DNA of 64,000 nt from Bradyrhizobium sp. LLZ17 (GTDB lineage: Bacteria > Pseudomonadota > Alphaproteobacteria > Rhizobiales > Xanthobacteraceae), in assembly GCF_041200145.1 (NCBI RefSeq), contig NZ_CP165734.1:1674001-1738000 (forward strand), written 5' to 3'. Positions 1-64,000 of this stretch are shown piece after piece; positions within the stretch are counted from its first letter, which is position 1; every line of letters starts with the position of its first letter. Position numbers and translations under genes: made by a program. The notes under the pieces are model-generated. The model was not told the DNA's origin. It ran no database searches and saw only the letters and a program-made list of their open reading frames with translations.

Positions 1-370
1 CGGCCACCAGCTTGCCATCCTCAGTTTCGAGCCGCGTGGTCCAGACTTGGGTCCGCCTCCCCCGGTGAACCGGGGTCGCGGTCGCGATGATCGTCGCTCC
101 CTCCTTGGCCCCACCAATGAAATTGGTCTTGCTCTCCAGCGTGGTCGTGCCCTTGGCGTCCTCAGGCAGGTTGATCACGGTCGCGGCCGCCCCGACGGAA
201 TCGGCCAGGGCCATCACTGCGCCGCCGTGAATCGTGTGATGAAGGGTGCAGAGATCGGGCCTGACCGTCATCCGCGCCACTACGCGATCCTTCTCGGCTT
301 CGACGAACTCGACGCCCTTGAGCTCGGCGAACGGCATCTTCATCGCCTTAAGTTTCTCGAGCGCCGTCAT
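1..370 (-). CDS. PaaI-type hotdog-fold thioesterase (3' end outside window)
   Basis: The reverse strand encodes 123 residues of a hotdog-fold acyl-CoA thioesterase that runs off the left edge. The visible signature is an HGG motif at about residues 48-50, followed by the long hotdog helix (AVMALADSVG), as in the PaaI/YbgC-like group that hydrolyses aromatic or medium-chain acyl-CoA in the cytoplasm. The ATG at 370 is chosen because a strong ribosome site, GGGAGGAG, lies just upstream. It is the last visible gene of a minus-strand run that starts with the tryptophan catabolic genes, 115 bases after kynureninase, so it may be co-transcribed with them. The actual substrate cannot be told from sequence. 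Confidence 0.8.
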   Translation of the reverse strand, partial: MTALEKLKAMKMPFAELKGVEFVEAEKDRVVARMTVRPDLCTLHHTIHGGAVMALADSVGAAATVINLPEDAKGTTTLESKTNFIGGAKEGATIIATATPVHRGRRTQVWTTRLETEDGKLVA

Positions 371-485
371 CGGATCTCCTCCCAAATGATTTTGTCTCAA
401 CGTGAATGGCTTCGATCAGCAAAGCAATGACGCTGGAGGTAATGGCCTTGCCGTGCTGCACGAGGCCGATCGCGCCCAGCTCAGG

Positions 486-1688
486 CTACGTCACCGCGTT
501 GACCACCTGATATTCCGGCCGGCGCCACATCTCACCGGCAATCACCTCTTCGATGATCTCCGCCGCCCGTACAATCTCGCCTTCGCCGATGTACAATGGC
601 GTGATGCCAAATCGCATGATGTCGGGCGCGCGAAAATCGCCAATCACGCCACGGGCGATCAGGGCCTGCATGGCGGCGTAACCACCGCCGAAGACGAAGG
701 AGACTTGCGAGCCGCGTTGCGCGTGCGCGCGCGGCGTCACCAGCTTCAGGGCCGGGCAGCGGCGCTCGACCTCGGTAATCAGGAGATCACCCAATGCGAG
801 CGAACGCGCGCGTACGTCCGCGATATCAATTTGATCCCAGATATCGAGCGAGGCCTCCAGCGCCGCCATCGCCAGCACCGGCGGCGTACCGACGCGCATG
901 CGCTCGACACCGCCGGCCGCGGCATAGGCCAGATCGAACGCAAACGGCTTCGCGTGCCCCATCCAGCCGGACAGCGCGGCGCGCGCGGAGCCAGCGTGGT
1001 GTGGCGCGACATACAGAAACGCCGGCGCGCCGGGACCGGCATTGAGATATTTGTAGGTGCAACCGGCGGCGAAATCGGCACCGCAGGCTGCAAGATCGAC
1101 CGGCAGCGCGCCGGCCGAATGGGCGAGGTCCCAGACGGTGACGATGCCGAGCGCATGAGCTTTTGCCGTCAGCTTCGCCATATCGTGGCGGCGGCCGGTG
1201 CGGTAATCGACCTCGGTGAGGTAGAGCACCGCGATCTCCTCCGACAGCGCGGCCTCGACCTCTTCTGGCGCCACCAGGCGCAATTGATGCCCGCGTCCGA
1301 GTGTCCCGATCAGGCCTTCGGCCATGTAGAGATCGGTCGGGAAATTGCCTGTGTCCGACAAGATGATCTTGCGTTCCGCCTTCATGTCGAGCGCAGCAGC
1401 GAGCGCCTGATAAACCTTCAGCGACAGCGTATCGCCGATCATCACCGAGCCGGCTTCCGCGCCGATCAGCCGTGCAATGCGGTCGCCGATTTGGCGCGGC
1501 TGCACGTACCAGCCCGCACTATTCCAGGCGCGGATCAGTTCATCGCCCCACTCCGCGGTGATGACGCGACTGACGCGCTCGGCAACCCCCAGCGGCAGCG
1601 CACCGAGCGAATTGCCGTCGAGATAGATCACGCCGTCCGGCAGATGAAACAGCGCCTTGGTGTCCTCGTAGACGCGAAGCTTGGTCAT
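486..1688 (-). CDS. kynU: Kynureninase
   Basis: This is a 400-residue PLP-dependent hydrolase that cleaves L-kynurenine to anthranilate and alanine. The fold-type I pattern is clear: LDGNSLGALP near residues 23-32, a DLAHSAGALPVDL stretch around 187-199, and the PLP-binding lysine in CTYKYLNAGPG at about residue 213. Length matches bacterial KynU. The ATG lies 22 bases beyond the stop of the dioxygenase gene, so both are clearly in one operon with the upstream formamidase-like hydrolase. Together the three supply anthranilate for further breakdown or for tryptophan and quinolone-type products. No anthranilate-processing gene is visible in the window. Confidence 0.95.
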   Translation of the reverse strand: MTKLRVYEDTKALFHLPDGVIYLDGNSLGALPLGVAERVSRVITAEWGDELIRAWNSAGWYVQPRQIGDRIARLIGAEAGSVMIGDTLSLKVYQALAAALDMKAERKIILSDTGNFPTDLYMAEGLIGTLGRGHQLRLVAPEEVEAALSEEIAVLYLTEVDYRTGRRHDMAKLTAKAHALGIVTVWDLAHSAGALPVDLAACGADFAAGCTYKYLNAGPGAPAFLYVAPHHAGSARAALSGWMGHAKPFAFDLAYAAAGGVERMRVGTPPVLAMAALEASLDIWDQIDIADVRARSLALGDLLITEVERRCPALKLVTPRAHAQRGSQVSFVFGGGYAAMQALIARGVIGDFRAPDIMRFGITPLYIGEGEIVRAAEIIEEVIAGEMWRRPEYQVVNAVT

Positions 1689-1710
1689 TGGACATCTCTA
1701 TTGGACATCT

Positions 1711-2550
1711 CTAGAGAATGGTGCGAACGCGCCAGAGTTCGGGGAACAGTTCGATCTCCAGCATGCGCTTGAGATAACTGACGCCGCCAGTGCCGCCAGT
1801 GCCGCGCTTGAAGCCGATGACCCGCTCGACCGTGGTCACGTGATTGAAGCGCCAGCGCCGGAAGTAATCCTCGAAATCGACCAGCTTCTCCGCGACCTCG
1901 TACAGCATCCAATGCGTCTCGGGTGCCTCGTAGACCTGGTGCCAGGCCTGGAGCACGCCCTCGTTGAAGCTGTGGGTCTCGCGGATGTCGCGTGCCAGCA
2001 CCGCGGCCGGCATCTTGAGGCCGTTGCGATCCGCAAGCCGCAGCACCTCGTCATAGAGGCTCGGCGTCGCAAGCTCGGCTTCGAGCAGTTGCATCACCTC
2101 TGCATCATGCGCATGCGGCTTCAGCATCGCGTGATTACGATTGCCGAGCAGATATTCGATCAGGCGGTACTGGAGCGACTGGAAGCCCGAGGACTGGCCG
2201 AGCTTTGAACGGAAGCGCGTGTATTCGCTTGGCGTCATCGTGCGCAGCACGTCCCATGCGCCGTTAAGCTGCTCGAAGATGCGCGACACCCGCGCCAGCA
2301 TCTTCATGGCGGGGGCGACCTCGTCCCGGGAGATCGCGCGGCGCGCAGCCGTCAGCTCGTGGATCGCGAGCCGCATCCACAGCTCCGTGGTCTGATGCTG
2401 GATGATGAACAGCATCTCGTCGTGAGCTTCGGACAGCGGATGCTGCGCGCCGAGAATCGCATCCAGCGCGAGATAATCGCCATAGGACATGCGCCGGGCG
2501 AACTCGGTCTCGGCACCTTCTCTGCTGGGATCGTAACCGCTGGACGTCAT
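1711..2550 (-). CDS. kynA: Tryptophan 2,3-dioxygenase
   Basis: This 279-residue heme enzyme oxidises L-tryptophan to N-formylkynurenine. Family landmarks are present: [10 protein letters not shown] near residues 49-58, whose His52 matches the distal histidine of bacterial [19 protein letters not shown] near 114-129; and the C-terminal [13 protein letters not shown] with the proximal heme histidine, followed by GTGGTGG. The last is the loop that holds the substrate carboxylate. It lies 27 bases after the formamidase-like hydrolase and 22 bases before kynureninase, all on the minus strand, giving the order of the pathway except that the hydrolase comes first. Confidence 0.95.
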
Positions 2551-2577
2551 GGCAAGCCCTTTCGATCATCCCTCTCG

Positions 2578-3387
2578 TCAGTCGAGGCCGATCAGGCGCG
2601 CGGTGATCGACGACGAGGGATCCTTCAACCCATCGATCACGGTGAAATGGTTGAGCCCGGGATCGACGACGAGCCGCGTCGGCACGTCAAAACCTGTCCA
2701 GATATTGGCCATCAGATCGGACTGCCGGATGAACTCCGGCCGCTCGCAACCGCCGACCCAGGCGGTGACCGGGGAATGGCCACGCGGCTGATGCAGCGCG
2801 GCGCTCTCGAGCGTGGCTTCCTCCACGGTCATGCGCAGCGTCTCGTTCATCCTGGTCTTGAGCAGCGGCCGCAAGTCGTGCAGCCCGCTGATCGAGAGCG
2901 TGCCGGCAATGCGGTTGTAGACGGCAGGGTCGAGCCCGCTGTCGTCGCACAGCATGCGCGTGACGAGATGACCGCCGGCGGAATGGCCCGCAAGCCGGAT
3001 GGGGCCGGCGGCAACCGAAGCCGCCTTGGCGATTGCGGCGGTGACCTCGGCGGTGATTTCGGAGATGCGGGCGGCCGGGGTCAGCGTGTAGCTCGGCAGC
3101 GCCACGGTCCAGCCATGATGCCGCGCGCCCTCGGCAAGGTCGGTCCAGTCCGACTTGTCGAAGCGCATCCAGTACCCACCATGGATGAAGACGATAAGGC
3201 CCTTGCTGTCGCCGTCGGGCAGGATGAGGTCGAGGCGCTGGCGTTCACGGGAGCCGTAGGCGATGTCGGGACGAAAGCCCTTCAACCCGGCGCGGTAATC
3301 GGCCGCCCGCTCCGCCCACAGCGCCGGCAGCTTCTCGGAGCCCGGGATATGGGCCGAATTGGCGTAAGCATCGTCCCAATCGCGCAT
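2578..3387 (-). CDS. Alpha/beta hydrolase, probable kynurenine formamidase
   Basis: The protein of 269 residues is an alpha/beta hydrolase with an HGGYW oxyanion motif at residues 69-73 and a nucleophile elbow GHSAGG with Ser136. HGGxW is typical of the eukaryotic-type arylformamidase and esterase group, distinct from the metal-dependent cyclase-like KynB. A late VVDPGLNHF segment supplies the likely catalytic Asp and His. As the first gene of an operon with tryptophan dioxygenase and kynureninase, it most plausibly removes formate from N-formylkynurenine. The function is inferred from context plus the motif; another esterase role cannot be excluded. The start at 3387 follows the promoter region with a 12-base palindrome. 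Confidence 0.82.
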   Translation of the reverse strand: MRDWDDAYANSAHIPGSEKLPALWAERAADYRAGLKGFRPDIAYGSRERQRLDLILPDGDSKGLIVFIHGGYWMRFDKSDWTDLAEGARHHGWTVALPSYTLTPAARISEITAEVTAAIAKAASVAAGPIRLAGHSAGGHLVTRMLCDDSGLDPAVYNRIAGTLSISGLHDLRPLLKTRMNETLRMTVEEATLESAALHQPRGHSPVTAWVGGCERPEFIRQSDLMANIWTGFDVPTRLVVDPGLNHFTVIDGLKDPSSSITARLIGLD

Positions 3388-3466
3388 CGTTACTTCCCCG
3401 GCGGACTCAAGGCCTTGCGATCAGGCGCCAGTCTGCCACCGGCTGAGCCAGCATCCTAGTCTTTAT

Positions 3467-3478
3467 TTTAAGCTTAAA
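3467..3478. promoter_or_regulatory. Candidate operator upstream of the kynurenine operon
   Basis: A perfect 12-base palindrome, TTTAAGCTTAAA, sits in an AT-rich island 80-90 bases upstream of the first kyn gene, in otherwise GC-rich DNA. Position and symmetry fit a dimeric regulator site over the promoter. Which regulator binds is unknown; no regulator gene for this operon is in the window. Confidence 0.45.
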
Positions 3479-3509
3479 GTATCTTGGTGAGCCGGTGGAT
3501 TGGGCAGCC

Positions 3510-3597
3510 CGTCATTGCGAGCGTAGCGAAGCAATCCAGACTGCCTCCGCGGGCGGCGGTCTGGATTGCTTCGTCGCGAGGGCTCCTCGGAATGACG
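3510..3597. repeat. Palindromic intergenic repeat, family A, copy 1
   Basis: An 88-base imperfect palindrome whose arms start CGTCATTGCGAGCG and end as the complement, ...AATGACG. It contains the core GAAGCAATCCAGA and its inverse TCTGGATTGCTTC around a GC-rich centre. Two further copies lie at 17190-17269 and 22410-22496. It sits between the kyn promoter and the end of the M20 peptidase gene. It is non-coding and resembles the dispersed REP/RIME-like elements known in Bradyrhizobium. Confidence 0.85.
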
Positions 3598-3608
3598 GCA
3601 GAAGGCCC

Positions 3609-4886
3609 CTACGCCTGCTCCACCCCGCACCACTCCGCGATGAACAGCGCCATGGCCTTGGTCGTCTTCTTCAGCGACTCCAGCTCGACATATTCGTTGA
3701 AGCCGTGCATCTCGCCGCCGCTCGCGCCAAAGCAGAGGCTGGGGATGCCGTAATTGAGGCCGTAGAAGCGGGTGTCGGTGAGTGCAGTGAACACCAGGTC
3801 TTCGACCGCGCCGCCATAGACCTTGTTGAAAGCCTTGCCAAATGCAGCTTCGGGCGCCGCCGCGTCGGTCAGTTCATAACCTTCCGACAGGAAGCCCGAC
3901 CATTCGATCTCCGGCGGATTGTTGGCGAGGAAGCGGTGATTGCGTGAGGCGGCGGCGACGCAAGCCAGAATTTCCTTCTGGTGATCGGCCACCGACCAGC
4001 CCGGCAGGATCGCGATACGACAGTCGACATCGCACCACGCCGGCACGCTGGACGCCCAGTCGCCGCCCTTGATGATGCCGGGATTGAAGTTGATGGGATG
4101 GTTCAGCGCCTTGAAATAACGATCGGCCTTCGCGCGCTCGTTCCACTCGATCTCGAGCTTTTGCAGGGCATGGACGAGATGATACGCCGCCATGATCGCA
4201 TTCGACCCCGAGCCGGCAAAGGCGACATGGGTCGGATGCCCCTTCACACGCAGGCGAAACCAGATTACGCCGACCTGCGAGCGGACCATCTTGCCGCCGG
4301 TCGGCTCCGGGATAAAGCAGGCGTCTGCCCGGTAGCCGCGCTGAAGCGTCGAGAGCGCACCGACCCCGGTGCTCTCCTCCTCGATCACGGATTGGAAGTG
4401 AATTCGCGCCGTCGGCTTGGAAACCTGCGGCCTCGATCGCATCGAGCGCTGGAGCGCGCCGATCGTGCCGGATTTCATGTCACAGGCGCCGCGTCCGAAC
4501 ATCTTGCTGTCCTTGATGACCGGCGAGAAGGGCGGCGTCTCCCACAATTCCAGCGGCCCGGCCGGAACCACGTCGCAGTGCCCCTGGAGGATCAGCGACT
4601 TGCCGCCATTGCTCCGCGGACGGTAGGTCCCGACCACCGAACGTGCTTTGGAGAAGTCGTGCTCGATCGGTCCGAACCCGCGCAAATCCTTGAGATCGTC
4701 GACATGGATGTGCCAGTCGTCGACCTCATAGCCGCGCTCGCGCAGGAGATCGCCGATCATGTCCTGGCACGGTCCCTCGGCCCCGCGGGTCGAAGGGATC
4801 GCGACGAAATCACGTGTGGTCGCAAGCTGGGCTTCGAAGCCGGCATCGACGGCGTCGAGAATCCGCTGCTGCGTATCGGGGTTCAT
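3609..4886 (-). CDS. M20 family ArgE/DapE-like deacylase
   Basis: The protein of 425 residues is a zinc-dependent amidohydrolase of the M20 family that removes acyl or aminoacyl groups from amino acid derivatives in the cytoplasm. The metal-site motifs are in order: LQGHCDVVPAG (His103, Asp105), GRGACDMKSG (Asp136), and IEEEST (Glu170/171, the general base and ligand). The dimerisation lid lies roughly at residues 205-320. Length fits acetylornithine deacetylase and succinyl-diaminopimelate desuccinylase relatives. The exact substrate is not resolved; there is no arginine or lysine pathway gene beside it. It stands alone, with a palindromic repeat after its stop. Confidence 0.85.
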   Translation of the reverse strand: MNPDTQQRILDAVDAGFEAQLATTRDFVAIPSTRGAEGPCQDMIGDLLRERGYEVDDWHIHVDDLKDLRGFGPIEHDFSKARSVVGTYRPRSNGGKSLILQGHCDVVPAGPLELWETPPFSPVIKDSKMFGRGACDMKSGTIGALQRSMRSRPQVSKPTARIHFQSVIEEESTGVGALSTLQRGYRADACFIPEPTGGKMVRSQVGVIWFRLRVKGHPTHVAFAGSGSNAIMAAYHLVHALQKLEIEWNERAKADRYFKALNHPINFNPGIIKGGDWASSVPAWCDVDCRIAILPGWSVADHQKEILACVAAASRNHRFLANNPPEIEWSGFLSEGYELTDAAAPEAAFGKAFNKVYGGAVEDLVFTALTDTRFYGLNYGIPSLCFGASGGEMHGFNEYVELESLKKTTKAMALFIAEWCGVEQA

Positions 4887-4938
4887 CAGGCTACTCCGGG
4901 CATCCAGTTGATCGAAGGAGCGCCCAAACTAGCCGATT

Positions 4939-5664
4939 TCAACCGTTCGGGTACTCCACAAAATAGGCCTCCCGCAATGCATCTTCGAGCAGTCGGCCTT
5001 CCGAATAGCTATTCAACGTCGCCGGTCGCGTGACACCGTCGAGCAGGCGCGGGCACGGTTCGGGCGCGCCGAGCACACTGCGCACGGGAATGCGCTCGGC
5101 ATAGATCGGCAAGGCGTAATCTTCGTCGTCGTCCGCAACACCCTTGGCGCGGATTTTTGCCGAGGCCTCCTCGATCTCCATCGCGATAAAGGAGGTCGCC
5201 TTGATCTCCTGGCTGTTGCTCTGGCGCAGGCTCGCGGTGCGACCTGGGAAGAAGCGGTCGACCATCGCGATTACCGCGCGCGCTTTCTCCTCGGGGTCGG
5301 TGACGAGATAGGCGGTGCCGAACGCCATCGCCGCGCGGTAATCCGCGGAGTGGTTGAAGCCGCAGCGCGCCAGCACGAGGCTGTCGAGATGGGCGACGGT
5401 CAGGCAGACCCGCTCGCCTTTGGTCTGGTTGCGCAGCATGCGGCTGGCGCTGCTCCCATGCCAATACAGCCTTGTTCCCTCGCGCCAGAAGAACGTCGGT
5501 GTGCAGTAGGGCTGTCCGTCGATCGCATAGGAGACGTGGCAGAGCATTGCGGAATCCAGGATGCGATGAACGGTATCGTGATCGTAGAAGCCGCGATCGT
5601 GAAGGCGTTTGACCTGGTTGCGCGCGGAGGTCGGATAGGAATTTGAGGTCTCAGCTTGGCTCAC
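4939..5664 (-). CDS. Pyridoxamine 5'-phosphate oxidase-fold flavoprotein
   Basis: A 241-residue protein of the PNPOx-like split-barrel family. The first half carries the FMN-site pattern (HVSYAIDGQPYCTPTFFW, then YWHGSSASRMLRNQ), and the second half is an extension rich in acidic residues. The reading frame stays open far upstream, but GTG at 5664 is chosen because AGGAG stands 8 bases before it and homology-like sequence begins there. It is transcribed divergently from a MocR/PdxR-type regulator only 75 bases away. Such regulators sense PLP, so a link to vitamin B6 or another cofactor amine is likely. It may bind FMN, F420 or heme rather than act as a true PNP oxidase. Confidence 0.8.
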   Translation of the reverse strand: MSQAETSNSYPTSARNQVKRLHDRGFYDHDTVHRILDSAMLCHVSYAIDGQPYCTPTFFWREGTRLYWHGSSASRMLRNQTKGERVCLTVAHLDSLVLARCGFNHSADYRAAMAFGTAYLVTDPEEKARAVIAMVDRFFPGRTASLRQSNSQEIKATSFIAMEIEEASAKIRAKGVADDDEDYALPIYAERIPVRSVLGAPEPCPRLLDGVTRPATLNSYSEGRLLEDALREAYFVEYPNG

Positions 5665-5677
5665 GGCCGCTCCTGTC

Positions 5678-5739
5678 GGAATTGGTAGAACGCCAGGCCA
5701 GTTGTAGCGGCGGATTTGGTCTGCGATAGTGCCAATTCC
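5678..5739. promoter_or_regulatory. Divergent promoter region with inverted repeat GGAATTGG / CCAATTCC
   Basis: GGAATTGG at 5678-5685 and its exact inverse complement CCAATTCC at 5732-5739 flank 46 bases between the two divergent genes. The second arm abuts the ATG of the MocR-type gene. A shorter partner, TTTGG at 5715-5719, lies between them. This is a plausible binding region for the adjacent regulator, with autorepression if the protein covers its own start. Confidence 0.4.
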
Positions 5740-7212
5740 ATGCAAAAAAGTCCGACCAATTTTGGCCTCTCGCCGGCGAAGGCCGAGCTGCCCCTGGACC
5801 TCACCGGGCCTCACATCACCGCCGCGGCCTCCGCGGCGCACCGGCTCTACCAGGCCCTGTGCGAGATGATCGTTGGAGGTCTCGTCAAGCCCGGCGAGCC
5901 GCTGCCGCCGTCGCGAACGCTGGCAAGACAAACGGGCTTCCGGCGAAACGCCGTGGTCACGGCCTATGAGCGCCTGATCGCCGACGGCTTGGCCGAGGCG
6001 ACGGTCGGCTCCGGCACCTTCGTCGCGGCGCGCATCCCGGCCCGCGCAGCCCCACCGAAAAGATCGAAGGCGATGATCGAAGCACCGCAACAGGGCGCGC
6101 TCTCGCTCGGCTGCACCCATATCGACCAGCGCGCGGTGCAGCGCTTTCGCGCCTTCGTCGGCCGGCGCATGCGCGCCTTTGGTACCGAGCATCTCCACTA
6201 CGGCGATCCGCGCGGCAGCCGCGAGCTGCGTGCGGCGATCGCCGATCATTTGTTGTCGGCGCGGGGGCTACGCTGTGACCCCGACCAGATCATGCTGACC
6301 TCCGGCACGCTGCATACGCTCCGCATCGTGCTCGGCACCATTCTGGAGGCGAACGACCAGGTCTGGTGTGAGGACCCCGGCTATCCAATCGCGCGCAGGA
6401 CCATCGCACAGTGCGGCTACCGCGCAGTCTCCGTTCCTGTCGACGCGCACGGGCTGCACATCGCGAAGGGACGCACGATGGCTCCCTCTGCGCGCGCGGC
6501 CTACGTGACGCCGTCGCACCAATTTCCACTGGGTGTGCAAATGTCGATGCCGCGGCGGCTCGAACTGCTGGACTGGGCGAAGCGGGCCGGAGCCTTCGTG
6601 TTCGAGGACGATTACGACAGCGAGTTCCGTTATGACGGTGCGCCGCTGATGTCGCTCGCCGGTATCGACCAGCTCCAGCGCGTGATCTACATGGGTACGT
6701 TCGCCAAAACGCTGTTTCCGGGCTTGCGCATCGGCTATTGCGCCCTCCCCGAGCGCATCATCGCGGATGTCGCCGCGGCTCGCGCGGCACTCGACCGCTT
6801 TCCCGGAACGCTGATGGAAGGCGCGGTGGCCGATATGCTGAATTCCGGCGTATTCGCGGCAAACCTGAAGCGCGTGCGAAAACTCTATCGTGAGGCGCGC
6901 GACGCGCTGGCCGAGACGCTCGAAGCCGCATCAGACGGGGCACTGTCGGTACCGGTGCCCTCGCAAGGCCTGCACCTGGTCGCGCGATTCGATCCGTCAG
7001 TTGCTCCTGCGATTGCGGCGGAGGCGAAACAGGCGGCGGGCACGGAAGGCTGGCTGCTCGCCGATACCTACGCGCGAGCGCGGCCCTTGCCGGGCTTCGT
7101 GCTTGGATTTTCCGGGCATGCGGTTCCGCAACTCGTCGCCTGCGCCGCGCGACTTGCGCGGGAATCGCGCGCTGCCCTGCGCGGCAAAGGCAGATCGACC
7201 CGGCGGGCGTGA
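5740..7212 (+). CDS. MocR/PdxR-type transcriptional regulator (GntR HTH plus aminotransferase domain)
   Basis: The product has 490 residues from the ATG at 5740. The N-terminus (about 20-90) is a GntR winged helix with LYQALCEMIVGG and PPSRTLARQTGFRRNAVVTAYERLIADG. The C-terminus (about 110-480) is an aspartate-aminotransferase-fold PLP domain with YGDPRGSRELRAAIADHL, EDDYDSEFRYDG and the Schiff-base lysine in MGTFAKTLFPGLRIGY. Members of this family bind PLP as effector and usually control a neighbouring gene. Here the divergent partner is a PNP-oxidase-fold protein, matching the known PdxR theme. A TTG 24 bases upstream in frame is an alternative start, but it would put the candidate operator inside the gene. 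Confidence 0.88.
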   Translation: MQKSPTNFGLSPAKAELPLDLTGPHITAAASAAHRLYQALCEMIVGGLVKPGEPLPPSRTLARQTGFRRNAVVTAYERLIADGLAEATVGSGTFVAARIPARAAPPKRSKAMIEAPQQGALSLGCTHIDQRAVQRFRAFVGRRMRAFGTEHLHYGDPRGSRELRAAIADHLLSARGLRCDPDQIMLTSGTLHTLRIVLGTILEANDQVWCEDPGYPIARRTIAQCGYRAVSVPVDAHGLHIAKGRTMAPSARAAYVTPSHQFPLGVQMSMPRRLELLDWAKRAGAFVFEDDYDSEFRYDGAPLMSLAGIDQLQRVIYMGTFAKTLFPGLRIGYCALPERIIADVAAARAALDRFPGTLMEGAVADMLNSGVFAANLKRVRKLYREARDALAETLEAASDGALSVPVPSQGLHLVARFDPSVAPAIAAEAKQAAGTEGWLLADTYARARPLPGFVLGFSGHAVPQLVACAARLARESRAALRGKGRSTRRA

Positions 7213-7279
7213 CGAAGGTTCACTATCAGAATCGCGCGCTGCCTCCTACATTGCGGCATCGATGCCGGGATCTCACACC

Positions 7280-7525
7280 ATGCTGCTGCGCGTTGCGACT
7301 AGCCTCCCGCTCCTCATCGCCCTGGCGCTTGCGACCGCGGCGCGCGCGGGCACGGTCGGACGCGAACAGGATATCGTCGATCTCAAGCTCGGCCAGCGCG
7401 TGCAGGTGGATGACGGAACCTGCCCGGCCGGACAGGTCAAGGAAGTGCGCGGCGCGAAGATGACTAACCAAGGCGTCTCGCGGACCACCTCCTGCGTGGC
7501 GCGGTTCGGTCCCAAGTCGAAATGA
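7280..7525 (+). CDS. Small secreted protein of unknown function
   Basis: The 81-residue product begins with a clear signal peptide (MLLRVATSLPLLIALALATAARA, cleavage after ARA). The mature part of about 58 residues carries two cysteines, DGTCPAG and TTSCVARF, which could form one disulfide, and it ends with a basic KSK tail. An ATG 18 bases upstream in frame is an alternative start, but the hydrophobic stretch starts at 7280. It follows the MocR-type gene on the same strand with a gap of 67 bases, and converges with the next small secreted gene. I do not recognise a named function; a periplasmic or cell-surface role is inferred only from the signal. Confidence 0.65.
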   Translation: MLLRVATSLPLLIALALATAARAGTVGREQDIVDLKLGQRVQVDDGTCPAGQVKEVRGAKMTNQGVSRTTSCVARFGPKSK

Positions 7526-7537
7526 CGAGCTGAAGCG

Positions 7538-7900
7538 TTACTTGGCCGGGTCGAACATGCACTGCAAGGTCGGCTTGGCGATCTTGGTGAAGGTAGGCCC
7601 AATCTCGTTCTGCTTGGATGACGGTATCCAATCCGTCTCGATTGTCGGCACGCCCGTCTCGCTGATGCCGCGCAACAGCGCTTCGCGCAGGTCGCGATCC
7701 TCGACGACGGCGGCGGCATGATCATGCAGGCAACCGCAGACCTCTTCCGGGTGCTCCCAGCGCCCGAGCATGCGCGGCGCGCATTGCCTGACGAATTCGG
7801 TACGCGGATCAGGTAGTCTGGAGGGGGAGCGCACCTGCGCCTGGACGGAACTGATCGTCAGAAAGGACATGAGCGCTGCGGCGCAGAGACGAACAAGCAT
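7538..7900 (-). CDS. Small secreted cysteine-containing protein of unknown function
   Basis: This 120-residue product has an N-terminal signal peptide (MLVRLCAAALMSFLTISSVQAQ, probable cleavage after AQA/AQ). The mature region carries four cysteines (QCAPR, CGC, LQCMF), suggesting disulfides in the periplasm. The pattern FVRQCAPRMLGRWEHPEEVCGCLHD, read as two pieces around the CGC, recalls helical Cys-pair proteins, but no catalytic motif is seen. It is convergent with the small secreted gene ending at 7525 (13 bases apart) and is followed by another tiny secreted protein upstream. Unknown function. Confidence 0.65.
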   Translation of the reverse strand: MLVRLCAAALMSFLTISSVQAQVRSPSRLPDPRTEFVRQCAPRMLGRWEHPEEVCGCLHDHAAAVVEDRDLREALLRGISETGVPTIETDWIPSSKQNEIGPTFTKIAKPTLQCMFDPAK

Positions 7901-7935
7901 GATGGCCTTTACCGGCTGATTTTCTTATTGAGGGA

Positions 7936-8100
7936 TCAGAAGCGCGCGGCGACAACAATTGGTTGCGGCGCCGTGGTCGTCACCGGCGAGCCGCTATACT
8001 GGAATGTGCCGACGCCCGGCAGACTACCGTCGGGAGTGCCTGCAAAGGAGGAGCCGACGAGCACGAAGCCAAAAGCAAGGATCAGGCTGAGTGCGCGCAT
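7936..8100 (-). CDS. Tiny secreted peptide of unknown function
   Basis: A 54-residue product that is mostly signal peptide (MRALSLILAFGFVLVGSSFAG), leaving about 34 mature residues rich in Gly, Thr, Pro and Val. The ATG at 8100 is favoured because GGAG lies 8-11 bases before it. The open frame runs further upstream, but the extra residues look like out-of-frame sequence. The mature peptide has no cysteine. It lies 35 bases before the next minus-strand secreted gene and may be co-transcribed with it. Function unknown; secreted peptides of this kind are common but uncharacterised in bradyrhizobia. Confidence 0.6.
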   Translation of the reverse strand: MRALSLILAFGFVLVGSSFAGTPDGSLPGVGTFQYSGSPVTTTAPQPIVVAARF

Positions 8101-8518
8101 GGACTTATCTCCAGGTTCCGTTTGCCGGCAGTGCGCCGTGGTCGTTGTGACGCTGATAACCATGCGCGGTTTCTTCCGTGATGCGCCAAAAACCGAAAAT
8201 GGTTTCATCCTTGCCGGAATTGTTTCGTCGCATCGAAGGCAACGAAACATTCGGCGGAAAACCGCAATGATTTCAGGTCGGTCGCAGCGCAGATCAAAGT
8301 AGCTTGCAAGCTCCCTTCGCGCCAAAAGCGTACCGCGCGCATGCCATTATCATGTGGGCGCCTCAAGCACTTCACATGCATTTTACGTTTCTCTGCTGAA
8401 GAGAGACCCAAACGAGGGCTGGGCTGTCGAACCGGGGGCGTGTCCGTCGACACCCAAGTCATCGAAACCGAGAAGCACCGGATCAGCACCGGGCACATTC
8501 ATTTGAGGGATGGCCAAC
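8101..8518. other. Gene-poor interval between tiny secreted peptide and small plus-strand ORF
   Basis: No convincing gene was found. It holds the promoter side of the minus-strand secreted peptide; open frames on both strands here are rich in Arg and Cys and look like chance frames. Confidence 0.5.
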
Positions 8519-8728
8519 ATGACGGTGGGACATCGCGCAACGGCGCGCGACGCGGCCCAATGGACAGACCGCGCCGATCAACAGCCGGTTCGCAACCGTG
8601 CCGACTCGCCTGGCGAGATGGCGCTGCAATCCGGCCGCGGCTACGAGGCTGCGCCGCAGGCGTTCGTTCGGCTGACCGGCTCACATCTGGCGAAACCGCG
8701 AATCAGCCGCGCGGTCCCCGGTGAGTGA
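8519..8728 (+). CDS. Possible small hypothetical protein
   Basis: An open frame gives 69 residues, beginning MTVGHRATARD, with GAGG about 10 bases upstream of this ATG; an ATG at 8510 is too close to that site. The product is basic and lacks a signal peptide or membrane segment. It is convergent with creA, ending 11 bases before the creA stop. Composition is unremarkable and I recognise no family, so this is a tentative gene. Confidence 0.35.
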   Translation: MTVGHRATARDAAQWTDRADQQPVRNRADSPGEMALQSGRGYEAAPQAFVRLTGSHLAKPRISRAVPGE

Positions 8729-8739
8729 TCGCAAGCGCG

Positions 8740-9288
8740 TCACTGAGTGAAAAAATCGCCGCACTTCTGGACGTTCGCATCAGCCGGTCCCCACGGCATG
8801 ATCGGCACCGTCGAGGTCGAGTTCTTCGGCGAGCCCTCGATCAGCTTGTCTGAATAGACCATGTAAACCAGCACGTTGCGTTTGGCATCGCAGCCGCGCA
8901 CGATTTGCATCTTCTTGAAGAACAGCGAGCGGCGTTCACGGAACATATCGTCGCCCTGCTCCATCTTGTCCTTGAACTTGATGGGCCCGATTTGGCGGCA
9001 AGCCAGCGAGATGTCCGAGACCTCCTCAGCGAGGCCCAGCCAGCCCTTGAAGCCGCCCTTTTCCGGCACGGTGAAATGACAGGCCACGCCCTCGACCTCG
9101 GGGTCGTCGAGGCCATAAGTCGCGAGCTTGTCGTTTGGGCTCATCCATTTGAACACGGTAGAGCGGCGGAAGATCAGATCCGGCTCATCGGCGGCGGATG
9201 CCGACGCCGCTGGCACGGCCAGCAGCAGAAGGAATAAAGCGAAACCTTTCAAGCGGATGCTGGAAAGAGCGGGGAAACGAGATGACAT
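8740..9288 (-). CDS. creA: CreA family periplasmic protein
   Basis: A 182-residue secreted protein whose N-terminus is a signal peptide (hydrophobic LFLLLLAVPAASASAA). The mature part matches the CreA family pattern: VACHFT, SDISLACRQIGPIKF, and MQIVRGCDAKRNVLVYMVYSDKLIEGSPKNS. Paired cysteines (VAC/LAC and RGC/KCG) fit a disulfide-bonded periplasmic fold. CreA is widespread in proteobacteria with no firmly known activity; it is named from the E. coli cre locus, but the regulators of that locus are absent here. The gene is transcribed away from the L,D-transpeptidase that follows. Confidence 0.88.
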   Translation of the reverse strand: MSSRFPALSSIRLKGFALFLLLLAVPAASASAADEPDLIFRRSTVFKWMSPNDKLATYGLDDPEVEGVACHFTVPEKGGFKGWLGLAEEVSDISLACRQIGPIKFKDKMEQGDDMFRERRSLFFKKMQIVRGCDAKRNVLVYMVYSDKLIEGSPKNSTSTVPIMPWGPADANVQKCGDFFTQ

Positions 9289-9484
9289 GCAGTTCTCCGG
9301 TCACAAGTTCCCGCAATGTAGGCATCCGACCGCCCTTCAGGAAGGCGACCGGCAGCCCATCCCGACCGCCGTTTACCGGTCCGTGAGGCTTTTTTGCTAC
9401 GGTTCGGACAAAAGTAGCTGATGGCAGAACTGCCGTGCTGGTGAACGCGTATTCCCTCTGTGAGACTAACGTCTGATTTGGATT

Positions 9485-11173
9485 ATGGATTCGAGGATGA
9501 ATAGCGTGAACGGGTCTGGTTTTTCGGCCAAGCCGGCGCGACTCTGGCAGGTCGCCATTTTGACGGCGGCGGGTGCGTTCGGCACGAGCAGCCAGGCAGA
9601 CGCAGCATTTTATTATTGGCCGGATTATTCCAATGGGGCCTACGGCCTGCAGGAGCGGCGTCCCGAAGCGCCGCGGCAGAAGCCGCAGAAGCGCGGCACG
9701 GCAGCCGGCAAGAAGGACGCCGTCGTCGAAAAGGAAGCCGGCGCGAAGCCGCAGGGGCCGCTGGTCATCGTCGTCTCCATCGAGCGGCAGAAAGTGACCG
9801 TCTACGACTCCAAGGGCGCGTTCGCGGAGTCTCCGGTGTCGAGCGGCATGAAGGGCCACTCCACCCCGATGGGCGTCTTCAGCATCATCCAGAAGCACAA
9901 ATTCCACCATTCCAACATCTACAGCGGCGCGCCGATGCCGTACATGCAGCGGATCACCTGGTCCGGCGTCGCCATGCATGCCGGCGTGCTGCCGGGCTAT
10001 CCGGCCTCGCACGGCTGCATCCGCATGCCGATGGCATTCGCCGTGAAGATGTGGAACTGGACCAAGATGGGCGCGCGCGTGATCGTCACGCCCGGCCAGA
10101 TCGCACCGCAAAGCTTCTCCCATCCGATGCTCGCTTCGCTGCGCGTGCCGCCGCAACCGGCAGCAAGCCTCGAACCTCCGACGAGCGTTGGCGACAAGGC
10201 GGACAAGGGCGCTCCCGACCCCAGTGGCGCGGAAGCCAAGCCGGTCGAGACGAAAACCGCCAGCGCTGACCGCGTGCTCGAGCTGCGCTCCTCGATCGGC
10301 CATACCGTGATGTCGGATGTGACCACGGGCAATGCGCCGGTCCCCGAGGAAGCCGCAGCAGCGAAGGCTGACATCAACTCCGCCGAGGCCACGAGCACCG
10401 GAACAAAACCTTCTGAAGGTGCAGAAACCACCGCGACCACGGACGAGAAGCCCGCCTCCGAGCTCGAGGCTGCCAAATCGGAGCCGACCGATACGCCGAG
10501 GGCTGAAGATCCGAAGACGGAAACGGCAAAGTCCGAACCAGCGAAATCTGAACCAGCCAAGGCTGAGGCGGCCAAGGCTGAAGCGGCGCCTACCGAGAAA
10601 AAGCCCGACGCGGCCGTGACTGCAGCGACACCCGCGCAAGCCGCTTCACCGGAAGCAACGAAAGACCAGGCCCGAATCGCCGATCCCGCGCCCGCCGCAA
10701 AGCCGGATCTGCCGAAGCGCGCCGGACAGATTGCGGTGTTCATCAGCCGCAAGGATTCCAAGCTCTATGTGCGGCAGAATTTTTCGCCGCTGTTCGAGGT
10801 GCCCATCACGATCGCCGCGAGCGACCGGCCGTTGGGCACCCATATCTTCACCGCCGAGGTCGACAAGGCCGACCCCAATGCGCTGCATTGGTCGGTGGTG
10901 TCGCTGCCCGTTGCGGTCCGCTCCGCCGCGCGCGAGAATGATGGTCTCGTGACGCGCCGCCAGCGCGGCGCCACCGTGATCCCCATCGCAGCCAAGCCCG
11001 TCGTCACCCCGGACAGCCCGGCAGAGGCGCTGGACCGCCTCTCGATCCCTGCCGACACAATGGCGAAGATCAGCGAGATGCTGACCACCGGCGGTTCGGT
11101 CATCGTCTCCGACCAGGGCATCAACCAGGGCGAGACCGGCGAAGGCACGGACTTCATCGTCCGCCTGTACTGA
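9485..11173 (+). CDS. L,D-transpeptidase (YkuD) with second degenerate YkuD-like domain
   Basis: The 562-residue product has a signal-like N-terminus, then a catalytic YkuD domain at about residues 90-205 with the SHGCIRMP motif (His176, Cys178). This enzyme class makes 3-3 peptidoglycan cross-links or anchors proteins to the wall in the periplasm. Residues 230-405 are a low-complexity linker rich in Ala, Lys, Glu, Pro and Thr with short AKSEPAK/AKAEAAK repeats. The C-terminal 140 residues begin GQIAVFISRKDSKLYV and include DRPLGTHIFTAEV and GGSVIVSDQG, which mirror the start, middle and last strand of the first domain but lack HGC. An ATG 12 bases downstream is an alternative start. Confidence 0.88.
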   Translation: MDSRMNSVNGSGFSAKPARLWQVAILTAAGAFGTSSQADAAFYYWPDYSNGAYGLQERRPEAPRQKPQKRGTAAGKKDAVVEKEAGAKPQGPLVIVVSIERQKVTVYDSKGAFAESPVSSGMKGHSTPMGVFSIIQKHKFHHSNIYSGAPMPYMQRITWSGVAMHAGVLPGYPASHGCIRMPMAFAVKMWNWTKMGARVIVTPGQIAPQSFSHPMLASLRVPPQPAASLEPPTSVGDKADKGAPDPSGAEAKPVETKTASADRVLELRSSIGHTVMSDVTTGNAPVPEEAAAAKADINSAEATSTGTKPSEGAETTATTDEKPASELEAAKSEPTDTPRAEDPKTETAKSEPAKSEPAKAEAAKAEAAPTEKKPDAAVTAATPAQAASPEATKDQARIADPAPAAKPDLPKRAGQIAVFISRKDSKLYVRQNFSPLFEVPITIAASDRPLGTHIFTAEVDKADPNALHWSVVSLPVAVRSAARENDGLVTRRQRGATVIPIAAKPVVTPDSPAEALDRLSIPADTMAKISEMLTTGGSVIVSDQGINQGETGEGTDFIVRLY

Positions 11174-11181
11174 GCACTTCG

Positions 11182-11199
11182 CCGCGTCAGATAACGCGG
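11182..11199 (+). terminator. Possible hairpin after the L,D-transpeptidase gene
   Basis: CCGCGT and ACGCGG form a 6-base stem with a 6-base loop, starting 9 bases after the stop. The following GTGTTG is only weakly T-rich, so termination efficiency is doubtful. Confidence 0.35.
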
Positions 11200-11265
11200 T
11201 GTTGAGCAGGCCGATCGCAGTGGCGGAGTAAGGTGCATCCCGGATCATGTCGGGGGGACGTCGTC

Positions 11266-11835
11266 ATGCCAAACCGTAGGACAGTGCTCACCACGGCGCT
11301 GCTCGCAGCTGCCACGTCGGCCACGCGCGCGCTGGCCGATGGCGGAATGAGCCGGGTGTCGGCATACGCGTTCTCCTTCCCTGCTCTCTCCGGCGATGAC
11401 ATCCGCCTTGCAGCCTCCACCGGCAAGCCATTGCTGGTCGTGAACACTGCTTCACTCTGCGGCTACACCCCGCAATATGCCGGACTGCAAGAGCTCTGGA
11501 ACGAGTTTCACCAGCGCGGGCTCAGTGTCATCGGCGTGCCGTCGAATGATTTCGGCGGCCAGGAGCCCGGCGGCACCAGCGAGATCTCGGAGACCGCACA
11601 CCACCAATACGGCGTTACCTTCCCAATCGCCGCCAAGGCCATCGTGGTGGGGCCGAAGGCGCACCCGTTCTACAAATGGGCCGCCGAGGCGCGGCCAAGG
11701 GATGTTCCCAAGTGGAACTTCCACAAATACCTGATCGGCCGGGACGGCTATATCGCCGAGGTGTTTCCGTCTGCCGTTGAACCTGCCGACACTCGCATCA
11801 AGACGGCGATTGCCAAGGCGCTGGCCGACAGCTGA
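11266..11835 (+). CDS. Glutathione peroxidase family protein, exported
   Basis: This 189-residue product is a thioredoxin-fold peroxidase. The peroxidatic cysteine lies in NTASLCGYTPQY, the family signature; FGGQEPG supplies the Gln and WNFHKYL the Trp-Asn pair of the active site. Most bacterial GPx proteins of this type use thioredoxin rather than glutathione. The N-terminus MPNRRTVLTTALLAAATSATRALA contains an Arg pair ahead of a hydrophobic stretch, so it looks exported, perhaps by Tat. The ATG at 11266 is preferred to an upstream frame start because GGGGG precedes it by 8-9 bases. It presumably removes hydroperoxides in the periplasm. Confidence 0.88.
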   Translation: MPNRRTVLTTALLAAATSATRALADGGMSRVSAYAFSFPALSGDDIRLAASTGKPLLVVNTASLCGYTPQYAGLQELWNEFHQRGLSVIGVPSNDFGGQEPGGTSEISETAHHQYGVTFPIAAKAIVVGPKAHPFYKWAAEARPRDVPKWNFHKYLIGRDGYIAEVFPSAVEPADTRIKTAIAKALADS

Positions 11836-12015
11836 TGCGGCGCTTGCAAAGCAGGCTTGAGCGTACAGGCTTGGGCACAATCGTCACGAAGCGCCAAACA
11901 GGCGTTGCAATGGCGATGGACCACCATCTAGGCTAGGATATCTGGGGCAGGAGTGGTTCTGCCGGAGGCGAAAAAGCCGCGGCCGAACAACGGGATCAAT
12001 CTCGAGGACAACACG

Positions 12016-13020
12016 ATGCGTGTGGCGGCAGGACTGATTTTAGCGAGTGCGATGTCTTTGGCGATGACAGGCGCAGCATGGTCGCAGACGCCAGCCGCGA
12101 AACCCGCGGCGGCGACGCAAGCAGTACCAGCTGCAGCGCCCGCTGCCGCCGCGCCGGCGGCAGCCCCCGCACCGCAGGCCGCAATCGCCAATCCGCCTCC
12201 GCCGCAACAGCCTCCGCAGCCGGCGCGCGCCGCCTGCAACAATCCGAATGCGCTCGGCGTCGCCCGCACCGTCGAGATCGACACAACCGGCGGCCCTGGC
12301 TTCGGCTTCGAGCACTTCAAGGAGCTCGACTTCCTGCGCGACCACGAGGTGGTGCTGACCTTCGACGACGGCCCCTGGCCGCGCAACACGCCCGCGGTGC
12401 TGAAGGCCCTCGCAGACCAGTGCACCACCGGCATCTTCTTTCCGATCGGTCTGCACTCGACTTACGAGCCAGAGATCCTGAAGCAGGTCTACGCGGCGGG
12501 CCACACGGTCGGCGCGCATACCTGGTCGCATGCCAATCTCAACAACAAGAAGCTCACCGAGCAGCAGAGGAAGGACGAGATCGAGAAGGGCTTCTCGGCG
12601 GTGAAATGGGCGCTGGGCGGCATCTCGCCCTCGCCGTTCTTCCGCTTCCCGGCGCTCCAGCATCCGCCGGAAATGGTCACCTATCTCGGCAACCGCAACA
12701 TCGCGATCTTCTCCTGCGACCTCGACTCGTTCGACTTCAAGGCCTCCAAGCCCGAGAAGGTGATCGACACCGTGATGAAGAAGCTCGACAAGCTGGGCAA
12801 GGGCATCATCCTGATGCACGACTTCCAGAAGCACACTGCGGAAGCGCTGCCTGAGCTTCTGAACCGCCTCAAGGCCGGTGGCTTCAAGGTGGTAGCGATG
12901 CGCGCCAAAGCGCCCGTCTCGACGTTGCCCGAATACGACCAGGAGCTGCTCAAGGACGTCAAGCTGCCGACGGTCAGCACACGGCCGGTCAATTCCGTTG
13001 TGACCACTGTTACCGAATAG
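12016..13020 (+). CDS. NodB-type polysaccharide deacetylase
   Basis: The 334-residue product starts at the ATG at 12016 (GAGGACA upstream) and has a signal peptide ending near WSQ. A 50-residue Ala/Pro-rich stretch follows, then a NodB domain at about 110-310. Motif 1 is TFDDGPWPRNT (residues 115-125), motif 2 HTWSHANL (His168, His172) and motif 3 FFRFPA; together they hold the catalytic Asp and the metal triad. The family removes acetyl groups from chitin oligomers, peptidoglycan or other glycans outside the cytoplasm. It is followed after 7 bases by a reductase-fold gene, so the two may be co-transcribed. The substrate is unknown. Confidence 0.88.
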   Translation: MRVAAGLILASAMSLAMTGAAWSQTPAAKPAAATQAVPAAAPAAAAPAAAPAPQAAIANPPPPQQPPQPARAACNNPNALGVARTVEIDTTGGPGFGFEHFKELDFLRDHEVVLTFDDGPWPRNTPAVLKALADQCTTGIFFPIGLHSTYEPEILKQVYAAGHTVGAHTWSHANLNNKKLTEQQRKDEIEKGFSAVKWALGGISPSPFFRFPALQHPPEMVTYLGNRNIAIFSCDLDSFDFKASKPEKVIDTVMKKLDKLGKGIILMHDFQKHTAEALPELLNRLKAGGFKVVAMRAKAPVSTLPEYDQELLKDVKLPTVSTRPVNSVVTTVTE

Positions 13021-13027
13021 TCGGCAA

Positions 13028-13582
13028 TTGTCTTTCCGCTTCGAAGCTTACGTTATCGTCTCCGCGGACGGCATGCTCGCCGACGCGGATCATGTGATGC
13101 CCCAGAGCCTGAAGTTCGCGGGCGACAAGCGCTTCTTCGAGCAGTCGCTCGACCGTGCCGCGCTGATCGTGCACGGCCGCAACTCGTATGAACAGCAGCC
13201 GAACTCGCCGAAGCGCAAGCGGCTGATCCTGACCCGCAAAATCGCCGCCCTTACCGTTGATCCGGAAATGCCGAACGCGACACTTTGGAATCCGGCTGAC
13301 GCGAGCTTCGAGGAAGCCTGTGCCTTTGCCGACGTGTCGGCCGGCACCGTCGCGATCATCGGCGGCCCCCTGGTCTTCGATCTGTTCATGGACCGCTACG
13401 ACACGTTCTGGCTGTCGGAAGCCCCCCATGTCCGCCTGCCCGGCGGCGAAGGCTGTTTCGTCGACGTGCCGGCGCGGACACCTCAGGAGGTGCTGACTTC
13501 TCACGGGATGAAAGCGGGTGCGCCCTACGTGCTCGACGCGGCACATGACGTGACCGTCACGCCGTGGCGTCGGGTTGGTTAG
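13028..13582 (+). CDS. Dihydrofolate reductase / RibD C-terminal-like protein
   Basis: The 184-residue product belongs to the DHFR-like family of NADPH-dependent reductases. The N-terminal strand reads RFEAYVIVSADGMLAD, and IIGGPLVFDLFMDRYDTFWLSE in the second half matches the nucleotide-binding GG and following helix. The start is uncommon: TTG at 13028 fits the fold's N-terminus, because the next in-frame ATG at 13073 would remove the first strand. It begins 7 bases after the deacetylase stop, suggesting coupled expression. Whether it reduces a pteridine or a ribitylamino precursor cannot be decided. Confidence 0.72.
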   Translation: MSFRFEAYVIVSADGMLADADHVMPQSLKFAGDKRFFEQSLDRAALIVHGRNSYEQQPNSPKRKRLILTRKIAALTVDPEMPNATLWNPADASFEEACAFADVSAGTVAIIGGPLVFDLFMDRYDTFWLSEAPHVRLPGGEGCFVDVPARTPQEVLTSHGMKAGAPYVLDAAHDVTVTPWRRVG

Positions 13583-13583
13583 C

Positions 13584-13607
13584 AGAGCCCTTGGGGCTCT
13601 CGTTTCT
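13584..13607 (+). terminator. Rho-independent terminator after the deacetylase/reductase pair
   Basis: A perfect 7-base stem, AGAGCCC and GGGCTCT with a 3-base loop, begins one base after the stop codon and is followed by CGTTTCT. Compact geometry and the partial T run support termination. Confidence 0.65.
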
Positions 13608-13796
13608 ACAAAAAACTCGAAAACAACCCCATGCAAAGTAGCCAAGTCCTTCTCGGCACAGCGATTTCGGGTTTTTCGAATGCGACTTGACCCGTCGGGC
13701 AAAACAGGCGCAAGATAGCATCATGGCAGCGCATGGGGTGGGCCGAGCTCTGTGGCCGAGAGCGAGGCTCACCAGCCATAGCGCACGACGCCCGCT

Positions 13797-14249
13797 CTAC
13801 ACGTCTCCGTACGCCGCTTCGACCGGGCGCGTGGCGCGGCCGTAGCCCATGATCATGAACAGCGCGCCGATAATCGAGAGATTCTTCAGCGCATCGATCA
13901 CCATCGCCGCATTGTCAGGTGCCGCCTGATTCCAGAAATCGGAGAACAGGACGGTCGAGACCGCGATGTAGATCACCATCAGCATCGCGAAGAACCGCGC
14001 GCCGAAATTCAGCGCGATCATCAGCCCTGCGATGATCTCGAGCACGCCGACCGAGATCGCCAGCAGCTGCGGCGTGGTCATGGCGGTCACCGCCTCGATC
14101 TGTTTGGCGTAAGGCGCGATCTGCTCGGGCACCACGACCTTGGTGGCGATGAAATCGGCGGTCGCCTGGATCGCGAACAGCTTGGTGGCGCCCGTATAGA
14201 TGAACAGCACGGCGAACAGGATCCGCCCGAAAGTCACGAACGCTGGCAT
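13797..14249 (-). CDS. DoxX family membrane protein
   Basis: The 150-residue protein has four predicted membrane helices, at about residues 5-25, 55-75, 80-105 and 118-138. It shows the DoxX pattern: GRILFAVLFIYTGATKLF at the N-terminus and GVLEIIAGLMIALNFGARFFA in the middle. DoxX-type proteins sit in the inner membrane and are linked to redox and thiol stress, but a precise biochemical role is not established. It stands alone on the minus strand, with a large palindromic repeat before it. Confidence 0.8.
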   Translation of the reverse strand: MPAFVTFGRILFAVLFIYTGATKLFAIQATADFIATKVVVPEQIAPYAKQIEAVTAMTTPQLLAISVGVLEIIAGLMIALNFGARFFAMLMVIYIAVSTVLFSDFWNQAAPDNAAMVIDALKNLSIIGALFMIMGYGRATRPVEAAYGDV

Positions 14250-14383
14250 GATCGGCCTCTTGGCTCAGGCTTTTTGAATCGGCGTCTTGACGAAACTATC
14301 GACCGATTATGATGAGTCGTGCGCCGGTTTACAAACAGGGAAATGGCGAAGTGCAGGCAATTCAAAGTTGGTAGAGCACAACT

Positions 14384-14540
14384 TCCCCTCTCCCCTTGTC
14401 GGAGAGGGTGGCTCGCCGCCTCGCGGCGAGACGGGTGAGGGGTTTCTATCGGCACGGAGAACCCTCTCACGATCTCGATTCTGCGGAGAGAACCCCTCAT
14501 CCGGCGCTTCGCGCCACCTTCTCTCACAAGGGGAGAAGGG
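14384..14540. repeat. RIME-like double-palindrome repeat, family B, copy 1
   Basis: A roughly 157-base intergenic element with arms CCCCTCTCCCCTTGT... and ...ACAAGGGGAGAAGGG. It contains two inner hairpins: GCTCGCCGCCTCGCGGCGAG and the GGCGCTTCGCGCC-type stem. The sequence ACCCCTCATCC with its inverse GGGTGAGGGGT links the two halves. The layout of two large palindromes in a mosaic resembles rhizobial intergenic mosaic elements. A related shorter element lies at 17311-17377. It occupies the gap between doxX and the malic enzyme gene and probably forms structured RNA if transcribed. Confidence 0.8.
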
Positions 14541-14571
14541 AATGCACTTCCAGCGTGGCCACAGCCAATTC

Positions 14572-16881
14572 TCAGGTAAACAACGTCGGCTGCTGCCGCG
14601 CCGCACGCTCCTGGGCTTCCACCACGGCGACTGCGGTCATGTTGAGGATGCCGCGGGCGGTCACGGACGGGGTGAGGATGTGCGCGGGGCGCGCCGGGCC
14701 GATCAGGATCGGGCCGACGGGAAGTGCGTCCGCCAGCGACTTGATCATCTGGTAGGCCACGTTGGCGGTGTCCAGCGTCGGCATGATCATGATGTTGGCC
14801 TCGCCCTCCAGCTTGGAGTGCGGCAGCACCATTTTCCGCGCCGCGGCGGAGAGCGCGGTGTCGCCCTGCATCTCGCCGTCAGCCTCGATCTCCGGATGCT
14901 TCTCCTTCAGGAGCTGGGTCGCCCGCCGCATCTTGCGCGAGGAATCGGTGTCGTAGCTGCCGAAATCCGAATGCGAAACAAAGGCGACCTTCGGCTTGAT
15001 GTTGAAGCGCTGGACGTGGATTGCCGCAAGCGAAGCGATCTCGGCAAGTTCTTCCGCGCTTGGATTGGGGCGAACTTGCGTATCCGCAATGAAGAAGGCG
15101 CCCTTGCTGGTGATCAGCAGCGCCAACGCCGCATAGTCGCTGACGCCAGCCGAGAAGCCGACGATCTCGCGGACATGACGTAGATGGCTCATGTAACGGC
15201 CCTCGACGCCGCAGAGCATGGCGTCCGCCTCCCCGCGCACGACCGCGAGCGCCGCGATCACCGTGTTGTTGGTGCGCACCACCGTGCGTGCCGCATCCGG
15301 CGTGACACCGCGGCGGCCGGCGACCTCGACATAGGATTGCACATAGGAGCGATAGCGCGGATCGTCCTCGGGATTGACGAGGTCAAAATCCTTGCCGGCC
15401 CTGATCAACAAACCGAAGCGCTTGATGCGCGCCTCCACCACCGACGGGCGGCCGACCAGGATGGGACGCGCCAGATTCTCCTCGAGCACGACTTGCGTGG
15501 CGCGCAACACGCGCTCGTCCTCGCCTTCGGCATAGATCACGCGCACCGGCTGGGTCTTGGCCTTCGCGAACATCGGCTTCATCACAAGGCCGGAGCGGAA
15601 GGCGAAGCGCTCCAACAGCGCGGTGTATTCGTCGAAGTTGGTGATGGGGCGGGTCGCAACGCCCGATTCCATCGCTGCCTTGGCGACGGCGGGGGAGATG
15701 CGCAGGATCAGCCGCGGATCGAACGGGCTGGGGATCAGCGAGCCCGGGCCAAAGCCCTGGGTCTCTCCGGTGTCGAAACCTTGCGCCACCGCATCCGACG
15801 GTGCCTCGCGCGCGAGCTGCGCGATGGCTTCGACCGCGGCGTGCTTCATCTCCTCGTTGATCGCGGTGGCGCCGACGTCGAGCGCGCCGCGGAAGATGAA
15901 GGGAAAGCAGAGGACGTTGTTGACCTGATTCGGATAGTCGGAGCGTCCGGTGCAGATCATCGCGTCGGGGCGGGCTTTCCGCGCCTCCTCCGGCATGATC
16001 TCCGGCGTCGGGTTCGCGAGCGCCATGATCAGGGGCTTGTCGCCCATCGCCTTGGCCATCTCCGGCTTGAGCACGCCCGGTGCCGAAAGCCCGATGAAGA
16101 TATCGGCGCCGCCGATGACGTCGGCGAGCGTGCGCTTGTCGGTCTTCTGCGCATAGACCGCCTTCCAACGGTCCATCGTGGTGTTGCGGCCCTCGTGCAC
16201 GAGGCCGTCGATGTCGCAGACCCAGATGTTCTTGCGCTGCGCGCCCATCGAGACCAGGAGATTGAGCGTCGCGAGCGCCGCGGCCCCTGCGCCCGACGCC
16301 ACGATCTTGACCTCCGACAGCTTCTTGCCGTTCAGCCGCAGTCCGTTGGTGATGGCGGCGGCGACGATGATGGCGGTGCCGTGCTGGTCGTCATGAAAGA
16401 CCGGGATCTTCATGCGTTCCTTCAGCTGCGTCTCGATCTCGAAGCATTCCGGTCCGCGGATGTCTTCGAGATTGATGCCGCCGAAGGTCGGCTCAAGTGC
16501 GGCCACCGTCTCAACCACGCGCTCGATGGTATCGGCGGCGATCTCGATGTCGAACACGTCGATGCCTGCGAATTTCTTGAACAGGACCGCCTTGCCCTCC
16601 ATCACGGGCTTCGAGGCCAGCGGACCGATATTGCCGAGGCCGAGCACCGCGGTGCCGTTCGAGACCACGGCGACCAGATTGGAGCGGATCGTCAGGGTCG
16701 CCGCTTCCGCCGGGTTCTTGGCGATCTCCATACAGGCGGCGGCAACGCCCGGCGAATAGGCCAGCGCGAGGTCGCGCTGGTTGGCCAGCGGCTTGCTTGC
16801 CTGGATCTCGAGCTTTCCGGGACGCGGCAGCCGATGATAGGCCAGCGCCGCTTGGTGGAGATCATCAGAATAGGACGACAT
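14572..16881 (-). CDS. maeB: NADP-dependent malic enzyme with phosphotransacetylase-like domain
   Basis: The 769-residue product is a typical MaeB: residues 1 to about 430 are the malic enzyme and the remainder a phosphotransacetylase-like regulatory domain. Motifs include [38 protein letters not shown] and [13 protein letters not shown] (nucleotide site) in the first part, and [14 protein letters not shown] plus [18 protein letters not shown] in the second. It decarboxylates malate to pyruvate with NADPH production, joining C4-acid catabolism to acetyl-CoA supply; in nitrogen-fixing relatives such enzymes support dicarboxylate use. The C-terminal domain usually lacks Pta activity and binds acetyl-CoA. 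It stands alone between repeat-rich gaps. Confidence 0.95.
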
Positions 16882-17189
16882 GCGGTGTCTCGCCTCGCGT
16901 TACCGGCCTCAAACTACGTTTCCTGACCGGCCTGTCGCGGGGCTCGCGGTATTCCGGGTCATGGAAACGGGATGAAGCACGCCCGGCGCCCCGGTGGCAA
17001 CATCCGATTGCGTCCCCATCAACAGACCGCGCGGTCAAACGTTTGAAATCCATAGCTATCGCTGGACCGCACACGGCTCTGCGAATATGGCAGGTTGCAC
17101 GGTGCACAACAGGCAACGAGGCATCGACCGGGCTGTAAGAGTACCCGCCAGGCGAATGCCAGAGGGGCTCACGGACCATCGTCATGCTC

Positions 17190-17269
17190 CGTCATTGCGA
17201 GCGAAGCGAAGCAATCCAGAGTCCCTCCGCGCAAAGATTCTGGATTGCTTCGCTTCGCTCGCAATGACG
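17190..17269. repeat. Palindromic intergenic repeat, family A, copy 2
   Basis: An 80-base copy with arms CGTCATTGCGAGCGAAGCG and CGCTTCGCTCGCAATGACG. The core GAAGCAATCCAGA and its inverse TCTGGATTGCTTC are both kept. This is the most symmetric of the three copies in the window (compare 3510-3597 and 22410-22496). Confidence 0.88.
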
Positions 17270-17310
17270 ATGTGGAGGAGCTGGCGCAATATCAGCCGGA
17301 TTGACCGCGG

Positions 17311-17377
17311 AGAGTCCCCCTCACCCGCCTCGCATCTTCGATGCGATGCGGCCTCTCCCCGCAGCGGGGAGAGGCGA
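17311..17377. repeat. Short family B-related palindromic repeat
   Basis: About 67 bases containing GTCCCCCTCACCCG, a small CGCATC-TTC-GATGCG hairpin, and the strong palindrome GCCTCTCCCCGCAGCGGGGAGAGGC at its right end. It resembles a shortened version of the 14384-14540 element. The strong hairpin lies just past the aspS stop in the direction of transcription and may stabilise that transcript's 3' end. Confidence 0.65.
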
Positions 17378-17394
17378 AGAGCGCGGCAGCAGCC

Positions 17395-19170
17395 TCAGCC
17401 CTTCTGCGGCAGGTTCACCCGCACGTGCAGCTCGCGGAGCTGCTTTGTCGTGGCTTCCGACGGCGCGCCCATCAGCAAGTCCATGGCCTGCTGGTTCATC
17501 GGGAACAGCGAGATCTCGCGCAGATTGTTGGTGCCGCAGAGAAGCATCACGATGCGGTCGACGCCCGCGGCCATGCCGCCATGCGGCGGCGCGCCGTACT
17601 GGAAGGCGCGGTACATGCCGCCGAAGCGCTCGACCACTTCCTGCTCGCCATAGCCCGCGATCTCGAACGCCTTCACCATCGCTTCCGGCACGTGGTTGCG
17701 GATGCCGCCGGAGGCGATCTCGTAGCCGTTGCAGGTGATGTCGTACTGGAACGCCTTGATGGTCAGCGGGTCCTGGCCCTTCAATGCATCGAGGCCGCCC
17801 TGCGGCATCGAGAACGGGTTGTGCGAGAAGTCGACCTTCTTGTCCTCCTCGTTGTACTCGTACATCGGGAAGTCGACGATCCAGGCGAGCTCGAAGCGCT
17901 CCTTGTCGGTGAGGTTCAATTCCTCGCCGACCTTGTTGCGGGCGAGCCCCGAGAATTTCCAGAACTTGTCGGGATCGCCGGCGACGAAGAAGGCGGCATC
18001 GCCTTCCTTCACGCCGATCTGCGCGCGGATCGCGGCGGTGCGCTCAGGCCCTATGTTGTTGGCGAGCGGACCGGCGCCCTCGCCGCCCTCGCGCCACATG
18101 ATGTAGCCGAGGCCCGGCTGGCCTTCGCCTTGCGCCCAGGAGTTCATGCGGTCGCAGAAGGCGCGGCTGCCGCCGCCCGGCGCCGGGATCGCCCAGACCT
18201 GGTTCTTGGGGTCTTCGAGCATGCGCGCGAACACCTTGAAGCCGGAGCCGCGGAAATGCTCGGAGACGTCCTGCATCTCGATCGGGTTGCGCAGGTCCGG
18301 CTTGTCGCTGCCGTATTTGCGCAGCGCTTCGGCGAACGGAATGCGGCGCCAGCCCTTCGTCACCGGCTTGCCCTTGGCAAACTCCTCGAACACGCCGGTG
18401 ATGACCGGCTCCATCGCCGCGAAGACGTCCTCTTGCGTGACAAAGCTCATCTCGACGTCGAGCTGATAGAACTCGCCCGGCAGGCGGTCGGCGCGCGGGT
18501 CCTCGTCGCGGAAACAGGGCGCGATCTGGAAGTAGCGGTCGAAGCCCGACATCATCAAGAGCTGCTTGTACTGCTGCGGCGCCTGCGGCAGCGCGTAGAA
18601 TTTTCCCGGATGGATGCGCGATGGCACCAGGAAGTCGCGCGCGCCTTCCGGCGAGGACGCGGTCAGGATCGGGGTGTTGAACTCGAAGAAGCCCTGCCCC
18701 TCCATCCGCCGGCGCATCGACTTGATGATTTCGACGCGCGTCATGATGTTCTGGTGCAGCTTCTCGCGGCGCAGGTCGAGGAAGCGGTACTTCAGGCGGA
18801 TGTCCTCGGGATATTCCTGATCGCCGAATACCGGCAGCGGCAGGTCGCCGGCAGGGCCGAGCACCTCGATCTCGCTGACGTACACTTCCACCTTGCCGGT
18901 CGGCAGATCGTCATTGTCGGTGCCCTCGGGGCGGCGCCGTGCCTTGCCGTCCATCCGCACCACGTATTCCGAGCGCAGCTTCTCGGCCTGCGCAAATGCC
19001 GGCGAGTCCGGATCGACCACACACTGGGTCAGGCCGTAATGGTCGCGCAGGTCGATGAACAGCACGCCGCCATGGTCGCGAACGCGATGGACCCAGCCCG
19101 AGAGGCGAACCGTCTCGCCGATGTTGCTCTCGCGGAGCGCGCCGCATGTATGTGACCGGTAGCGATGCAT
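17395..19170 (-). CDS. aspS: Aspartyl-tRNA synthetase
   Basis: The 591-residue class IIb synthetase charges tRNA(Asp) and, in bacteria that use GatCAB, usually also tRNA(Asn). The OB-fold anticodon domain covers about residues 1-110 ([19 protein letters not shown]). Class II motif 2 is [19 protein letters not shown] and motif 3 is [15 protein letters not shown] near the C-terminus. The bacterial GAD insertion lies between them. The ATG at 19170 ([14 protein letters not shown]) is chosen because homology begins there; a longer open frame upstream is not supported. It is divergent from selO. Confidence 0.95.
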
Positions 19171-19367
19171 GGTCGTCCCAAAATCAATGTCGGAGGGGTC
19201 GAATCGGACGGCCTGAAACGACCGGTCCGAACTTGCGGCAGGGTTTACCCGACGAGGCCGGGGGCGGCAACCAAGGGGACGGCCTGTTTTTGGGCCCGAA
19301 GTCCCCATTTTCGGTTCTTCCCGACCGACACCTTTGCCGATGAGCGTTCCAAGCCTATCTTGAGCCC

Positions 19368-20843
19368 ATGACAATCCATTTCCCGTTCCAGAACTCCTAC
19401 GCGGCGCTTCCGGCGAACTTTTTCGCCCGGGTCGCGCCGACCCCGGTGGCGGCGCCCCGACTGATCAAGCTGAACCGCCCGTTGGCGGTCCAGCTTGGAT
19501 TGGATCCGGACCTTCTGGAGACCCCGGAAGGTGCGGAAATCCTGGCCGGGAAACGCATCCCGGAGGGCGCCGACCCCATCGCCATGGCCTATGCCGGCCA
19601 CCAGTTCGGGCAGTTTGTTCCCCAGCTAGGCGATGGCCGGGCGATCCTGCTCGGCGAGGTCATTGACCGGGACGGCGTCCGCCGCGACATCCAGCTCAAG
19701 GGAAGCGGGCCCACCCCGTTCTCCCGCCGCGGCGACGGCCGCGCCGCGCTCGGACCCGTCCTGCGGGAATACATCGTCAGCGAAGCGATGTACGCGCTGG
19801 GCATTCCGACCACGCGCTCGCTCGCAGCCGTCATCACCGGCGAGCACGTCATCCGCGAGACCGCGCTGCCTGGTGCGGTGCTGACGCGTGTGGCGTCGAG
19901 CCACATCCGCGTCGGCACGTTCCAGTTTTTCGCCGCGCGCCGTGACACCGACGCGATCCGCCGGCTCACCGAACACGTCATCGCCCGTCACTATCCGGAG
20001 CTACTCGGTGTCGACCGGCCCTATCACGCGCTGCTCGCCGGCGTCGTCGCGCGCCAGGCCGATCTCGTCGCGCGCTGGCTGCTGGTCGGCTTCATCCATG
20101 GCGTGATGAACACCGACAACAGCTCGATCTCCGGCGAGACCATCGATTACGGCCCCTGCGCCTTCATGGACGCCTACAATCCCGCGCAGGTGTTCTCCTC
20201 GATCGACGAAACCGGCCGCTACGCCTATGCCAACCAGCCCCGCATCGCGCTGTGGAATCTGACGCGATTGGCCGAATGCCTGCTGCCGCTGTTCGGAGAA
20301 GAGCAGGAGAAGGCGATCGAGCAGGCGCAGGAGATTCTGGGCGCATTCCCCGACACGTTCAGCAAGGCCTATCAGGCAGGCTTGCGCAGGAAAGTCGGCC
20401 TCTTCACCGAGCGCGACGGCGACGAGGCGCTGATCCAGGACCTGCTCGATGCGATGGCGAAAAACCAGGCGGACTTCACCCTCACCTTCCGCAAGCTTGG
20501 CGATGCCGCAGGCGTTCCGGCAAACGACGATGCGCGCGCCCAGTTCATGGACCCTGCAGCCTTCGACGAATGGGCCAAGCGCTGGCGCGAGCGCACAGCG
20601 TTGGAGCCGCAGACCGCGGCCGAGCGGAAAGCCGCGATGCACGCCGTCAATCCGATGTTCATCCCGCGCAACCACCGCGTCGAAGCGGTCATACAGGCGG
20701 CTGTGAACAACGACGATTATGCGCCATTCGAGGAGCTGGTGAAGGCGTTGGCCAAACCGTACGAGGAACAGCGCGAGTACGCCGCCTACGCCGATCCGCC
20801 GTTGCCGGATCAGCGGGTGTTGCAGACGTTCTGCGGGACGTGA
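19368..20843 (+). CDS. selO: SelO/YdiU family protein adenylyltransferase
   Basis: The 491-residue pseudokinase-fold enzyme transfers AMP from ATP to Ser, Thr or Tyr of target proteins; in studied bacteria the targets include redox and stress proteins. Motifs seen are [38 protein letters not shown], the catalytic-loop-like [21 protein letters not shown] with the metal-binding Asp/Asn, and a C-terminal end of about 200 helical residues. As in most bacterial members there is no selenocysteine; the final CGT ends the protein with a Cys near the terminus, as in the family. The gene is divergent from aspS, sharing a 197-base gap. Confidence 0.92.
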
Positions 20844-20991
20844 GGCTGTTTCGGGATTTGCAGAACGACCCGGAGCGGCCTGTTAACTCCCCGTCCACCA
20901 TCCGGCCCGGCCCGCCGCTAGGTAACCATGAGAATTAACAGACCCTCAACGCGACCCCGACAAGTCTATCGGACTTTCGGGGGATTTTGTC
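20844..20991. other. Intergenic region after selO
   Basis: A short non-coding stretch with a GC-rich CCGGCCCGGCCCGCCGC run. No terminator with a T run was recognised. A small open frame follows at 20992. Confidence 0.4.
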
Positions 20992-21102
20992 GTGGATCTG
21001 CTGGTTTTCGAGTTCCTGGGACTGGCGCTGGTCGCCATGTGCGTGGTCGTGGTGGCGCTGCCTTGCGCGCGAAAACCGTCGCGGCGGGTCCGCTACGAGT
21101 AG
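20992..21102 (+). CDS. Possible 36-residue single-span membrane protein
   Basis: A short frame starts with GTG at 20992, with GGGGG 7-11 bases upstream, and encodes VDLLVFEFLGLALVAMC followed by more hydrophobic residues and a basic tail (ARKPSRRVRYE). The shape is one membrane helix with positive charges on the cytoplasmic side, typical of bacterial small membrane proteins. It is too short for most gene callers. It lies between selO and rnd. The start codon, ribosome site and helix are visible; expression and function are unknown. Confidence 0.4.
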   Translation: MDLLVFEFLGLALVAMCVVVVALPCARKPSRRVRYE

Positions 21103-21216
21103 GATTTCGCTGACGGACCCGATTCCGGTCCAAATGCAAGGCTCGAATTCGCTACGAGCCCCTTGACATCACAGCGCTTTCGGCAGAACGGCTGATATAA
21201 ATGTCATGGGCCGTTC

Positions 21217-22368
21217 ATGGATTTGATTACCACCACCGCTGACCTCGCGGCTGCCTGCAGCCGGTTGGCCAAGCACCCCGTCATTACCGTCGATACCGAG
21301 TTTCTGCGCGAAACCACCTACTACCCGCTGCTGTGCGTGGTGCAGATGGCAAGCGCCGAGGAAGCGATGGTCATCGACACCCTGGCCGAGGGGATCGACC
21401 TCAAGCCGTTCTTCGAGCTGATGGCGAATGAGCGCGTGCTGAAGGTATTCCACGCCGCCCGGCAGGACATCGAGATCATCTGGCACCAGGCCAACATCAT
21501 CCCGCATCCGGTGTTCGACACCCAGGTCGCGGCCATGGTGCTCGGCTATGGCGACAGCATCGCCTATGACCAGCTGGTCGAAAAGGTCACCGGCCACCGC
21601 CCCGATAAAACCCACCGCTTCACCGACTGGTCGCGCCGGCCGCTGACCAAGGAGCAGATGCACTACGCGGTGTCCGACGTGACGCATCTGCGCGACGTCT
21701 TCGCCGCGCTCGATGCCGACCTGAAGAAGCGCCATCGCAGCGAATGGGTCTCCATCGAGATGGAGGTTTTGACCTCGCCCAAGACCTACGACTTCCATCC
21801 CGAGCGCGCGTGGGAGCGCTTGAAGACACGCGTGCGCAAGCCCAAGGACCTCGCCGTCCTGATGGAAGTCGCGGCCTGGCGCGAGCAGGAGGCGCAGAGC
21901 CGTGACGTGCCGCGCGGCCGCGTGCTGCGCGACGAGGCCGTCAGCGATATCGCGACCCACGCCCCGAACACCATCGAAAAACTCGCGCATCTGCGCTCGG
22001 TACCGAAGGGTTTTGAGAAATCCAAATGGGGCGCGGATATCGTCGCCGCGGTCGAGCGCGGGCTGGCGCGGGATCACGCCACGCTGCCGAAGCTGGAGAA
22101 GCCGCGCAACAATTCCAACGGCGCGGCCACCGTCGAGCTTCTGAAGGTCCTGTTGCGCATGACCGCGGAGCGCCATGCGGTCGCGAGCAAGGTGATCGCA
22201 ACCGTCGACGATCTCGAGGAGATCGCGGCCGACGACGAAGCCGACGTGCCCGCCTTGCGCGGCTGGCGCCGTGAGCTGTTCGGCGAGGCCGCGCTGAAAC
22301 TCAAGCGCGGCGAGCTGGCGCTGGCGATCGAGAAAGGTCGCGTGGTCGGGGTGAAGCGGCCGGAATAG
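21217..22368 (+). CDS. rnd: Ribonuclease D
   Basis: The 383-residue DEDD exonuclease trims 3' ends of tRNA precursors and other structured RNAs. The first exonuclease motif is [14 protein letters not shown] (Asp26, Glu28), the second includes [11 protein letters not shown], and the third has [13 protein letters not shown] with the conserved Tyr and Asp. An HRDC domain (about 205-285) follows, with [22 protein letters not shown], and a second HRDC-like segment completes the protein. ATG at 21217 is well placed. It stands alone, with a hairpin spanning its stop codon. Confidence 0.95.
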
Positions 22369-22384
22369 GCCGCGAGCGCTTTTT
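22356..22384 (+). terminator. Rho-independent terminator overlapping the rnd stop codon
   Basis: GCGGCC and GGCCGC form a 6-base stem around a GGAATA loop that includes the stop codon. A TTTTT run follows 7 bases later. Termination hairpins that begin inside the coding region are unusual and could reduce late ribosome passage. Confidence 0.6.
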
Positions 22385-22409
22385 GTGGCTGGCGCAATGC
22401 CAACCACAT

Positions 22410-22496
22410 CGTCATTGCGAGCGCAGCGAAGCAATCCAGAGTCTTTCCGCAGAGACAGTCTCGATTGCTTCGTCGCAAGGGCTCCTCGCAATGACG
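22410..22496. repeat. Palindromic intergenic repeat, family A, copy 3
   Basis: An 87-base copy with CGTCATTGCGAGCGCAGCG at the left and ...CTCCTCGCAATGACG at the right, with GAAGCAATCCAGA and a variant inverse TCGATTGCTTCG inside. It follows the rnd terminator and precedes the aminotransferase stop. It is longer than copy 2 because of an added AAGGGCTCCT, also seen in copy 1. Confidence 0.87.
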
Positions 22497-22505
22497 AGGA
22501 GAGCC

Positions 22506-23888
22506 TTACGCCGGCGTCAGCTTCGCGACTTCCGGCTTCATGTCATCCAGCACACCCGAGATCGCCGCGACCAGCTCGTCGATCTGCGTCTTGGTGACGA
22601 TCAGCGGCGGGCAGATGGCGATAGCGTCGAGCATGTTGCGCGAGATCACGCCGCGCTCCTGGAGCATCCGGCTGGCCATGCCGCCGACCGCACCCGGCGT
22701 TGCCGCTGCCGTCTTGCGCCCCTTGTCGAGCACGAGCTCGAGCGCTGCGATCATGCCGACGCCGCGGACTTCACCCACCAACGGATGGCTGGAGAGCTCC
22801 CGCAGCTTTCCCTGCATATAACCACCGAGCTCGGCGGCGTGCGCGACGAGGCCGCGCTCCTCGATGATCTTGAGATTTTCCAGCGCGATCGCCGAGCCGA
22901 CGGGATGGCCGCCCGCAGTAAAGCCGTGGCCGAGCACGCCGATCTTGTTGCTCTCGTCCGCGATCGGCTCGAACATGCGGTCGTTCAGGATGATCGCCGA
23001 CAGCGGGAAATAGCTCGAGGTGATCTGCTTGGAGACGACGATCGCATCCGGCTTGATGCCATAGGTCTCGCAGCCGAACATCTTGCCCGTGCGGCCGAAG
23101 CCGCAGATCACTTCGTCGGCGATCAGCAGGATGTCGTACTTGTTCAAGACCTTCTGGATCTTGTCCCAATAGGTGGCCGGCGGCACGATGACGCCGCCCG
23201 CCCCCATCACCGGCTCGCCGAAGAAGGCCGCGATCGTGTCCGGTCCTTCCTTCTGGATCAGCGCGTCGAGCTCCTCGGCGCGTCGCGTCGCGAACGCTTC
23301 CCCGCTCTCGCCTGGCCCACCGTCCTTGTAGAAATGCGGCGAGCCCGTATGCAGGATGTTCGGCAGCGGCAGGTCGAACGAGCGGTGGTTGTTGGGCAGG
23401 CCGGTAAGACTTGCGGATGCGATGGTGACGCCGTGATAGGCGCGCATCCGGCTGATCACCTTCTTGCGCTGCGGCTGGCCCAGCGCGTTGGAGCGGTATG
23501 CGATCAGCTTCAGAACGGTGTCGTTGGCCTCCGACCCGGAGTTGGTGAAGAACACCTTGCTCATCGGCACCGGCGCGAGCGCGACCAGCTTCTCGGCGAG
23601 ATCAATCGAGGGCCCGTGCGATTTGGCGGAGAACGTATGATAGAATGGCAGGGCCTGCATCTGCCGGTGTGCGGCCTCGACCAGCCGCTTCTCGTTGAAG
23701 CCGAGCCCGACGCTCCACAGGCCCGCCATTGCCTCGAAATAGCGCTTGCCCGACGCATCAAAGACGTAAGGCCCCTCGCCGCGCTCGATCACCAGGGGAC
23801 CGGCCTGCTGATGGGTGCGCGCGTTGGTGTACGGATGGAGCTGGTAGGCCACATCCCGGGCTTCTTGCGAATTGGGCAGCATGGACAT
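22506..23888 (-). CDS. Class III PLP aminotransferase (omega-amino acid or polyamine type)
   Basis: The 460-residue enzyme transfers amino groups between an omega-amine or beta-amino acid and pyruvate or a similar acceptor. Fold-type I motifs are FFTNSGSEANDTVLKL (residues 113-128), IADEVICGFGRTG (Asp258 holds the PLP ring) and VVSKQITSSYFPL with the Schiff-base Lys287; GFTAGGHPVGSA follows. Similar proteins act on putrescine, beta-alanine, taurine or GABA, and the sequence alone does not decide. It stands alone on the minus strand between a palindromic repeat and the accessory GNAT operon. Confidence 0.88.
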   Translation of the reverse strand: MSMLPNSQEARDVAYQLHPYTNARTHQQAGPLVIERGEGPYVFDASGKRYFEAMAGLWSVGLGFNEKRLVEAAHRQMQALPFYHTFSAKSHGPSIDLAEKLVALAPVPMSKVFFTNSGSEANDTVLKLIAYRSNALGQPQRKKVISRMRAYHGVTIASASLTGLPNNHRSFDLPLPNILHTGSPHFYKDGGPGESGEAFATRRAEELDALIQKEGPDTIAAFFGEPVMGAGGVIVPPATYWDKIQKVLNKYDILLIADEVICGFGRTGKMFGCETYGIKPDAIVVSKQITSSYFPLSAIILNDRMFEPIADESNKIGVLGHGFTAGGHPVGSAIALENLKIIEERGLVAHAAELGGYMQGKLRELSSHPLVGEVRGVGMIAALELVLDKGRKTAAATPGAVGGMASRMLQERGVISRNMLDAIAICPPLIVTKTQIDELVAAISGVLDDMKPEVAKLTPA

Positions 23889-24029
23889 CGCGGAATCCTC
23901 ACGTCTTCACGTCGCCAGCGCAGCCGGCTTCCTCCCTTGGCTATTGCGACAGGATAGAACTTGCAACGTCAATTCGTCGGCGACAAACGCCCAGCAGCGT
24001 TGCACAAAGCCGCATACGCGGGGGCGGCC

Positions 24030-24200
24030 TCAGGCCGCGCCGTCGTCATCCTCGGCGCGGGCAGCCTCAGCGGCCTCCCTCACCTCGACCAGGGCCATCG
24101 CAAGCAAATACACGGTGGCGGGCAGGCCGATGCGGCGCGCCCTCTCAGCGGCACGCGATAGCTCGCTTGCCAGTTCGTTGAGTTCGTCTCCCCGCGACAA
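24030..24200 (-). CDS. Possible 56-residue helical protein of the accessory operon
   Basis: A frame starting at TTG 24200 encodes a short Ala/Glu/Arg-rich helical product (SRGDELNELASELSRAAERARR, then LPATVYLLAMALVEV) with an acidic C-terminus (ARAEDDDGAA). It begins 8 bases after the likely stop of the isochorismatase-like gene, with GGTGGG just upstream, which suggests translational coupling. The mid-section is hydrophobic enough for a helix that packs on a partner or a membrane. No family is recognised. A longer open frame upstream exists but overlaps the previous gene and has poor codon character. Confidence 0.42.
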   Translation of the reverse strand: MSRGDELNELASELSRAAERARRIGLPATVYLLAMALVEVREAAEAARAEDDDGAA

Positions 24201-24208
24201 TGTCCCAC

Positions 24209-24795
24209 CTATCCATCCGCCGATCGCGTCCCATCGACCGCGACGGCGCCGCTGATTCTGATCAGATCGGCGCTGGATTGGATCGTAGCAAAATGCCCGA
24301 TGACATTCATCATGGATTGCTTGTAGGCGGCGGCCTCCCCGTTCCCGGCTGCCGGCACGCGACAGCGTCGCCAACCACCTCGTATCGATGGCTGCGGTGA
24401 AACCCTTCGACGGCGGTGGCCAGAATGGTTTCGTCCAGGGAAAATCCGGTCAGAACGCAGCGCAGATTGTGGATACTGGACATGTAGTCCACGAACCGCG
24501 GCGAGCTGTAGGCCGAAGGCAACGGATGCTCGAACGTCAACTCTCCCGGCCGCGGCTTCGCCTCGGCGATCCAATCGGTCAGCCTGGATGACGGATTGAA
24601 CCAGGCGGCCTGAGCGATGCGCTTGAGATGCATCACCGGCCAGAGCTTGTCGCGCCACAGCGTCAGCAACTGCTGGCAGCGCGCGGCGGTGACGTCGCCG
24701 TCGAGGATGACATGGCGACGCCCTTGGGTCAGGTATTCGACCTGGAGATCTGCACAGACCAGGATCGGCAGATCGTCATGCATGGAGACCGGCAT
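24209..24795 (-). pseudogene. Isochorismatase-fold protein without catalytic cysteine, frame broken
   Basis: Two overlapping frames make one cysteine-hydrolase-fold protein of about 195 residues. The first part begins MPVSMHDDLPILVCADLQ, giving the family's leading Asp, and reaches YEVVGDAVACRQPG; the second continues GEAAAYKQSMMNVIGHFATI, the usual last segment. They join if one G is restored in the CCC/GGG run at 24344-24346. The triad is altered: VLTGFSLDETILATA has Thr where the nucleophilic Cys is expected, and the usual Lys position reads EHPLPSAYSS. So the intact form was probably a non-hydrolytic binding protein. It lies 25 bases after the GNAT gene, in the same operon. Confidence 0.6.
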
Positions 24796-24820
24796 TGTCT
24801 TCCGCGTAGCTGCACCCGTT

Positions 24821-25441
24821 TCAGCGGTCCGCGGGCGCGAAGCCCCGCAGCGGCGATGTCACTGCCCGGCCCGCTGATGCTTCGAGCACGCCCGGCCGGT
24901 CCCAATCGCCCTCGGGACGGATGATCACGTAGGGATCGCTGTCCAGCGTGATGGCATCGGGCCCCGGTTCGATCTCCAGAAGCATTTCCGTGTAGGAGAA
25001 ATCCGAGAAGGTGATCTTGCGGTTGTGGCCGAGCGGCTTGGCGCCGAAATGGGCCCAGAAATCGACCAACCGGTCCTGGGCCTGACCGTAGATCTTGCGG
25101 AACCCCTTGCGCTTCACATAATCGACGCTCGCCTGCACCAGCTTGAACGAGATGCGCGAGCGCCGATATTGATGGCGCACCGCCAGCCGCTCGACCTTGG
25201 CGAAATCGCCGAAGAAGCGCACCCGCAGGCAGCCGGCGGGCTCATTGCCGACGAAGCCGATGAAATGCGCGGCCACCATGTCGTTGCCGTCGAACTCCTC
25301 GTCGAACGGACAGTCCTGCTCGGCAAGATAGACCGCGGAGCGAATGGCGGTGACCAGCATGAGGTCGCTGGGATCGCGCGCGAGCTTGATCGTGATGGCG
25401 CGGGAGTCGGGTTTGGCGAGAGGGATCCTAGTGCCGTGCAT
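24821..25441 (-). CDS. GNAT family acyltransferase, FeeM/LuxI-like shape
   Basis: The 206-residue product has a GNAT core: SAVYLAEQDCPFDEEFDGND with the LuxI/FeeM-like aromatic/acidic pattern, then GFVGNEPAGCLRVRFFGDFAKVERLAV (beta 4 and motif A start), and SFKLVQASVDYVKRKGFRKIYGQAQ, with no canonical Q/RxxGxG acyl-CoA loop. A C-terminal tail with SDPYVIIRPEGDWDRPGVLE follows. Such proteins acylate amino acids, amines or proteins using acyl-CoA or acyl-ACP. It overlaps the upstream GNAT-like gene by 14 bases and precedes the isochorismatase-like gene by 25. The product may be an N-acyl signal or lipid; this is inference. Confidence 0.75.
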   Translation of the reverse strand: MHGTRIPLAKPDSRAITIKLARDPSDLMLVTAIRSAVYLAEQDCPFDEEFDGNDMVAAHFIGFVGNEPAGCLRVRFFGDFAKVERLAVRHQYRRSRISFKLVQASVDYVKRKGFRKIYGQAQDRLVDFWAHFGAKPLGHNRKITFSDFSYTEMLLEIEPGPDAITLDSDPYVIIRPEGDWDRPGVLEASAGRAVTSPLRGFAPADR

Positions 25442-26045
25442 CTGTAAAACTCCTTGCTTGAATGATCCCGCCCGGCATGCGCATCGGCTGCCGATTCCAG
25501 GGCCGCTCGTAACACCAGAGGTCGGACTGAAAACTTGGAACGGGCTCGAAACCGGTCGCCTTCATGATCTCGCGCCCGGCCACGCTGGCCGGCTGCGCAT
25601 AGCAGTCCGCGTTGCGAAATCTGATCTGGCGCAGGTGAGCGGCGGCTTTGCCCAGACCGGCGATCCCCCGTCCCGTCGCCGCGATCGCCCAGATGTAGAT
25701 GGCGGAAACCCGCTCGTCGGGCGAGGCGAGATGGCAGGTCTCGGGCGCGGTCAGGCAGATGTCGTCGAGCAGCAGCGCATCGTGTCCGCGATCGCTCAGA
25801 AAAAGAAAGGCCATGCCGCCGAGCAGATCGCCCCTCCGGCTGAAGGTCAGGAGACTTTGGCGATCGAACGCGAAGTACGTCGCGAGTTCTCCCGCCCCGA
25901 TGCGCACGCCGGGCACGAGCCGGTGCGCCATATCGGAAAGCGCAGCAATTTCGGAAAATTGCGCACAACGGACGTCCACCTCGGGGCTCAGCGGCAACGC
26001 GTCGAAATCGTGCCTCGCGGCAAACGAGCCCCTTTCCATCGCCAT
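25428..26045 (-). CDS. Divergent GNAT-like acyltransferase
   Basis: The 205-residue product has a GNAT-like core: GDLLGGMAFLFLSDRGHDALLLDD resembles the central strands, YIWAIAATGRGIAGLGKAAAHL holds a Gly-rich GRGIAGLG turn like the acyl-CoA loop, and YAQPASVAGREIMKATGFEPV is the typical final helix-strand. The first 30 residues are less conserved. The gene is first in an operon with a second GNAT, a cysteine-hydrolase-fold protein and a tiny protein, and faces a LysR gene. Substrate is unknown. Pairing of two GNATs that overlap by 14 bases suggests they act as a complex or in sequence. Confidence 0.7.
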   Translation of the reverse strand: MAMERGSFAARHDFDALPLSPEVDVRCAQFSEIAALSDMAHRLVPGVRIGAGELATYFAFDRQSLLTFSRRGDLLGGMAFLFLSDRGHDALLLDDICLTAPETCHLASPDERVSAIYIWAIAATGRGIAGLGKAAAHLRQIRFRNADCYAQPASVAGREIMKATGFEPVPSFQSDLWCYERPWNRQPMRMPGGIIQARSFTDARH

Positions 26046-26115
26046 ATCGCCCCTCTATCGTTCGAGGCTTCGTGCCCCGCTATGACGATCAGCTTAGCGA
26101 CTGGGGATTTTGCGT

Positions 26116-26156
26116 ATGCAGCAAGTATTGCACCGGGGTGCTGCATTGATGCAGCA
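26116..26156. promoter_or_regulatory. Three-part ATGCAGCA repeat at the LysR gene start
   Basis: ATGCAGCA occurs at 26116-26123, its inverse TGCTGCAT at 26139-26146, and a third copy in direct orientation at 26149-26156. The first pair is an inverted repeat with a 15-base spacer, as LysR-type proteins prefer, and the third overlaps the possible downstream start codon. This may be an autoregulatory site of the LysR gene. Confidence 0.4.
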
Positions 26157-27156
26157 CAGTGAAGAAGCCCTGGACGCGTCCTGGGACGATTTGAAGCTGT
26201 TCTTGGCGTGCGCAAAATACAAAAGCTTCCGCAACGCTGCCGAAGAGCTCGGGCAGACCAGCACGACCCTGATGCGCCGGATTGACCGGCTCGAAGAGAG
26301 CATCGGCTGCAAGCTGTTTCTGCGCGACCAGAGCGGGCTCACCCTCAGCGACGAAGGCACCGCCATGATTGCCGACGTCGGGCATATGGAACGTCACGCC
26401 TTCAACGTCTTCCGGCGCGCCTCACGTACCTCGAACGATGCATCCGGCACCGTGCGGATCGCGGTGACGGAAGGCCCCGGCAATTTCTGGATCCTGCCGC
26501 GGCTGATCGATTTCCAGAAAACCTACCGCAAGATCGCGGTCGATCTGCGCTGCGCCATGGAGCAGGCCGACGTCGCGCGGCTGGAGTCGGACATCGCGAT
26601 CCAGCTCGAACCACCGACCAATCCAGATCTGATCGTGGCCAAGCTCGGCCGGCTGCACATCTATCCCTTCGTCTCCAGGGACTACGAGAAGCTCTACGGC
26701 GTGCCCGCCACTCTCGCCGACCTCAAGAACCACCGCATCGTCAAGCAGAATGCGCCGCAGGTCGACGACAGCGCCTACGCCCGCGTCCTCGGATTGAAGT
26801 CGCTGGAAGGCATCGTCGGGATCAAGACCAACTCTTCCGTCGGTGTGCTCTATGCGGTGGAGCGCGGCGCCGGCATCGGTTTCCTGCCGACGGTGTCGAT
26901 CGCGCTCGGCGCACCGCTCGTTGCCGTCGATCTCAGCGTCAGCCATCACGCCGATCTCTGGCTGACCTATCACAGCGAGTTCCGCACCTCCGAGCGCCAC
27001 AAGATCGTCGTCGACTGGCTGAAGAAGATTTTCGATCCCAAGATCTACCCATGCTTCCGCGACGAATTCATTCATCCGAACGCCTTGGTTCCGATGATGA
27101 CGGCCGCGCGCGAGGGTTTTGGATTGACGGGCTATGTTGCGGCGATGCCGATTTAG
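26116..27156 (+). CDS. LysR family transcriptional regulator
   Basis: The product has 346 residues from ATG at 26116, or 335 from ATG at 26149. The HTH begins SWDDLKLFLACAKYKSFRNAAEELGQTSTTLMRRIDRLEESIG and the effector domain covers about 100-310. Both starts have a G-rich ribosome site. The gene is divergent from the two-GNAT operon with 70-100 bases between, so it is the likely regulator of that operon. The effector is probably a product or substrate of the acyltransferases. The tail beyond residue 310 is longer than usual for LysR. Confidence 0.88.
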   Translation: MQQVLHRGAALMQHSEEALDASWDDLKLFLACAKYKSFRNAAEELGQTSTTLMRRIDRLEESIGCKLFLRDQSGLTLSDEGTAMIADVGHMERHAFNVFRRASRTSNDASGTVRIAVTEGPGNFWILPRLIDFQKTYRKIAVDLRCAMEQADVARLESDIAIQLEPPTNPDLIVAKLGRLHIYPFVSRDYEKLYGVPATLADLKNHRIVKQNAPQVDDSAYARVLGLKSLEGIVGIKTNSSVGVLYAVERGAGIGFLPTVSIALGAPLVAVDLSVSHHADLWLTYHSEFRTSERHKIVVDWLKKIFDPKIYPCFRDEFIHPNALVPMMTAAREGFGLTGYVAAMPI

Positions 27157-27165
27157 GCGGCAGCC

Positions 27166-28352
27166 TCACCATTTGTATTCGAAACCGACCGTGCCCTGGT
27201 GCGACGTGAGCTCGTTGCGGAATTTGCCGTCGTAATTGACGTAGAGCCGCGCGGTGTTGGTCAGGCTGAGCGAGGCGGAGGCGCCGGCATCCATACCGTA
27301 ACGGCTTTCGCCGATGCCGGGCACGACGATGTTCTGGGTCCCGAGACTGACCTGGACCGAGCCGAGGTTCTGATCGAAATTGTCGACGAACTTGCCGTAG
27401 GCGGACAGATCGAGGATCTTCCGGTCGAAGATGAAGTAGCGCCCGATCTCAGCGCCGATCATGACGCGCGCGCGTGAAATCGCGGTCGAACCGACGTTGA
27501 GCGGATCAAGCCCCCCGCCTCCTGGAACGCCGCGCCGGTGGCGCGGACATATTCGAGCGCGCCCTTGGGCACGACCCGCATCTGATCCTTGGTCCAGTAA
27601 TAGCTGATCTCGGTCAGCGCGCCATCGACCGCGGCGCGATAGCCCGCAGTGGCAAGGCCAAAGCCGGTGTCGCGGCTGGAATGGACCTTGCCGAAACCGT
27701 GCACCACCGCGAAGGCCCAGGTCCACGGCCCTTTATCAAGCGAGCCGTTGAATCCGATCTGGGTCATGTCCAGCGTCGCCGATTGCAACGCGAGCGGCAC
27801 GTCAATGTCGGTATGACTCTGATCCACGGAGAAACCGAGATTGACGCCAGGCGCAACCCGCGCGCCGAAGCCGGCGACGCCGCCAAATGTCTTGCGCTTG
27901 TCGCCGACGAAATCGCCCTGCGCATCGGTCCGGACCGCGACGCCGTAGCCCTCGAACCAGGTGCGGAAGCGCGGATCCTCCGTGCCCTCGGACGCCCCGC
28001 CGCCGCCGGGATTGCTGCGGAACGCCCGATTGAAACCGCCGGACGCCTGGTTTCCCAGCCGCTCCAGGAAGCCTGAACCGAGATTGAGCGTGCTGTTTCC
28101 GGCCGACTGGTCGTAATTGATCGACGTCGGGATCGGGATCGGGATCGGGCTCGGAGACGGCGTGGGGGTCGGTGTCGGAGAAGGTGTCGGAGTAGGCGTC
28201 GGCGTCGGTGTCGGGCTCTGCGCCAAAGCGGGCGTCGCCGCCGAGATCATGACGACGAGCACAAAGGTCGTGGCGATCGCCATCACAATGCGGCGAAGGC
28301 GATCCAGCCCAATCGTCTGCAATGTCCCGGAGGGCTGCAATGGGCAGCTCAT
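27166..28352 (-). pseudogene. Autotransporter-type outer-membrane beta-barrel protein, frameshifted
   Basis: Two frames combine to one protein of about 395 residues. It starts MSCPLQPSGTLQTIGLDRLRR with a long signal (cleavage after PALAQ), has a Pro-Thr/Ser repeat (residues 46-75) and then a beta-domain with alternating strands to the terminal FEYKW, whose final aromatic residue is typical of outer-membrane barrels recognised by BamA. The break is in a C6/G6 run at 27511-27516: adding one G joins FQEAGG to LDPLNVGST. There is no long passenger domain, so this may be a short autotransporter-like barrel. It ends 10 bases after the LysR stop, convergent. Confidence 0.7.
28128..28218. repeat. 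Hexanucleotide-type repeat coding for Pro-Thr/Ser tract
   Basis: Imperfect tandem hexamers of the form GG(A/C/T)(T/G)TC or variants encode the (Thr/Ser/Ile)-Pro linker of the barrel protein. Copy number could change by slippage without changing frame, altering linker length. Confidence 0.6.
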
Positions 28353-28729
28353 AATGACCAATCCTGAAGCGAATGACTGCGCGCAAAAATGCAACACGAA
28401 CGGCACGCACCTGCGGTGATTTGTGCTGAACTGCCACGGAGGGTCAACCGGTTGGCGGGCTGTGGCCGAGGCGATTACCCTCGATTGTGGTTCCGCGGCC
28501 ACAGCTCGCAAATTGCAGAAGGCCGTCCCCGAACCGGTCTTGAAATTCGCGCGCGGCTTGCTAACGCGCGATTTTCATGTTGCAATATCGGACACAATCG
28601 GAATTGGCGCTCGGCTGTGCGTTTCGCGACCTTGAGACTCAAGACTCGAACAGACTACCGGAAGCCCGTTTGTGGCGTGGCACGCGAAAAGCGGCCGCGT
28701 CTTTTTTGTATCTAGCGGAGGAGACTACG
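28353..28729. other. Divergent promoter region of barrel gene and cspA
   Basis: This 377-base gap shows no convincing gene. A short hairpin, CGCGCG (28549-28554) and CGCGCG (28565-28570), is followed by ATTTT and may end a short transcript or fold in the cspA leader. Cold-shock genes often have long structured leaders, which fits the distance. Confidence 0.45.
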
Positions 28730-28936
28730 ATGCCACAAAAGGGCACCGTCAAATGGTTCAACCCGACCAAGGGCTATGGGTTCATCAAGCCGAACGGCAG
28801 TGACAAGGACGTGTTCGTCCACATCTCCGCCGTCGAGCGTGCCGGACTTTCCACCCTCAACGAAAACCAGGTGGTTGAATACGACCTCGTGGAAAACCGC
28901 GGCAAAGCATCCGCGGAAAACCTCAAGGTCTCCTGA
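28730..28936 (+). CDS. cspA: Cold-shock protein (CspA family)
   Basis: The 68-residue single OB-fold protein binds single-stranded RNA and DNA and melts structured RNA. RNP1 is KGYGFIKP and RNP2 VFVHISAVERAG, with the usual KWFNPTKGYGFI start. The ATG at 28730 is preceded by GGAGGAG at 28717-28723, about 6 bases spacing. An upstream open frame is only the leader. It is monocistronic, with a strong terminator after the stop. Whether it responds to cold is not decided; several paralogues are usual in the group. Confidence 0.94.
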   Translation: MPQKGTVKWFNPTKGYGFIKPNGSDKDVFVHISAVERAGLSTLNENQVVEYDLVENRGKASAENLKVS

Positions 28937-28974
28937 TTTCTCTCGAGCCTGACAAGCGAGAGACCATGACGTTG

Positions 28975-28999
28975 CCCCCGGCTCCGCCGGGGGATTTTG
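28975..28999 (+). terminator. Rho-independent terminator of cspA
   Basis: CCCCCGGC and GCCGGGGG form a perfect 8-base stem with a TCC loop, followed by ATTTTGTTT. It starts about 39 bases after the cspA stop and also lies just beyond the convergent purN stop. Confidence 0.8.
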
Positions 29000-29035
29000 T
29001 TTGCGACAACAATGCAAGGCCTGCGCGACGGCGGT

Positions 29036-29695
29036 TCAGCTCGCCACGATGGGCGAAACCAGAAAATTTTCGGACGGCCCGCTTCCCGCCGTCTTGCAGA
29101 CGTCGCCTTCGATCCGGACCTTGCCGCTGGCGAGCAGCCGCAGCGCCTCCGGATAGATGCGGTGCTCGACTTCGAGGATGCGCTCCGAGAGCGTGTCCGC
29201 CGTGTCGTTATCGCTGACCGGCACCGCCCCCTGGATTACGATCGGACCCGCATCGGTCTCGGGGATCACGAAGTGCACCGTCGCGCCAGACAGTTTCACG
29301 CCGGCGCGCAAGGCCTGCCCGTGCGGGTCCAGGCCGGGGAACGAGGGCAGCAGCGAGGGATGGATGTTGAGCATCCGCCCGTACCAGGCTTTTGTGAATT
29401 CGGCGGTGAACAGACGCATGAAGCCGCCGAGGCAAATCAGCTCGATGCCGTGCTGGTCGAGCGCCGCTTGGAGCACCCTCTCGAATCCTGCGCGGTCCTT
29501 TCCAAACGGCTTGCTCTCGATCACCAGCGTCTTCACGCCGGCCGCCTTGGCGCGCTCGAGCCCGAGCGCATCTGGCTTGTTCGAGATCACCAGCGAAATC
29601 TCCGCCGGAAAATCCGCGGCAGCGGCGCCCTTGATCAGCGCGGCCATGTTGGAGCCGCGGCCGGAGATCAGGATGACGACGCGGCGCTTCATCAT
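29036..29695 (-). CDS. purN: Phosphoribosylglycinamide formyltransferase
   Basis: The 219-residue protein formylates GAR using 10-formyl-tetrahydrofolate, the third step of purine synthesis. Conserved sites are [10 protein letters not shown] near the N-terminus (phosphate site), the Asn in VISNKPDA, the catalytic His in [14 protein letters not shown] and the Asp in [14 protein letters not shown]. The start ATGATG at 29695 overlaps the purM stop by ATGA, so the two are translationally coupled. Length is normal for the folate-dependent enzyme, not the formate-using PurT. Confidence 0.95.
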
Positions 29696-30765
29696 AGTGC
29701 CAAATCGAGGTGACCGTTATAGACGACGCGGTGCTCGCCGTCGGCCGGGATCACGGTCCCGAGCTGCGCCACGGTCTCGCCTGCGTCGGTGAAGATCTCG
29801 ATAACCTTGTCGATCTTGTCCGGCTCGACGATTGCGATCATGCCGATGCCGCAGTTGAAGGTGCGGAGCATTTCGAGCTCGGCCATTCCGGCTTGCGCGG
29901 CCAGCCATTTGAAGACCGGCAGCACCGGCAGGCGCGCGAGATTGATGCCGACGCCCAAATGGCTCGGCAGCACGCGCGGAATATTGTCGGTAAAACCGCC
30001 GCCGGTGATGTGCGCGAGGCCCTTCACCGCGCCCGTCTCGCGGATCGCGCGCAGGCAGGATTTGACGTAGAGCCGGGTCGGCGCCAGCAGCGCGCCGCCG
30101 AGCGTCATGACCGGCGCGAATGGCGCTTGCGCGGCAAAGCCGAGGCCGGACTGCTCGACGATCTTGCGCACCAGGGAGAAACCGTTGGAATGCACGCCGG
30201 ACGAGGCCAGGCCGATCACGGCATCGCCGGGGGCGATATCCTTGCGCGGCAGCAGCGTGCCCCGCTCGGCGGCGCCGACGGCAAAGCCGCCGAGGTCATA
30301 ATCACCATCCTTGTAGAGCCCAGGCATCTCGGCGGTCTCGCCGCCGATCAGCGCACAACCGGATTCACGGCAGCCTTCGGCAACCCCCGCGACGATCGCA
30401 GCCGTCGCCTCCGGATCGAGCTTGCCGCAGGCAAAATAGTCGAGGAAGAACAGCGGTTCCGCGCCCTGGACCACCAGGTCATTGACGCTCATGGCGACGA
30501 GGTCGATGCCGATCCCGCCATGCAGGCTGGTCTCGATCGCGATCTTGACCTTGGTGCCGACGCCGTCGGTCGCGGCGACCAGGATGGGATCCTTGAAACC
30601 GGCCGCCTTGAGGTCGAACAGGCCGCCGAAGCCGCCGATCTCGGCATCGGCGCCGGCGCGGGCGGTGGCGCGCACCATCGGCTTGATCAGGTCGACGAGA
30701 CGGTTGCCCGCGTCGATATCGACGCCTGAATCAGCGTATGTGAGGCCGTTTTTGCGGTCGGTCAT
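29692..30765 (-). CDS. purM: Phosphoribosylaminoimidazole synthetase (AIR synthetase)
   Basis: The 357-residue ATP-dependent enzyme converts FGAM to AIR, the fifth purine step. Motifs include [43 protein letters not shown] and GVHSNGFSL, the family's nucleotide- and substrate-site loops. ATG at 30765 ([14 protein letters not shown]) is the family start; an open frame further upstream is not used. It is the first gene of purM-purN, whose coding regions overlap by four bases, and is divergent from a CDP-alcohol phosphatidyltransferase gene 155 bases away. Confidence 0.95.
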
Positions 30766-30919
30766 GCCCGATTTCCAGTGGGTTTGCGGCTGGTTACGTC
30801 GAATTCCGGGGACACGCAATGGCTCGCAAGGCGCCTCGCCCTATACTATGTAGATATCAACCGGTTCAGCCTTCAGACGGGCCGGATTCGAGGTCAGGCC
30901 GGGTGCCGGGAAGCGCCGC

Positions 30920-31462
30920 GTGAGTATACCGAACATCATTACCCTGGGCCGCATCCTGCTGGTCCCGATCATCGTCTGGGCCATCGTGTCGAGCCAAATG
31001 GAGGTCGCGTTCGCCGTCTTCCTGATCGCGGGCATCAGCGATGCCGTGGACGGCTTCCTGGCCAAGCGCTTCAACATGACGAGTGAGCTCGGCGCCCTGC
31101 TCGACCCACTTGCCGACAAGGCGCTGCTGGTCTCGATCTACATGGCCCTCGGGATCTGGGGCGCGATCCCGCGCTGGATCGTGATCCTGGTGGTGTCGCG
31201 CGACATCATGATCGTGGCGGCCGTGATCGTCTCCTGGCTGTTCGACAAGCCGGTCGAGATGAAGCCCTCGAAGGTGTCCAAACTCAACACTGTGGCCCAG
31301 GTGGGGTTCGCGGCGCTGGTGTTGGCCGCGCTTGCCTTCGGCTTCAATGCGCAGCCCTATGATATAATCCTGATGGGCCTCGTCACGGTGTTCACGCTCT
31401 CCTCCGTGTCGCTCTATCTGGTCGAGTGGCTGCGGCACATGAGCACGATCGAGGCCAACTGA
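30920..31462 (+). CDS. CDP-alcohol phosphatidyltransferase family protein
   Basis: The 180-residue inner-membrane enzyme carries the class signature DG-x2-A-x9-G-x3-D-x3-D, here DAVDGFLAKRFNMTSELGALLDPLADK in order, with Asp residues that bind the metal and CDP-diacylglycerol. Four or more hydrophobic helices follow. Members make phosphatidylglycerophosphate (PgsA) or, in the CMP-forming group, cardiolipin; sequence alone does not separate them here. GTG at 30920 is the start. The gene precedes hdaA by 91 bases on the same strand. Confidence 0.85.
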   Translation: MSIPNIITLGRILLVPIIVWAIVSSQMEVAFAVFLIAGISDAVDGFLAKRFNMTSELGALLDPLADKALLVSIYMALGIWGAIPRWIVILVVSRDIMIVAAVIVSWLFDKPVEMKPSKVSKLNTVAQVGFAALVLAALAFGFNAQPYDIILMGLVTVFTLSSVSLYLVEWLRHMSTIEAN

Positions 31463-31553
31463 ACCGGGACAAGGCCCCGCAAAAGGCCAACTCGCGCTCG
31501 ATACGTCTACAGTTTCAACCGAGGCCGGCGGTCCGGCATGGAGCAAAGCAAGC

Positions 31554-32231
31554 GTGGCAGGCCGCGTTCATCCCCGACAATTGGCGTTTTCGCTTCCGCA
31601 TGCGGAGAGCCTGAGCCGGGACAACTTCCTCGAGGGGCCCGCCAATGCAGCGGGCCTCGCCTTGATCGATGGCTGGCCGGAATGGCCGAACCGCATCATG
31701 TGGCTTGCCGGCCCCGAAGGGAGCGGCAAAAGCCATCTCGCCGCGATCTGGGCCGAGGACGCCGGCGCCCGTTCCACCACAGCCAATGCGCTGACCGCCA
31801 CCTCCGTCCCGGGCGCGCTCGCCACCGGCGCGCTGGTGGTCGAGGATCTCAAGGCCAAGGAATTTGACGAGCGCGCACTCTTCCACTTGATGAACCTCGC
31901 ACGCGAGGACGGCGCCTACGTGCTCTTCACCGGTCGCGAGGTGCCGACGGCGCTGGATATCGAGCTCCGCGACCTGCGCTCTCGGCTTCGCACGATCCCT
32001 GTGGTTTCGCTCCTGCCACCGGACGACCAGTTGTTCCGCGGCCTGATCGTCAAATTCTGCGCCGACCGCCAGCTCACGGTGGACGAGAGCATCGTCAGCT
32101 ACCTCGCCACCCGTCTGGAGCGGTCCTCGGCGGCCGCCCGACAGGCGGTGGAACTGCTCGACAGCGAGGCCCTCAGGCTGGGCCGACCGGTAACGCGGGC
32201 ACTGGCCGCTGAACTGCTGCGCGACGCCTGA
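31554..32231 (+). CDS. hdaA: HdaA, regulatory inactivator of DnaA
   Basis: The 225-residue protein is a short DnaA-paralogue AAA+ module without the DNA-binding domain IV. It begins GRVHPRQLAFSLPHAE, a QLxLP-like beta-clamp-binding motif expected at the N-terminus of Hda proteins, then carries the P-loop GPEGSGKSHLAA and sensor-type LRSRL. In Caulobacter and E. coli relatives Hda with the loaded sliding clamp stimulates ATP hydrolysis by DnaA after initiation. The start is GTG at 31554, with GGAG upstream. ppk follows 129 bases later. Confidence 0.82.
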   Translation: MAGRVHPRQLAFSLPHAESLSRDNFLEGPANAAGLALIDGWPEWPNRIMWLAGPEGSGKSHLAAIWAEDAGARSTTANALTATSVPGALATGALVVEDLKAKEFDERALFHLMNLAREDGAYVLFTGREVPTALDIELRDLRSRLRTIPVVSLLPPDDQLFRGLIVKFCADRQLTVDESIVSYLATRLERSSAAARQAVELLDSEALRLGRPVTRALAAELLRDA

Positions 32232-32360
32232 TACAGACGACCGGCGCCCACGCCGCTTGACGCGGCGGGGCGGCGGAACATCAATGTCATCGAAACGTCA
32301 TCGCACTCACACATGCTCTCCCCGGTTTTGCGCACAAGTCGCAAGTTAAGGCGAGACAGG

Positions 32361-34565
32361 ATGGACCGACTTCTGATGGACTCTGCGCAAGCTGCTGAAA
32401 TCAAAGATAAAGCCTCAGAAGCCGAGGGCCTGCCGGCGATCGCCTCGAGCCCCGAGCGGTTCATCAATCGCGAGCTGTCCTGGCTGCATTTCAACCGGCG
32501 CGTCCTGGAGGAATCGGTCAATCCCAGCCACCCCGTTCTGGAGCGGGTGCGATTCCTGTCGATTTCGGCGAATAACCTCGACGAGTTCTTCATGGTCCGC
32601 GTTGCCGGCATCAAGGCTCAGGTCCGTGAGGGCATCGCCGAGCGCAGCCCCGACGGCCTGACGCCGTCCGAGCAGCTCGCTTTGATCAACCGCACCGTCT
32701 CCCATCTTGCCTCCGACCAGCAGGCCATCTGGGCCAACCTGCGCGGCACCCTCGCCGATGTCGGCATCGTGCTGGTCGACGGCAAGGACGTCACCAAGGC
32801 GCAGCGCGCCTGGATCGAGGATTACTTCCTCGCCAATGTCTTTCCGCTGCTGACGCCGCTGGCGATCGACCCGGCCCATCCCTTCCCGTTCATTCCGAGC
32901 CTCGGCTTCACCATCGCGCTCCAGCTGACGCGTGCTGCCGACGGCAAGCAGATGAACGCGCTGATCCGCATGCCCGGCAAGATCGACCGCTTCATCCGAC
33001 TGCCATCCGACGGCACGATGCGGCTGATTACGCTGGAACAGGCCACCGCGTTGTTCATCAACCGCCTGTTCCCCGGCTACAATCTCCACGGCCAGGGCGC
33101 TTTCCGCATCCTCCGCGACTCCGAGCTCGAAATCGAGGAAGAGGCCGAGGATCTCGTCCGCCTGTTCGAGACCGCGCTGAAGCGCCGCCGCCGCGGCTCG
33201 GTGATCCGCCTCGAGATCGACGCCAAGATGCCGGAGCAGCTGCGCAACTTCGTGCAGCATGCGCTCTCGGCCGCCGACGACGAGGTGTTCCTGGTCGACG
33301 GCGTGCTCGCCATGAACGAGCTCTCGCAGCTGACGCGGCTCGACCGGCCCGATCTGGAGTTCACACCCTACGTGCCGCGTCATCCCGAGCGCGTGCGCGA
33401 GCATGGCGGCGACATCTTTGCCGCCATCCGGCAGAAGGACCTCGTCGTCCACCATCCCTATGAATCCTTCGACGTGGTGGTGCAGTTCCTGCAGCAGGCC
33501 ACCCGCGATCCTGATGTCGTCGCGATCAAGCAAACGCTATACCGCACCTCCAACAACTCGCCGATCGTGCGCGCACTCGCGGAGGCGGCCGAAGCCGGCA
33601 AATCTGTCACCGCGCTGATCGAATTGAAGGCGCGCTTCGACGAAGAGGCCAATATCCGCTGGGCGCGCGACCTCGAACGCGCCGGCGTGCAGGTCGTCTA
33701 CGGCTTCCTCGAACTGAAGACCCACGCGAAGCTCTCGATGGTGGTGCGCCGCGAGGGCGGCAGCCTCACCACTTACGTCCACACCGGCACCGGCAATTAT
33801 CATCCGGTCACCGCGCGCATCTACACCGACCTCTCCTATTTCACCTCGGAACCGACCATCGGCCGCGATGCCGCGCGCGTGTTCAACTTCATCACCGGCT
33901 ACGCCGCGCCGAGCGATCTTGAGAAGATGGCGGTGTCGCCGCTGACCTTGCGCAAGCGCATCATCCAGCACATCCAGGGCGAGACCGAGCACGCCCGTCA
34001 CGGCAAGCCGGGCGCGGTCTGGATGAAGATGAATGCGCTGGTCGACCCCGACATCATCGACGCGCTCTACGAGGCGTCACAGGCCGGCGTCCAGGTCGAG
34101 CTGGTGGTGCGCGGCATCTGCTGCCTGCGGCCCGGCATTCCCGGCCTGTCGGAGAACATCCGTGTCAAGTCGATCATCGGACGCTTCCTGGAACATGGCC
34201 GAATCTACTGCTTCGGCATGGGCCAGGGGCTGCCGAGCGCAAAAGCGGCTGTGTATATCTCGTCCGCGGACATGATGCCGCGCAACCTCGACCGCCGCGT
34301 CGAGGTGCTGTGTCCGTTGCAGAATCCCACGGTGCATCAGCAGGTTCTTGAGCAGATCATGGTCGCGAACCTGAAGGACAATGAGCAGAGCTGGCAATTG
34401 TTGCCCGACGGGTCCTCAACGCGTATGAAGACCGCGAAGGGCGAGGAGCCTTTCAACGTCCACAACTACTTCATGACAAATCCGAGTCTGTCTGGCCGTG
34501 GAAAGTCGCTCAAGGAATCGTCTCCGCGTCGTCTCACGCGCCGTAATGAACGTCATCAATCCTGA
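32361..34565 (+). CDS. ppk: Polyphosphate kinase 1
   Basis: The 734-residue enzyme makes inorganic polyphosphate from ATP. The N-terminal region has [18 protein letters not shown]; the catalytic part has [11 protein letters not shown] with the phosphorylated histidine, HTGTGNYHP, and two phospholipase-D-like halves. ATG at 32361 follows AAGG about 9 bases upstream; a further in-frame ATG at 32376 and one at 32313 also exist. It is followed by ppx after 15 bases on the same strand, so synthesis and breakdown of polyphosphate are co-ordinated in one transcript. Confidence 0.95.
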
Positions 34566-34580
34566 TCGGGGATCGCCGAC

Positions 34581-36083
34581 GTGAAACGACCGCGCAAGCG
34601 CGGCTCGAGCGTCGCGGTCATCGACATCGGCTCCAACTCGGTCCGTCTCGTCGTCTACGAGGGGCTGACACGCAGCCTCATTCCGATCTTCAACGAGAAG
34701 ACGCTGTGCGGCCTCGGCCGCGAGGTGCAGAGCACCGGCCTGCTTGCGCCCGATGCGGTCGCCAAGGCGCTGACCTCGCTCAAGCGCTTTCGCGCGCTGT
34801 GCCGGGTGATGCAGGTCGGCCGCGTGTTTGCGATTGCGACCGCGGCGTGCCGCGACGCCTCCAACGGCCCCGACTTCATCGCCAGAGCCGAGCGCATCTG
34901 CGCCGTCAAAATCGAGATATTGTCCGGCCCGCGCGAGGCGCGGCTGTCGGCGCTGGGCGTGATCTCGGGGATTCATCATCCCGATGGCATCGTCGGCGAT
35001 CTCGGCGGCGGCTCGCTCGAATTGATCGACGTGCGCAAAAACAGCGTGCGCAGCGGCGTCACGTTGCCGCTCGGCGGTCTCGCACTCCAGGACCTTGCGC
35101 ATAAATCGCTCAAGCGCGCCGACCGCATCGTGCGCGAGGAGCTCGATGAGGTGGCGCAGCTCAAGGCGGGCAGCGGCCGCAGCTTTTATGCGGTCGGCGG
35201 CACCTGGCGTGCGCTTGCGCGCATCCACATCATCCAGAGCGGCTATCCGCTCCAGGTAATGCACGGCTATTCCATTTCTGCGGCCGAAGCTCTCGACTTC
35301 TCGCGTCGTCTGCGTCGTCTTGCGGCTGCCGACATGCTGGCCGACATCGAGACCGTCGCGGATGCGAGGCGCCCTCTCCTGACCTATGCCGCGCTGGTGC
35401 TCGAGCACATCATCCGCGTGGCGAAGCCCAAGACAATCGTATTCTCGACCTTCGGTGTGCGCGAGGGGCTGCTGCACGAGAAGCTGTCGGACACCGAACG
35501 CAACAAGGACGGGCTGATCTGCGCGGCAGAGGAGCTCAACCAGTTGCTCTCGCGCTCGGCCCGCCACGCCCGCGAGCTCATCTCCTGGACCGACCGCCTC
35601 GCGCGCGTGGTGAAGCTGCGGGAGACCGAGGAGGAGCGCCGCTTGCGCCACGCCGCCTGCCTGCTCTCCGACATCGGCTGGCGCGTGCATCCCGACCACC
35701 GCGGCGAGCAGACGCTGAGCCTCGTCGTCAACGGCAATTTCGGCGCGATCACCCACATCGAGCGCGCCTTCGTCGGACTGTCGGTGTTCTATCGCTATGC
35801 GGGCCTGAGCGAGGAAAACCAGCCGCCGCTGACGATGCAGGAGCTGCTGACACCGGCGCAGCTCGAACGCGCCCGTTTGCTGGGTGCGGCGTTCCGCGTC
35901 GCGCATCTGATCTCGGCGGCGCGCCCGGGGGTGCTGCCCGCGACCCATTTCCGCAGCCAGGGCCGCAACTTGATGCTGGTGTTCGAGCACCGCCTCGGTG
36001 ATCTCGTCGCCGACCGCGTCGGCAGCCGGTTCAAGCAGCTTGCGCGGCTCATCGGCCGCGCGGGCTCGATCGTGCGACGCTAG
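34581..36083 (+). CDS. ppx: Exopolyphosphatase / (p)ppGpp phosphatase family (Ppx/GppA)
   Basis: The 500-residue protein belongs to the ASKHA phosphotransferase fold. Its first site is VIDIGSNSVRLVVY and its second GDLGGGSLELIDV, both ATP/phosphate loops of Ppx/GppA. The C-terminal 180 residues are helical, with an HD-like segment around LRHAACLLSDIGWRVHPDHRG. Alphaproteobacterial members of this length degrade polyphosphate, and some act on pppGpp. The start is GTG at 34581, after GGGGATC. Position directly after ppk supports the Ppx role. It ends adjacent to the terC stop, facing it. Confidence 0.92.
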   Translation: MKRPRKRGSSVAVIDIGSNSVRLVVYEGLTRSLIPIFNEKTLCGLGREVQSTGLLAPDAVAKALTSLKRFRALCRVMQVGRVFAIATAACRDASNGPDFIARAERICAVKIEILSGPREARLSALGVISGIHHPDGIVGDLGGGSLELIDVRKNSVRSGVTLPLGGLALQDLAHKSLKRADRIVREELDEVAQLKAGSGRSFYAVGGTWRALARIHIIQSGYPLQVMHGYSISAAEALDFSRRLRRLAAADMLADIETVADARRPLLTYAALVLEHIIRVAKPKTIVFSTFGVREGLLHEKLSDTERNKDGLICAAEELNQLLSRSARHARELISWTDRLARVVKLRETEEERRLRHAACLLSDIGWRVHPDHRGEQTLSLVVNGNFGAITHIERAFVGLSVFYRYAGLSEENQPPLTMQELLTPAQLERARLLGAAFRVAHLISAARPGVLPATHFRSQGRNLMLVFEHRLGDLVADRVGSRFKQLARLIGRAGSIVRR

Positions 36084-36944
36084 TTACTCGGCCGAGACTT
36101 TTGCGTGGCGCTCGGAGGCCTCGAGCGCGGCCAGGCTCAGGCTGCGCCGGCGCCAGATCGATCCGACGACCAGCACGAGGATGACGCCGAGCGCTGCGCA
36201 AAGATATTCGCCGCCTCCGACGCCATGGGCGAATTGCGGCGGGAGATGCAGGCTGGCGAGAATCCTGTCCAGCCACTCGCCGAGCGGGCCGTCGAACAGC
36301 GCGTGCAGCTTCGGCGCGATGCCGGGATCGGTCGCGATCACTTCGCCGGCGATCCAGCCGAGCAGCGCCGCACCCGCCCAGACCAGGACCGGCAGCTTCG
36401 ACAGCAGAGCCATGATCAGCGCCGCGCCCGCGACAATGAGAGGAACGCTGATGGCAAGGCCGAGGACCAACAACGGCACGCTGCCATTGGCGGCGGCGGC
36501 AACCGCGATGACGTTGTCGAGACTCATGACGATGTCGGCGATCACGACGATCTGCACGGCTTGCCAGAGATGCGAAGCGGACTCGACGCCCTCCTCGTCC
36601 TCGTTCTCCGGCACGAGCAGCTTTGCCGCGATCACGATCAGTGCGAGACCGCCGACCAGCTTGAGGTACGGCAACCCCATCAGGCTCACGACGATGCCGG
36701 TGAAGATGATCCGGAGCAGCACCGCGGCCCCGGCGCCGAGCACCATGCCCCATAGCCGGTGCCGCGGCTTCAGGCCGCGGCAGGCCAACGCGATCACCAG
36801 CGCGTTGTCGCCGGAGAGCAGGATGTTGATCCAGATGATCTTGCCGACCGCAATCCAGAAGGTCGGCTCGGCCATCTCATTGCGGAACTGGGTGACGAAT
36901 GCCCCGATCGTGGCCGGATCGAAGATCTGCCAGAACCAGTTCAA
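36084..36944 (-). CDS. TerC family integral membrane protein
   Basis: The 286-residue protein has about seven membrane helices and the TerC pattern: two related halves, NILLSGDNALVIALACRGL and ADIVMSLDNVIAVAAAANG, each with conserved SGDN/SLDN acidic residues within a helix. The family is tied to metal ion export, notably manganese, and metal-dependent tellurite resistance. It is downstream of ndk (44-base gap) on the minus strand and convergent with ppx, with stop codons directly abutting at 36083/36084. No Mn riboswitch is seen in the short gap. Substrate is inferred. Confidence 0.85.
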   Translation of the reverse strand: MNWFWQIFDPATIGAFVTQFRNEMAEPTFWIAVGKIIWINILLSGDNALVIALACRGLKPRHRLWGMVLGAGAAVLLRIIFTGIVVSLMGLPYLKLVGGLALIVIAAKLLVPENEDEEGVESASHLWQAVQIVVIADIVMSLDNVIAVAAAANGSVPLLVLGLAISVPLIVAGAALIMALLSKLPVLVWAGAALLGWIAGEVIATDPGIAPKLHALFDGPLGEWLDRILASLHLPPQFAHGVGGGEYLCAALGVILVLVVGSIWRRRSLSLAALEASERHAKVSAE

Positions 36945-36988
36945 AATGCGTCCTTTCGCCCCGAAAACCTAGTCTGTGGGCTGACGGA

Positions 36989-37411
36989 TCAGCCGACGAT
37001 CTCGTTCCCGGAGAAGAACTGGGCGATCTCGATCGCGGCGGTCTCAGGTGCGTCCGAGCCGTGCGCGGAGTTCTCTCCGATCGACTTCGCATAGAGTTTG
37101 CGGATGGTGCCGTCGGCCGCCTTGGACGGATCGGTCGCGCCCATCACGTCGCGATACTTGGCGACGGCACCCTCGCCTTCCAGCACCTGGACCACGACCG
37201 GACCCGAGGTCATGAATTCGACGAGCTCGCCGAAGAACGGCCGCGCCTTGTGGACGGCATAGAAGGTCTCGGCCTGTTCCTTGGTCATGCGGATGCGCTT
37301 CTGCGCGACGATGCGCAGGCCCGCCTTCTCGATCACGGCATTCACCGCGCCGGTCAGGTTACGCGCGGTCGCGTCGGGCTTGATGATCGAGAAAGTGCGT
37401 TCGATGGCCAT
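36989..37411 (-). CDS. ndk: Nucleoside diphosphate kinase
   Basis: The 140-residue enzyme equilibrates nucleoside tri- and diphosphates through a phospho-histidine. The active site is [14 protein letters not shown] with His117, and the N-terminus [15 protein letters not shown] is diagnostic. Length is typical for bacterial Ndk. terC follows on the same strand. The upstream region before its ATG is GC-rich and shows no clear operator. Confidence 0.95.
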
Positions 37412-37723
37412 GATCTTGTCCTTGCAGGAGAAAGCGGTGGTTCGGAGTTGCGGGGCTTATATCGGCGCCGTCGCGCTACGGCAAGCGACCGTCAAAGCGG
37501 GCACACGGGCACTTCGACGCGGCGCCACGGGCTCCAATTCCAAGATGGATTACAACGATTTCACCCGGATGAACCCAATCTGAAGGCCCCATCAGGGTTT
37601 GGTTCAGCCGCGCCGCGATAATGTCTGGTCCATCGAAACCAAAGCCTCCTCCCGAGGCCGACCGTTTCGGCGGCCTTTCCATCGACGCGACAGGCCCGCG
37701 CCGGCAGTTTTGAGGAGATCACC
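37412..37723. other. Leader and promoter interval before the His/Gly-rich protein gene
   Basis: A 312-base gap between divergent ndk and the small secreted protein gene. Its last part, about 37640-37723, is a structured leader described separately. The rest contains no gene that I can support. Confidence 0.5.
37640..37717 (+). promoter_or_regulatory. Leader with anti-Shine-Dalgarno loop ahead of the His/Gly-rich gene
   Basis: GCCTC (37644-37648) and GAGGC (37654-37658) can pair, placing CTCCC in the loop, within the sequence CCTCCTCCC at 37645-37653. A second small hairpin follows (GCCG-ACCGTTT-CGGC). Downstream, the ribosome site GAGGAG at 37712-37717 is fully complementary to CTCCTC at 37646-37651. 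This matches the loop motif of the alphaproteobacterial anti-Shine-Dalgarno small RNAs; here it may act in cis, or be such an RNA itself. Confidence 0.4.
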
Positions 37724-37974
37724 ATGTTGAGGAAACTTTCGCTTGCTGCGGTTGCCGCGGTCGCGCTGGGTGCCGCGCTGGCACCGACCTCCGCCTCCGC
37801 TCATTGGCATGGCGGCTGGGGCTGGCACGGCGGTGGTGGCTGGCATCACGGCTACGGCTGGGGTGGTCCGCGCTTCTATGCCCCCGTCTCTTATGGCTAT
37901 GGCGGATGCTATGTGCGCCGGCTGGTCCCGACCCCTGGGGACCCCGCTGGCGGCTGATCAACCGCTGCTACTGA
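37724..37974 (+). CDS. Small secreted His/Gly/Trp-rich protein, frameshifted near 3' end
   Basis: The gene encodes a signal peptide (MLRKLSLAAVAAVALGAALA, cleavage after SASA) followed by HWHGGWGWHGGGGWHHGYGWGG and a Tyr/Cys segment GYGGCYVRRLVP. As written the frame ends at 37957 after TPGDPAGG, but restoring one C in the ACCCC run at 37932-37935 gives TPWGPRWRLINRCY and a stop at 37974, with a second cysteine that would pair with the first. The His/Gly repeats suggest metal binding or a wall-linked role. Such small 'sulfur-globule-like' proteins are common in bradyrhizobia. Ribosome site is GAGGAG, and the leader is unusual. Confidence 0.65.
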
Positions 37975-38024
37975 GCCCGACAGCACCTTCCTGAGGTACC
38001 GCCCCCCAACGGTACCCTCCAAGC

Positions 38025-38053
38025 GAGGCCCCGGCGTCCCCCGCCGGGGCCTC
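38025..38053 (+). terminator. Strong hairpin terminator after the His/Gly-rich gene
   Basis: GAGGCCCCGGCG and CGCCGGGGCCTC form a perfect 12-base stem with a TCCCC loop. No T run follows, so the hairpin may act as a stabilising or Rho-linked end. Confidence 0.6.
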
Positions 38054-38184
38054 GTGTATTCGGGAGATGCGGCGAATTCATACAATTTTTACTAGAATGA
38101 CTGGCTTTCCCGACGCGCGGCGAAACCAATTGCGGGCCAATGACTTGGTACCGTGTCGTTACATTGCAAGCATGGAACCTCACA

Positions 38185-38367
38185 ATGACTGGGCTTTTCG
38201 CCAATGACAGCGAACAGATCGACCGGCGCACCAGCCGCTCGATTTGCGATGCCGTGGGCGAACGGCTTCAGCAGAGCCTTCGGCCCGAGCCGCGGCTCCC
38301 GACCCATCTCGAACAGCTCCTGAACGAGTTGCAGAAGCGCGATCGCGAGAGCGGTTCGCGCAACTGA
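38185..38367 (+). CDS. Small NepR-like protein (possible anti-sigma factor)
   Basis: The 60-residue product starts at ATG 38185 after GGAAC. It is helical, with CDAVGERLQQSLRPEPRLPTHLEQLLNEL around residues 18-48. The pieces VGERL and EP-x-LP-x-x-L-x-x-LL recall the core of the NepR anti-sigma factor (IGERL...EPVPDRFLDLL), which sequesters the EcfG sigma factor of the alphaproteobacterial general stress response. Residues before and after are polar. No EcfG or PhyR gene is in the window, and the match is short, so the call is tentative. It is followed 50 bases later by an ABC-F gene. Confidence 0.5.
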   Translation: MTGLFANDSEQIDRRTSRSICDAVGERLQQSLRPEPRLPTHLEQLLNELQKRDRESGSRN

Positions 38368-38417
38368 CCGGCGCAAAAACGGGTTGCGTTCGCGGCGCCT
38401 TGCGGTGACAAGGCCGC

Positions 38418-40280
38418 ATGCTCTCCATCACCGACCTCTCCATCCGCCTCGCCGGACGCCTACTCATCGATCAGAGCTCCGTGCAGATCACGCCCGGCTC
38501 GCGCGTCGGCATGGTCGGGCGCAACGGCACCGGCAAGTCGACGCTGTTCAAGGTGATCCGCGGTGAGCTCGCGGCCGAACACGGCACGGTGACACTGCCG
38601 CCACGCTGGCGGGTCGGCAGCCTCGCGCAGGAAGCGCCGAACGGCCCCGAAAGCCTGATCTCGGTCGTGCTCAAGGCGGACCTCGAACGCGACGCCCTGC
38701 TCTCCGAGGCCGAAAGCGCCACCGACCCGCACCGGATTGCGGAAATCCAGACTCGGCTCGTTGACATCGAGGCGCATTCGGCGCCGAGCCGTGCCGCGGC
38801 AATTCTCAGCGGCCTCGGCTTTTCCGCGGCCGACCAGGCACGTCCCTGCGCCGAATTCTCGGGCGGCTGGCGCATGCGTGTCGCGTTGGCCGCGACGCTG
38901 TTCGCAGCGCCCGACCTGTTGCTGCTCGATGAGCCCACCAACTATCTCGACCTCGAAGGCACGCTGTGGCTGGAGGATCACCTCGCGCACTATCCGCGCA
39001 CGGTGATCGTGATCAGCCACGACCGCGACCTGCTCGACAGCTCCGTCGACCAGATCCTGCATCTCGAGCGCGGCAAGCTCACCCTTTACAAAGGCACCTA
39101 CTCCTCGTTCGAAGAGCAGCGCGCCGCGCGCGAGCTGCTCGACGCCAAGCAGGTCAAGCGCCAGCAGGCCGAGCGCGCGCGCCTGCAGGCCTTCGTCGAC
39201 CGCTTCAAGGCCAAGGCGTCGAAGGCGCGCCAGGCGCAATCTCGTGTCAAGATGCTGGAGCGGCTGAAGCCGATCAATGCGCTGGTGACCGAGGACGTGC
39301 GCGAGATCAGCTTCCCGGCGCCCGAGAAGCTGCTGTCGCCGCCGATCATCGCCGTGGACAACGTTTCGGTCGGCTACGATCCGGCGACGCCGGTGCTCAA
39401 CCGCGTGACGCTGCGGATCGACAATGACGACCGGATCGCGCTTCTCGGCGCCAACGGCAACGGCAAGTCGACCTTGGTGAAGCTGCTTGCCGGCCGGCTT
39501 GCGCCGTTCTCGGGCAAGGTGACGCGCGCGGACAAGCTGTCGATCGCCTATTTCGCGCAGCATCAGCTCGACGAGCTGAACGAGGACGCCTCGACCTATG
39601 ATCACGTCCGCAAGCTGATGGGCGATGCGCCCGAAGCCAAGGTACGGGCCCGCGCAGGCGCGATCGGCTTTTCCGGCAAGGCGGCTGACACCAAGGTTGC
39701 GAAACTGTCCGGTGGCGAGAAGGCACGGCTGCTGCTCGGGCTTGCGACCTTCTTCGGCCCCAACATGATCATCCTGGACGAGCCGACCAACCATCTCGAC
39801 ATCGACAGCCGCGCAGCACTTGCCGAGGCGATCAACGAGTTTCCGGGCGCGATCATCATGGTCTCACACGACCGCTATCTGATCGAGGCCTGCGCCGATC
39901 AGCTCTGGATCGTCGCCGACCGTACCGTGACCAATTACGACGGCGACCTCGACGAGTATCGCCGCTTCGTGCTGTCCTCGCGCAACGGCGAGCCCGCCCC
40001 GCGCGAGCGCAGCGCCACAGTCGACAAGCCGCAGCGTCCGAGATCGGACAATCGCGGCCCGCTGAAGAAGCGCATCGCGGACGCCGAATCCGAGATCGCC
40101 CGCGTCAGCGAGATCATCGCCAAGATCGACACTGCGCTCGCACTGCCCGATATTTTTACGCGCGATCCCAAGCAGGCGGCGCAACTCTCAAAGGCGCGCG
40201 CGAATGCGGCGGATGCACTGGCGCGCGCCGAAGAGCGATGGCTCGAGGCGAGCACACAGTTTGACGAGGCGGCGGGATAG
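38418..40280 (+). CDS. ABC-F family ATPase (Uup/YheS type)
   Basis: The 620-residue soluble protein has two ABC cassettes and no membrane part. The first carries GRNGTGKST (P-loop), SGGWRMRVALA and LLLDEPTNYLDL; the second GANGNGKST, LSGGEKARLLLG and ILDEPTNHLDI. A linker of about 80 residues with Arg/Lys/Gln-rich helices joins them, and a C-terminal coiled coil (Ala/Glu-rich) follows. ABC-F proteins bind the ribosomal E site and rescue or tune translation. The subgroup is assigned by length and the C-terminal coiled coil only. Confidence 0.9.
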   Translation: MLSITDLSIRLAGRLLIDQSSVQITPGSRVGMVGRNGTGKSTLFKVIRGELAAEHGTVTLPPRWRVGSLAQEAPNGPESLISVVLKADLERDALLSEAESATDPHRIAEIQTRLVDIEAHSAPSRAAAILSGLGFSAADQARPCAEFSGGWRMRVALAATLFAAPDLLLLDEPTNYLDLEGTLWLEDHLAHYPRTVIVISHDRDLLDSSVDQILHLERGKLTLYKGTYSSFEEQRAARELLDAKQVKRQQAERARLQAFVDRFKAKASKARQAQSRVKMLERLKPINALVTEDVREISFPAPEKLLSPPIIAVDNVSVGYDPATPVLNRVTLRIDNDDRIALLGANGNGKSTLVKLLAGRLAPFSGKVTRADKLSIAYFAQHQLDELNEDASTYDHVRKLMGDAPEAKVRARAGAIGFSGKAADTKVAKLSGGEKARLLLGLATFFGPNMIILDEPTNHLDIDSRAALAEAINEFPGAIIMVSHDRYLIEACADQLWIVADRTVTNYDGDLDEYRRFVLSSRNGEPAPRERSATVDKPQRPRSDNRGPLKKRIADAESEIARVSEIIAKIDTALALPDIFTRDPKQAAQLSKARANAADALARAEERWLEASTQFDEAAG

Positions 40281-40373
40281 GCTCGGGCGGGCAAGCGGGC
40301 GGAACCAAATTGCCCGTGCGATTCCCGCGCGCTTGGTCTTAAACTCGGCCTCGGAATTTGCCGCGGAAAACGC

Positions 40374-40405
40374 ATTTCGAGGGAGATTCATTTCGAGGGA
40401 GATTC
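40374..40405. repeat. Perfect tandem duplication of 16 bases
   Basis: The unit ATTTCGAGGGAGATTC at 40374-40389 repeats exactly at 40390-40405. It is in the gap between the ABC-F stop and the convergent lipoprotein stop. No gene overlaps it; it may be a recent duplication or an assembly artefact. Confidence 0.85.
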
Positions 40406-40448
40406 CAGGTGTCGTCACCCGAACCGAAAGCCGGCTTGACGCGCGGCT

Positions 40449-40982
40449 CTACGTCGCCGCTTTCTTCTTCGCTTTCGGCTTGGCCGGCTTCGGAACAACC
40501 GGCGCCTCCGGCGTGCCTTCGATCGAGGACAGACGCCCTGCCGTGAACGTGTAGATGCCCGCGCGCGGACCCGTGTTCCAGGTGACCACCGCAACGCGCC
40601 GGCCGGCGGCGTCGTTGGAGAGGTTGACGCTCGAGGGCGCACCGATGCCGCTGACCACGTCGCATTCGGTGTGGCCGAGCGCGACCGTGCCGCCCATGGC
40701 TGCCGGCGCTGTCGTCGACGCATTGGCATCCGCGGGCCCCGGGGGCGGCGCCATACCGGGACAGGCGCCGTCGGCGCTGACGAGATCCTCAGCCCCGACC
40801 GGCTTGTCGGGGGTCAGCGGCGGCGACTCGATCGAGATGTTCCTGATGAACAGGCGGCTCGGCTTGTTGAACCATTCGGCGTCCTTCGACAGCAGATCGG
40901 TCCCGCCGGAGCAGCCCGCGATCAGGGGCGCGACAGCGGCCAACGCAACGATGAGCGACTTTGGAAGCTTGTGGTGTCGCAC
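40449..40982 (-). CDS. Predicted lipoprotein of unknown function
   Basis: The 177-residue product has a lipobox LIAGC at residues 20-24 after a short hydrophobic signal, so Cys24 is likely lipidated. The mature protein includes SKDAEWFNKPSRLF, a proline-rich stretch, TECDVVSGIGAPSSVNLSND and a basic C-terminus (PKPAKPKAKKKAAT). The TECDVV...GAPSSVNL piece resembles small SmpA/BamE-like 'GxP' turns, but I cannot assign a family. It is on the minus strand after pepA and holC; the 126-base gap argues against tight coupling. Confidence 0.7.
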   Translation of the reverse strand: MRHHKLPKSLIVALAAVAPLIAGCSGGTDLLSKDAEWFNKPSRLFIRNISIESPPLTPDKPVGAEDLVSADGACPGMAPPPGPADANASTTAPAAMGGTVALGHTECDVVSGIGAPSSVNLSNDAAGRRVAVVTWNTGPRAGIYTFTAGRLSSIEGTPEAPVVPKPAKPKAKKKAAT

Positions 40983-41108
40983 GATAAGCTAAATTCCCCG
41001 CCTGAAGGACCAGTCCTAAGCGATTGTCCCAACATCACTTTGCGGCACGAAGGTGGCCGAAACCAGTGTCCGGCCGAAAGTACAAATTATCATTAATTGC
41101 AGCGAGCG

Positions 41109-41561
41109 CTAATTCCGCCGCTGCCACCGCCCCCGCTCGTCGGCCTGCCAATAGGTGACCTCAAATCCGCGCGTCTTGCAATCCGTCCAGGTGCTGCGGG
41201 CGAAGGCGAGCGCGTCCGGATCGTCGCCGTCGAACAGCAGCACCATGCGCTCATATCCCTGGCAATCCTGAGGCAGTCCGGCGTTGTCGATCAGGAAGCG
41301 AACATTGGCACCGTTCGGATTGTTTTCCTCGATCGCCAGCACGATTGGCTGGTCGACGGCGTCGTTCACGCGCCATGTCGCGTGCGGCAGGAAGGAATCG
41401 TCGCGATAAGTCCACAGATGTGCGTCCAGCGCATCGGCGCGTTCCGGCGAGGTCGATTGCACCACGACGCGCCAGCCGCGCTCCAGCGATTTCTCCAAAA
41501 GCGACGGCAAGACGTTCTCAACCGTCATGTTTTGCAGATGGTAGAATAGAACTTCGGTCAT
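41109..41561 (-). CDS. holC: DNA polymerase III subunit chi
   Basis: The 150-residue protein links the clamp loader to single-strand binding protein at the replication fork. It has the chi pattern: EVLFYHLQNMTVENVLPSLLEKSLERGWRVVV at the N-terminus, LWTYRDDSFLPHA in the centre and ERMVLLFDGDDPDAL. Its ATG is 6 bases after the pepA stop on the same strand, so the two are an operon, as in many alphaproteobacteria. Confidence 0.93.
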   Translation of the reverse strand: MTEVLFYHLQNMTVENVLPSLLEKSLERGWRVVVQSTSPERADALDAHLWTYRDDSFLPHATWRVNDAVDQPIVLAIEENNPNGANVRFLIDNAGLPQDCQGYERMVLLFDGDDPDALAFARSTWTDCKTRGFEVTYWQADERGRWQRRN

Positions 41562-41567
41562 CTCAGG

Positions 41568-43066
41568 TCATTTGCGCTCGTAATGATCCGCGACCAATCG
41601 ATTAAGCAGGCGGACCCCATAGCCGGATCCCCAGCTCTGGTTGATGTCGGTCTTCGGCGCACCCATGGCGGTGCCGGCGATGTCGAGATGGGCCCAGGGC
41701 GTGCCGTCGACGAAGCGCTGGAGGAACTGCGCCGCGGTGATCGAGCCGCCATGGCGGCCGCCGGTGTTCTTCATGTCCGCGAACTGGGAATCGATCAGCT
41801 TGTCGTATTCGGGGCCGAGCGGCATGCGCCACACCTTCTCGCCGCTTTCGGCACCGGCCTTGAGAAGCCGCTCGGCAAGCTCGTCATTGTTGGAGAACAT
41901 GCCGGCGTGCTCGGTGCCGAGCGCGACCATGATCGCGCCGGTCAGCGTCGCCAAATCGACCATGAATTTCGGCTTCGTCTTCTTGGCCACGTACCAGAGC
42001 ACGTCGGCCAGCACGAGCCGGCCTTCCGCGTCGGTGTTGATGATCTCGATGGTCTGGCCCGACATCGAAGTGACGATGTCGCCCGGCCGCTGCGCGTTGC
42101 CGTCGGGCATGTTCTCGACAATGCCGATGGCGCCGACCACGTTGACCTTGGCTTTGCGCGCCGCGAGCGCATGCATCAGGCCGACGACGCAGGCCGCGCC
42201 GCCCATGTCGCCCTTCATGTCCTCCATGCTGCCGGCCGGCTTGATCGAAATGCCGCCGGTGTCGAAACAGACGCCCTTGCCGACGAAGGCGACCGGCGCC
42301 TCGCCCTTCCTGCCGCCATCCCAGCGCATGATCACGGTGCGACTCGGGCGCGCCGAGCCCTGGCCGACGCCGAGCAGCGCGCCCATGCCGAGCTTCTGCA
42401 TCGCCTTGACATCAAGCACCTCGATCTTGACGCCGAGCTTGCGGAGCTGGCTGGCGCGCCGAGCGAACTCCTCGGGGTAGAGCACGTTCGGCGGCTCGTT
42501 GACGAGGTCGCGCGCGATGATAACCCCATCGACGACCGCGCCGGCTGCGGCAAAGGCCTTCTTGGCCGAAGCCGCATCGCCGACCGCGAGCGAGATGTCG
42601 GCGCGCAAGACCCCCTCCTCGCCGTCCTTCTTCCTGGTCTTGTAGCGGTCGAACTTGTAGGTGCGCAGCCGCAGGCCCGCGGCGACCGCAACCGCCTGCT
42701 CGCTCGTCATGGCGCCGTCAGGCAGTTCCGCCATGATCGTCATGGCCGCGGAACCCGCCTTGAGCTTGCTCGCCGCCATGCCGCCGAATTTGAGGAAATC
42801 GTTCGCCTTCAGGGCTGACGCCTTCCCGGTGCCGATCACGATCAGGCGGTCTGCCTTCAGACCCTCGGGGGCGAGGATGTCCAGGGCCGCGCCGTTTTTC
42901 CTTTGAATGAGGCGGCGGTGGCGGCCCGCTTCACGAGATCGCCAGCGCCGCCCAGCGCCTTGGCCGTCGCCGGCCCAAGCTTCAGACCCTCGTCACAGAA
43001 CACGACCAGAATGCCACGGGCGGCGGAAGCCAACGGGACGAAGCCGACCTTGATGGCATCGGACAT
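41568..43066 (-). CDS. pepA: Leucyl aminopeptidase PepA, with one-base frameshift
   Basis: The N-terminal part ([18 protein letters not shown] to FKGK) and the main part ([15 protein letters not shown] to the end) lie in different frames. Restoring one A in the T5/A5 run at 42895-42899 gives [11 protein letters not shown] and a normal protein of about 499 residues. Its catalytic domain has the M17 signature [12 protein letters not shown] and [15 protein letters not shown], which supply the two-zinc site and catalytic Lys/Arg. It removes N-terminal residues from peptides in the cytoplasm and in some bacteria also binds DNA. The ATG at 43066 has a GAGGAG site. It precedes holC. Confidence 0.88.
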
Positions 43067-43407
43067 GGGTAACTCCTCAAGAACATGGGGCTTTTGCCGA
43101 TCGGCGATCCCGACCAAGGCTCGGATCTGAACGGCGATTCACTGGACTTTCCACACTATGGGCCACAGGCAGGGCCGATGCCAAGCACCGCCCGTGGCAG
43201 CTACGCCACAACAGGGGAAATATTAACCATATATTGACGGCGCCATTGCTCAGCCATTTTGTTGACGGATCAAAGGGATGGTACTGAGAAACTGAACGAG
43301 CGGACGAGATGGCTGCAACGACCCTGGGGCTCCCTTGCGGGATGGGTCGGACAGCCGGAAATTCCGGGGACGGCATCGGGGCTTGGTGGGGATTCGTGCG
43401 GTAGCGC
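43067..43407. other. Divergent promoter region of pepA and lptF
   Basis: A 341-base gap with no credible gene. It contains an AT-rich patch (TATTAACCATATATTGACGG near 43220-43240) that may hold a promoter, and otherwise nothing I can identify. Confidence 0.5.
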
Positions 43408-44576
43408 ATGGGGTCAATCGATAGGTATATCTTCCGCACGACGCTGGCGTCGTTTGCGCTCGTCCTGGTCAGCCTCACCGGCGTGATCTGGATTACGCAG
43501 GCGTTGCGCGGCATCGACCTGATGACGAGCCAGGGTCAGACCATCCTGACCTTCCTCGGCATCACCAGCCTCGTCATCCCGGCGCTGGTCCTGATCATCT
43601 CGCCGATCGCGCTGATGATCGCGATCTCGCACACGCTGAACAAGCTCGCGACCGATTCCGAGATCATCGTGATGAATGCCGCCGGCTTCTCGCCGTTCCG
43701 GCTGTTCTATCCGTTCTTCTACGCCACCTGCGTGGTGGCGCTGCTGGTCGCTTTCATCTCGGCCTATCTCGCCCCCGACGGCATGCGGCGGATCAAGCAA
43801 TGGGACGCCGAGATCACCGCCGATGTGCTCACCAACATCCTGCAGCCCGGCCGCTTCGCCCAGCTCGACAAGAACCTCACGATCCGGATCCGCGAGCGCC
43901 AGCCCGGCGGCATCCTTGCCGGCATCTTCATCGACGACCGCCGCGATCCGAACGAGCGTGTCTCGATCGTCGCCGAGCACGGCGAGGTCGTGAAGAACGA
44001 CAAGGGATCATTCCTGGTTCTCAAAGACGGCAATCTCCAGCGGTTCGAGGTGGGCAAGCGCGACCCGGCGCTGGTGGCGTTCGGCCGCTACGGCTTCGAC
44101 ATGTCGAAGTTCTCCAACCAGGGTCACGACGTCACTCTCGGCATCCGCGAACGCTATCTCTGGGAGCTGTTCTCGCCGTCCGAGGACGACCCGGTCTACA
44201 AGGCCGTCCCCGGCCAGTTCTGGTCTGAGCTGCATGACCGCCTGATGGCGCCGCTCTATCCGTTTGCGTTTGCGGCGCTGACCTTCGCCTTCCTCGGCGC
44301 GCCGCGCACCACGCGCCAGAGCCGCAACTTCTCGATCGGCGGCTCGGTGCTCGCGGTGTTCGGCCTGCGCATGGCCGGATTCGCCTGCTCGGTGATGGCC
44401 GTGAAGTCGCCGCTCGCAGCAGTCGTTCAATATGCGATGCTGGCGACCGCGATCGGCGCCGGCATGTGGTTGATCGTCGGGGGCATCGTGGTCGAGCCGC
44501 CCGCCGGCATCATGGAGGCGATCAACAGATCGAACGCGCGCATCGCGCGGCTGTTCGACGGCCGGCCGCCGCATGA
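43408..44576 (+). CDS. lptF: LPS export system permease LptF, probable frameshift near 3' end
   Basis: The YjgP/YjgQ permease (about 389 residues in intact form) pulls lipopolysaccharide from the inner membrane with LptG and the LptB ATPase. It has six membrane helices (four N-terminal, two C-terminal after a periplasmic jellyroll, about 115-265). As written the frame does not stop here: it runs to 45063 in an Arg/Ala-rich extension that lies over lptG in another frame. One added base near 44560-44572 would put the stop TGA at 44574-44576, in the classic ATGA overlap with lptG. I take the extension to be an artefact. Confidence 0.85.
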
Positions 44577-45670
44577 GCATGCTTACCAACACGCTCGGAC
44601 GCTATTTCGCGGGTCGCTTCGTGGTCGCCGCGCTCGGCGTCTTCGTGAGCATCTTCCTGCTGCTGGTGCTGGTCGACTATATCGAGATGGTGCGCAAGAC
44701 TTCGGGCCTTGCCTCCGCCTCCGCGGTGATGGTGGCGGAGACCTCGCTGTTCCGGGTGCCGCAGCTGCTGGAGAAGCTGACGCCGTTCTGCATGCTGATC
44801 GGCGCCATGACGTGCTATCTCGCCCTCTCGCGCCGGCTCGAGCTCGTGGTTGCGCGCGCCGCCGGCATTTCGGCCTGGCAGTTCATCTCGCCCGCGCTCG
44901 GCAGCGCGCTCATCATCGGCGTGATCGCCACCGTGGTCTACAATCCGATCTCGGCCAACCTCCGCGAGCTCTCCAAGCGCATGGAAGCGGAGCTGTTCGG
45001 CTCGGCGCCCGGCGGCGGCATCCAGGACGCGTCGGGCTTCTGGCTCAATCAGGTCACCGATGACGGCCAGACCATCATCAATGCTGCGCGCAGCGAACAG
45101 CAAGGCGTGCGGCTCACGGGACTGACCCTGTTCCGGTTTGACACAGAGCAGCACTTCAAGGAGCGGGTCGAGGCGCGCGAGGCGACGCTCGAGTCCGGCC
45201 GCTGGCTGTTCAAGGGCGTCCGCCGTTTCACGCTGGACTCGCCGCCGATCGACCAGGCCAGCCTGGAGATTCCAACGACGCTGACCGAGGCACAGGTCCG
45301 CAACAGCTTTTCCACACCCGAAACTGTGTCCTTTTGGCAACTACCGAGCTACATCCGCTCCTCCGAGAGCTCGGGCTTCGCGACAGCCGGATATCGACTC
45401 CAGTATCAGAAGCTTCTGGCACAGCCGTTTTTGCTCGCCGCAATGGTGATGCTCGCGGCCTCGGTGTCGTTGCGCTTCTTCCGGATGGGCGGCGTACAGA
45501 AGATGGTTTTGAGTGGCGTGGGCGCAGGCTTTCTGCTCTACGTTTTGTCGAAAGTGACTGAAGACTTGAGCAAGGCTGAGTTGATGCATCCGATCGCTGC
45601 GGCGTGGTTGCCCGTGGTGGTGGGCGGCCTCACCGGCTTTTTGGCCTTGCTGTATCAGGAGGACGGCTAG
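44573..45670 (+). CDS. lptG: LPS export system permease LptG
   Basis: The 365-residue partner of LptF carries the same YjgP/YjgQ layout: four or so N-terminal helices starting GRYFAGRFVVAALGVFVSIFLLLVLVDYIE (as two segments), a periplasmic beta-jellyroll, and two C-terminal helices. LptB binds the coupling helix between helices 2 and 3. ATG at 44573 is in the expected ATGA overlap with lptF. Its stop overlaps the lptD start by one base (TAGTG), so the export genes are translationally linked. Confidence 0.93.
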   Translation: MSMLTNTLGRYFAGRFVVAALGVFVSIFLLLVLVDYIEMVRKTSGLASASAVMVAETSLFRVPQLLEKLTPFCMLIGAMTCYLALSRRLELVVARAAGISAWQFISPALGSALIIGVIATVVYNPISANLRELSKRMEAELFGSAPGGGIQDASGFWLNQVTDDGQTIINAARSEQQGVRLTGLTLFRFDTEQHFKERVEAREATLESGRWLFKGVRRFTLDSPPIDQASLEIPTTLTEAQVRNSFSTPETVSFWQLPSYIRSSESSGFATAGYRLQYQKLLAQPFLLAAMVMLAASVSLRFFRMGGVQKMVLSGVGAGFLLYVLSKVTEDLSKAELMHPIAAAWLPVVVGGLTGFLALLYQEDG

Positions 45671-48183
45671 TGACCACCGTCCGCCGAGGACTCGTGCCTG
45701 GCTTGGCGTTGCGCACCCTCGTGCGCGCGAACGGGTTTGGCTTGTCCGCGCGTTTTGGTTTGTCTGCGCGTAAGGCCCTGCTTGCGCTCGCCGCTGTCGC
45801 ATCGCTTGCCGGCATGATTGATCTTGCCGCGGTGACGCCGGCCGCCGCCCAGAGCTTCACCTATAATCCGCGGCCGCCACGTCCAACCCCTCCGAAGGCG
45901 CCCAACGACAACCAGATGCTCGTGCAGGCGACCGAGGTCGATTACGACTACAACAATTCGCGTGTCTCCGCGGTCGGCAACGTGCAGCTGTTCTACAACG
46001 GCACCAGCGTCGAGGCCGACAGGGTCATCTACGATCAGAAGACCAAGCGGCTCCATGCCGAAGGCAACATCCGCATGACGGATGCCGACGGCAAGATCAC
46101 CTATGCCGAGATCATGGATCTCTCCGACGACTACCGCGACGGTTTCGTCGATTCGCTGCGGGTGGACACCGCCGACCAGACCCGCATGGCTGCGACCCGC
46201 GCCGATCGCTCCAGCGGCAACTACACGGTGTTCGAGAACGGCGTCTACACGGCTTGCGCACCGTGTCGGGACGATCCGAAGAAGCCTCCGCTCTGGCAGG
46301 TCAAGGGTGCCCGCATCATCCACGACCAGCAGGAGAAGATGCTGTATTTCGAAACGGCGCAGCTCGAGTTCTACGGCGTGCCGCTCGCCTACATGCCGTA
46401 TTTCTCGACGCCCGATCCGACCGTGAAGCGCAAGTCCGGCTTCCTGATGCCCGGTTACTTTCCCGGCACGACGAACACCGGTTTTGGCGCTGAGGTCCCG
46501 TATTATTGGGCTATCGCGCCCGACATGGACGCGACCTTCACCCCACGATTCATGTCGCGGCAGGGCGTGCTGCTGCAGGGCGAATTCCGGCAGCGTCTGA
46601 TCGACGGCGCCTATCAGATACGCGCCTATGGCATCGACCAACTCGATCCCGGCGCCTTTGCCGGGCAGCCCGGCGACCGCCAGTTCCGCGGCGCCCTCGA
46701 CACCAAGGGTCAGTTCGCGCTGAACGACAAGTGGGTCTGGGGCTGGGACGGCGTCCTGATGTCGGACTACTACTTCTTCTCCGACTACCGGCTCGCGGCG
46801 TATAAGGATCCGCTCGGATCGTTCCTCAACCTGCCTACCGAGGCGCTTTCGCAGCTTTATCTGACCGGCGTCGGCAATCGCAGCTTTTTCGACGCGCGCA
46901 CGATGTACTTCCTGAGCTTCTCGGGCAACCAGCAGCAGGTCCCGGTCGTCTACCCCGTGATCGACTATTCGAACGTGCTTAACTATCCGGTGTTCGGCGG
47001 CGAGTTCTCGTACAAGACCAACTTCGTCAACCTGACCCGCAACGACGCGGTGTTTGACCCGATCACGACGACCTCCAACACCTCAGGCCTCTGCGCGATT
47101 GCATCGGCCGACCCCGGTGCGCGCAGCATGCCCAACGGATGTCTCCTGCGCGGCTTCCCCGGCACCTACACCCGCCTGACGGCGGAAGCGCAGTGGCGCA
47201 AGTCCTACACCGATCCGTTCGGCGAGATCTGGACGCCGTTCGCGATTCTCCGCGCCGACGCGATCAACTCCGACGTGTCCAACCAGCCGGGCGTGTCGAA
47301 CTACCTGCCGGTCGGCGACACTCAGGCATTCCGCCTGATGCCGACCGTCGGCCTCGAATACCGCTATCCCTTCATCAACGTTCAGCCCTGGGGCTCGACC
47401 ACCGTCGAGCCGATCGCGCAGATCATCATCCGGCCGAACGAGACCTATGCCGGCAAGCTTCCGAACGAGGATGCGCAGAGCATGGTGTTCGACACCTCGA
47501 ACCTGTTCAGCGTCGACAAGTTCTCCGGTTACGACCGCGTCGAGGGCGGCGGCCGCGCCAATGTCGGCGTGCAGGCCACGACGCAGTTCGACCGGGGTGG
47601 CGCCGTCAAGACGCTGTTCGGGCAGTCCTACCAGCTGTTCGGCATGAACTCCTTCGCGGTTCAAGACACCATCAATACCGGCGTCGATTCCGGCCTCCAG
47701 AAGCCGCGGTCCGATTACGTGGCGAGCGTCGCCTACTCGCCGAACAGCACCTATACGTTCAGCGTCCGCTCGCGCATGGACGAGCAGACCTGGAATATCC
47801 AGCGCTTCGAGGCGGAAGGCCGCGCCAATTTCAATCGCTGGTCGATCAGCATGATGTACGGCAATTACGCGCCGCAGCCGGAGCTCGGCTATCTGACCCG
47901 CCGCGAGGGCATCCTGACCACCGGCTCGATCAAGGTCGCGACCAACTGGGTGGTGTCGGGCTCGGCGCGCTGGGACCTCGAGGCCAACAAGATCAACCAA
48001 TATGTGCTCGGCGCCGGCTACGTCGACGATTGCTTCGTGCTGGCGGCGAACTATGTAACTTCGTATAGCTACTCCGCGGGCACGACGCCGCCCGTGCTGA
48101 GCCACGCGTTCATGTTCCAGATCGGCCTGCGCACGCTGGCGACCACGTCGACCACCAGCAGTTCCGCGGGCGGCTTGCAGTGA
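45670..48183 (+). CDS. lptD: LPS assembly protein LptD
   Basis: The 837-residue outer-membrane protein receives LPS and inserts it in the outer leaflet with LptE. After a signal (ending near AAAQS), residues about 85-190 form the OstA/LptA jellyroll (LVQATEVDYDYNNSRVSAVGNVQLFY), and the C-terminal two-thirds is a large beta-barrel with many alternating strands. Cysteines at VYTACAPCRD and in the barrel (GLCAIA, GCLLRG) allow the inter-domain disulfides that activate LptD. The GTG at 45670 is favoured because it overlaps the lptG stop. A longer upstream open frame is unlikely. Confidence 0.9.
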   Translation: MTTVRRGLVPGLALRTLVRANGFGLSARFGLSARKALLALAAVASLAGMIDLAAVTPAAAQSFTYNPRPPRPTPPKAPNDNQMLVQATEVDYDYNNSRVSAVGNVQLFYNGTSVEADRVIYDQKTKRLHAEGNIRMTDADGKITYAEIMDLSDDYRDGFVDSLRVDTADQTRMAATRADRSSGNYTVFENGVYTACAPCRDDPKKPPLWQVKGARIIHDQQEKMLYFETAQLEFYGVPLAYMPYFSTPDPTVKRKSGFLMPGYFPGTTNTGFGAEVPYYWAIAPDMDATFTPRFMSRQGVLLQGEFRQRLIDGAYQIRAYGIDQLDPGAFAGQPGDRQFRGALDTKGQFALNDKWVWGWDGVLMSDYYFFSDYRLAAYKDPLGSFLNLPTEALSQLYLTGVGNRSFFDARTMYFLSFSGNQQQVPVVYPVIDYSNVLNYPVFGGEFSYKTNFVNLTRNDAVFDPITTTSNTSGLCAIASADPGARSMPNGCLLRGFPGTYTRLTAEAQWRKSYTDPFGEIWTPFAILRADAINSDVSNQPGVSNYLPVGDTQAFRLMPTVGLEYRYPFINVQPWGSTTVEPIAQIIIRPNETYAGKLPNEDAQSMVFDTSNLFSVDKFSGYDRVEGGGRANVGVQATTQFDRGGAVKTLFGQSYQLFGMNSFAVQDTINTGVDSGLQKPRSDYVASVAYSPNSTYTFSVRSRMDEQTWNIQRFEAEGRANFNRWSISMMYGNYAPQPELGYLTRREGILTTGSIKVATNWVVSGSARWDLEANKINQYVLGAGYVDDCFVLAANYVTSYSYSAGTTPPVLSHAFMFQIGLRTLATTSTTSSSAGGLQ

Positions 48184-48252
48184 ACGGTTTGAAGTGACGG
48201 CGGCGTGTTCCCGATCTCCAGGTTCACCGCGGCTGACATACGAGCGACAACC

Positions 48253-49183
48253 ATGACGACCCCCTTGCCTGTCTTCCGCTTCCTCCTGCTCGTCCTTGGC
48301 GCGGCGCTGATCCTGGCCGGCGCGCTGGCACGGGCGCAGAACATCGTGGTGATGGTCAACGGCGATCCCATCACCGATTTCGATATCGAGCAGCGCTCGA
48401 AGCTCGACCAGCTGACGACGCAGAAGACCGAGCCGGCAGGACGTCATCAACGAGCTGATCGACGACAAGGTGAAGATCAAGGAAGGCAAGAAATACGGCG
48501 TCGATCCCGGCGTCTCCGACATCAACCAGTCCTACGAGGGCATGGCGCAGCGCATGCGCATCTCGCCGGATCAGCTCACCAAGTCGCTCGAGGTCAAGGG
48601 CGTCCGCCCCGAAACCCTGAAGAGCCGCATGAGGTCCGAGATGGTTTGGACCAGCCTCGTTCGCGGCCGCTTCAAGGAGAAGCTGCTGGTCGGCGAGAAG
48701 GACGTCGCCGACAAGGTGCGGGAAGGCGGCAACGACCAGCTCCAGATCGAGGGCACCGAATACAAGATGCAGCCGATCGTGCTGATCGTGCCGCGCGGAT
48801 CGTCCCCGGCATTTCTGGAGACGCGGCAGAAGGAGGCGGAGGGCTATCGCACGCGGGTTACGAGCTGCGAGGAGGCCAATTCGCTGTTCCGCTCGACGCC
48901 GAATGCCACCATCCGCGAGACCGTCACCAAGACGACCGCCGACCTGCCCGAGTCGCTGCGCAAGGTGCTCGACGACACGCCGATCGGCCATCTGACCGCG
49001 CCCGAGGTGACCAAGCAGGGCATCGAGATGGTCGTGGTGTGCGCGCGCAAGCCGACCACGATCGACACGCCGAAAAAGCGCGAGATCCGCGAGAAGATGT
49101 ACTCCGAGAAATACGAGAAGACCCAGAAGGCCTATCTCGAAGAGGTCCGCAAGGCGGCGATGATCGAATATCGCAACCGCTGA
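48253..49183 (+). CDS. surA: Peptidyl-prolyl isomerase SurA-type chaperone, frameshifted
   Basis: This periplasmic chaperone for outer-membrane proteins has about 310 residues in intact form. It starts with a signal (MTTPLPVFRFLLLVLGAALILAGALARAQ, as two segments) and NIVVMVNGDPITDFDIEQRS, the SurA N-terminus. The frame then breaks at about 48427-48434: the later part (VINELIDDKVKIKEGKKYGVDP onward, with a parvulin domain) is in another frame. Deletion of one base or addition of two (KTPSRQDV) would fix it. A GTG at 48205 is an alternative start. It sits between lptD and pdxA, overlapping pdxA by one base. Confidence 0.83.
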
Positions 49184-50208
49184 TGGCCAGCGCTCCTGCA
49201 AAGCCCCTCGCCCTGACGCTGGGAGAGCCCGCCGGCATCGGCCCCGACATTACCATCGCTGCCTGGCTCCGGCGCCGCGAATTGAACCTGCCGGCTTTCT
49301 ATCTGCTCGGGGACGAGGCGCTGATCGCGCGGCGTGCCAAGGCGCTGGTCAACTCGCTCGGTGCTGACGTCAGGATTGCTTCCGTGAGCGCAAGCGAAGC
49401 CGCGGCCGCCTTCACCGAGGCCCTGCCCGTGGTTGCGACCGGCGAGCGTGCGACGGCCGAGGCCCGCAAACCCGATGCATCGAGCGCACCGGCAGCCCTC
49501 GCCTCGATCCGCCAGGCGGTCGCCGACGTGCGCGAGGCGCGCGCCGCCGCCGTCGTCACCAACCCGATCGCCAAGAGCGTGCTCTACCGCGCCGGCTTCC
49601 GTCATCCCGGCCACACCGAATTCCTCGCCGAGCTCGCCCAGCAGGACGGCCGCGTGCCGCAGCCGGTGATGATGCTGTGGTCGCCGCGGCTCGCCGTCGT
49701 GCCGGTGACGATCCACGTTTCCTTGCGCGAGGCGCTGAGCCAGCTCACCAGCGAGCTGATCATCTCGACCGTGCGTATCGTCGCGACCGAGCTGACATCG
49801 CGCTTCGGCATCGCACGGCCGCGGATCGCGATCTCCGGCCTTAACCCACATGCCGGCGAAGACGGCTCGCTCGGCCATGAGGAGCAGACGGTGATCGCGC
49901 CGGCGCTCAAGGCGCTGCGCAACGACGGCATCGACGCGAAAGGCCCCTTGCCCGCCGACACCATGTTCCACGAGGCTGCCCGCGACACCTATGACTGCGC
50001 GGTCTGCATGTATCACGACCAGGCGCTGATCCCGATCAAGACGGTCGCCTTCGACAACGCGGTCAATGTCACGCTCGGCCTGCCCTTCATCCGCACCTCG
50101 CCGGATCACGGCACCGCGTTCGACATCGCCGGCACCGGCAAGGCCAATCCAGCGAGCCTGATCGCGGCATTGAGGCTTGCAAGCCGCATGGCGGCTGCAA
50201 CAAGCTGA
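49183..50208 (+). CDS. pdxA: 4-hydroxythreonine-4-phosphate dehydrogenase
   Basis: The 341-residue NAD-dependent enzyme acts in the deoxyxylulose-phosphate route to vitamin B6. It begins [15 protein letters not shown] and contains [27 protein letters not shown] and [12 protein letters not shown], whose His residues coordinate the metal, and [13 protein letters not shown] near the end. The ATG at 49183 overlaps the surA stop (TGATG). rsmA follows with ATG overlapping the pdxA stop. This surA-pdxA-rsmA order is widely kept in proteobacteria. It adds a B6 synthesis gene far from the MocR locus at 5.7 kb. Confidence 0.94.
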
Positions 50209-51062
50209 TGAGCGCAATCGACGACCTCCCGCCGCTTCGCGAGGTCATTCGCCAGCACGCTCTGTCGGCCCGCAAATCGCTCGGTCAGAACTTCCTGCTC
50301 GACCTCAATCTCACCGCCCGCATCGCGCGCGCGGCCGCACCGCTCGACGATACCACCATCGTCGAGATCGGCCCGGGCCCCGGCGGGCTGACCCGCGCGC
50401 TGCTCGCGCTTGGCGCCAGACGCGTCATCGCGATCGAGCATGACGAGCGCGCGATCCCGGCGTTACAGGATATTTCCGCTCGCTATCCGGGCCGGCTCGA
50501 GATCGTGCACGGCGATGCCACGAACTTCGATCCTCGGCCTCTGCTCTCGGGCGAGAAAGCAAAAATCGTCGCCAACCTGCCCTACAACATCGCGACCCAT
50601 CTCCTGATCGGCTGGCTGACCAGCGAGCCCTGGCCGCCCTGGTACGAGCTGATGGTCCTGATGTTTCAGCGCGAGGTGGGCGAGCGCATCGTGGCGCGCG
50701 AGGACGAGGAGGCCTATGGCCGTCTCGGCGTGCTCGCCAATTGGCGTTGCGAGACGAAGATCCTGTTCGACATTTCGCCGTCCGCCTTCGTGCCGCCGCC
50801 AAAGGTCACTTCCTCCGTCGTGCGCCTGGTGCCGCGCGCAAGCCCGCTTCCCTGCGATCGCAAGATGCTCGAACAGGTCGCCGCCGCCGCCTTCGGTCAA
50901 CGCCGGAAGATGCTGCGCCAAAGCCTCAAATCGCTCGGCGTCGATCCCGCGCGGCTTGCCGCAGCCGCCGGCGTCGATGCGACGCGGCGCGCCGAGACCA
51001 TTCCCATTGCAGGTTTTGTTGCCATGGCGCGTGAATTGGCCGATATACGAAACGAAAGTTAA
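50208..51062 (+). CDS. rsmA: 16S rRNA dimethyladenosine methyltransferase
   Basis: The 284-residue KsgA enzyme dimethylates the two adjacent adenines at the 3' end of 16S rRNA, a late step in small-subunit assembly. SAM-site motifs are [23 protein letters not shown] and [10 protein letters not shown]; the catalytic motif is [11 protein letters not shown] (NLPY). The C-terminal domain is helical. It starts at 50208, overlapping the stop of pdxA by one base. Expression with pdxA and surA is expected. Confidence 0.95.
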
Positions 51063-51086
51063 GAGGCAAATTTCGGAGCAAGGAAT

Positions 51087-52145
51087 ATGGCGTTGATGCG
51101 TCGGCAGTCCCTGGTCAAGTTCGATGCGCCGCTGTGCGAGACCATCGTCGATACGCCCAAGCCGCAAGGACGCGAGGTGCTGGTCCGCATCGAGCGCTGC
51201 GGGCTCTGCCATTCCGACCTGCATATCCAGGACGGCTATGCCGATCTCGGCGGTGGCAAAAAACTCGACACCACGCGCGGCATGACGCTGCCGTTCACGC
51301 TCGGCCACGAGATCGCCGGCGTGGTCGACGAGGTCGGGCCCGACGTGTCGGCCGACCTTGTCGGCAGCAAGAAGGCTGTGTTTCCGTGGATTGGTTGCGG
51401 CCAGTGCCGCGATTGCGCCAATGGCGACGAGAATCTTTGTGCGAAGCAGCGCTTCCTCGGCGTCTCCATCGATGGCGGCTTTGCCAGCCACGTGCTGGTG
51501 CCGGACGCGAAATATCTGCTGGACTACGATCCCCTGCCCATCAACCAGGCCGCGACCCTGATGTGCTCGGGCGTCACGGCCTACGGCGCGCTCAAGCGCC
51601 TGGTCGACCGCCCGCGCCAGCGCAACCTCCTGCTGATCGGTCTCGGCGGCGTCGGCATGATGGGTCTGTCATTTGCGCAAGCCATGTTCAAGCAGCCGAT
51701 CACGGTCGCGGATCTCAGCCCGGCCGCGCGCGACAGCGCGCTGACCAACGGCGCAGCGGCCGCCTACGATCCGTCCGAGCCCGATGTCATCAAGCGTATC
51801 CTCAAGGACACCGACGGCGGCTTTGACGAGATCGTCGATTCCGCCGGCAACGAGAAGTCGATGGCGTTTGCGGTCGCGGTCGCCGCACGCGGCGGCAAGA
51901 TCGTGGTCTCCGGCCTGATGGGCGGTCAGTTCACGCTGCCGATGGTGCAATGGGTCTACAAGCGCATGACCATCGAGGGCTTCATGGTCGGCACACTCAC
52001 GGAGGCCCACGAACTGATGGCGCTGGCGCGCGCAGGCAAGATCAAGCCGACGCCGATGCGCGAAGAGCCGATGGGAGACGTTCAGAGATGGATCGAGGAA
52101 CTCCGTGCCGGCAAGGTGGTCGGCCGCATCGTGCTGAAGAACTGA
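51087..52145 (+). CDS. Zinc-dependent alcohol dehydrogenase family protein
   Basis: The 352-residue MDR enzyme has catalytic zinc ligands GLCHSDLH and GHEIAG, and the structural zinc cysteines in PWIGCGQCRDCANGDENLC. The Rossmann motif is GLGGVGMMGLSFA. Substrate may be a primary or aromatic alcohol, or S-hydroxymethyl derivative; sequence does not decide. It begins 24 bases after rsmA on the same strand, so it could be transcribed with the preceding block. Confidence 0.9.
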   Translation: MALMRRQSLVKFDAPLCETIVDTPKPQGREVLVRIERCGLCHSDLHIQDGYADLGGGKKLDTTRGMTLPFTLGHEIAGVVDEVGPDVSADLVGSKKAVFPWIGCGQCRDCANGDENLCAKQRFLGVSIDGGFASHVLVPDAKYLLDYDPLPINQAATLMCSGVTAYGALKRLVDRPRQRNLLLIGLGGVGMMGLSFAQAMFKQPITVADLSPAARDSALTNGAAAAYDPSEPDVIKRILKDTDGGFDEIVDSAGNEKSMAFAVAVAARGGKIVVSGLMGGQFTLPMVQWVYKRMTIEGFMVGTLTEAHELMALARAGKIKPTPMREEPMGDVQRWIEELRAGKVVGRIVLKN

Positions 52146-52224
52146 GCCGCAACAGCGCGCCCGATATACCGCGGCTTCGTACCGAGCGCGCGGAACGGCC
52201 TGGGCCATACGGCGTTGGCAGCAC

Positions 52225-52461
52225 ATGTCGATCCGCTGCACCGTTGAAAGCGCATTCTTCATTGCCTGGAGCTGCCTCGAGATGACCGGGGAGCTCGGCT
52301 CTCCTGATGCGTCCGCAAACGTCATTCTCGATGCCATCGAAGCGCAGCTGAAAACCGGTGAGCGCCGCCCGCTGATGCTCGGCAACAAGGCGATCGACGC
52401 CTACCGAAGCTACGTGGCGCTCAACCAGCGGTCGGCTGAGCGCGAAGCGCGGCTTGCTTAG
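52225..52461 (+). CDS. Small conserved-looking hypothetical protein
   Basis: The 78-residue product has an ATG at 52225 and looks globular: GSPDASANVILDAIEAQLKTGERRP followed by LMLGNKAIDAYRSYVALNQRS. It has no signal or membrane segment. Balanced amino-acid use supports a real gene, but no family is recognised. It follows the alcohol dehydrogenase on the same strand with an 80-base gap. Confidence 0.5.
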   Translation: MSIRCTVESAFFIAWSCLEMTGELGSPDASANVILDAIEAQLKTGERRPLMLGNKAIDAYRSYVALNQRSAEREARLA

Positions 52462-52849
52462 CGCCCGCAAGCCATGCCCTCGGACCGCCGGCCGGCGGCG
52501 TATGTGGGTAAAGGCCGGCAGTCCGGCGGGCAGATCGCACGGGGGCGCACTCGGCGGCCGTGAGGTTAATCCAATCCGCGCGCGCGTTATGTTCACTCCT
52601 GAACAGAGCGTTTCAGCTCGTTCGCATTCCCGTAGTTCTCCGGGCGTGAACAGAGTTCGAAGCGTGGCCAGCGTGCAACGCAGATCTCGCCGCAGTCCAT
52701 CGCCAACTTGCCGTTCTCAGAAGCTCTTCTGTGGACCTTGCAAACGCTAGGTTCCTGCGCGGAAACGCGGGTTCTCTCCGGTGCGCGGTTTTTGGAACAC
52801 CCGACCTCCGGCGCGTTTGTCTCCTACGACGCTACGAAGGGACATTGAG
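52462..52849. other. Intergenic region with no supported gene
   Basis: This 388-base stretch shows only short frames of poor composition. No repeat, terminator or operator was recognised. Confidence 0.5.
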
Positions 52850-53026
52850 TTGATCAACCCAAGCAGATGGTACGATCCCATATCCGAGCGCTGGATCGAA
52901 CCGCGAGAAATGCGCTCGGAACCGACACCGCCACAACCGAGCGCGAACCACGTTGTCGAGCTTCAGCGGACCGTAGAAATCAAGCGTATCTGGCGCGCGC
53001 TGGTGGACTGCTGCGCGCGTGAGTGA
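52850..53026 (+). CDS. Possible 58-residue hypothetical protein
   Basis: A frame starting TTG at 52850, with AAGGGA about 8 bases upstream, encodes INPSRWYDPISERWIEPREM and a polar tail that ends RIWRALVDCCARE. Two Trp-rich turns and the ending Cys pair give it a protein-like look. A GTG at 52781 in the same frame is an alternative start with a less convincing N-terminus. No family is known to me. Confidence 0.4.
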   Translation: MINPSRWYDPISERWIEPREMRSEPTPPQPSANHVVELQRTVEIKRIWRALVDCCARE

Positions 53027-53113
53027 CGTTCATCTTCGCGCAGCGGCGGCGGAGCATCCTCCCACCGGGCTGTCGCAGCTAAACGTAGTTGTCCATTCGC
53101 TCTCCTCTCCTTA

Positions 53114-53217
53114 GTCATTCCGGGATCCGTGCGCAGCACGCGGGCCCAGAATCCATTGGGCCGCACGCGTGCGGAGGAATGGATTCCGGGCTCGCGCTAC
53201 GCGCGCCCCGGAATGAC
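53114..53217. repeat. Palindromic intergenic repeat, family C
   Basis: A 104-base imperfect palindrome with arms GTCATTCCGG (53114-53123) and CCGGAATGAC (53208-53217), and inner GAATCCATT / AATGGATTC arms. It is unrelated in sequence to families A and B. It ends 156 bases before the next gene. Elements of this type recur in bradyrhizobial genomes; only one copy is in this window. Confidence 0.8.
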
Positions 53218-53373
53218 CAGGCGTGCTGAAAATGCCTGATTTTGCGACGGAACAACCGCCGCGCAGGCCCGATTTGGGCCACATCCTCTCCGGATTTGCG
53301 GCTCATTGCCACCCAAGTCTTTGATCAGACAGGGAAGGTAACGAGTAGCGTCATGCGTCACCGGGAGACCAGG

Positions 53374-54573
53374 ATGGGCAACCGATCCGCGAAGTTCATA
53401 TCCGCGCTTGCGGGCAGCATCATTGCCGGCGCGCCATTGGCCGCCGTGTCGCAGAACGCGCCGAGCGTGCCGAGCGCATCGAGCACCGCAAGCACGGCGA
53501 ATCCGGCCGGCGATTGCCTCGCCGCGCCGAAGGGCACGGCGCCGCAGGGACAGCATTGGTTCTATCGCCTCGAACGCTCGACCAAGCGCCAGTGCTGGTA
53601 TCTGCGCGCCGAAGGCGGCAAGGCCGCAACCACGACGCAGAGCGCAAGCAGCGCGCCGCAGCCGGATTCCGCGCCGACGCCATCGGTTCAGGATGCGCAC
53701 GCCGAGTACATCGCGCCGCAGAGCACCGCCCCAACTGCGCAGCCCGCGCCTGCAGCAGCGCCGCAGGCCGCAACTACCGATGCCGACAGCAATGCGCAGC
53801 CTCCCGCCGTTACCTCGCGCTGGCCCGATACTCCGGCGACAGCCGCCGTGCCCGCGCCGCCGCCGGTTGCTCCAGTGGCATCGGATGCGCAGCCGAGCGC
53901 GAAACCTGCCATCTCCCCTGCTCCGGTGATGCTCGCCGCGGCCGAGGCGCCCGCGGACAAGCCGACCGGCTCGCTCCAGATGCTGCTGTTGGTCGTGGGC
54001 GGCGCGCTGGCTCTCGCAGGCCTCCTCGCCAGCATCATCTACCGTTTCGCAGGCGGGCGCGTCCGCGTTCACGCGGGCGATCGCCGTGTGAACTGGGACC
54101 ATGCAGAGCCGCAGCACGACGACGACAGCCGCGCGCCGTGGCTCAATGCGGCACCGGCCCCGGCGGCCCGCGCAGAAGAACGGCCGCGACCGGTGGACTT
54201 CGATGCCGCGCGTCCCCAAGCTCCGCAACTCGCCGCATTCACCGACGCGATCGCCAGGGTCGCAGCCCAGGCCCCTTCCGTCCACGCCGAGACAGCACAA
54301 GCAGAACCTGACGAGACCGAGAGCGAGATATTCGACGAGGGGTTCGAGATCGAGGCCGCAGCGCCTGACTTGGCTGCCGACGACAGCCATGACGAAGCGC
54401 CAACCGCTCGCGATGAAAATGCACGTGATGAGGACGCCGTCGACATCGACATCATCACGGCGATGCTGGAACGGCTGGCGAAGGAAGGGCCGCGGCTGAC
54501 GCAGCCTAGCCTTGAAGCTGACCTTGCAGAGATCGCACAAAACCGACGAGGCCAATCCGCCGCTCGCGCTTGA
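53374..54573 (+). CDS. Membrane protein with Pro/Ala-rich N-terminus and acidic cytoplasmic tail
   Basis: The 399-residue product starts at ATG 53374 (GGGAG upstream); ATG 53353 is possible. A signal-like stretch is followed by GQHWFYRLERSTKRQCWYLR, a pattern shared by several rhizobial proteins of unknown role, then about 110 residues rich in Pro, Ala, Thr and Gln. One membrane helix is at about residues 208-232 (LQMLLLVVGGALALAGLLASIIYRF, in two pieces), then a long acidic tail (DETESEIFDEGFEIE). The last 68 bases overlap the gmk gene on the other strand. Function is unknown. Confidence 0.7.
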   Translation: MGNRSAKFISALAGSIIAGAPLAAVSQNAPSVPSASSTASTANPAGDCLAAPKGTAPQGQHWFYRLERSTKRQCWYLRAEGGKAATTTQSASSAPQPDSAPTPSVQDAHAEYIAPQSTAPTAQPAPAAAPQAATTDADSNAQPPAVTSRWPDTPATAAVPAPPPVAPVASDAQPSAKPAISPAPVMLAAAEAPADKPTGSLQMLLLVVGGALALAGLLASIIYRFAGGRVRVHAGDRRVNWDHAEPQHDDDSRAPWLNAAPAPAARAEERPRPVDFDAARPQAPQLAAFTDAIARVAAQAPSVHAETAQAEPDETESEIFDEGFEIEAAAPDLAADDSHDEAPTARDENARDEDAVDIDIITAMLERLAKEGPRLTQPSLEADLAEIAQNRRGQSAARA

Positions 54574-55165
54574 GCCGTTCGGCCTTCAGGATGGACTGCA
54601 CCTCGGCGAAGGCCTCATCGACGTCGTGGTTGATGACGATGTAGTCGTATTCGGCCCAATGGCTCATCTCGTGGCTGGCGCGGCTCATGCGATTGCGGAT
54701 CACCTCGTCGGAATCCTGCGCGCGCGAATGCAGCCGCTTCTCGAGATCGGCGGCCGAGGGCGGCAGGATGAATACGCGAACTACATCGACACTCGCTTTC
54801 TGGTGCAGCTGCTGTGTGCCCTGCCAGTCGATATCGAAAAGCACATCCTGCCCGGCCGATAGTGCCGCCTCCACCGGAGCACGCGGCGTCCCGTAGAGAT
54901 TGTCAAACACGGTGGCCCATTCGAGCAGTTCCCCCTGCTCCACCATCGCCTCGAACCTTGGCTTGCCAACGAAGAAATAGTCGCGCCCCTCGACCTCTCC
55001 CGGCCGCTTCTGACGCGTGGTCGCCGACACTGACATCTTCAGGCCGGGCTCTCGCTCGAGCAACATCCGCGACAGCGTCGTTTTGCCCGCTCCCGATGGC
55101 GAGGACAGCACGAACATCAGCCCGCGCCGCTCGACTCCCTCAGTTCCGTGACCGCCCGTCGTCAT
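54506..55165 (-). CDS. gmk: Guanylate kinase
   Basis: The 219-residue enzyme phosphorylates GMP to GDP. The P-loop is SSPSGAGKTTL, the GMP site is SVSATTRQKRPGEVEGRDYFFV and the lid is around RNRMSRASHEMSHWAEYDYIVINHD. It is the last gene of the fab-mltG-yicC-gmk run, 3 bases after yicC. Its 3' end overlaps, by 68 bases, the end of the convergent membrane-protein gene. Confidence 0.95.
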   Translation of the reverse strand: MTTGGHGTEGVERRGLMFVLSSPSGAGKTTLSRMLLEREPGLKMSVSATTRQKRPGEVEGRDYFFVGKPRFEAMVEQGELLEWATVFDNLYGTPRAPVEAALSAGQDVLFDIDWQGTQQLHQKASVDVVRVFILPPSAADLEKRLHSRAQDSDEVIRNRMSRASHEMSHWAEYDYIVINHDVDEAFAEVQSILKAERLKRERRIGLVGFVRSLQGQLQG

Positions 55166-55168
55166 CGA

Positions 55169-56056
55169 TCACTCCAGATTCTGGACCTGCTCGCGAAACT
55201 GCTCGACCACGTTTTTCATGGCGAGCCCGGTATTGGTCAGCTCGATGTCGTTCGACTTCGAGCAGCAGGTGTTGACCTCGCGGTGAAACTCCTGCGCCAG
55301 GAAGTCGAGCTTGCGGCCGACCGGGCCGCCCTTGCCGATCAGCTCGCGCGCCTGCGCGACGTGCGAGGCGATACGGTCGAGCTCCTCGCGGATGTCGGCC
55401 CTCGTCGCGATCAGGATCGCCTCCTGCATCAGGCGGTCGGAATCGAAACGGTCGGAGGTGTCGAGCAGCGCAGCGATCTGCTCCGCGAGCCTGGCCTTGA
55501 TCGCCTCGGGCTTGCGGCCCGGCGCGGCCTCGGCCTTTTTCGCCAGCACCTCGACTTCGTCAACCCGCAGGATCAGGATCTGCCCGAGCGAGCTCCCCTC
55601 GCGCTTGCGCATCTCGACCAGTTCGGCGAGCGCCTTGTCGAAGGCTTCGGCTGCGGCGGCACGCGCGGCCTTGTCCTCCTCCTCGTCGCCCTCGGGCTCG
55701 GCGACCTCGATCACACCCTTGATGGCAAGCAGGCCGTCAACGCTCGGCGCCACCGCGTCGACCTTGCCGGCGATCACGGCAGCGGCCTTCAGCACGGCGT
55801 TGAGCACGTCCTCATTGACCCGGACGGAGGCTGCGGCATTGGCGCGCTTGACCGTGAGATTGGCGTAGACGGTGCCGCGCGACAAAAGCTCGCCGGCGCG
55901 CTTCTTGGCGTAGGCCTCGAGCTCGTCGAACCCCTGCGGCAGGCGCACCCGCAGGTCGAAGCCCTTGGCGTTGACCGACTTCAATTCCCATTCGAACGTG
56001 TACGGCCCGCTCGCGCCGTGGCTTCGGGCAAAGCCGGTCATGGACGACAGCGCCAT
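55169..56056 (-). CDS. YicC/YloC family endoribonuclease
   Basis: The 295-residue protein begins SSMTGFARSHG and ends with the YicC C-terminal segment (TCCSKSNDIELTNTGLAMKNVVEQFREQVQN, read in two parts). The family cleaves RNA and assists small-RNA turnover in E. coli and Bacillus. ATG at 56056 is chosen because GGAG lies 11 bases upstream; an ATG at 56077 lacks a ribosome site. It lies between mltG and gmk, the usual rhizobial order. Confidence 0.88.
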   Translation of the reverse strand: MALSSMTGFARSHGASGPYTFEWELKSVNAKGFDLRVRLPQGFDELEAYAKKRAGELLSRGTVYANLTVKRANAAASVRVNEDVLNAVLKAAAVIAGKVDAVAPSVDGLLAIKGVIEVAEPEGDEEEDKAARAAAAEAFDKALAELVEMRKREGSSLGQILILRVDEVEVLAKKAEAAPGRKPEAIKARLAEQIAALLDTSDRFDSDRLMQEAILIATRADIREELDRIASHVAQARELIGKGGPVGRKLDFLAQEFHREVNTCCSKSNDIELTNTGLAMKNVVEQFREQVQNLE

Positions 56057-56166
56057 CGGGTCAGTTTCTCCGGACATATGAGATTCGCGAGGCCATCAAG
56101 GCATGCGAATCTTAAGACTATTTTGCAGGAAAGTGTAATCCGCAAAGTCCCGCAGGCAGGCCTGCG

Positions 56167-57429
56167 TTAGCGCTGGATCACCGGCGGCATGGGCTGGGCT
56201 GCGCCCTGCCGCGCCGGCGCCGTGCGGGCTGGCGGCTTCTTCTGCTGGGTCGGCTTCGGCGTGGTCGCGGTTGGCGCGGTATCGGCGGCTGCGGGCGCGG
56301 AGGCCGCTGGCGCCTGTGCCTCGTCGGCCGGCTCGACCGTGTCGTTCTGGATCTGCTTTTCCATGGCACGCAGCTTGGCGACGTTTTTCTGGTGCGCGTC
56401 GTAGGTCTCGGTGAAGGCATGCCCGCCGCTGCCGTCGGCAACGAAAAAGAGGTCGCGGGTGCGGGCCGGATTGGCGGCGGCCTCGAGCGAGGCGCGGCCG
56501 GGATTGGCGATGGGGCCCGGCGGCAGGCCCTCGATCACATAGGTGTTGTAGGGCGAGGGCTGCGTGATCTCGCTGCGCTTGATCGGCCGGCCCAGCGTGC
56601 CCTTGCCGCCGACGATGCCGTAGATGATCGTGGGATCGGACTGCAGCTTGATTTTCTGCTTCAAGCGATTGACGAACACCGCCGCAACGCGGCTGCGTTC
56701 GTCCGGCTTGCCGGTCTCCTTCTCGACGATCGAGGCCAGCGTCACCAATTGCTCGGGAGTCTTGACCGGAATGTCCTGATTGCGGCGTTCCCAGATCTCG
56801 GCCAGCACGCGCTTGTGCGCCTGCTGCATGCGCTGGATCACCTGGTCGCGCGGGGTCCCGCGCGGGAACTTGTAGGTCTCCGGCAACAGCGTGCCTTCGC
56901 GCGGCACCTCGTGGACGCTGCCCGTGAAGATGTCGTTGTCGGACAGCCGCGCCACGATCTGCTCGGAGGTCAGGCCTTCCGGTATCGTGACGGCATGCTG
57001 CACCACCTTGCCCTCGACGATCGTGGCGATGACGTCGCGCAACGACGCGTTCTTCTGGAACGAGTATTCACCGGGCTTGAGGTCCGAGCTCGCCTTCAGC
57101 GCAGCGACGCTTGCAATGAACACCCAAGGATTGACGTCGGTGACGCCTTCCCGGTTCAGGGTCTCGGCGATGTCGCGCTTGCCTGCGCGCTGCGGGATGT
57201 TGACGATCTTGTCTTCCTGCAGTGGCCCGGGCGCCTCCAGCACCTGCCGCCCGTAATAATAAACGCCGCCCGCACCGATCATCGCGATCAGCAGCAGGGT
57301 AATGATGGCGTTGCCGACGATCACGAAGGGGTTGCGCGCCCGCTCCGATCGCTTCGGCGGCGGCGGCACCTGCTCGGGCTCGAGCGCTGCCCGCGGGCTC
57401 CGGGGCGAAATGGGCGGCCTTTCACTCAT
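56167..57429 (-). CDS. mltG: Endolytic peptidoglycan transglycosylase MltG
   Basis: The 420-residue inner-membrane enzyme cuts nascent glycan strands, setting strand length. An N-terminal cytoplasmic tail with many Pro/Arg residues precedes one helix (about residues 34-54, FVIVGNAIITLLLIAMIGAGG, one residue over the usual helix), then LysM-like and YceG domains. The catalytic glutamate lies in LASIVEKETG. The C-terminus has a Pro/Ala/Thr-rich tail. It follows fabF on the minus strand with a gap of 119 bases and precedes yicC. Confidence 0.9.
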   Translation of the reverse strand: MSERPPISPRSPRAALEPEQVPPPPKRSERARNPFVIVGNAIITLLLIAMIGAGGVYYYGRQVLEAPGPLQEDKIVNIPQRAGKRDIAETLNREGVTDVNPWVFIASVAALKASSDLKPGEYSFQKNASLRDVIATIVEGKVVQHAVTIPEGLTSEQIVARLSDNDIFTGSVHEVPREGTLLPETYKFPRGTPRDQVIQRMQQAHKRVLAEIWERRNQDIPVKTPEQLVTLASIVEKETGKPDERSRVAAVFVNRLKQKIKLQSDPTIIYGIVGGKGTLGRPIKRSEITQPSPYNTYVIEGLPPGPIANPGRASLEAAANPARTRDLFFVADGSGGHAFTETYDAHQKNVAKLRAMEKQIQNDTVEPADEAQAPAASAPAAADTAPTATTPKPTQQKKPPARTAPARQGAAQPMPPVIQR

Positions 57430-57548
57430 CGAAGCAACCTGAATCCTGCCGGTTCAATTGCGGCCTGACAATCGCTTGTCCTGCCACGCGCCCACATGTA
57501 TGACTATCGCCGAATACGGCAAAACGGTGGATTCGCTTCAAACGCAAG

Positions 57549-58814
57549 CTAACTGGCCAAGCGGCGGAAGATCACCGACGCATTGGTACCGCCAAAACCA
57601 AAAGAATTCGACAATGCGACATTGACCTCGCGCTTCTTCGCCAGATGCGGCACGAGATCGATCGCAGTATCGACCGACGGATCGTCCAGATTGATGGTCG
57701 GCGGCACGACATTATCGCGAATCGCCAGAAGCGCGAAGATCGCCTCGATCGCGCCGGCCGCGCCGAGCAGATGGCCGGTCGAGGATTTGGTCGAGGACAT
57801 CGCGACCTTCGAGGCGGCATTGCCGAGGAGTCGCTCGACCGCGCCGAGCTCGATTTCATCGCCGAGCGGTGTCGAGGTGCCGTGCGCGTTGATGTAGTCG
57901 AGATCGGACGGCGTCAGGCCGGCGCGCTTCAACGCCGCCGCCATGCTGCGGAAGCCGCCGTCGCCGTCGGGCGACGGCGAGGTGATGTGATAGGCATCGC
58001 CGGAGAGGCCGTAGCCGATCACCTCGGCGTAGATCCTGGCGCCACGGCGCCTGGCGTGATCGAGCTCTTCCAGGACGAGGACGCCGGCGCCCTCGCCCAT
58101 CACGAAGCCGTCGCGGCCCTTGTCGTAGGGACGTGAGGCCTTCTCGGGCGTCTCGTTGAACGCGGTCGACAGCGCACGGGCGGCGTTGAAGCCGGCGATA
58201 CCGATGCGGCCGATCGGCGATTCAGCGCCGCCGGCGACCATGACGTCGGCGTCGCCGAGCGCAATCAGGCGCGCGGCATCCCCGACCGCATGTGCGCCGG
58301 TCGAGCAGGCCGTGACAACCGAATGATTCGGTCCCTTCAGCCCATGCTTGATCGAGACATAGCCGGAGGCGAGATTGATCAGGCGACCCGGAATGAAGAA
58401 GGGCGACACCCGGCGCGGCCCGCGTTCCTTCAACAGGACCGCGGTCTCAGCAATGCCGTTGAGGCCGCCGATGCCGGAACCGATCATGGTACCGGTCGCG
58501 CATTTGTCCTCTTCGGACTCGGGATGCCAGTTGGCATCGTCGAGCGCCTGGCCCGCAGCCGCCATGCCGAAGATGATGAAGTCGTCGACCTTGCGCTGGT
58601 CCTTCGGCTCCATCCAGATATCCGGATTGAAGCTGTCGTTCGAACCGTCGCCGCGCACCACGGTGCAAGCGATCTTGGTCTGAAGATCGGAGACGTCGAA
58701 GCTCTCGATCTTGCGCGCACCGCTTTCGCCGTTGAGGATGCGTTTCCAGGTCGGCTCGACGCCGCAGCCGAGCGGCGACACCATGCCAAGACCCGTGACG
58801 ACAACCCGCCTCAT
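57549..58814 (-). CDS. fabF: Beta-ketoacyl-ACP synthase II
   Basis: The 421-residue condensing enzyme extends acyl-ACP chains using malonyl-ACP. The nucleophile is Cys170 in VTACSTGAHAVG; the two catalytic histidines are in NAHGTSTPLGD and STGHLLGAAG, with the Lys in STKSSTGH. It follows acpP by 108 bases on the minus strand and is part of the fabD-fabG-acpP-fabF order of fatty acid synthesis genes. Confidence 0.95.
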   Translation of the reverse strand: MRRVVVTGLGMVSPLGCGVEPTWKRILNGESGARKIESFDVSDLQTKIACTVVRGDGSNDSFNPDIWMEPKDQRKVDDFIIFGMAAAGQALDDANWHPESEEDKCATGTMIGSGIGGLNGIAETAVLLKERGPRRVSPFFIPGRLINLASGYVSIKHGLKGPNHSVVTACSTGAHAVGDAARLIALGDADVMVAGGAESPIGRIGIAGFNAARALSTAFNETPEKASRPYDKGRDGFVMGEGAGVLVLEELDHARRRGARIYAEVIGYGLSGDAYHITSPSPDGDGGFRSMAAALKRAGLTPSDLDYINAHGTSTPLGDEIELGAVERLLGNAASKVAMSSTKSSTGHLLGAAGAIEAIFALLAIRDNVVPPTINLDDPSVDTAIDLVPHLAKKREVNVALSNSFGFGGTNASVIFRRLAS

Positions 58815-58922
58815 ATCCGAAAACTCCGCATCGAAATATTCACGGCCAATAACAAGAAACCGGCTGACCGCTTGGAAGCGGCCCGTCCGGTTTCAATGTT
58901 GTCCCCGCGAAAATGAAGAGCC

Positions 58923-59162
58923 TTAGCTCTTCGCGTTCTTCTCGAGAAACTTGGTGGCATCGCCGACGGTGAGAATCGTCTCCGCGGCATCGTCCGGAAT
59001 CTCGCACCCGAATTCTTCTTCGAACGCCATCACCAGTTCGACGGTGTCCAGACTGTCGGCGCCGAGGTCATCGATGAAGCTCGCTGCGTCGACAACCTTC
59101 TCGGGTTCAACACCAAGGTGTTCGACCACGATCTTCTTAACCCGTTCGCCAATGTCACTCAT
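58923..59162 (-). CDS. acpP: Acyl carrier protein
   Basis: The 79-residue acidic carrier has the DSL site for 4'-phosphopantetheine: [18 protein letters not shown], Ser37. It carries growing acyl chains between FabD, FabG and FabF, all encoded next to it. GAGG at about 10 bases upstream of ATG 59162 gives a strong start. Longer upstream gap (311 bases to fabG) suggests an own promoter. Confidence 0.96.
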
Positions 59163-59473
59163 TGCATAACCTCGTGTTGTTCCCTGTAGACCCGACCCCC
59201 CGGGACGATACGAGCCGTCGTGGTCGTTGACTGCCTTCGCTTACGAACTTTGATTTGGCCCCATCCTAACCGATGCGGGCCCGGCGAACGACGGCCAAGG
59301 CTCCGCATCGCCAATATACAGGGTTTCAAAAACCTGCAATGGCGTTCTTTGCCCATCCGTTGAACGGTCCGGTTACCATACTTCAACTGCCTTGACTACA
59401 AGCCTCAATTCGCTCCGGAAACGGCCGTTTGCCGCTTCCCGCGCCGCCCATGTGGGCGGTGCGGAACGAAGCG
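59163..59473. other. Intergenic region between fabG and acpP
   Basis: This 311-base gap holds the acpP promoter side. No gene, strong hairpin or repeat was recognised. Confidence 0.5.
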
Positions 59474-60211
59474 TCAGATCATGGCCATGCCGCCATTGAC
59501 GTGGATCGTTTGCCCGGTGACGTAGGCAGCTTCATTCGAACTGAGGTAGACGGCGGCGGCCGCGATGTCCTCGGGCGTCCCCAGACGAGCCGCCGGAACC
59601 TTGGTCAGAATCGTTTCGCGCTGCTTGTCATTGAGCGCATCCGTCATCGGCGTCTTGATGAAGCCGGGCGCGATGCAGTTCGCAGTCACGCCGCGCTTGG
59701 CATATTCGGCGCCCACCGTCTTGATCATGCCGATCAGGCCGGCTTTGGACGCCGTGTAATTGCCCTGCCCGGGATTGCCGGTGACGCCGACCACCGAGGT
59801 GATGGCGACGATGCGGCCGAAGCGCTTGCGCATCATCAATTTGGTGGCGGCGCGCGCAAGCCGGAAGGTCGACGTCAGGTTGACGTTGATGACCTCGTCC
59901 CAATCTTCATCGCGAAGCTGGACGAAAAGATTGTCGCGCGTGATGCCGGCATTGGCGATGAGGATGTCGACCTGCCCCATGGCCTTTTCGGCGGCGGGCA
60001 CCAGCGCCTCGACCTCGTCGGCCTTGGAGAGATTGCAAGGCAGCACAAGGGCGCGCTCGCCGAGCTTGCCGGCCAGCCCGTCCAGCACTTCTTTCCGCGT
60101 TCCCGAAATCGCAACCGTGGCTCCCTGCGCATGCAGGGCCTGCGCAATCGCGCCGCCGATGCCACCGGTCGCACCCGTGACGAGCGCCTTCCTGCCAGTC
60201 AGATCGAACAT
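59474..60211 (-). CDS. fabG: 3-oxoacyl-ACP reductase
   Basis: The 245-residue SDR enzyme reduces beta-ketoacyl-ACP with NADPH. The cofactor loop is VTGATGGIGGAIA, the active site SSVVGVTG-like segment with Ser139, and Tyr152/Lys156 in NYTASKAG. ATG at 60211 is preceded by GGAGGAG. It follows fabD by 69 bases and precedes acpP. Confidence 0.95.
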   Translation of the reverse strand: MFDLTGRKALVTGATGGIGGAIAQALHAQGATVAISGTRKEVLDGLAGKLGERALVLPCNLSKADEVEALVPAAEKAMGQVDILIANAGITRDNLFVQLRDEDWDEVINVNLTSTFRLARAATKLMMRKRFGRIVAITSVVGVTGNPGQGNYTASKAGLIGMIKTVGAEYAKRGVTANCIAPGFIKTPMTDALNDKQRETILTKVPAARLGTPEDIAAAAVYLSSNEAAYVTGQTIHVNGGMAMI

Positions 60212-60280
60212 TGATAGCTCCTCCAAAGCACGATCCGGAAAAGTGTGCAGCGGTTTTCCGGAAAGATCGTGCGCAAACTT

Positions 60281-61241
60281 TCAAGCCTGCTTCGCAGCGG
60301 CCAATGCATCCTTGGCGGCGGCCATGTCGTTCGGCCCGCCGATTGCAACTCCGATGGCGCCGTCGGCGATGCGCTTGACCAGACCGGTCAGCACCTTGCC
60401 CGCACCGATCTCGAAGAAGCGGGTGACGCCCTGCCCTGCCATATAGGCCACCGACTCGCGCCAGCGCACGGTGCCAGTGACCTGCTCGACCAGGCGGCGG
60501 CGGATCTCGTCGGGATCGGTGATGGCGCTTGCCACCACGTTTGACACCAGCGGCGCGGCCGGCGCCTTGATGGTGACTTTGGACAGCGCCTCGGCCATCG
60601 CATCCGCAGCCGGCTGCATCAGCTTGCAATGGAAGGGCGCCGACACCGGCAGCAGCATGGCACGCTTGGCGCCCTTGCCCTTGGCGATCTCGATGGCACG
60701 ATCGACCGCCGCCTTGTCGCCGGAGACGACCACCTGCCCCCCGCCATTGTCATTGGCGGCCTGGCAGAACCTGCCCCTGGGCCGCCTCGTGGGCGACCGC
60801 CATCGCGGCCTCATAGTCGAGGCCGAGCAGCGCGGCCATGGCACCTGCGCCGACCGGCACCGCTTTTTGCATTGCGAGACCGCGGGTGCGAAGCAGGCGC
60901 GCGGTATCAGAAATCGTCAGGCTCCCGGCTGCGGCAAGCGCCGAATATTCGCCAAGCGAGTGGCCGGCAACGAAGGCAGCATCCCGCCCCACAGAAAAAC
61001 CCGCCTCAGATTCCAGCACGCGCAGGGTGGCGATAGAAACCGCCATCAGCGCCGGCTGGGCGTTCTCGGTGAGCTGAAGGGTTTCGGCCGGGCCATCCCA
61101 AATGATCGCTGTCAGCTTCTCCCCAAGCGCGGCATCGACCTCGTCGAACACAGCGCGCGCTACTGGGAAGGCGTCGGCCAGGGCCTTGCCCATGCCGACC
61201 GCCTGGGAACCCTGCCCCGGAAACGTGAATGCTGCCGTCAT
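60281..61241 (-). CDS. fabD: Malonyl-CoA:ACP transacylase FabD, with one-base frameshift
   Basis: The intact enzyme has about 319 residues and loads malonate on ACP. The first frame has FPGQGSQAVGMG, the nucleophile elbow FVAGHSLGEYS (Ser95) and LRTRGLAMQKAVPVGAGAMAALLG; the second frame has CQAANDNGGGQVVVSG, AMLLPVSAPFHCKLM and the rest. They join if one T/A is removed near 60765-60772 (GQVCQAAN). FabD is essential, so the break is almost certainly not real in the living organism. ATG at 61241 (MTAAFTFPGQG) is the family start. It leads the fab operon. Confidence 0.88.
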
Positions 61242-61412
61242 CGGCGCTCCCTGCCTGTCGCGCGTGATCCCTACGAGAACCGGCGGTCGCCTACGCACGG
61301 CCTGGGCGATGGTTCCGGATCATGCTTCAAAGGGGGCCGTAGACACTGTCCGGGGCCGCAATGTCAAGCCAAGATGGGAACCGGAACCGGCATTCGACGC
61401 GACGCCGACTGA

Positions 61413-62438
61413 TCAAAACCCGCCGGCGTTCTGATCCGCGCCGATCTCGGCGCCGGCCCGCGCGCGGCGGGCGCTGCTTGCCAATTGCCCCGGCCGGTCG
61501 TCGCTGTTCGGCTTTGCGGTGGCGAGCCGCAGCACCGCAGCATAGTTCGGCTGCAATTCCATCGCCCCGGCATGCCGGCTTTCGCTGAGCAGGCGATGGA
61601 CCTTCGGCAGATTGTAGCAGGGCACGTAGAACAAGAGATGATGCTCTAGGTGGTAGTTGACGTAATACGGCGCGATGAACAGGCGCTCGAGAAGATTGGC
61701 GTGCGTGGTGCGGGTGTTGCGCAGAGGATCGCTGCTATCGGGGACCACCGCGTGCTCGGCGATGTTGCGGATGCGGGTGATGACCATCATCCAGGTCACC
61801 AGCGGCAGCAGCCATAACAGCGGATACGCCCACCATATGCCGGCCGCCGCCAGCACGGCGAACATCACGGCATTGACGGCGCATTGCGGTCCAAGCTTCT
61901 CCAGGAAATGCGTCAGACGCCGCCGCCGCGGCCAGTCCTTGGGCCCGAGCGCGTTGAGCAGTTGCGCCTTGCGCTGCTGATAGCCGGTCTGCCCGGTGAT
62001 ATCGCGCAAGAACTTGCGGCGGTAACTCAGCTTGGTGATCGGAAACGGCGCCGACAGCACCAGATCAGGATCGTCCTCCTGCTGCGTGCGCGCGTGATGT
62101 TGCAAATGATAGCGCCGATAGGCGCGCGTCTCGGCAAAGATGGGATAGGCGCAGAACCACTGGCTCAGCGTCAGATTGGTGGTCTCGTCGGCAGAGAGGC
62201 AACCGTGCGCGCCGTCATGCATGAGGATCGCAAGCCCAAGCTGGCGCGAGCCGATGATCGCAACCGCCAGAATATAAGTGAGTGGATTGGGCCACCACGC
62301 GACCAGCGCTATCGCGCCGATGATCAAAGCCCAGGCGTGCGCAATCAAGGCCACCCCCTTCCATGTCACGCGCCGGCGCACGTCGACGAGTTGGTCCTCG
62401 GTCAGAAAATCGCGGGCACGCATGCGAAGCGCGGTCAT
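61413..62438 (-). CDS. Membrane fatty acid desaturase
   Basis: The 341-residue di-iron enzyme has the three His boxes: HDGAHG (residues 74-79), HLQHH (111-115) and HLEHH at about 262-266, with several membrane helices between. It introduces double bonds into acyl chains of lipids, or hydroxylates a related substrate. Its ATG overlaps the stop of a TetR gene (ATGA at 62435-62438), so the regulator is translated first. The Arg/Ala-rich tail is poorly conserved. Exact regiospecificity is unknown. Confidence 0.88.
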   Translation of the reverse strand: MTALRMRARDFLTEDQLVDVRRRVTWKGVALIAHAWALIIGAIALVAWWPNPLTYILAVAIIGSRQLGLAILMHDGAHGCLSADETTNLTLSQWFCAYPIFAETRAYRRYHLQHHARTQQEDDPDLVLSAPFPITKLSYRRKFLRDITGQTGYQQRKAQLLNALGPKDWPRRRRLTHFLEKLGPQCAVNAVMFAVLAAAGIWWAYPLLWLLPLVTWMMVITRIRNIAEHAVVPDSSDPLRNTRTTHANLLERLFIAPYYVNYHLEHHLLFYVPCYNLPKVHRLLSESRHAGAMELQPNYAAVLRLATAKPNSDDRPGQLASSARRARAGAEIGADQNAGGF

Positions 62439-63148
62439 GGCTCATTCTCCCCGTCCGAACCGGTTGAAGCGTCGTGATCCCCGACAAGGCGCAGGCGCGC
62501 GGCGTCGCCGGTGGATTTCGCCTGCTCGCCGAGCACGCGCAGCATCTCGGCACAGAGCTCATCCGGTGAGCGGCCCATGGCGTAGCCTTCGAGGATGACG
62601 CCGATGGCGACCGCCCAGAACCGCCGCGAGCTTTCGTCGGGCGCACGCAGCGAGCGCCAGCCGTGCTGCGCGACCTGGCTTGCATAGGCGCGCGCGCCTT
62701 CGCTGTGCAGGCGCTCGATGGTGCGCTCGACCAATGGCGCGAGATCCTGGCGGCGCCGGGTCAACGTCAGCGCTTCGGCGAAGAAGGCGATCGTATCGCT
62801 TGCCGTGACGGTCTCGGCCAACGCGTGCGTGTACTCCCGCGGCGAGCGCGCCTTCAGCGCCGCCTGCTCGGTCGCACGCGCCAGATACAGCAGCTCGCGG
62901 CAGGCGCATTCGACGAACAGCGCCTCCTTGGTGCGGAAGTAATAGGTGATCTGGCTCGGGAACGCGTTCGCGGCGGCCGCGATATCGGTGATCGATGCGC
63001 CCGACAGCCCCCGCTCTCGGAACAGCGGGCTTGCCGCGTCCAGCAGCACGGAACGCATCTTGCGGCCGGCCGAGCGTGTGGCACGCGCAACATGCTTGGG
63101 GTCGCCGGCCATCGCCTCAAACAGCTCCTGGATCGCCTTTTCCACCAT
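62435..63148 (-). CDS. TetR family regulator of the desaturase
   Basis: The 237-residue product has an N-terminal HTH (KMRSVLLDAASPLFRERGLSGASITDIAAAANAFPSQITYYFRTKEALF, in pieces) at about residues 32-75, after a 30-residue lead segment, and a helical ligand domain. A TetR-type regulator coupled to a desaturase recalls DesT, which senses acyl-CoA saturation in Pseudomonas. The overlap with the desaturase start and the palindromic operator 21-37 bases upstream support autoregulation of this two-gene operon. Confidence 0.88.
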   Translation of the reverse strand: MVEKAIQELFEAMAGDPKHVARATRSAGRKMRSVLLDAASPLFRERGLSGASITDIAAAANAFPSQITYYFRTKEALFVECACRELLYLARATEQAALKARSPREYTHALAETVTASDTIAFFAEALTLTRRRQDLAPLVERTIERLHSEGARAYASQVAQHGWRSLRAPDESSRRFWAVAIGVILEGYAMGRSPDELCAEMLRVLGEQAKSTGDAARLRLVGDHDASTGSDGENEP

Positions 63149-63478
63149 TGATCCTCTCTCTTGCTATATTTGTATGTTATACAAACAAATAAAGCAAGGG
63201 ACTACGCCGCTTGAGGCGCCTTCGGGGAGCGCCCCGGCCGAAATTCGGGCCCTGCGACCTTGCCAAGCCGACCAAAATCCGTATAAGGCGCGCATCCGCA
63301 GACCCCGGCCGGGAGCTGAACGGACGGTCGCAGCAAATCACTTGTGATTTTGATGTGGCAGGGCCAGTCGGCCCGTCGTCCCGTGTTTCCGCCTTCTGAG
63401 CTTAATCCCAGAGTCCTTTCCGAAGGCCTCTTAAGGGCTTGACGCCGGGCGATGCGCCAACATGAGGAAAGGACTTCC
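63149..63478. other. Divergent promoter region between TetR-desaturase and rpsF
   Basis: A 330-base gap. It holds the TetR operator on the left and the rpsF leader on the right. No coding frame is convincing. Confidence 0.55.
63169..63185. promoter_or_regulatory. Palindromic TetR operator of the desaturase operon
   Basis: TTTGTAT (63169-63175) and ATACAAA (63179-63185) form a perfect 7+3+7 inverted repeat just upstream of the regulator start at 63148, in AT-rich DNA. Outer TTGCT (63161-63165) and AGCAA (63193-63197) extend it approximately. Position over the promoter fits repression or autoregulation by the TetR protein. Confidence 0.65.
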
Positions 63479-63979
63479 ATGGCTCTCTATGAGCATGTTT
63501 TTCTCGCGCGCCAAGACGCGAGCACGCAGCAGGTCGAAGAGCTGACTGCGCAGATGACCGGCATCGTCGAGGGTCTCGGCGGCAAGGTCACCAAGACCGA
63601 GAATTGGGGCGTACGCTCCCTCACCTACCGCATGAGCAAGAACCGCAAGGCGCATTTCGTGCTGCTTAACATCGACGCGCCGTCCGCGGCGATCGCCGAG
63701 ATCGAGCGCCAGGAGCGCATCAGCGAAGACGTGATCCGCTATCTCAGCGTTCGCGTCGAGGAGCTCGAGGAAGGTCCGTCCGCGATGATGCGCAAGGCCG
63801 ATCGCGATCGCGAACGTGATGATCGCGGCGGCGGCTTCCGCGGCGAGCGTGAAGGCGGCTTCCGTGGCGACCGCGAGGGCGGCTTCCGCGGTGGCGATCG
63901 TGACGGTGGCTTCCGCGGCGATCGCGGTCCGCGCCGTCCGCGCGACGAAGCTGAAACCACCACGACGGATGCGGAGTAA
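63479..63979 (+). CDS. rpsF: 30S ribosomal protein S6
   Basis: The 166-residue S6 binds 16S rRNA with S18. The fold occupies residues 1 to about 100 ([22 protein letters not shown], then [15 protein letters not shown]), and the remainder is a basic/acidic tail with repeats of GGFRG(D/E)R, longer than the 100-130 residues of many S6 proteins but common in bradyrhizobia. ATG at 63479 has GAGGAAAGG upstream. rpsR starts 5 bases after the stop. Confidence 0.95.
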
Positions 63980-63984
63980 GATCA

Positions 63985-64000
63985 ATGGCTGAAGCTGGTG
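63985..64000 (+). CDS. rpsR: 30S ribosomal protein S18, start only
   Basis: The window ends 16 bases into this gene. ATG at 63985 begins MAEAG, with GGAG of the rpsF tail upstream. Position directly after rpsF, as in most bacteria, is the main evidence. Confidence 0.75.

Follow-up and report, generated by a model that had tools for sequence, protein, structure and literature searches.

A conserved LysR-GNAT operon of Bradyrhizobium and other Alphaproteobacteria that may be built like a signal-synthase operon with a CinS-like output

Gene content and conservation of the locus

The window, a stretch of 64,000 nucleotides from the genome of Bradyrhizobium sp. LLZ17, contains a compact group of four genes on the minus strand and a divergent regulator gene. 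The features are:

26116..27156, plus strand: divergent LysR-type regulator (Pfam LysR_substrate and HTH_1 above cut-off)
26046..26145, no strand: candidate control region between the genes and at the lysR start (inverted repeats; alignment of 21 sequences)
25428..26045, minus strand: GNAT1, GNAT-fold protein, fused to GNAT2 in other lineages (no Pfam match; structure model)
24821..25441, minus strand: GNAT2, GNAT acyltransferase and most conserved protein of the operon (Pfam; model of a fused relative)
24212..24795, minus strand: ICM, isochorismatase-fold gene, broken in the window (PF00857, 51.9 bits against a cut-off of 27)
24030..24200, minus strand: small protein of 56 amino acids with a TTG start (codon differences; profile match to a small family behind LuxI genes)

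The order of divergent LysR, GNAT1, GNAT2, ICM, and tiny protein is conserved. All 80 named contigs, a selected close set comprising the best 80 of 445, keep the order LysR-GNAT1-GNAT2-ICM, and in these best 80 of 445 an ICM covered without interruption and a match to the small ORF are each found in 79. The same order of LysR, GNAT1, GNAT2, and ICM is found in 22 Bradyrhizobium loci (L021-L042), with a damaged ICM in L032 and a matched small ORF in 19 of the 22. Across 36 genomes of the same genus, the own genome included, LysR (scored at E <= 1e-60) and GNAT1 are either both present (24 genomes) or both absent (12). The set of genes proposed in the first-pass annotation is thus real and its order conserved, and in Bradyrhizobium the genes are syntenic and not scattered. 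Farther away, among 46 alphaproteobacterial loci, 41 have a divergent LysR, 26 have two separate GNATs and 14 a fused one; ICM occurs in 21 and is absent from 25, including 12 of the 14 loci with fused GNATs. As judged by comparison of these loci, GNAT1 and GNAT2 are inherited as a unit. A neighbour search in the distant loci revealed no further widely common gene beyond those of the module.

Some observations concern single neighbours or loci. A class III aminotransferase gene (window 22506-23888) lies downstream of the operon and is present in all 80 named contigs (best 80 of 445). It is several kilobases off in some loci (L027, L032-L034) and is not a common neighbour in the distant loci. 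In L178, L179, and L180 the small gene is followed by a gene that we labelled SAM-dependent methyltransferase-like from reading its sequence, and an ORF of L183 belongs to the same cluster. The module is also present in L046, a contig titled Frankia sp. RB7, where GNAT2 is 97% identical to that of the window. This title looks wrong, the sequence being Bradyrhizobium-like.

The longest LysR ORF starts at a TTG at 26110. Inverted repeats (26117-26123/26139-26145 and 26130-26141) overlap the first LysR codons, and the region 26046..26145 is nearly invariant among the 21 aligned sequences. The variability of third codon positions is 0.062 in LysR codons 1-12 versus 0.146 in codons 13-120. As a sign of a control element this low value is only suggestive, because the segment at the LysR start ranks 10th of 110 for low third-codon variability. 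A fixed-word search recovered the candidate operator motif in few of the distant loci.

The acyltransferase-fold and isochorismatase-fold proteins

That both GNAT genes encode an acyltransferase fold, as had been noted from the window alone, is borne out by Pfam and the model of a fused relative for GNAT2, and by structure prediction for GNAT1. GNAT1 does not match any Pfam family, and it was modelled alone because the match list of the fused relative covers only the GNAT2 part. Profile comparison of GNAT1 with GNAT2 gave no match.

Several known families were considered and rejected. Neither GNAT belongs to the LuxI-type AHL synthases: similarity to LuxI was not detectable with hhalign (probability at most 0.5%), and the Pfam search of both GNATs gave no Autoind_synth match. 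The N-acyl amino acid synthase FeeM does not fit either, as GNAT2 reaches 14.2 bits against a FeeM profile cut-off of 27 and is matched better by ordinary acetyltransferases. The score against the nitrogen-starvation GNAT MSMEG_0567/Sll0786 (TIGR04045) is 23 bits, far from the curated cut-off of 68.45. Antibiotic resistance by acetylation and hydrolysis found weak sub-threshold matches only, and ICM does not have the catalytic triad.

In the window, the open frame of ICM stops at 24310. Compared with 79 aligned relatives, the gene lacks a single base near 24337-24348 (78 events) and another near 24228-24236 (69 events). An autotransporter-like gene next to the operon (window 27166-28511, minus strand) is apparently also in two frames. 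The breaks in ICM thus suggest either small assembly errors, which are plausible because this neighbour seems to be split as well, or decay in the region.

ICM resembles the isochorismatase-fold hydrolases (PF00857) in its domain and in its Asp. The other two positions of their Asp-Lys-Cys triad, which we take to be those given by the nicotinamidase motif and by alignment with solved relatives, are different: all 121 aligned proteins (the reference and the best 120 of 1540 matches) keep the Asp and have His at the Lys and Thr at the Cys position. The missing catalytic Cys had already been pointed out. It is not restored in any of these 121 close relatives, and the Lys is missing too. Classical hydrolase chemistry appears unlikely for the Bradyrhizobium ICM.

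The small protein, LuxI tails, and PraR-like genes

The small ORF starts with TTG in 75 and with GTG in two of the 77 usable loci (of the best 80 of 445). In these 77 loci, single-base codon differences from the window are synonymous in 953 and non-synonymous in 341 cases; the loci are related and the counts are therefore not independent. Because the synonymous differences are far above the 29% expected without selection, the ORF is evidently selected as a protein. A small ORF overlaps the preceding gene by four bases in 12 of the 46 module loci versus 2 of 30 LuxI loci.

In a leave-one-lineage-out test of a profile built from such tail proteins, the Bradyrhizobium protein scored 21.8 bits, and none of 831 background ORFs and none of 300 shuffles scored as high. 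For nine of the 13 core lineages at most one of the 831 background ORFs was as high. The weaker lineages are L203 (7 of 831), f20 (26), L045 (33), and f11 (58). The tails of L167, L174, and L198 did not fit the profile, and for L192 11 of the 831 background ORFs scored as high. Two results count against the interpretation that we prefer below. The f11 and f20 loci have small ORFs with the four-base overlap that do not match the profile, and under strict leave-out with wider candidates a clear family tail remained in only 8 of the 46 module loci, with L186 (25 of 4294) as a weak ninth. On these profile scores, the case for a tail family is strong in Bradyrhizobium and in several further lineages, but not in every lineage.

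The same profile leads to LuxI genes. The protein behind the LuxI gene of L241, on which the profile was not trained, scored 22.4 bits with none of the 831 background ORFs as high. This tail was first picked by eye, and the other LuxI tails were picked via the profile or via each other. A scan of 297 genomes with a tail alignment of 11 rows, L241 being one of them, revealed matches directly behind LuxI that are not rows of the model in G307 (8e-12; same genus as L241), G315 (1.4e-5), G058 (2.3e-5), G177 (0.017), and G049 (0.02). Of the 297 genomes, 88 have LuxI genes and at least 115 have weak tail matches at E <= 0.05. Among the matches listed, tails of the small family behind LuxI are the exception in this sample.

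The tail of G315 (L260) overlaps LuxI by four bases and has a match in a named record, R. leguminosarum bv. viciae BIHB 1148, where genes for LuxR, an acyl-homoserine-lactone synthase, and a hypothetical protein of 67 amino acids are found, the last overlapping the synthase gene by four bases. This is the cinR-cinI-cinS arrangement, and we refer to the 67-amino-acid protein as being in CinS position, a label of ours because the BIHB 1148 record does not use the name CinS. With the profile of GNAT-module tails it scored 29.9 bits, and 26.3 bits without the Bradyrhizobium rows (0 of 5000 null windows). All seven LuxI tails (13.7 to 32.1 bits) scored above all 5000 windows of real proteins. With the reverse profile, built from LuxI tails only, the window protein scored 21.5 bits and none of 5000 null windows was as high. 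Against the favoured reading, only six of the 12 GNAT tails reached 0 of 5000 in this direction, the others having 2, 11, 11, 41, 101, and 354 null windows as high. This two-way test is partly circular because most LuxI tails were picked by the profile or by likeness to tails already picked, and its independent part is the location of the tails behind LuxI. By profile comparison, then, the tiny protein belongs with the small proteins behind LuxI genes.

In the excerpts of the cited papers, CinS is described as binding the XRE repressor PraR and relieving its repression (PMC4149787; PMC5977203), and MmaP, a protein of 59 amino acids encoded behind mmaI, also binds PraR (PMC10790750). PraR-like XRE genes are found in the flanks of 14 of the 46 module loci (nine genera; gaps of 258 to 3049 bases) and of two of the three plasmid loci. 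By chance 0.30 of the 46 loci would be expected to have such a gene nearby, and nine genera would have P about 4e-11, given 46 PraR-like genes in the 89.9 Mb of 18 genomes; 14 of these genomes had been chosen for having one nearby. Most seeds of the XRE profile were themselves module neighbours, a choice that favours the detection of such neighbours. As far as such a comparison goes, PraR-like XRE genes are enriched near the module. The genome of the window counts against the preferred interpretation in this respect: it has two PraR-like genes, at G000:C1:5037840 and 2612379, and neither is near the window. One is 58% identical and lies beside trmB, a label read from the sequence; the other, 48% identical, has a LysR paralogue as its neighbour. 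Elsewhere in this genome, in L207 (5280-6730; G000:C1:2611348-2612717), a paralogue with 40% identity to the LysR of the window directly adjoins a PraR-like XRE gene.

A signal-synthase-like operon and its alternatives

We consider the chances about even that the locus is an acyltransferase operon under LysR control that has the layout of a signal-synthase operon and a CinS-like output. LysR would sense the substrate or the product and switch the operon on. GNAT2, with GNAT1 as its partner domain, would acylate a small amine, and ICM may be an accessory protein that binds or modifies the compound without classical Cys chemistry. The small protein would bind a PraR-like XRE regulator and affect the genes that this regulator controls, in the way described for CinS and MmaP in the excerpts cited above. 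Such antagonism is suggested by the family relationship and by the proximity of the genes. A function of this product as a signal between cells is conjecture. The first-pass idea of a set that makes and senses an acylated compound is thus supported in part, by the likeness of the tail to the LuxI tails and the clustering of PraR-like genes. The role of ICM as key binding partner is not supported in the form proposed, as ICM is absent from so many module loci, in particular those with fused GNATs, and the window copy is broken.

Proteins of the LuxI type likewise adopt the GNAT fold. The cinR-cinI-cinS/PraR system of Rhizobium leguminosarum resembles the operon in that an acyltransferase-fold gene has behind it a gene for a small protein that matches the same profile, and in the PraR-like XRE genes. 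However, it has LuxR where LysR is found here, and the present operon has two GNATs without detectable LuxI similarity instead of CinI, and an additional ICM. CinS and MmaP are encoded directly behind a LuxI-family synthase, whereas the small gene of the window, as in Bradyrhizobium generally, follows GNAT1-GNAT2-ICM. The mmaI-mmaP/PraR system of Methylobacterium fujisawaense is similar in having a PraR binder of 59 amino acids behind the synthase compared with 56 here, and differs in being of LuxI/LuxR type; we draw this likeness from the excerpted description of MmaP (PMC10790750). We propose that the gene set works in the manner of cinI-cinS without belonging to the LuxI systems.

As the main alternative, the acyltransferase could serve metabolism or detoxification and have the same regulatory tail. 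In such an operon GNAT2 would acylate a nutrient or toxic amine sensed by LysR, and the small protein would only provide a link to PraR-type control, without any signal. The nearest solved relatives of GNAT2 in sequence and fold are indeed ordinary GNATs such as SACOL1063, YjcF, and ElaA, and pathway metabolites are common effectors of LysR regulators. However, no catabolic or transport gene is a widely common neighbour in the distant loci, and the tail family is also found behind LuxI genes, so that we regard this explanation as possible and clearly less probable than the signal-synthase-like operon.

It is rather unlikely, and would be compatible with the other readings, that ICM is an active hydrolase degrading the acylated product via altered residues. 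In 26 alphaproteobacterial ICMs (nine of them from Bradyrhizobium) the Asp is kept in 24, and the position right after the Cys site, itself occupied by T (12), S (5), A (5), N (2), V (1), or Y (1), is a Cys in 13. The solved relatives 4h17 and 8cib have Ser aligned at the Cys position. On the other hand, the Lys position is His in 11, Arg in 11, Lys in only two, and another residue in two of the 26, and 25 of the 46 loci do not have ICM at all. Still less probable is that the small protein resembles LuxI tails only because short two-helix patterns are common, and that it does something else, such as serving as a subunit of the GNAT complex. The proteins are very short with few conserved columns, the reverse profile does not recover several module tails, and a clear family tail is missing from most of the 46 loci, but shuffles, reversed sequences, and the 5000 windows of real proteins all score below the window and CinS-position proteins, untrained genome matches sit directly behind LuxI, and PraR-like genes cluster near the module.

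Extending the signal-synthase-like reading, the operon could represent a second type of acyl-compound signalling that is widespread in Alphaproteobacteria. In it, a GNAT synthase, paired or fused, would take the place of LuxI and LysR that of LuxR, while the CinS-PraR output would be kept; this we put forward tentatively. A published description of the LysR-GNAT1-GNAT2-ICM-tiny-protein set was not found in the literature searched. In the excerpts of the respective papers, CinS and MmaP appear solely as proteins encoded behind LuxI genes (PMC4149787, PMC5977203, PMC10790750, PMC10688885). One of these papers reports that a BLAST search of Caulobacter crescentus did not yield a CinS-like protein, and raises the idea of anti-repressors yet to be discovered (PMC10688885). 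A divergent tail family that is recoverable by profile and ends LysR-controlled GNAT operons makes this question directly testable. A conserved, unnamed alphaproteobacterial operon would gain a first testable function. Since its tiny protein resembles one by which rhizobia signal from cell to cell, this gene set of a soil bacterium may represent a signalling or sensing system that has been overlooked.

The genome of the window also contains LuxI-type genes. A possible tail protein is found behind a LuxR-LuxI pair (L284, about 2036-2221, around G000:C1:5326595), which is weak in the genome scan (E 0.54) and reached 13.7 bits in the profile test with none of the 5000 null windows as high. Another LuxI match (L283, G000:C1:3666001-3666523) is split in two pieces. 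Elsewhere, matches of the tail family recur behind TfuA-like genes and beside SARP-type-regulator-like genes (L265, L267, L269, L270/L281; L258, L259, L272), both labels being taken from reading the sequences.
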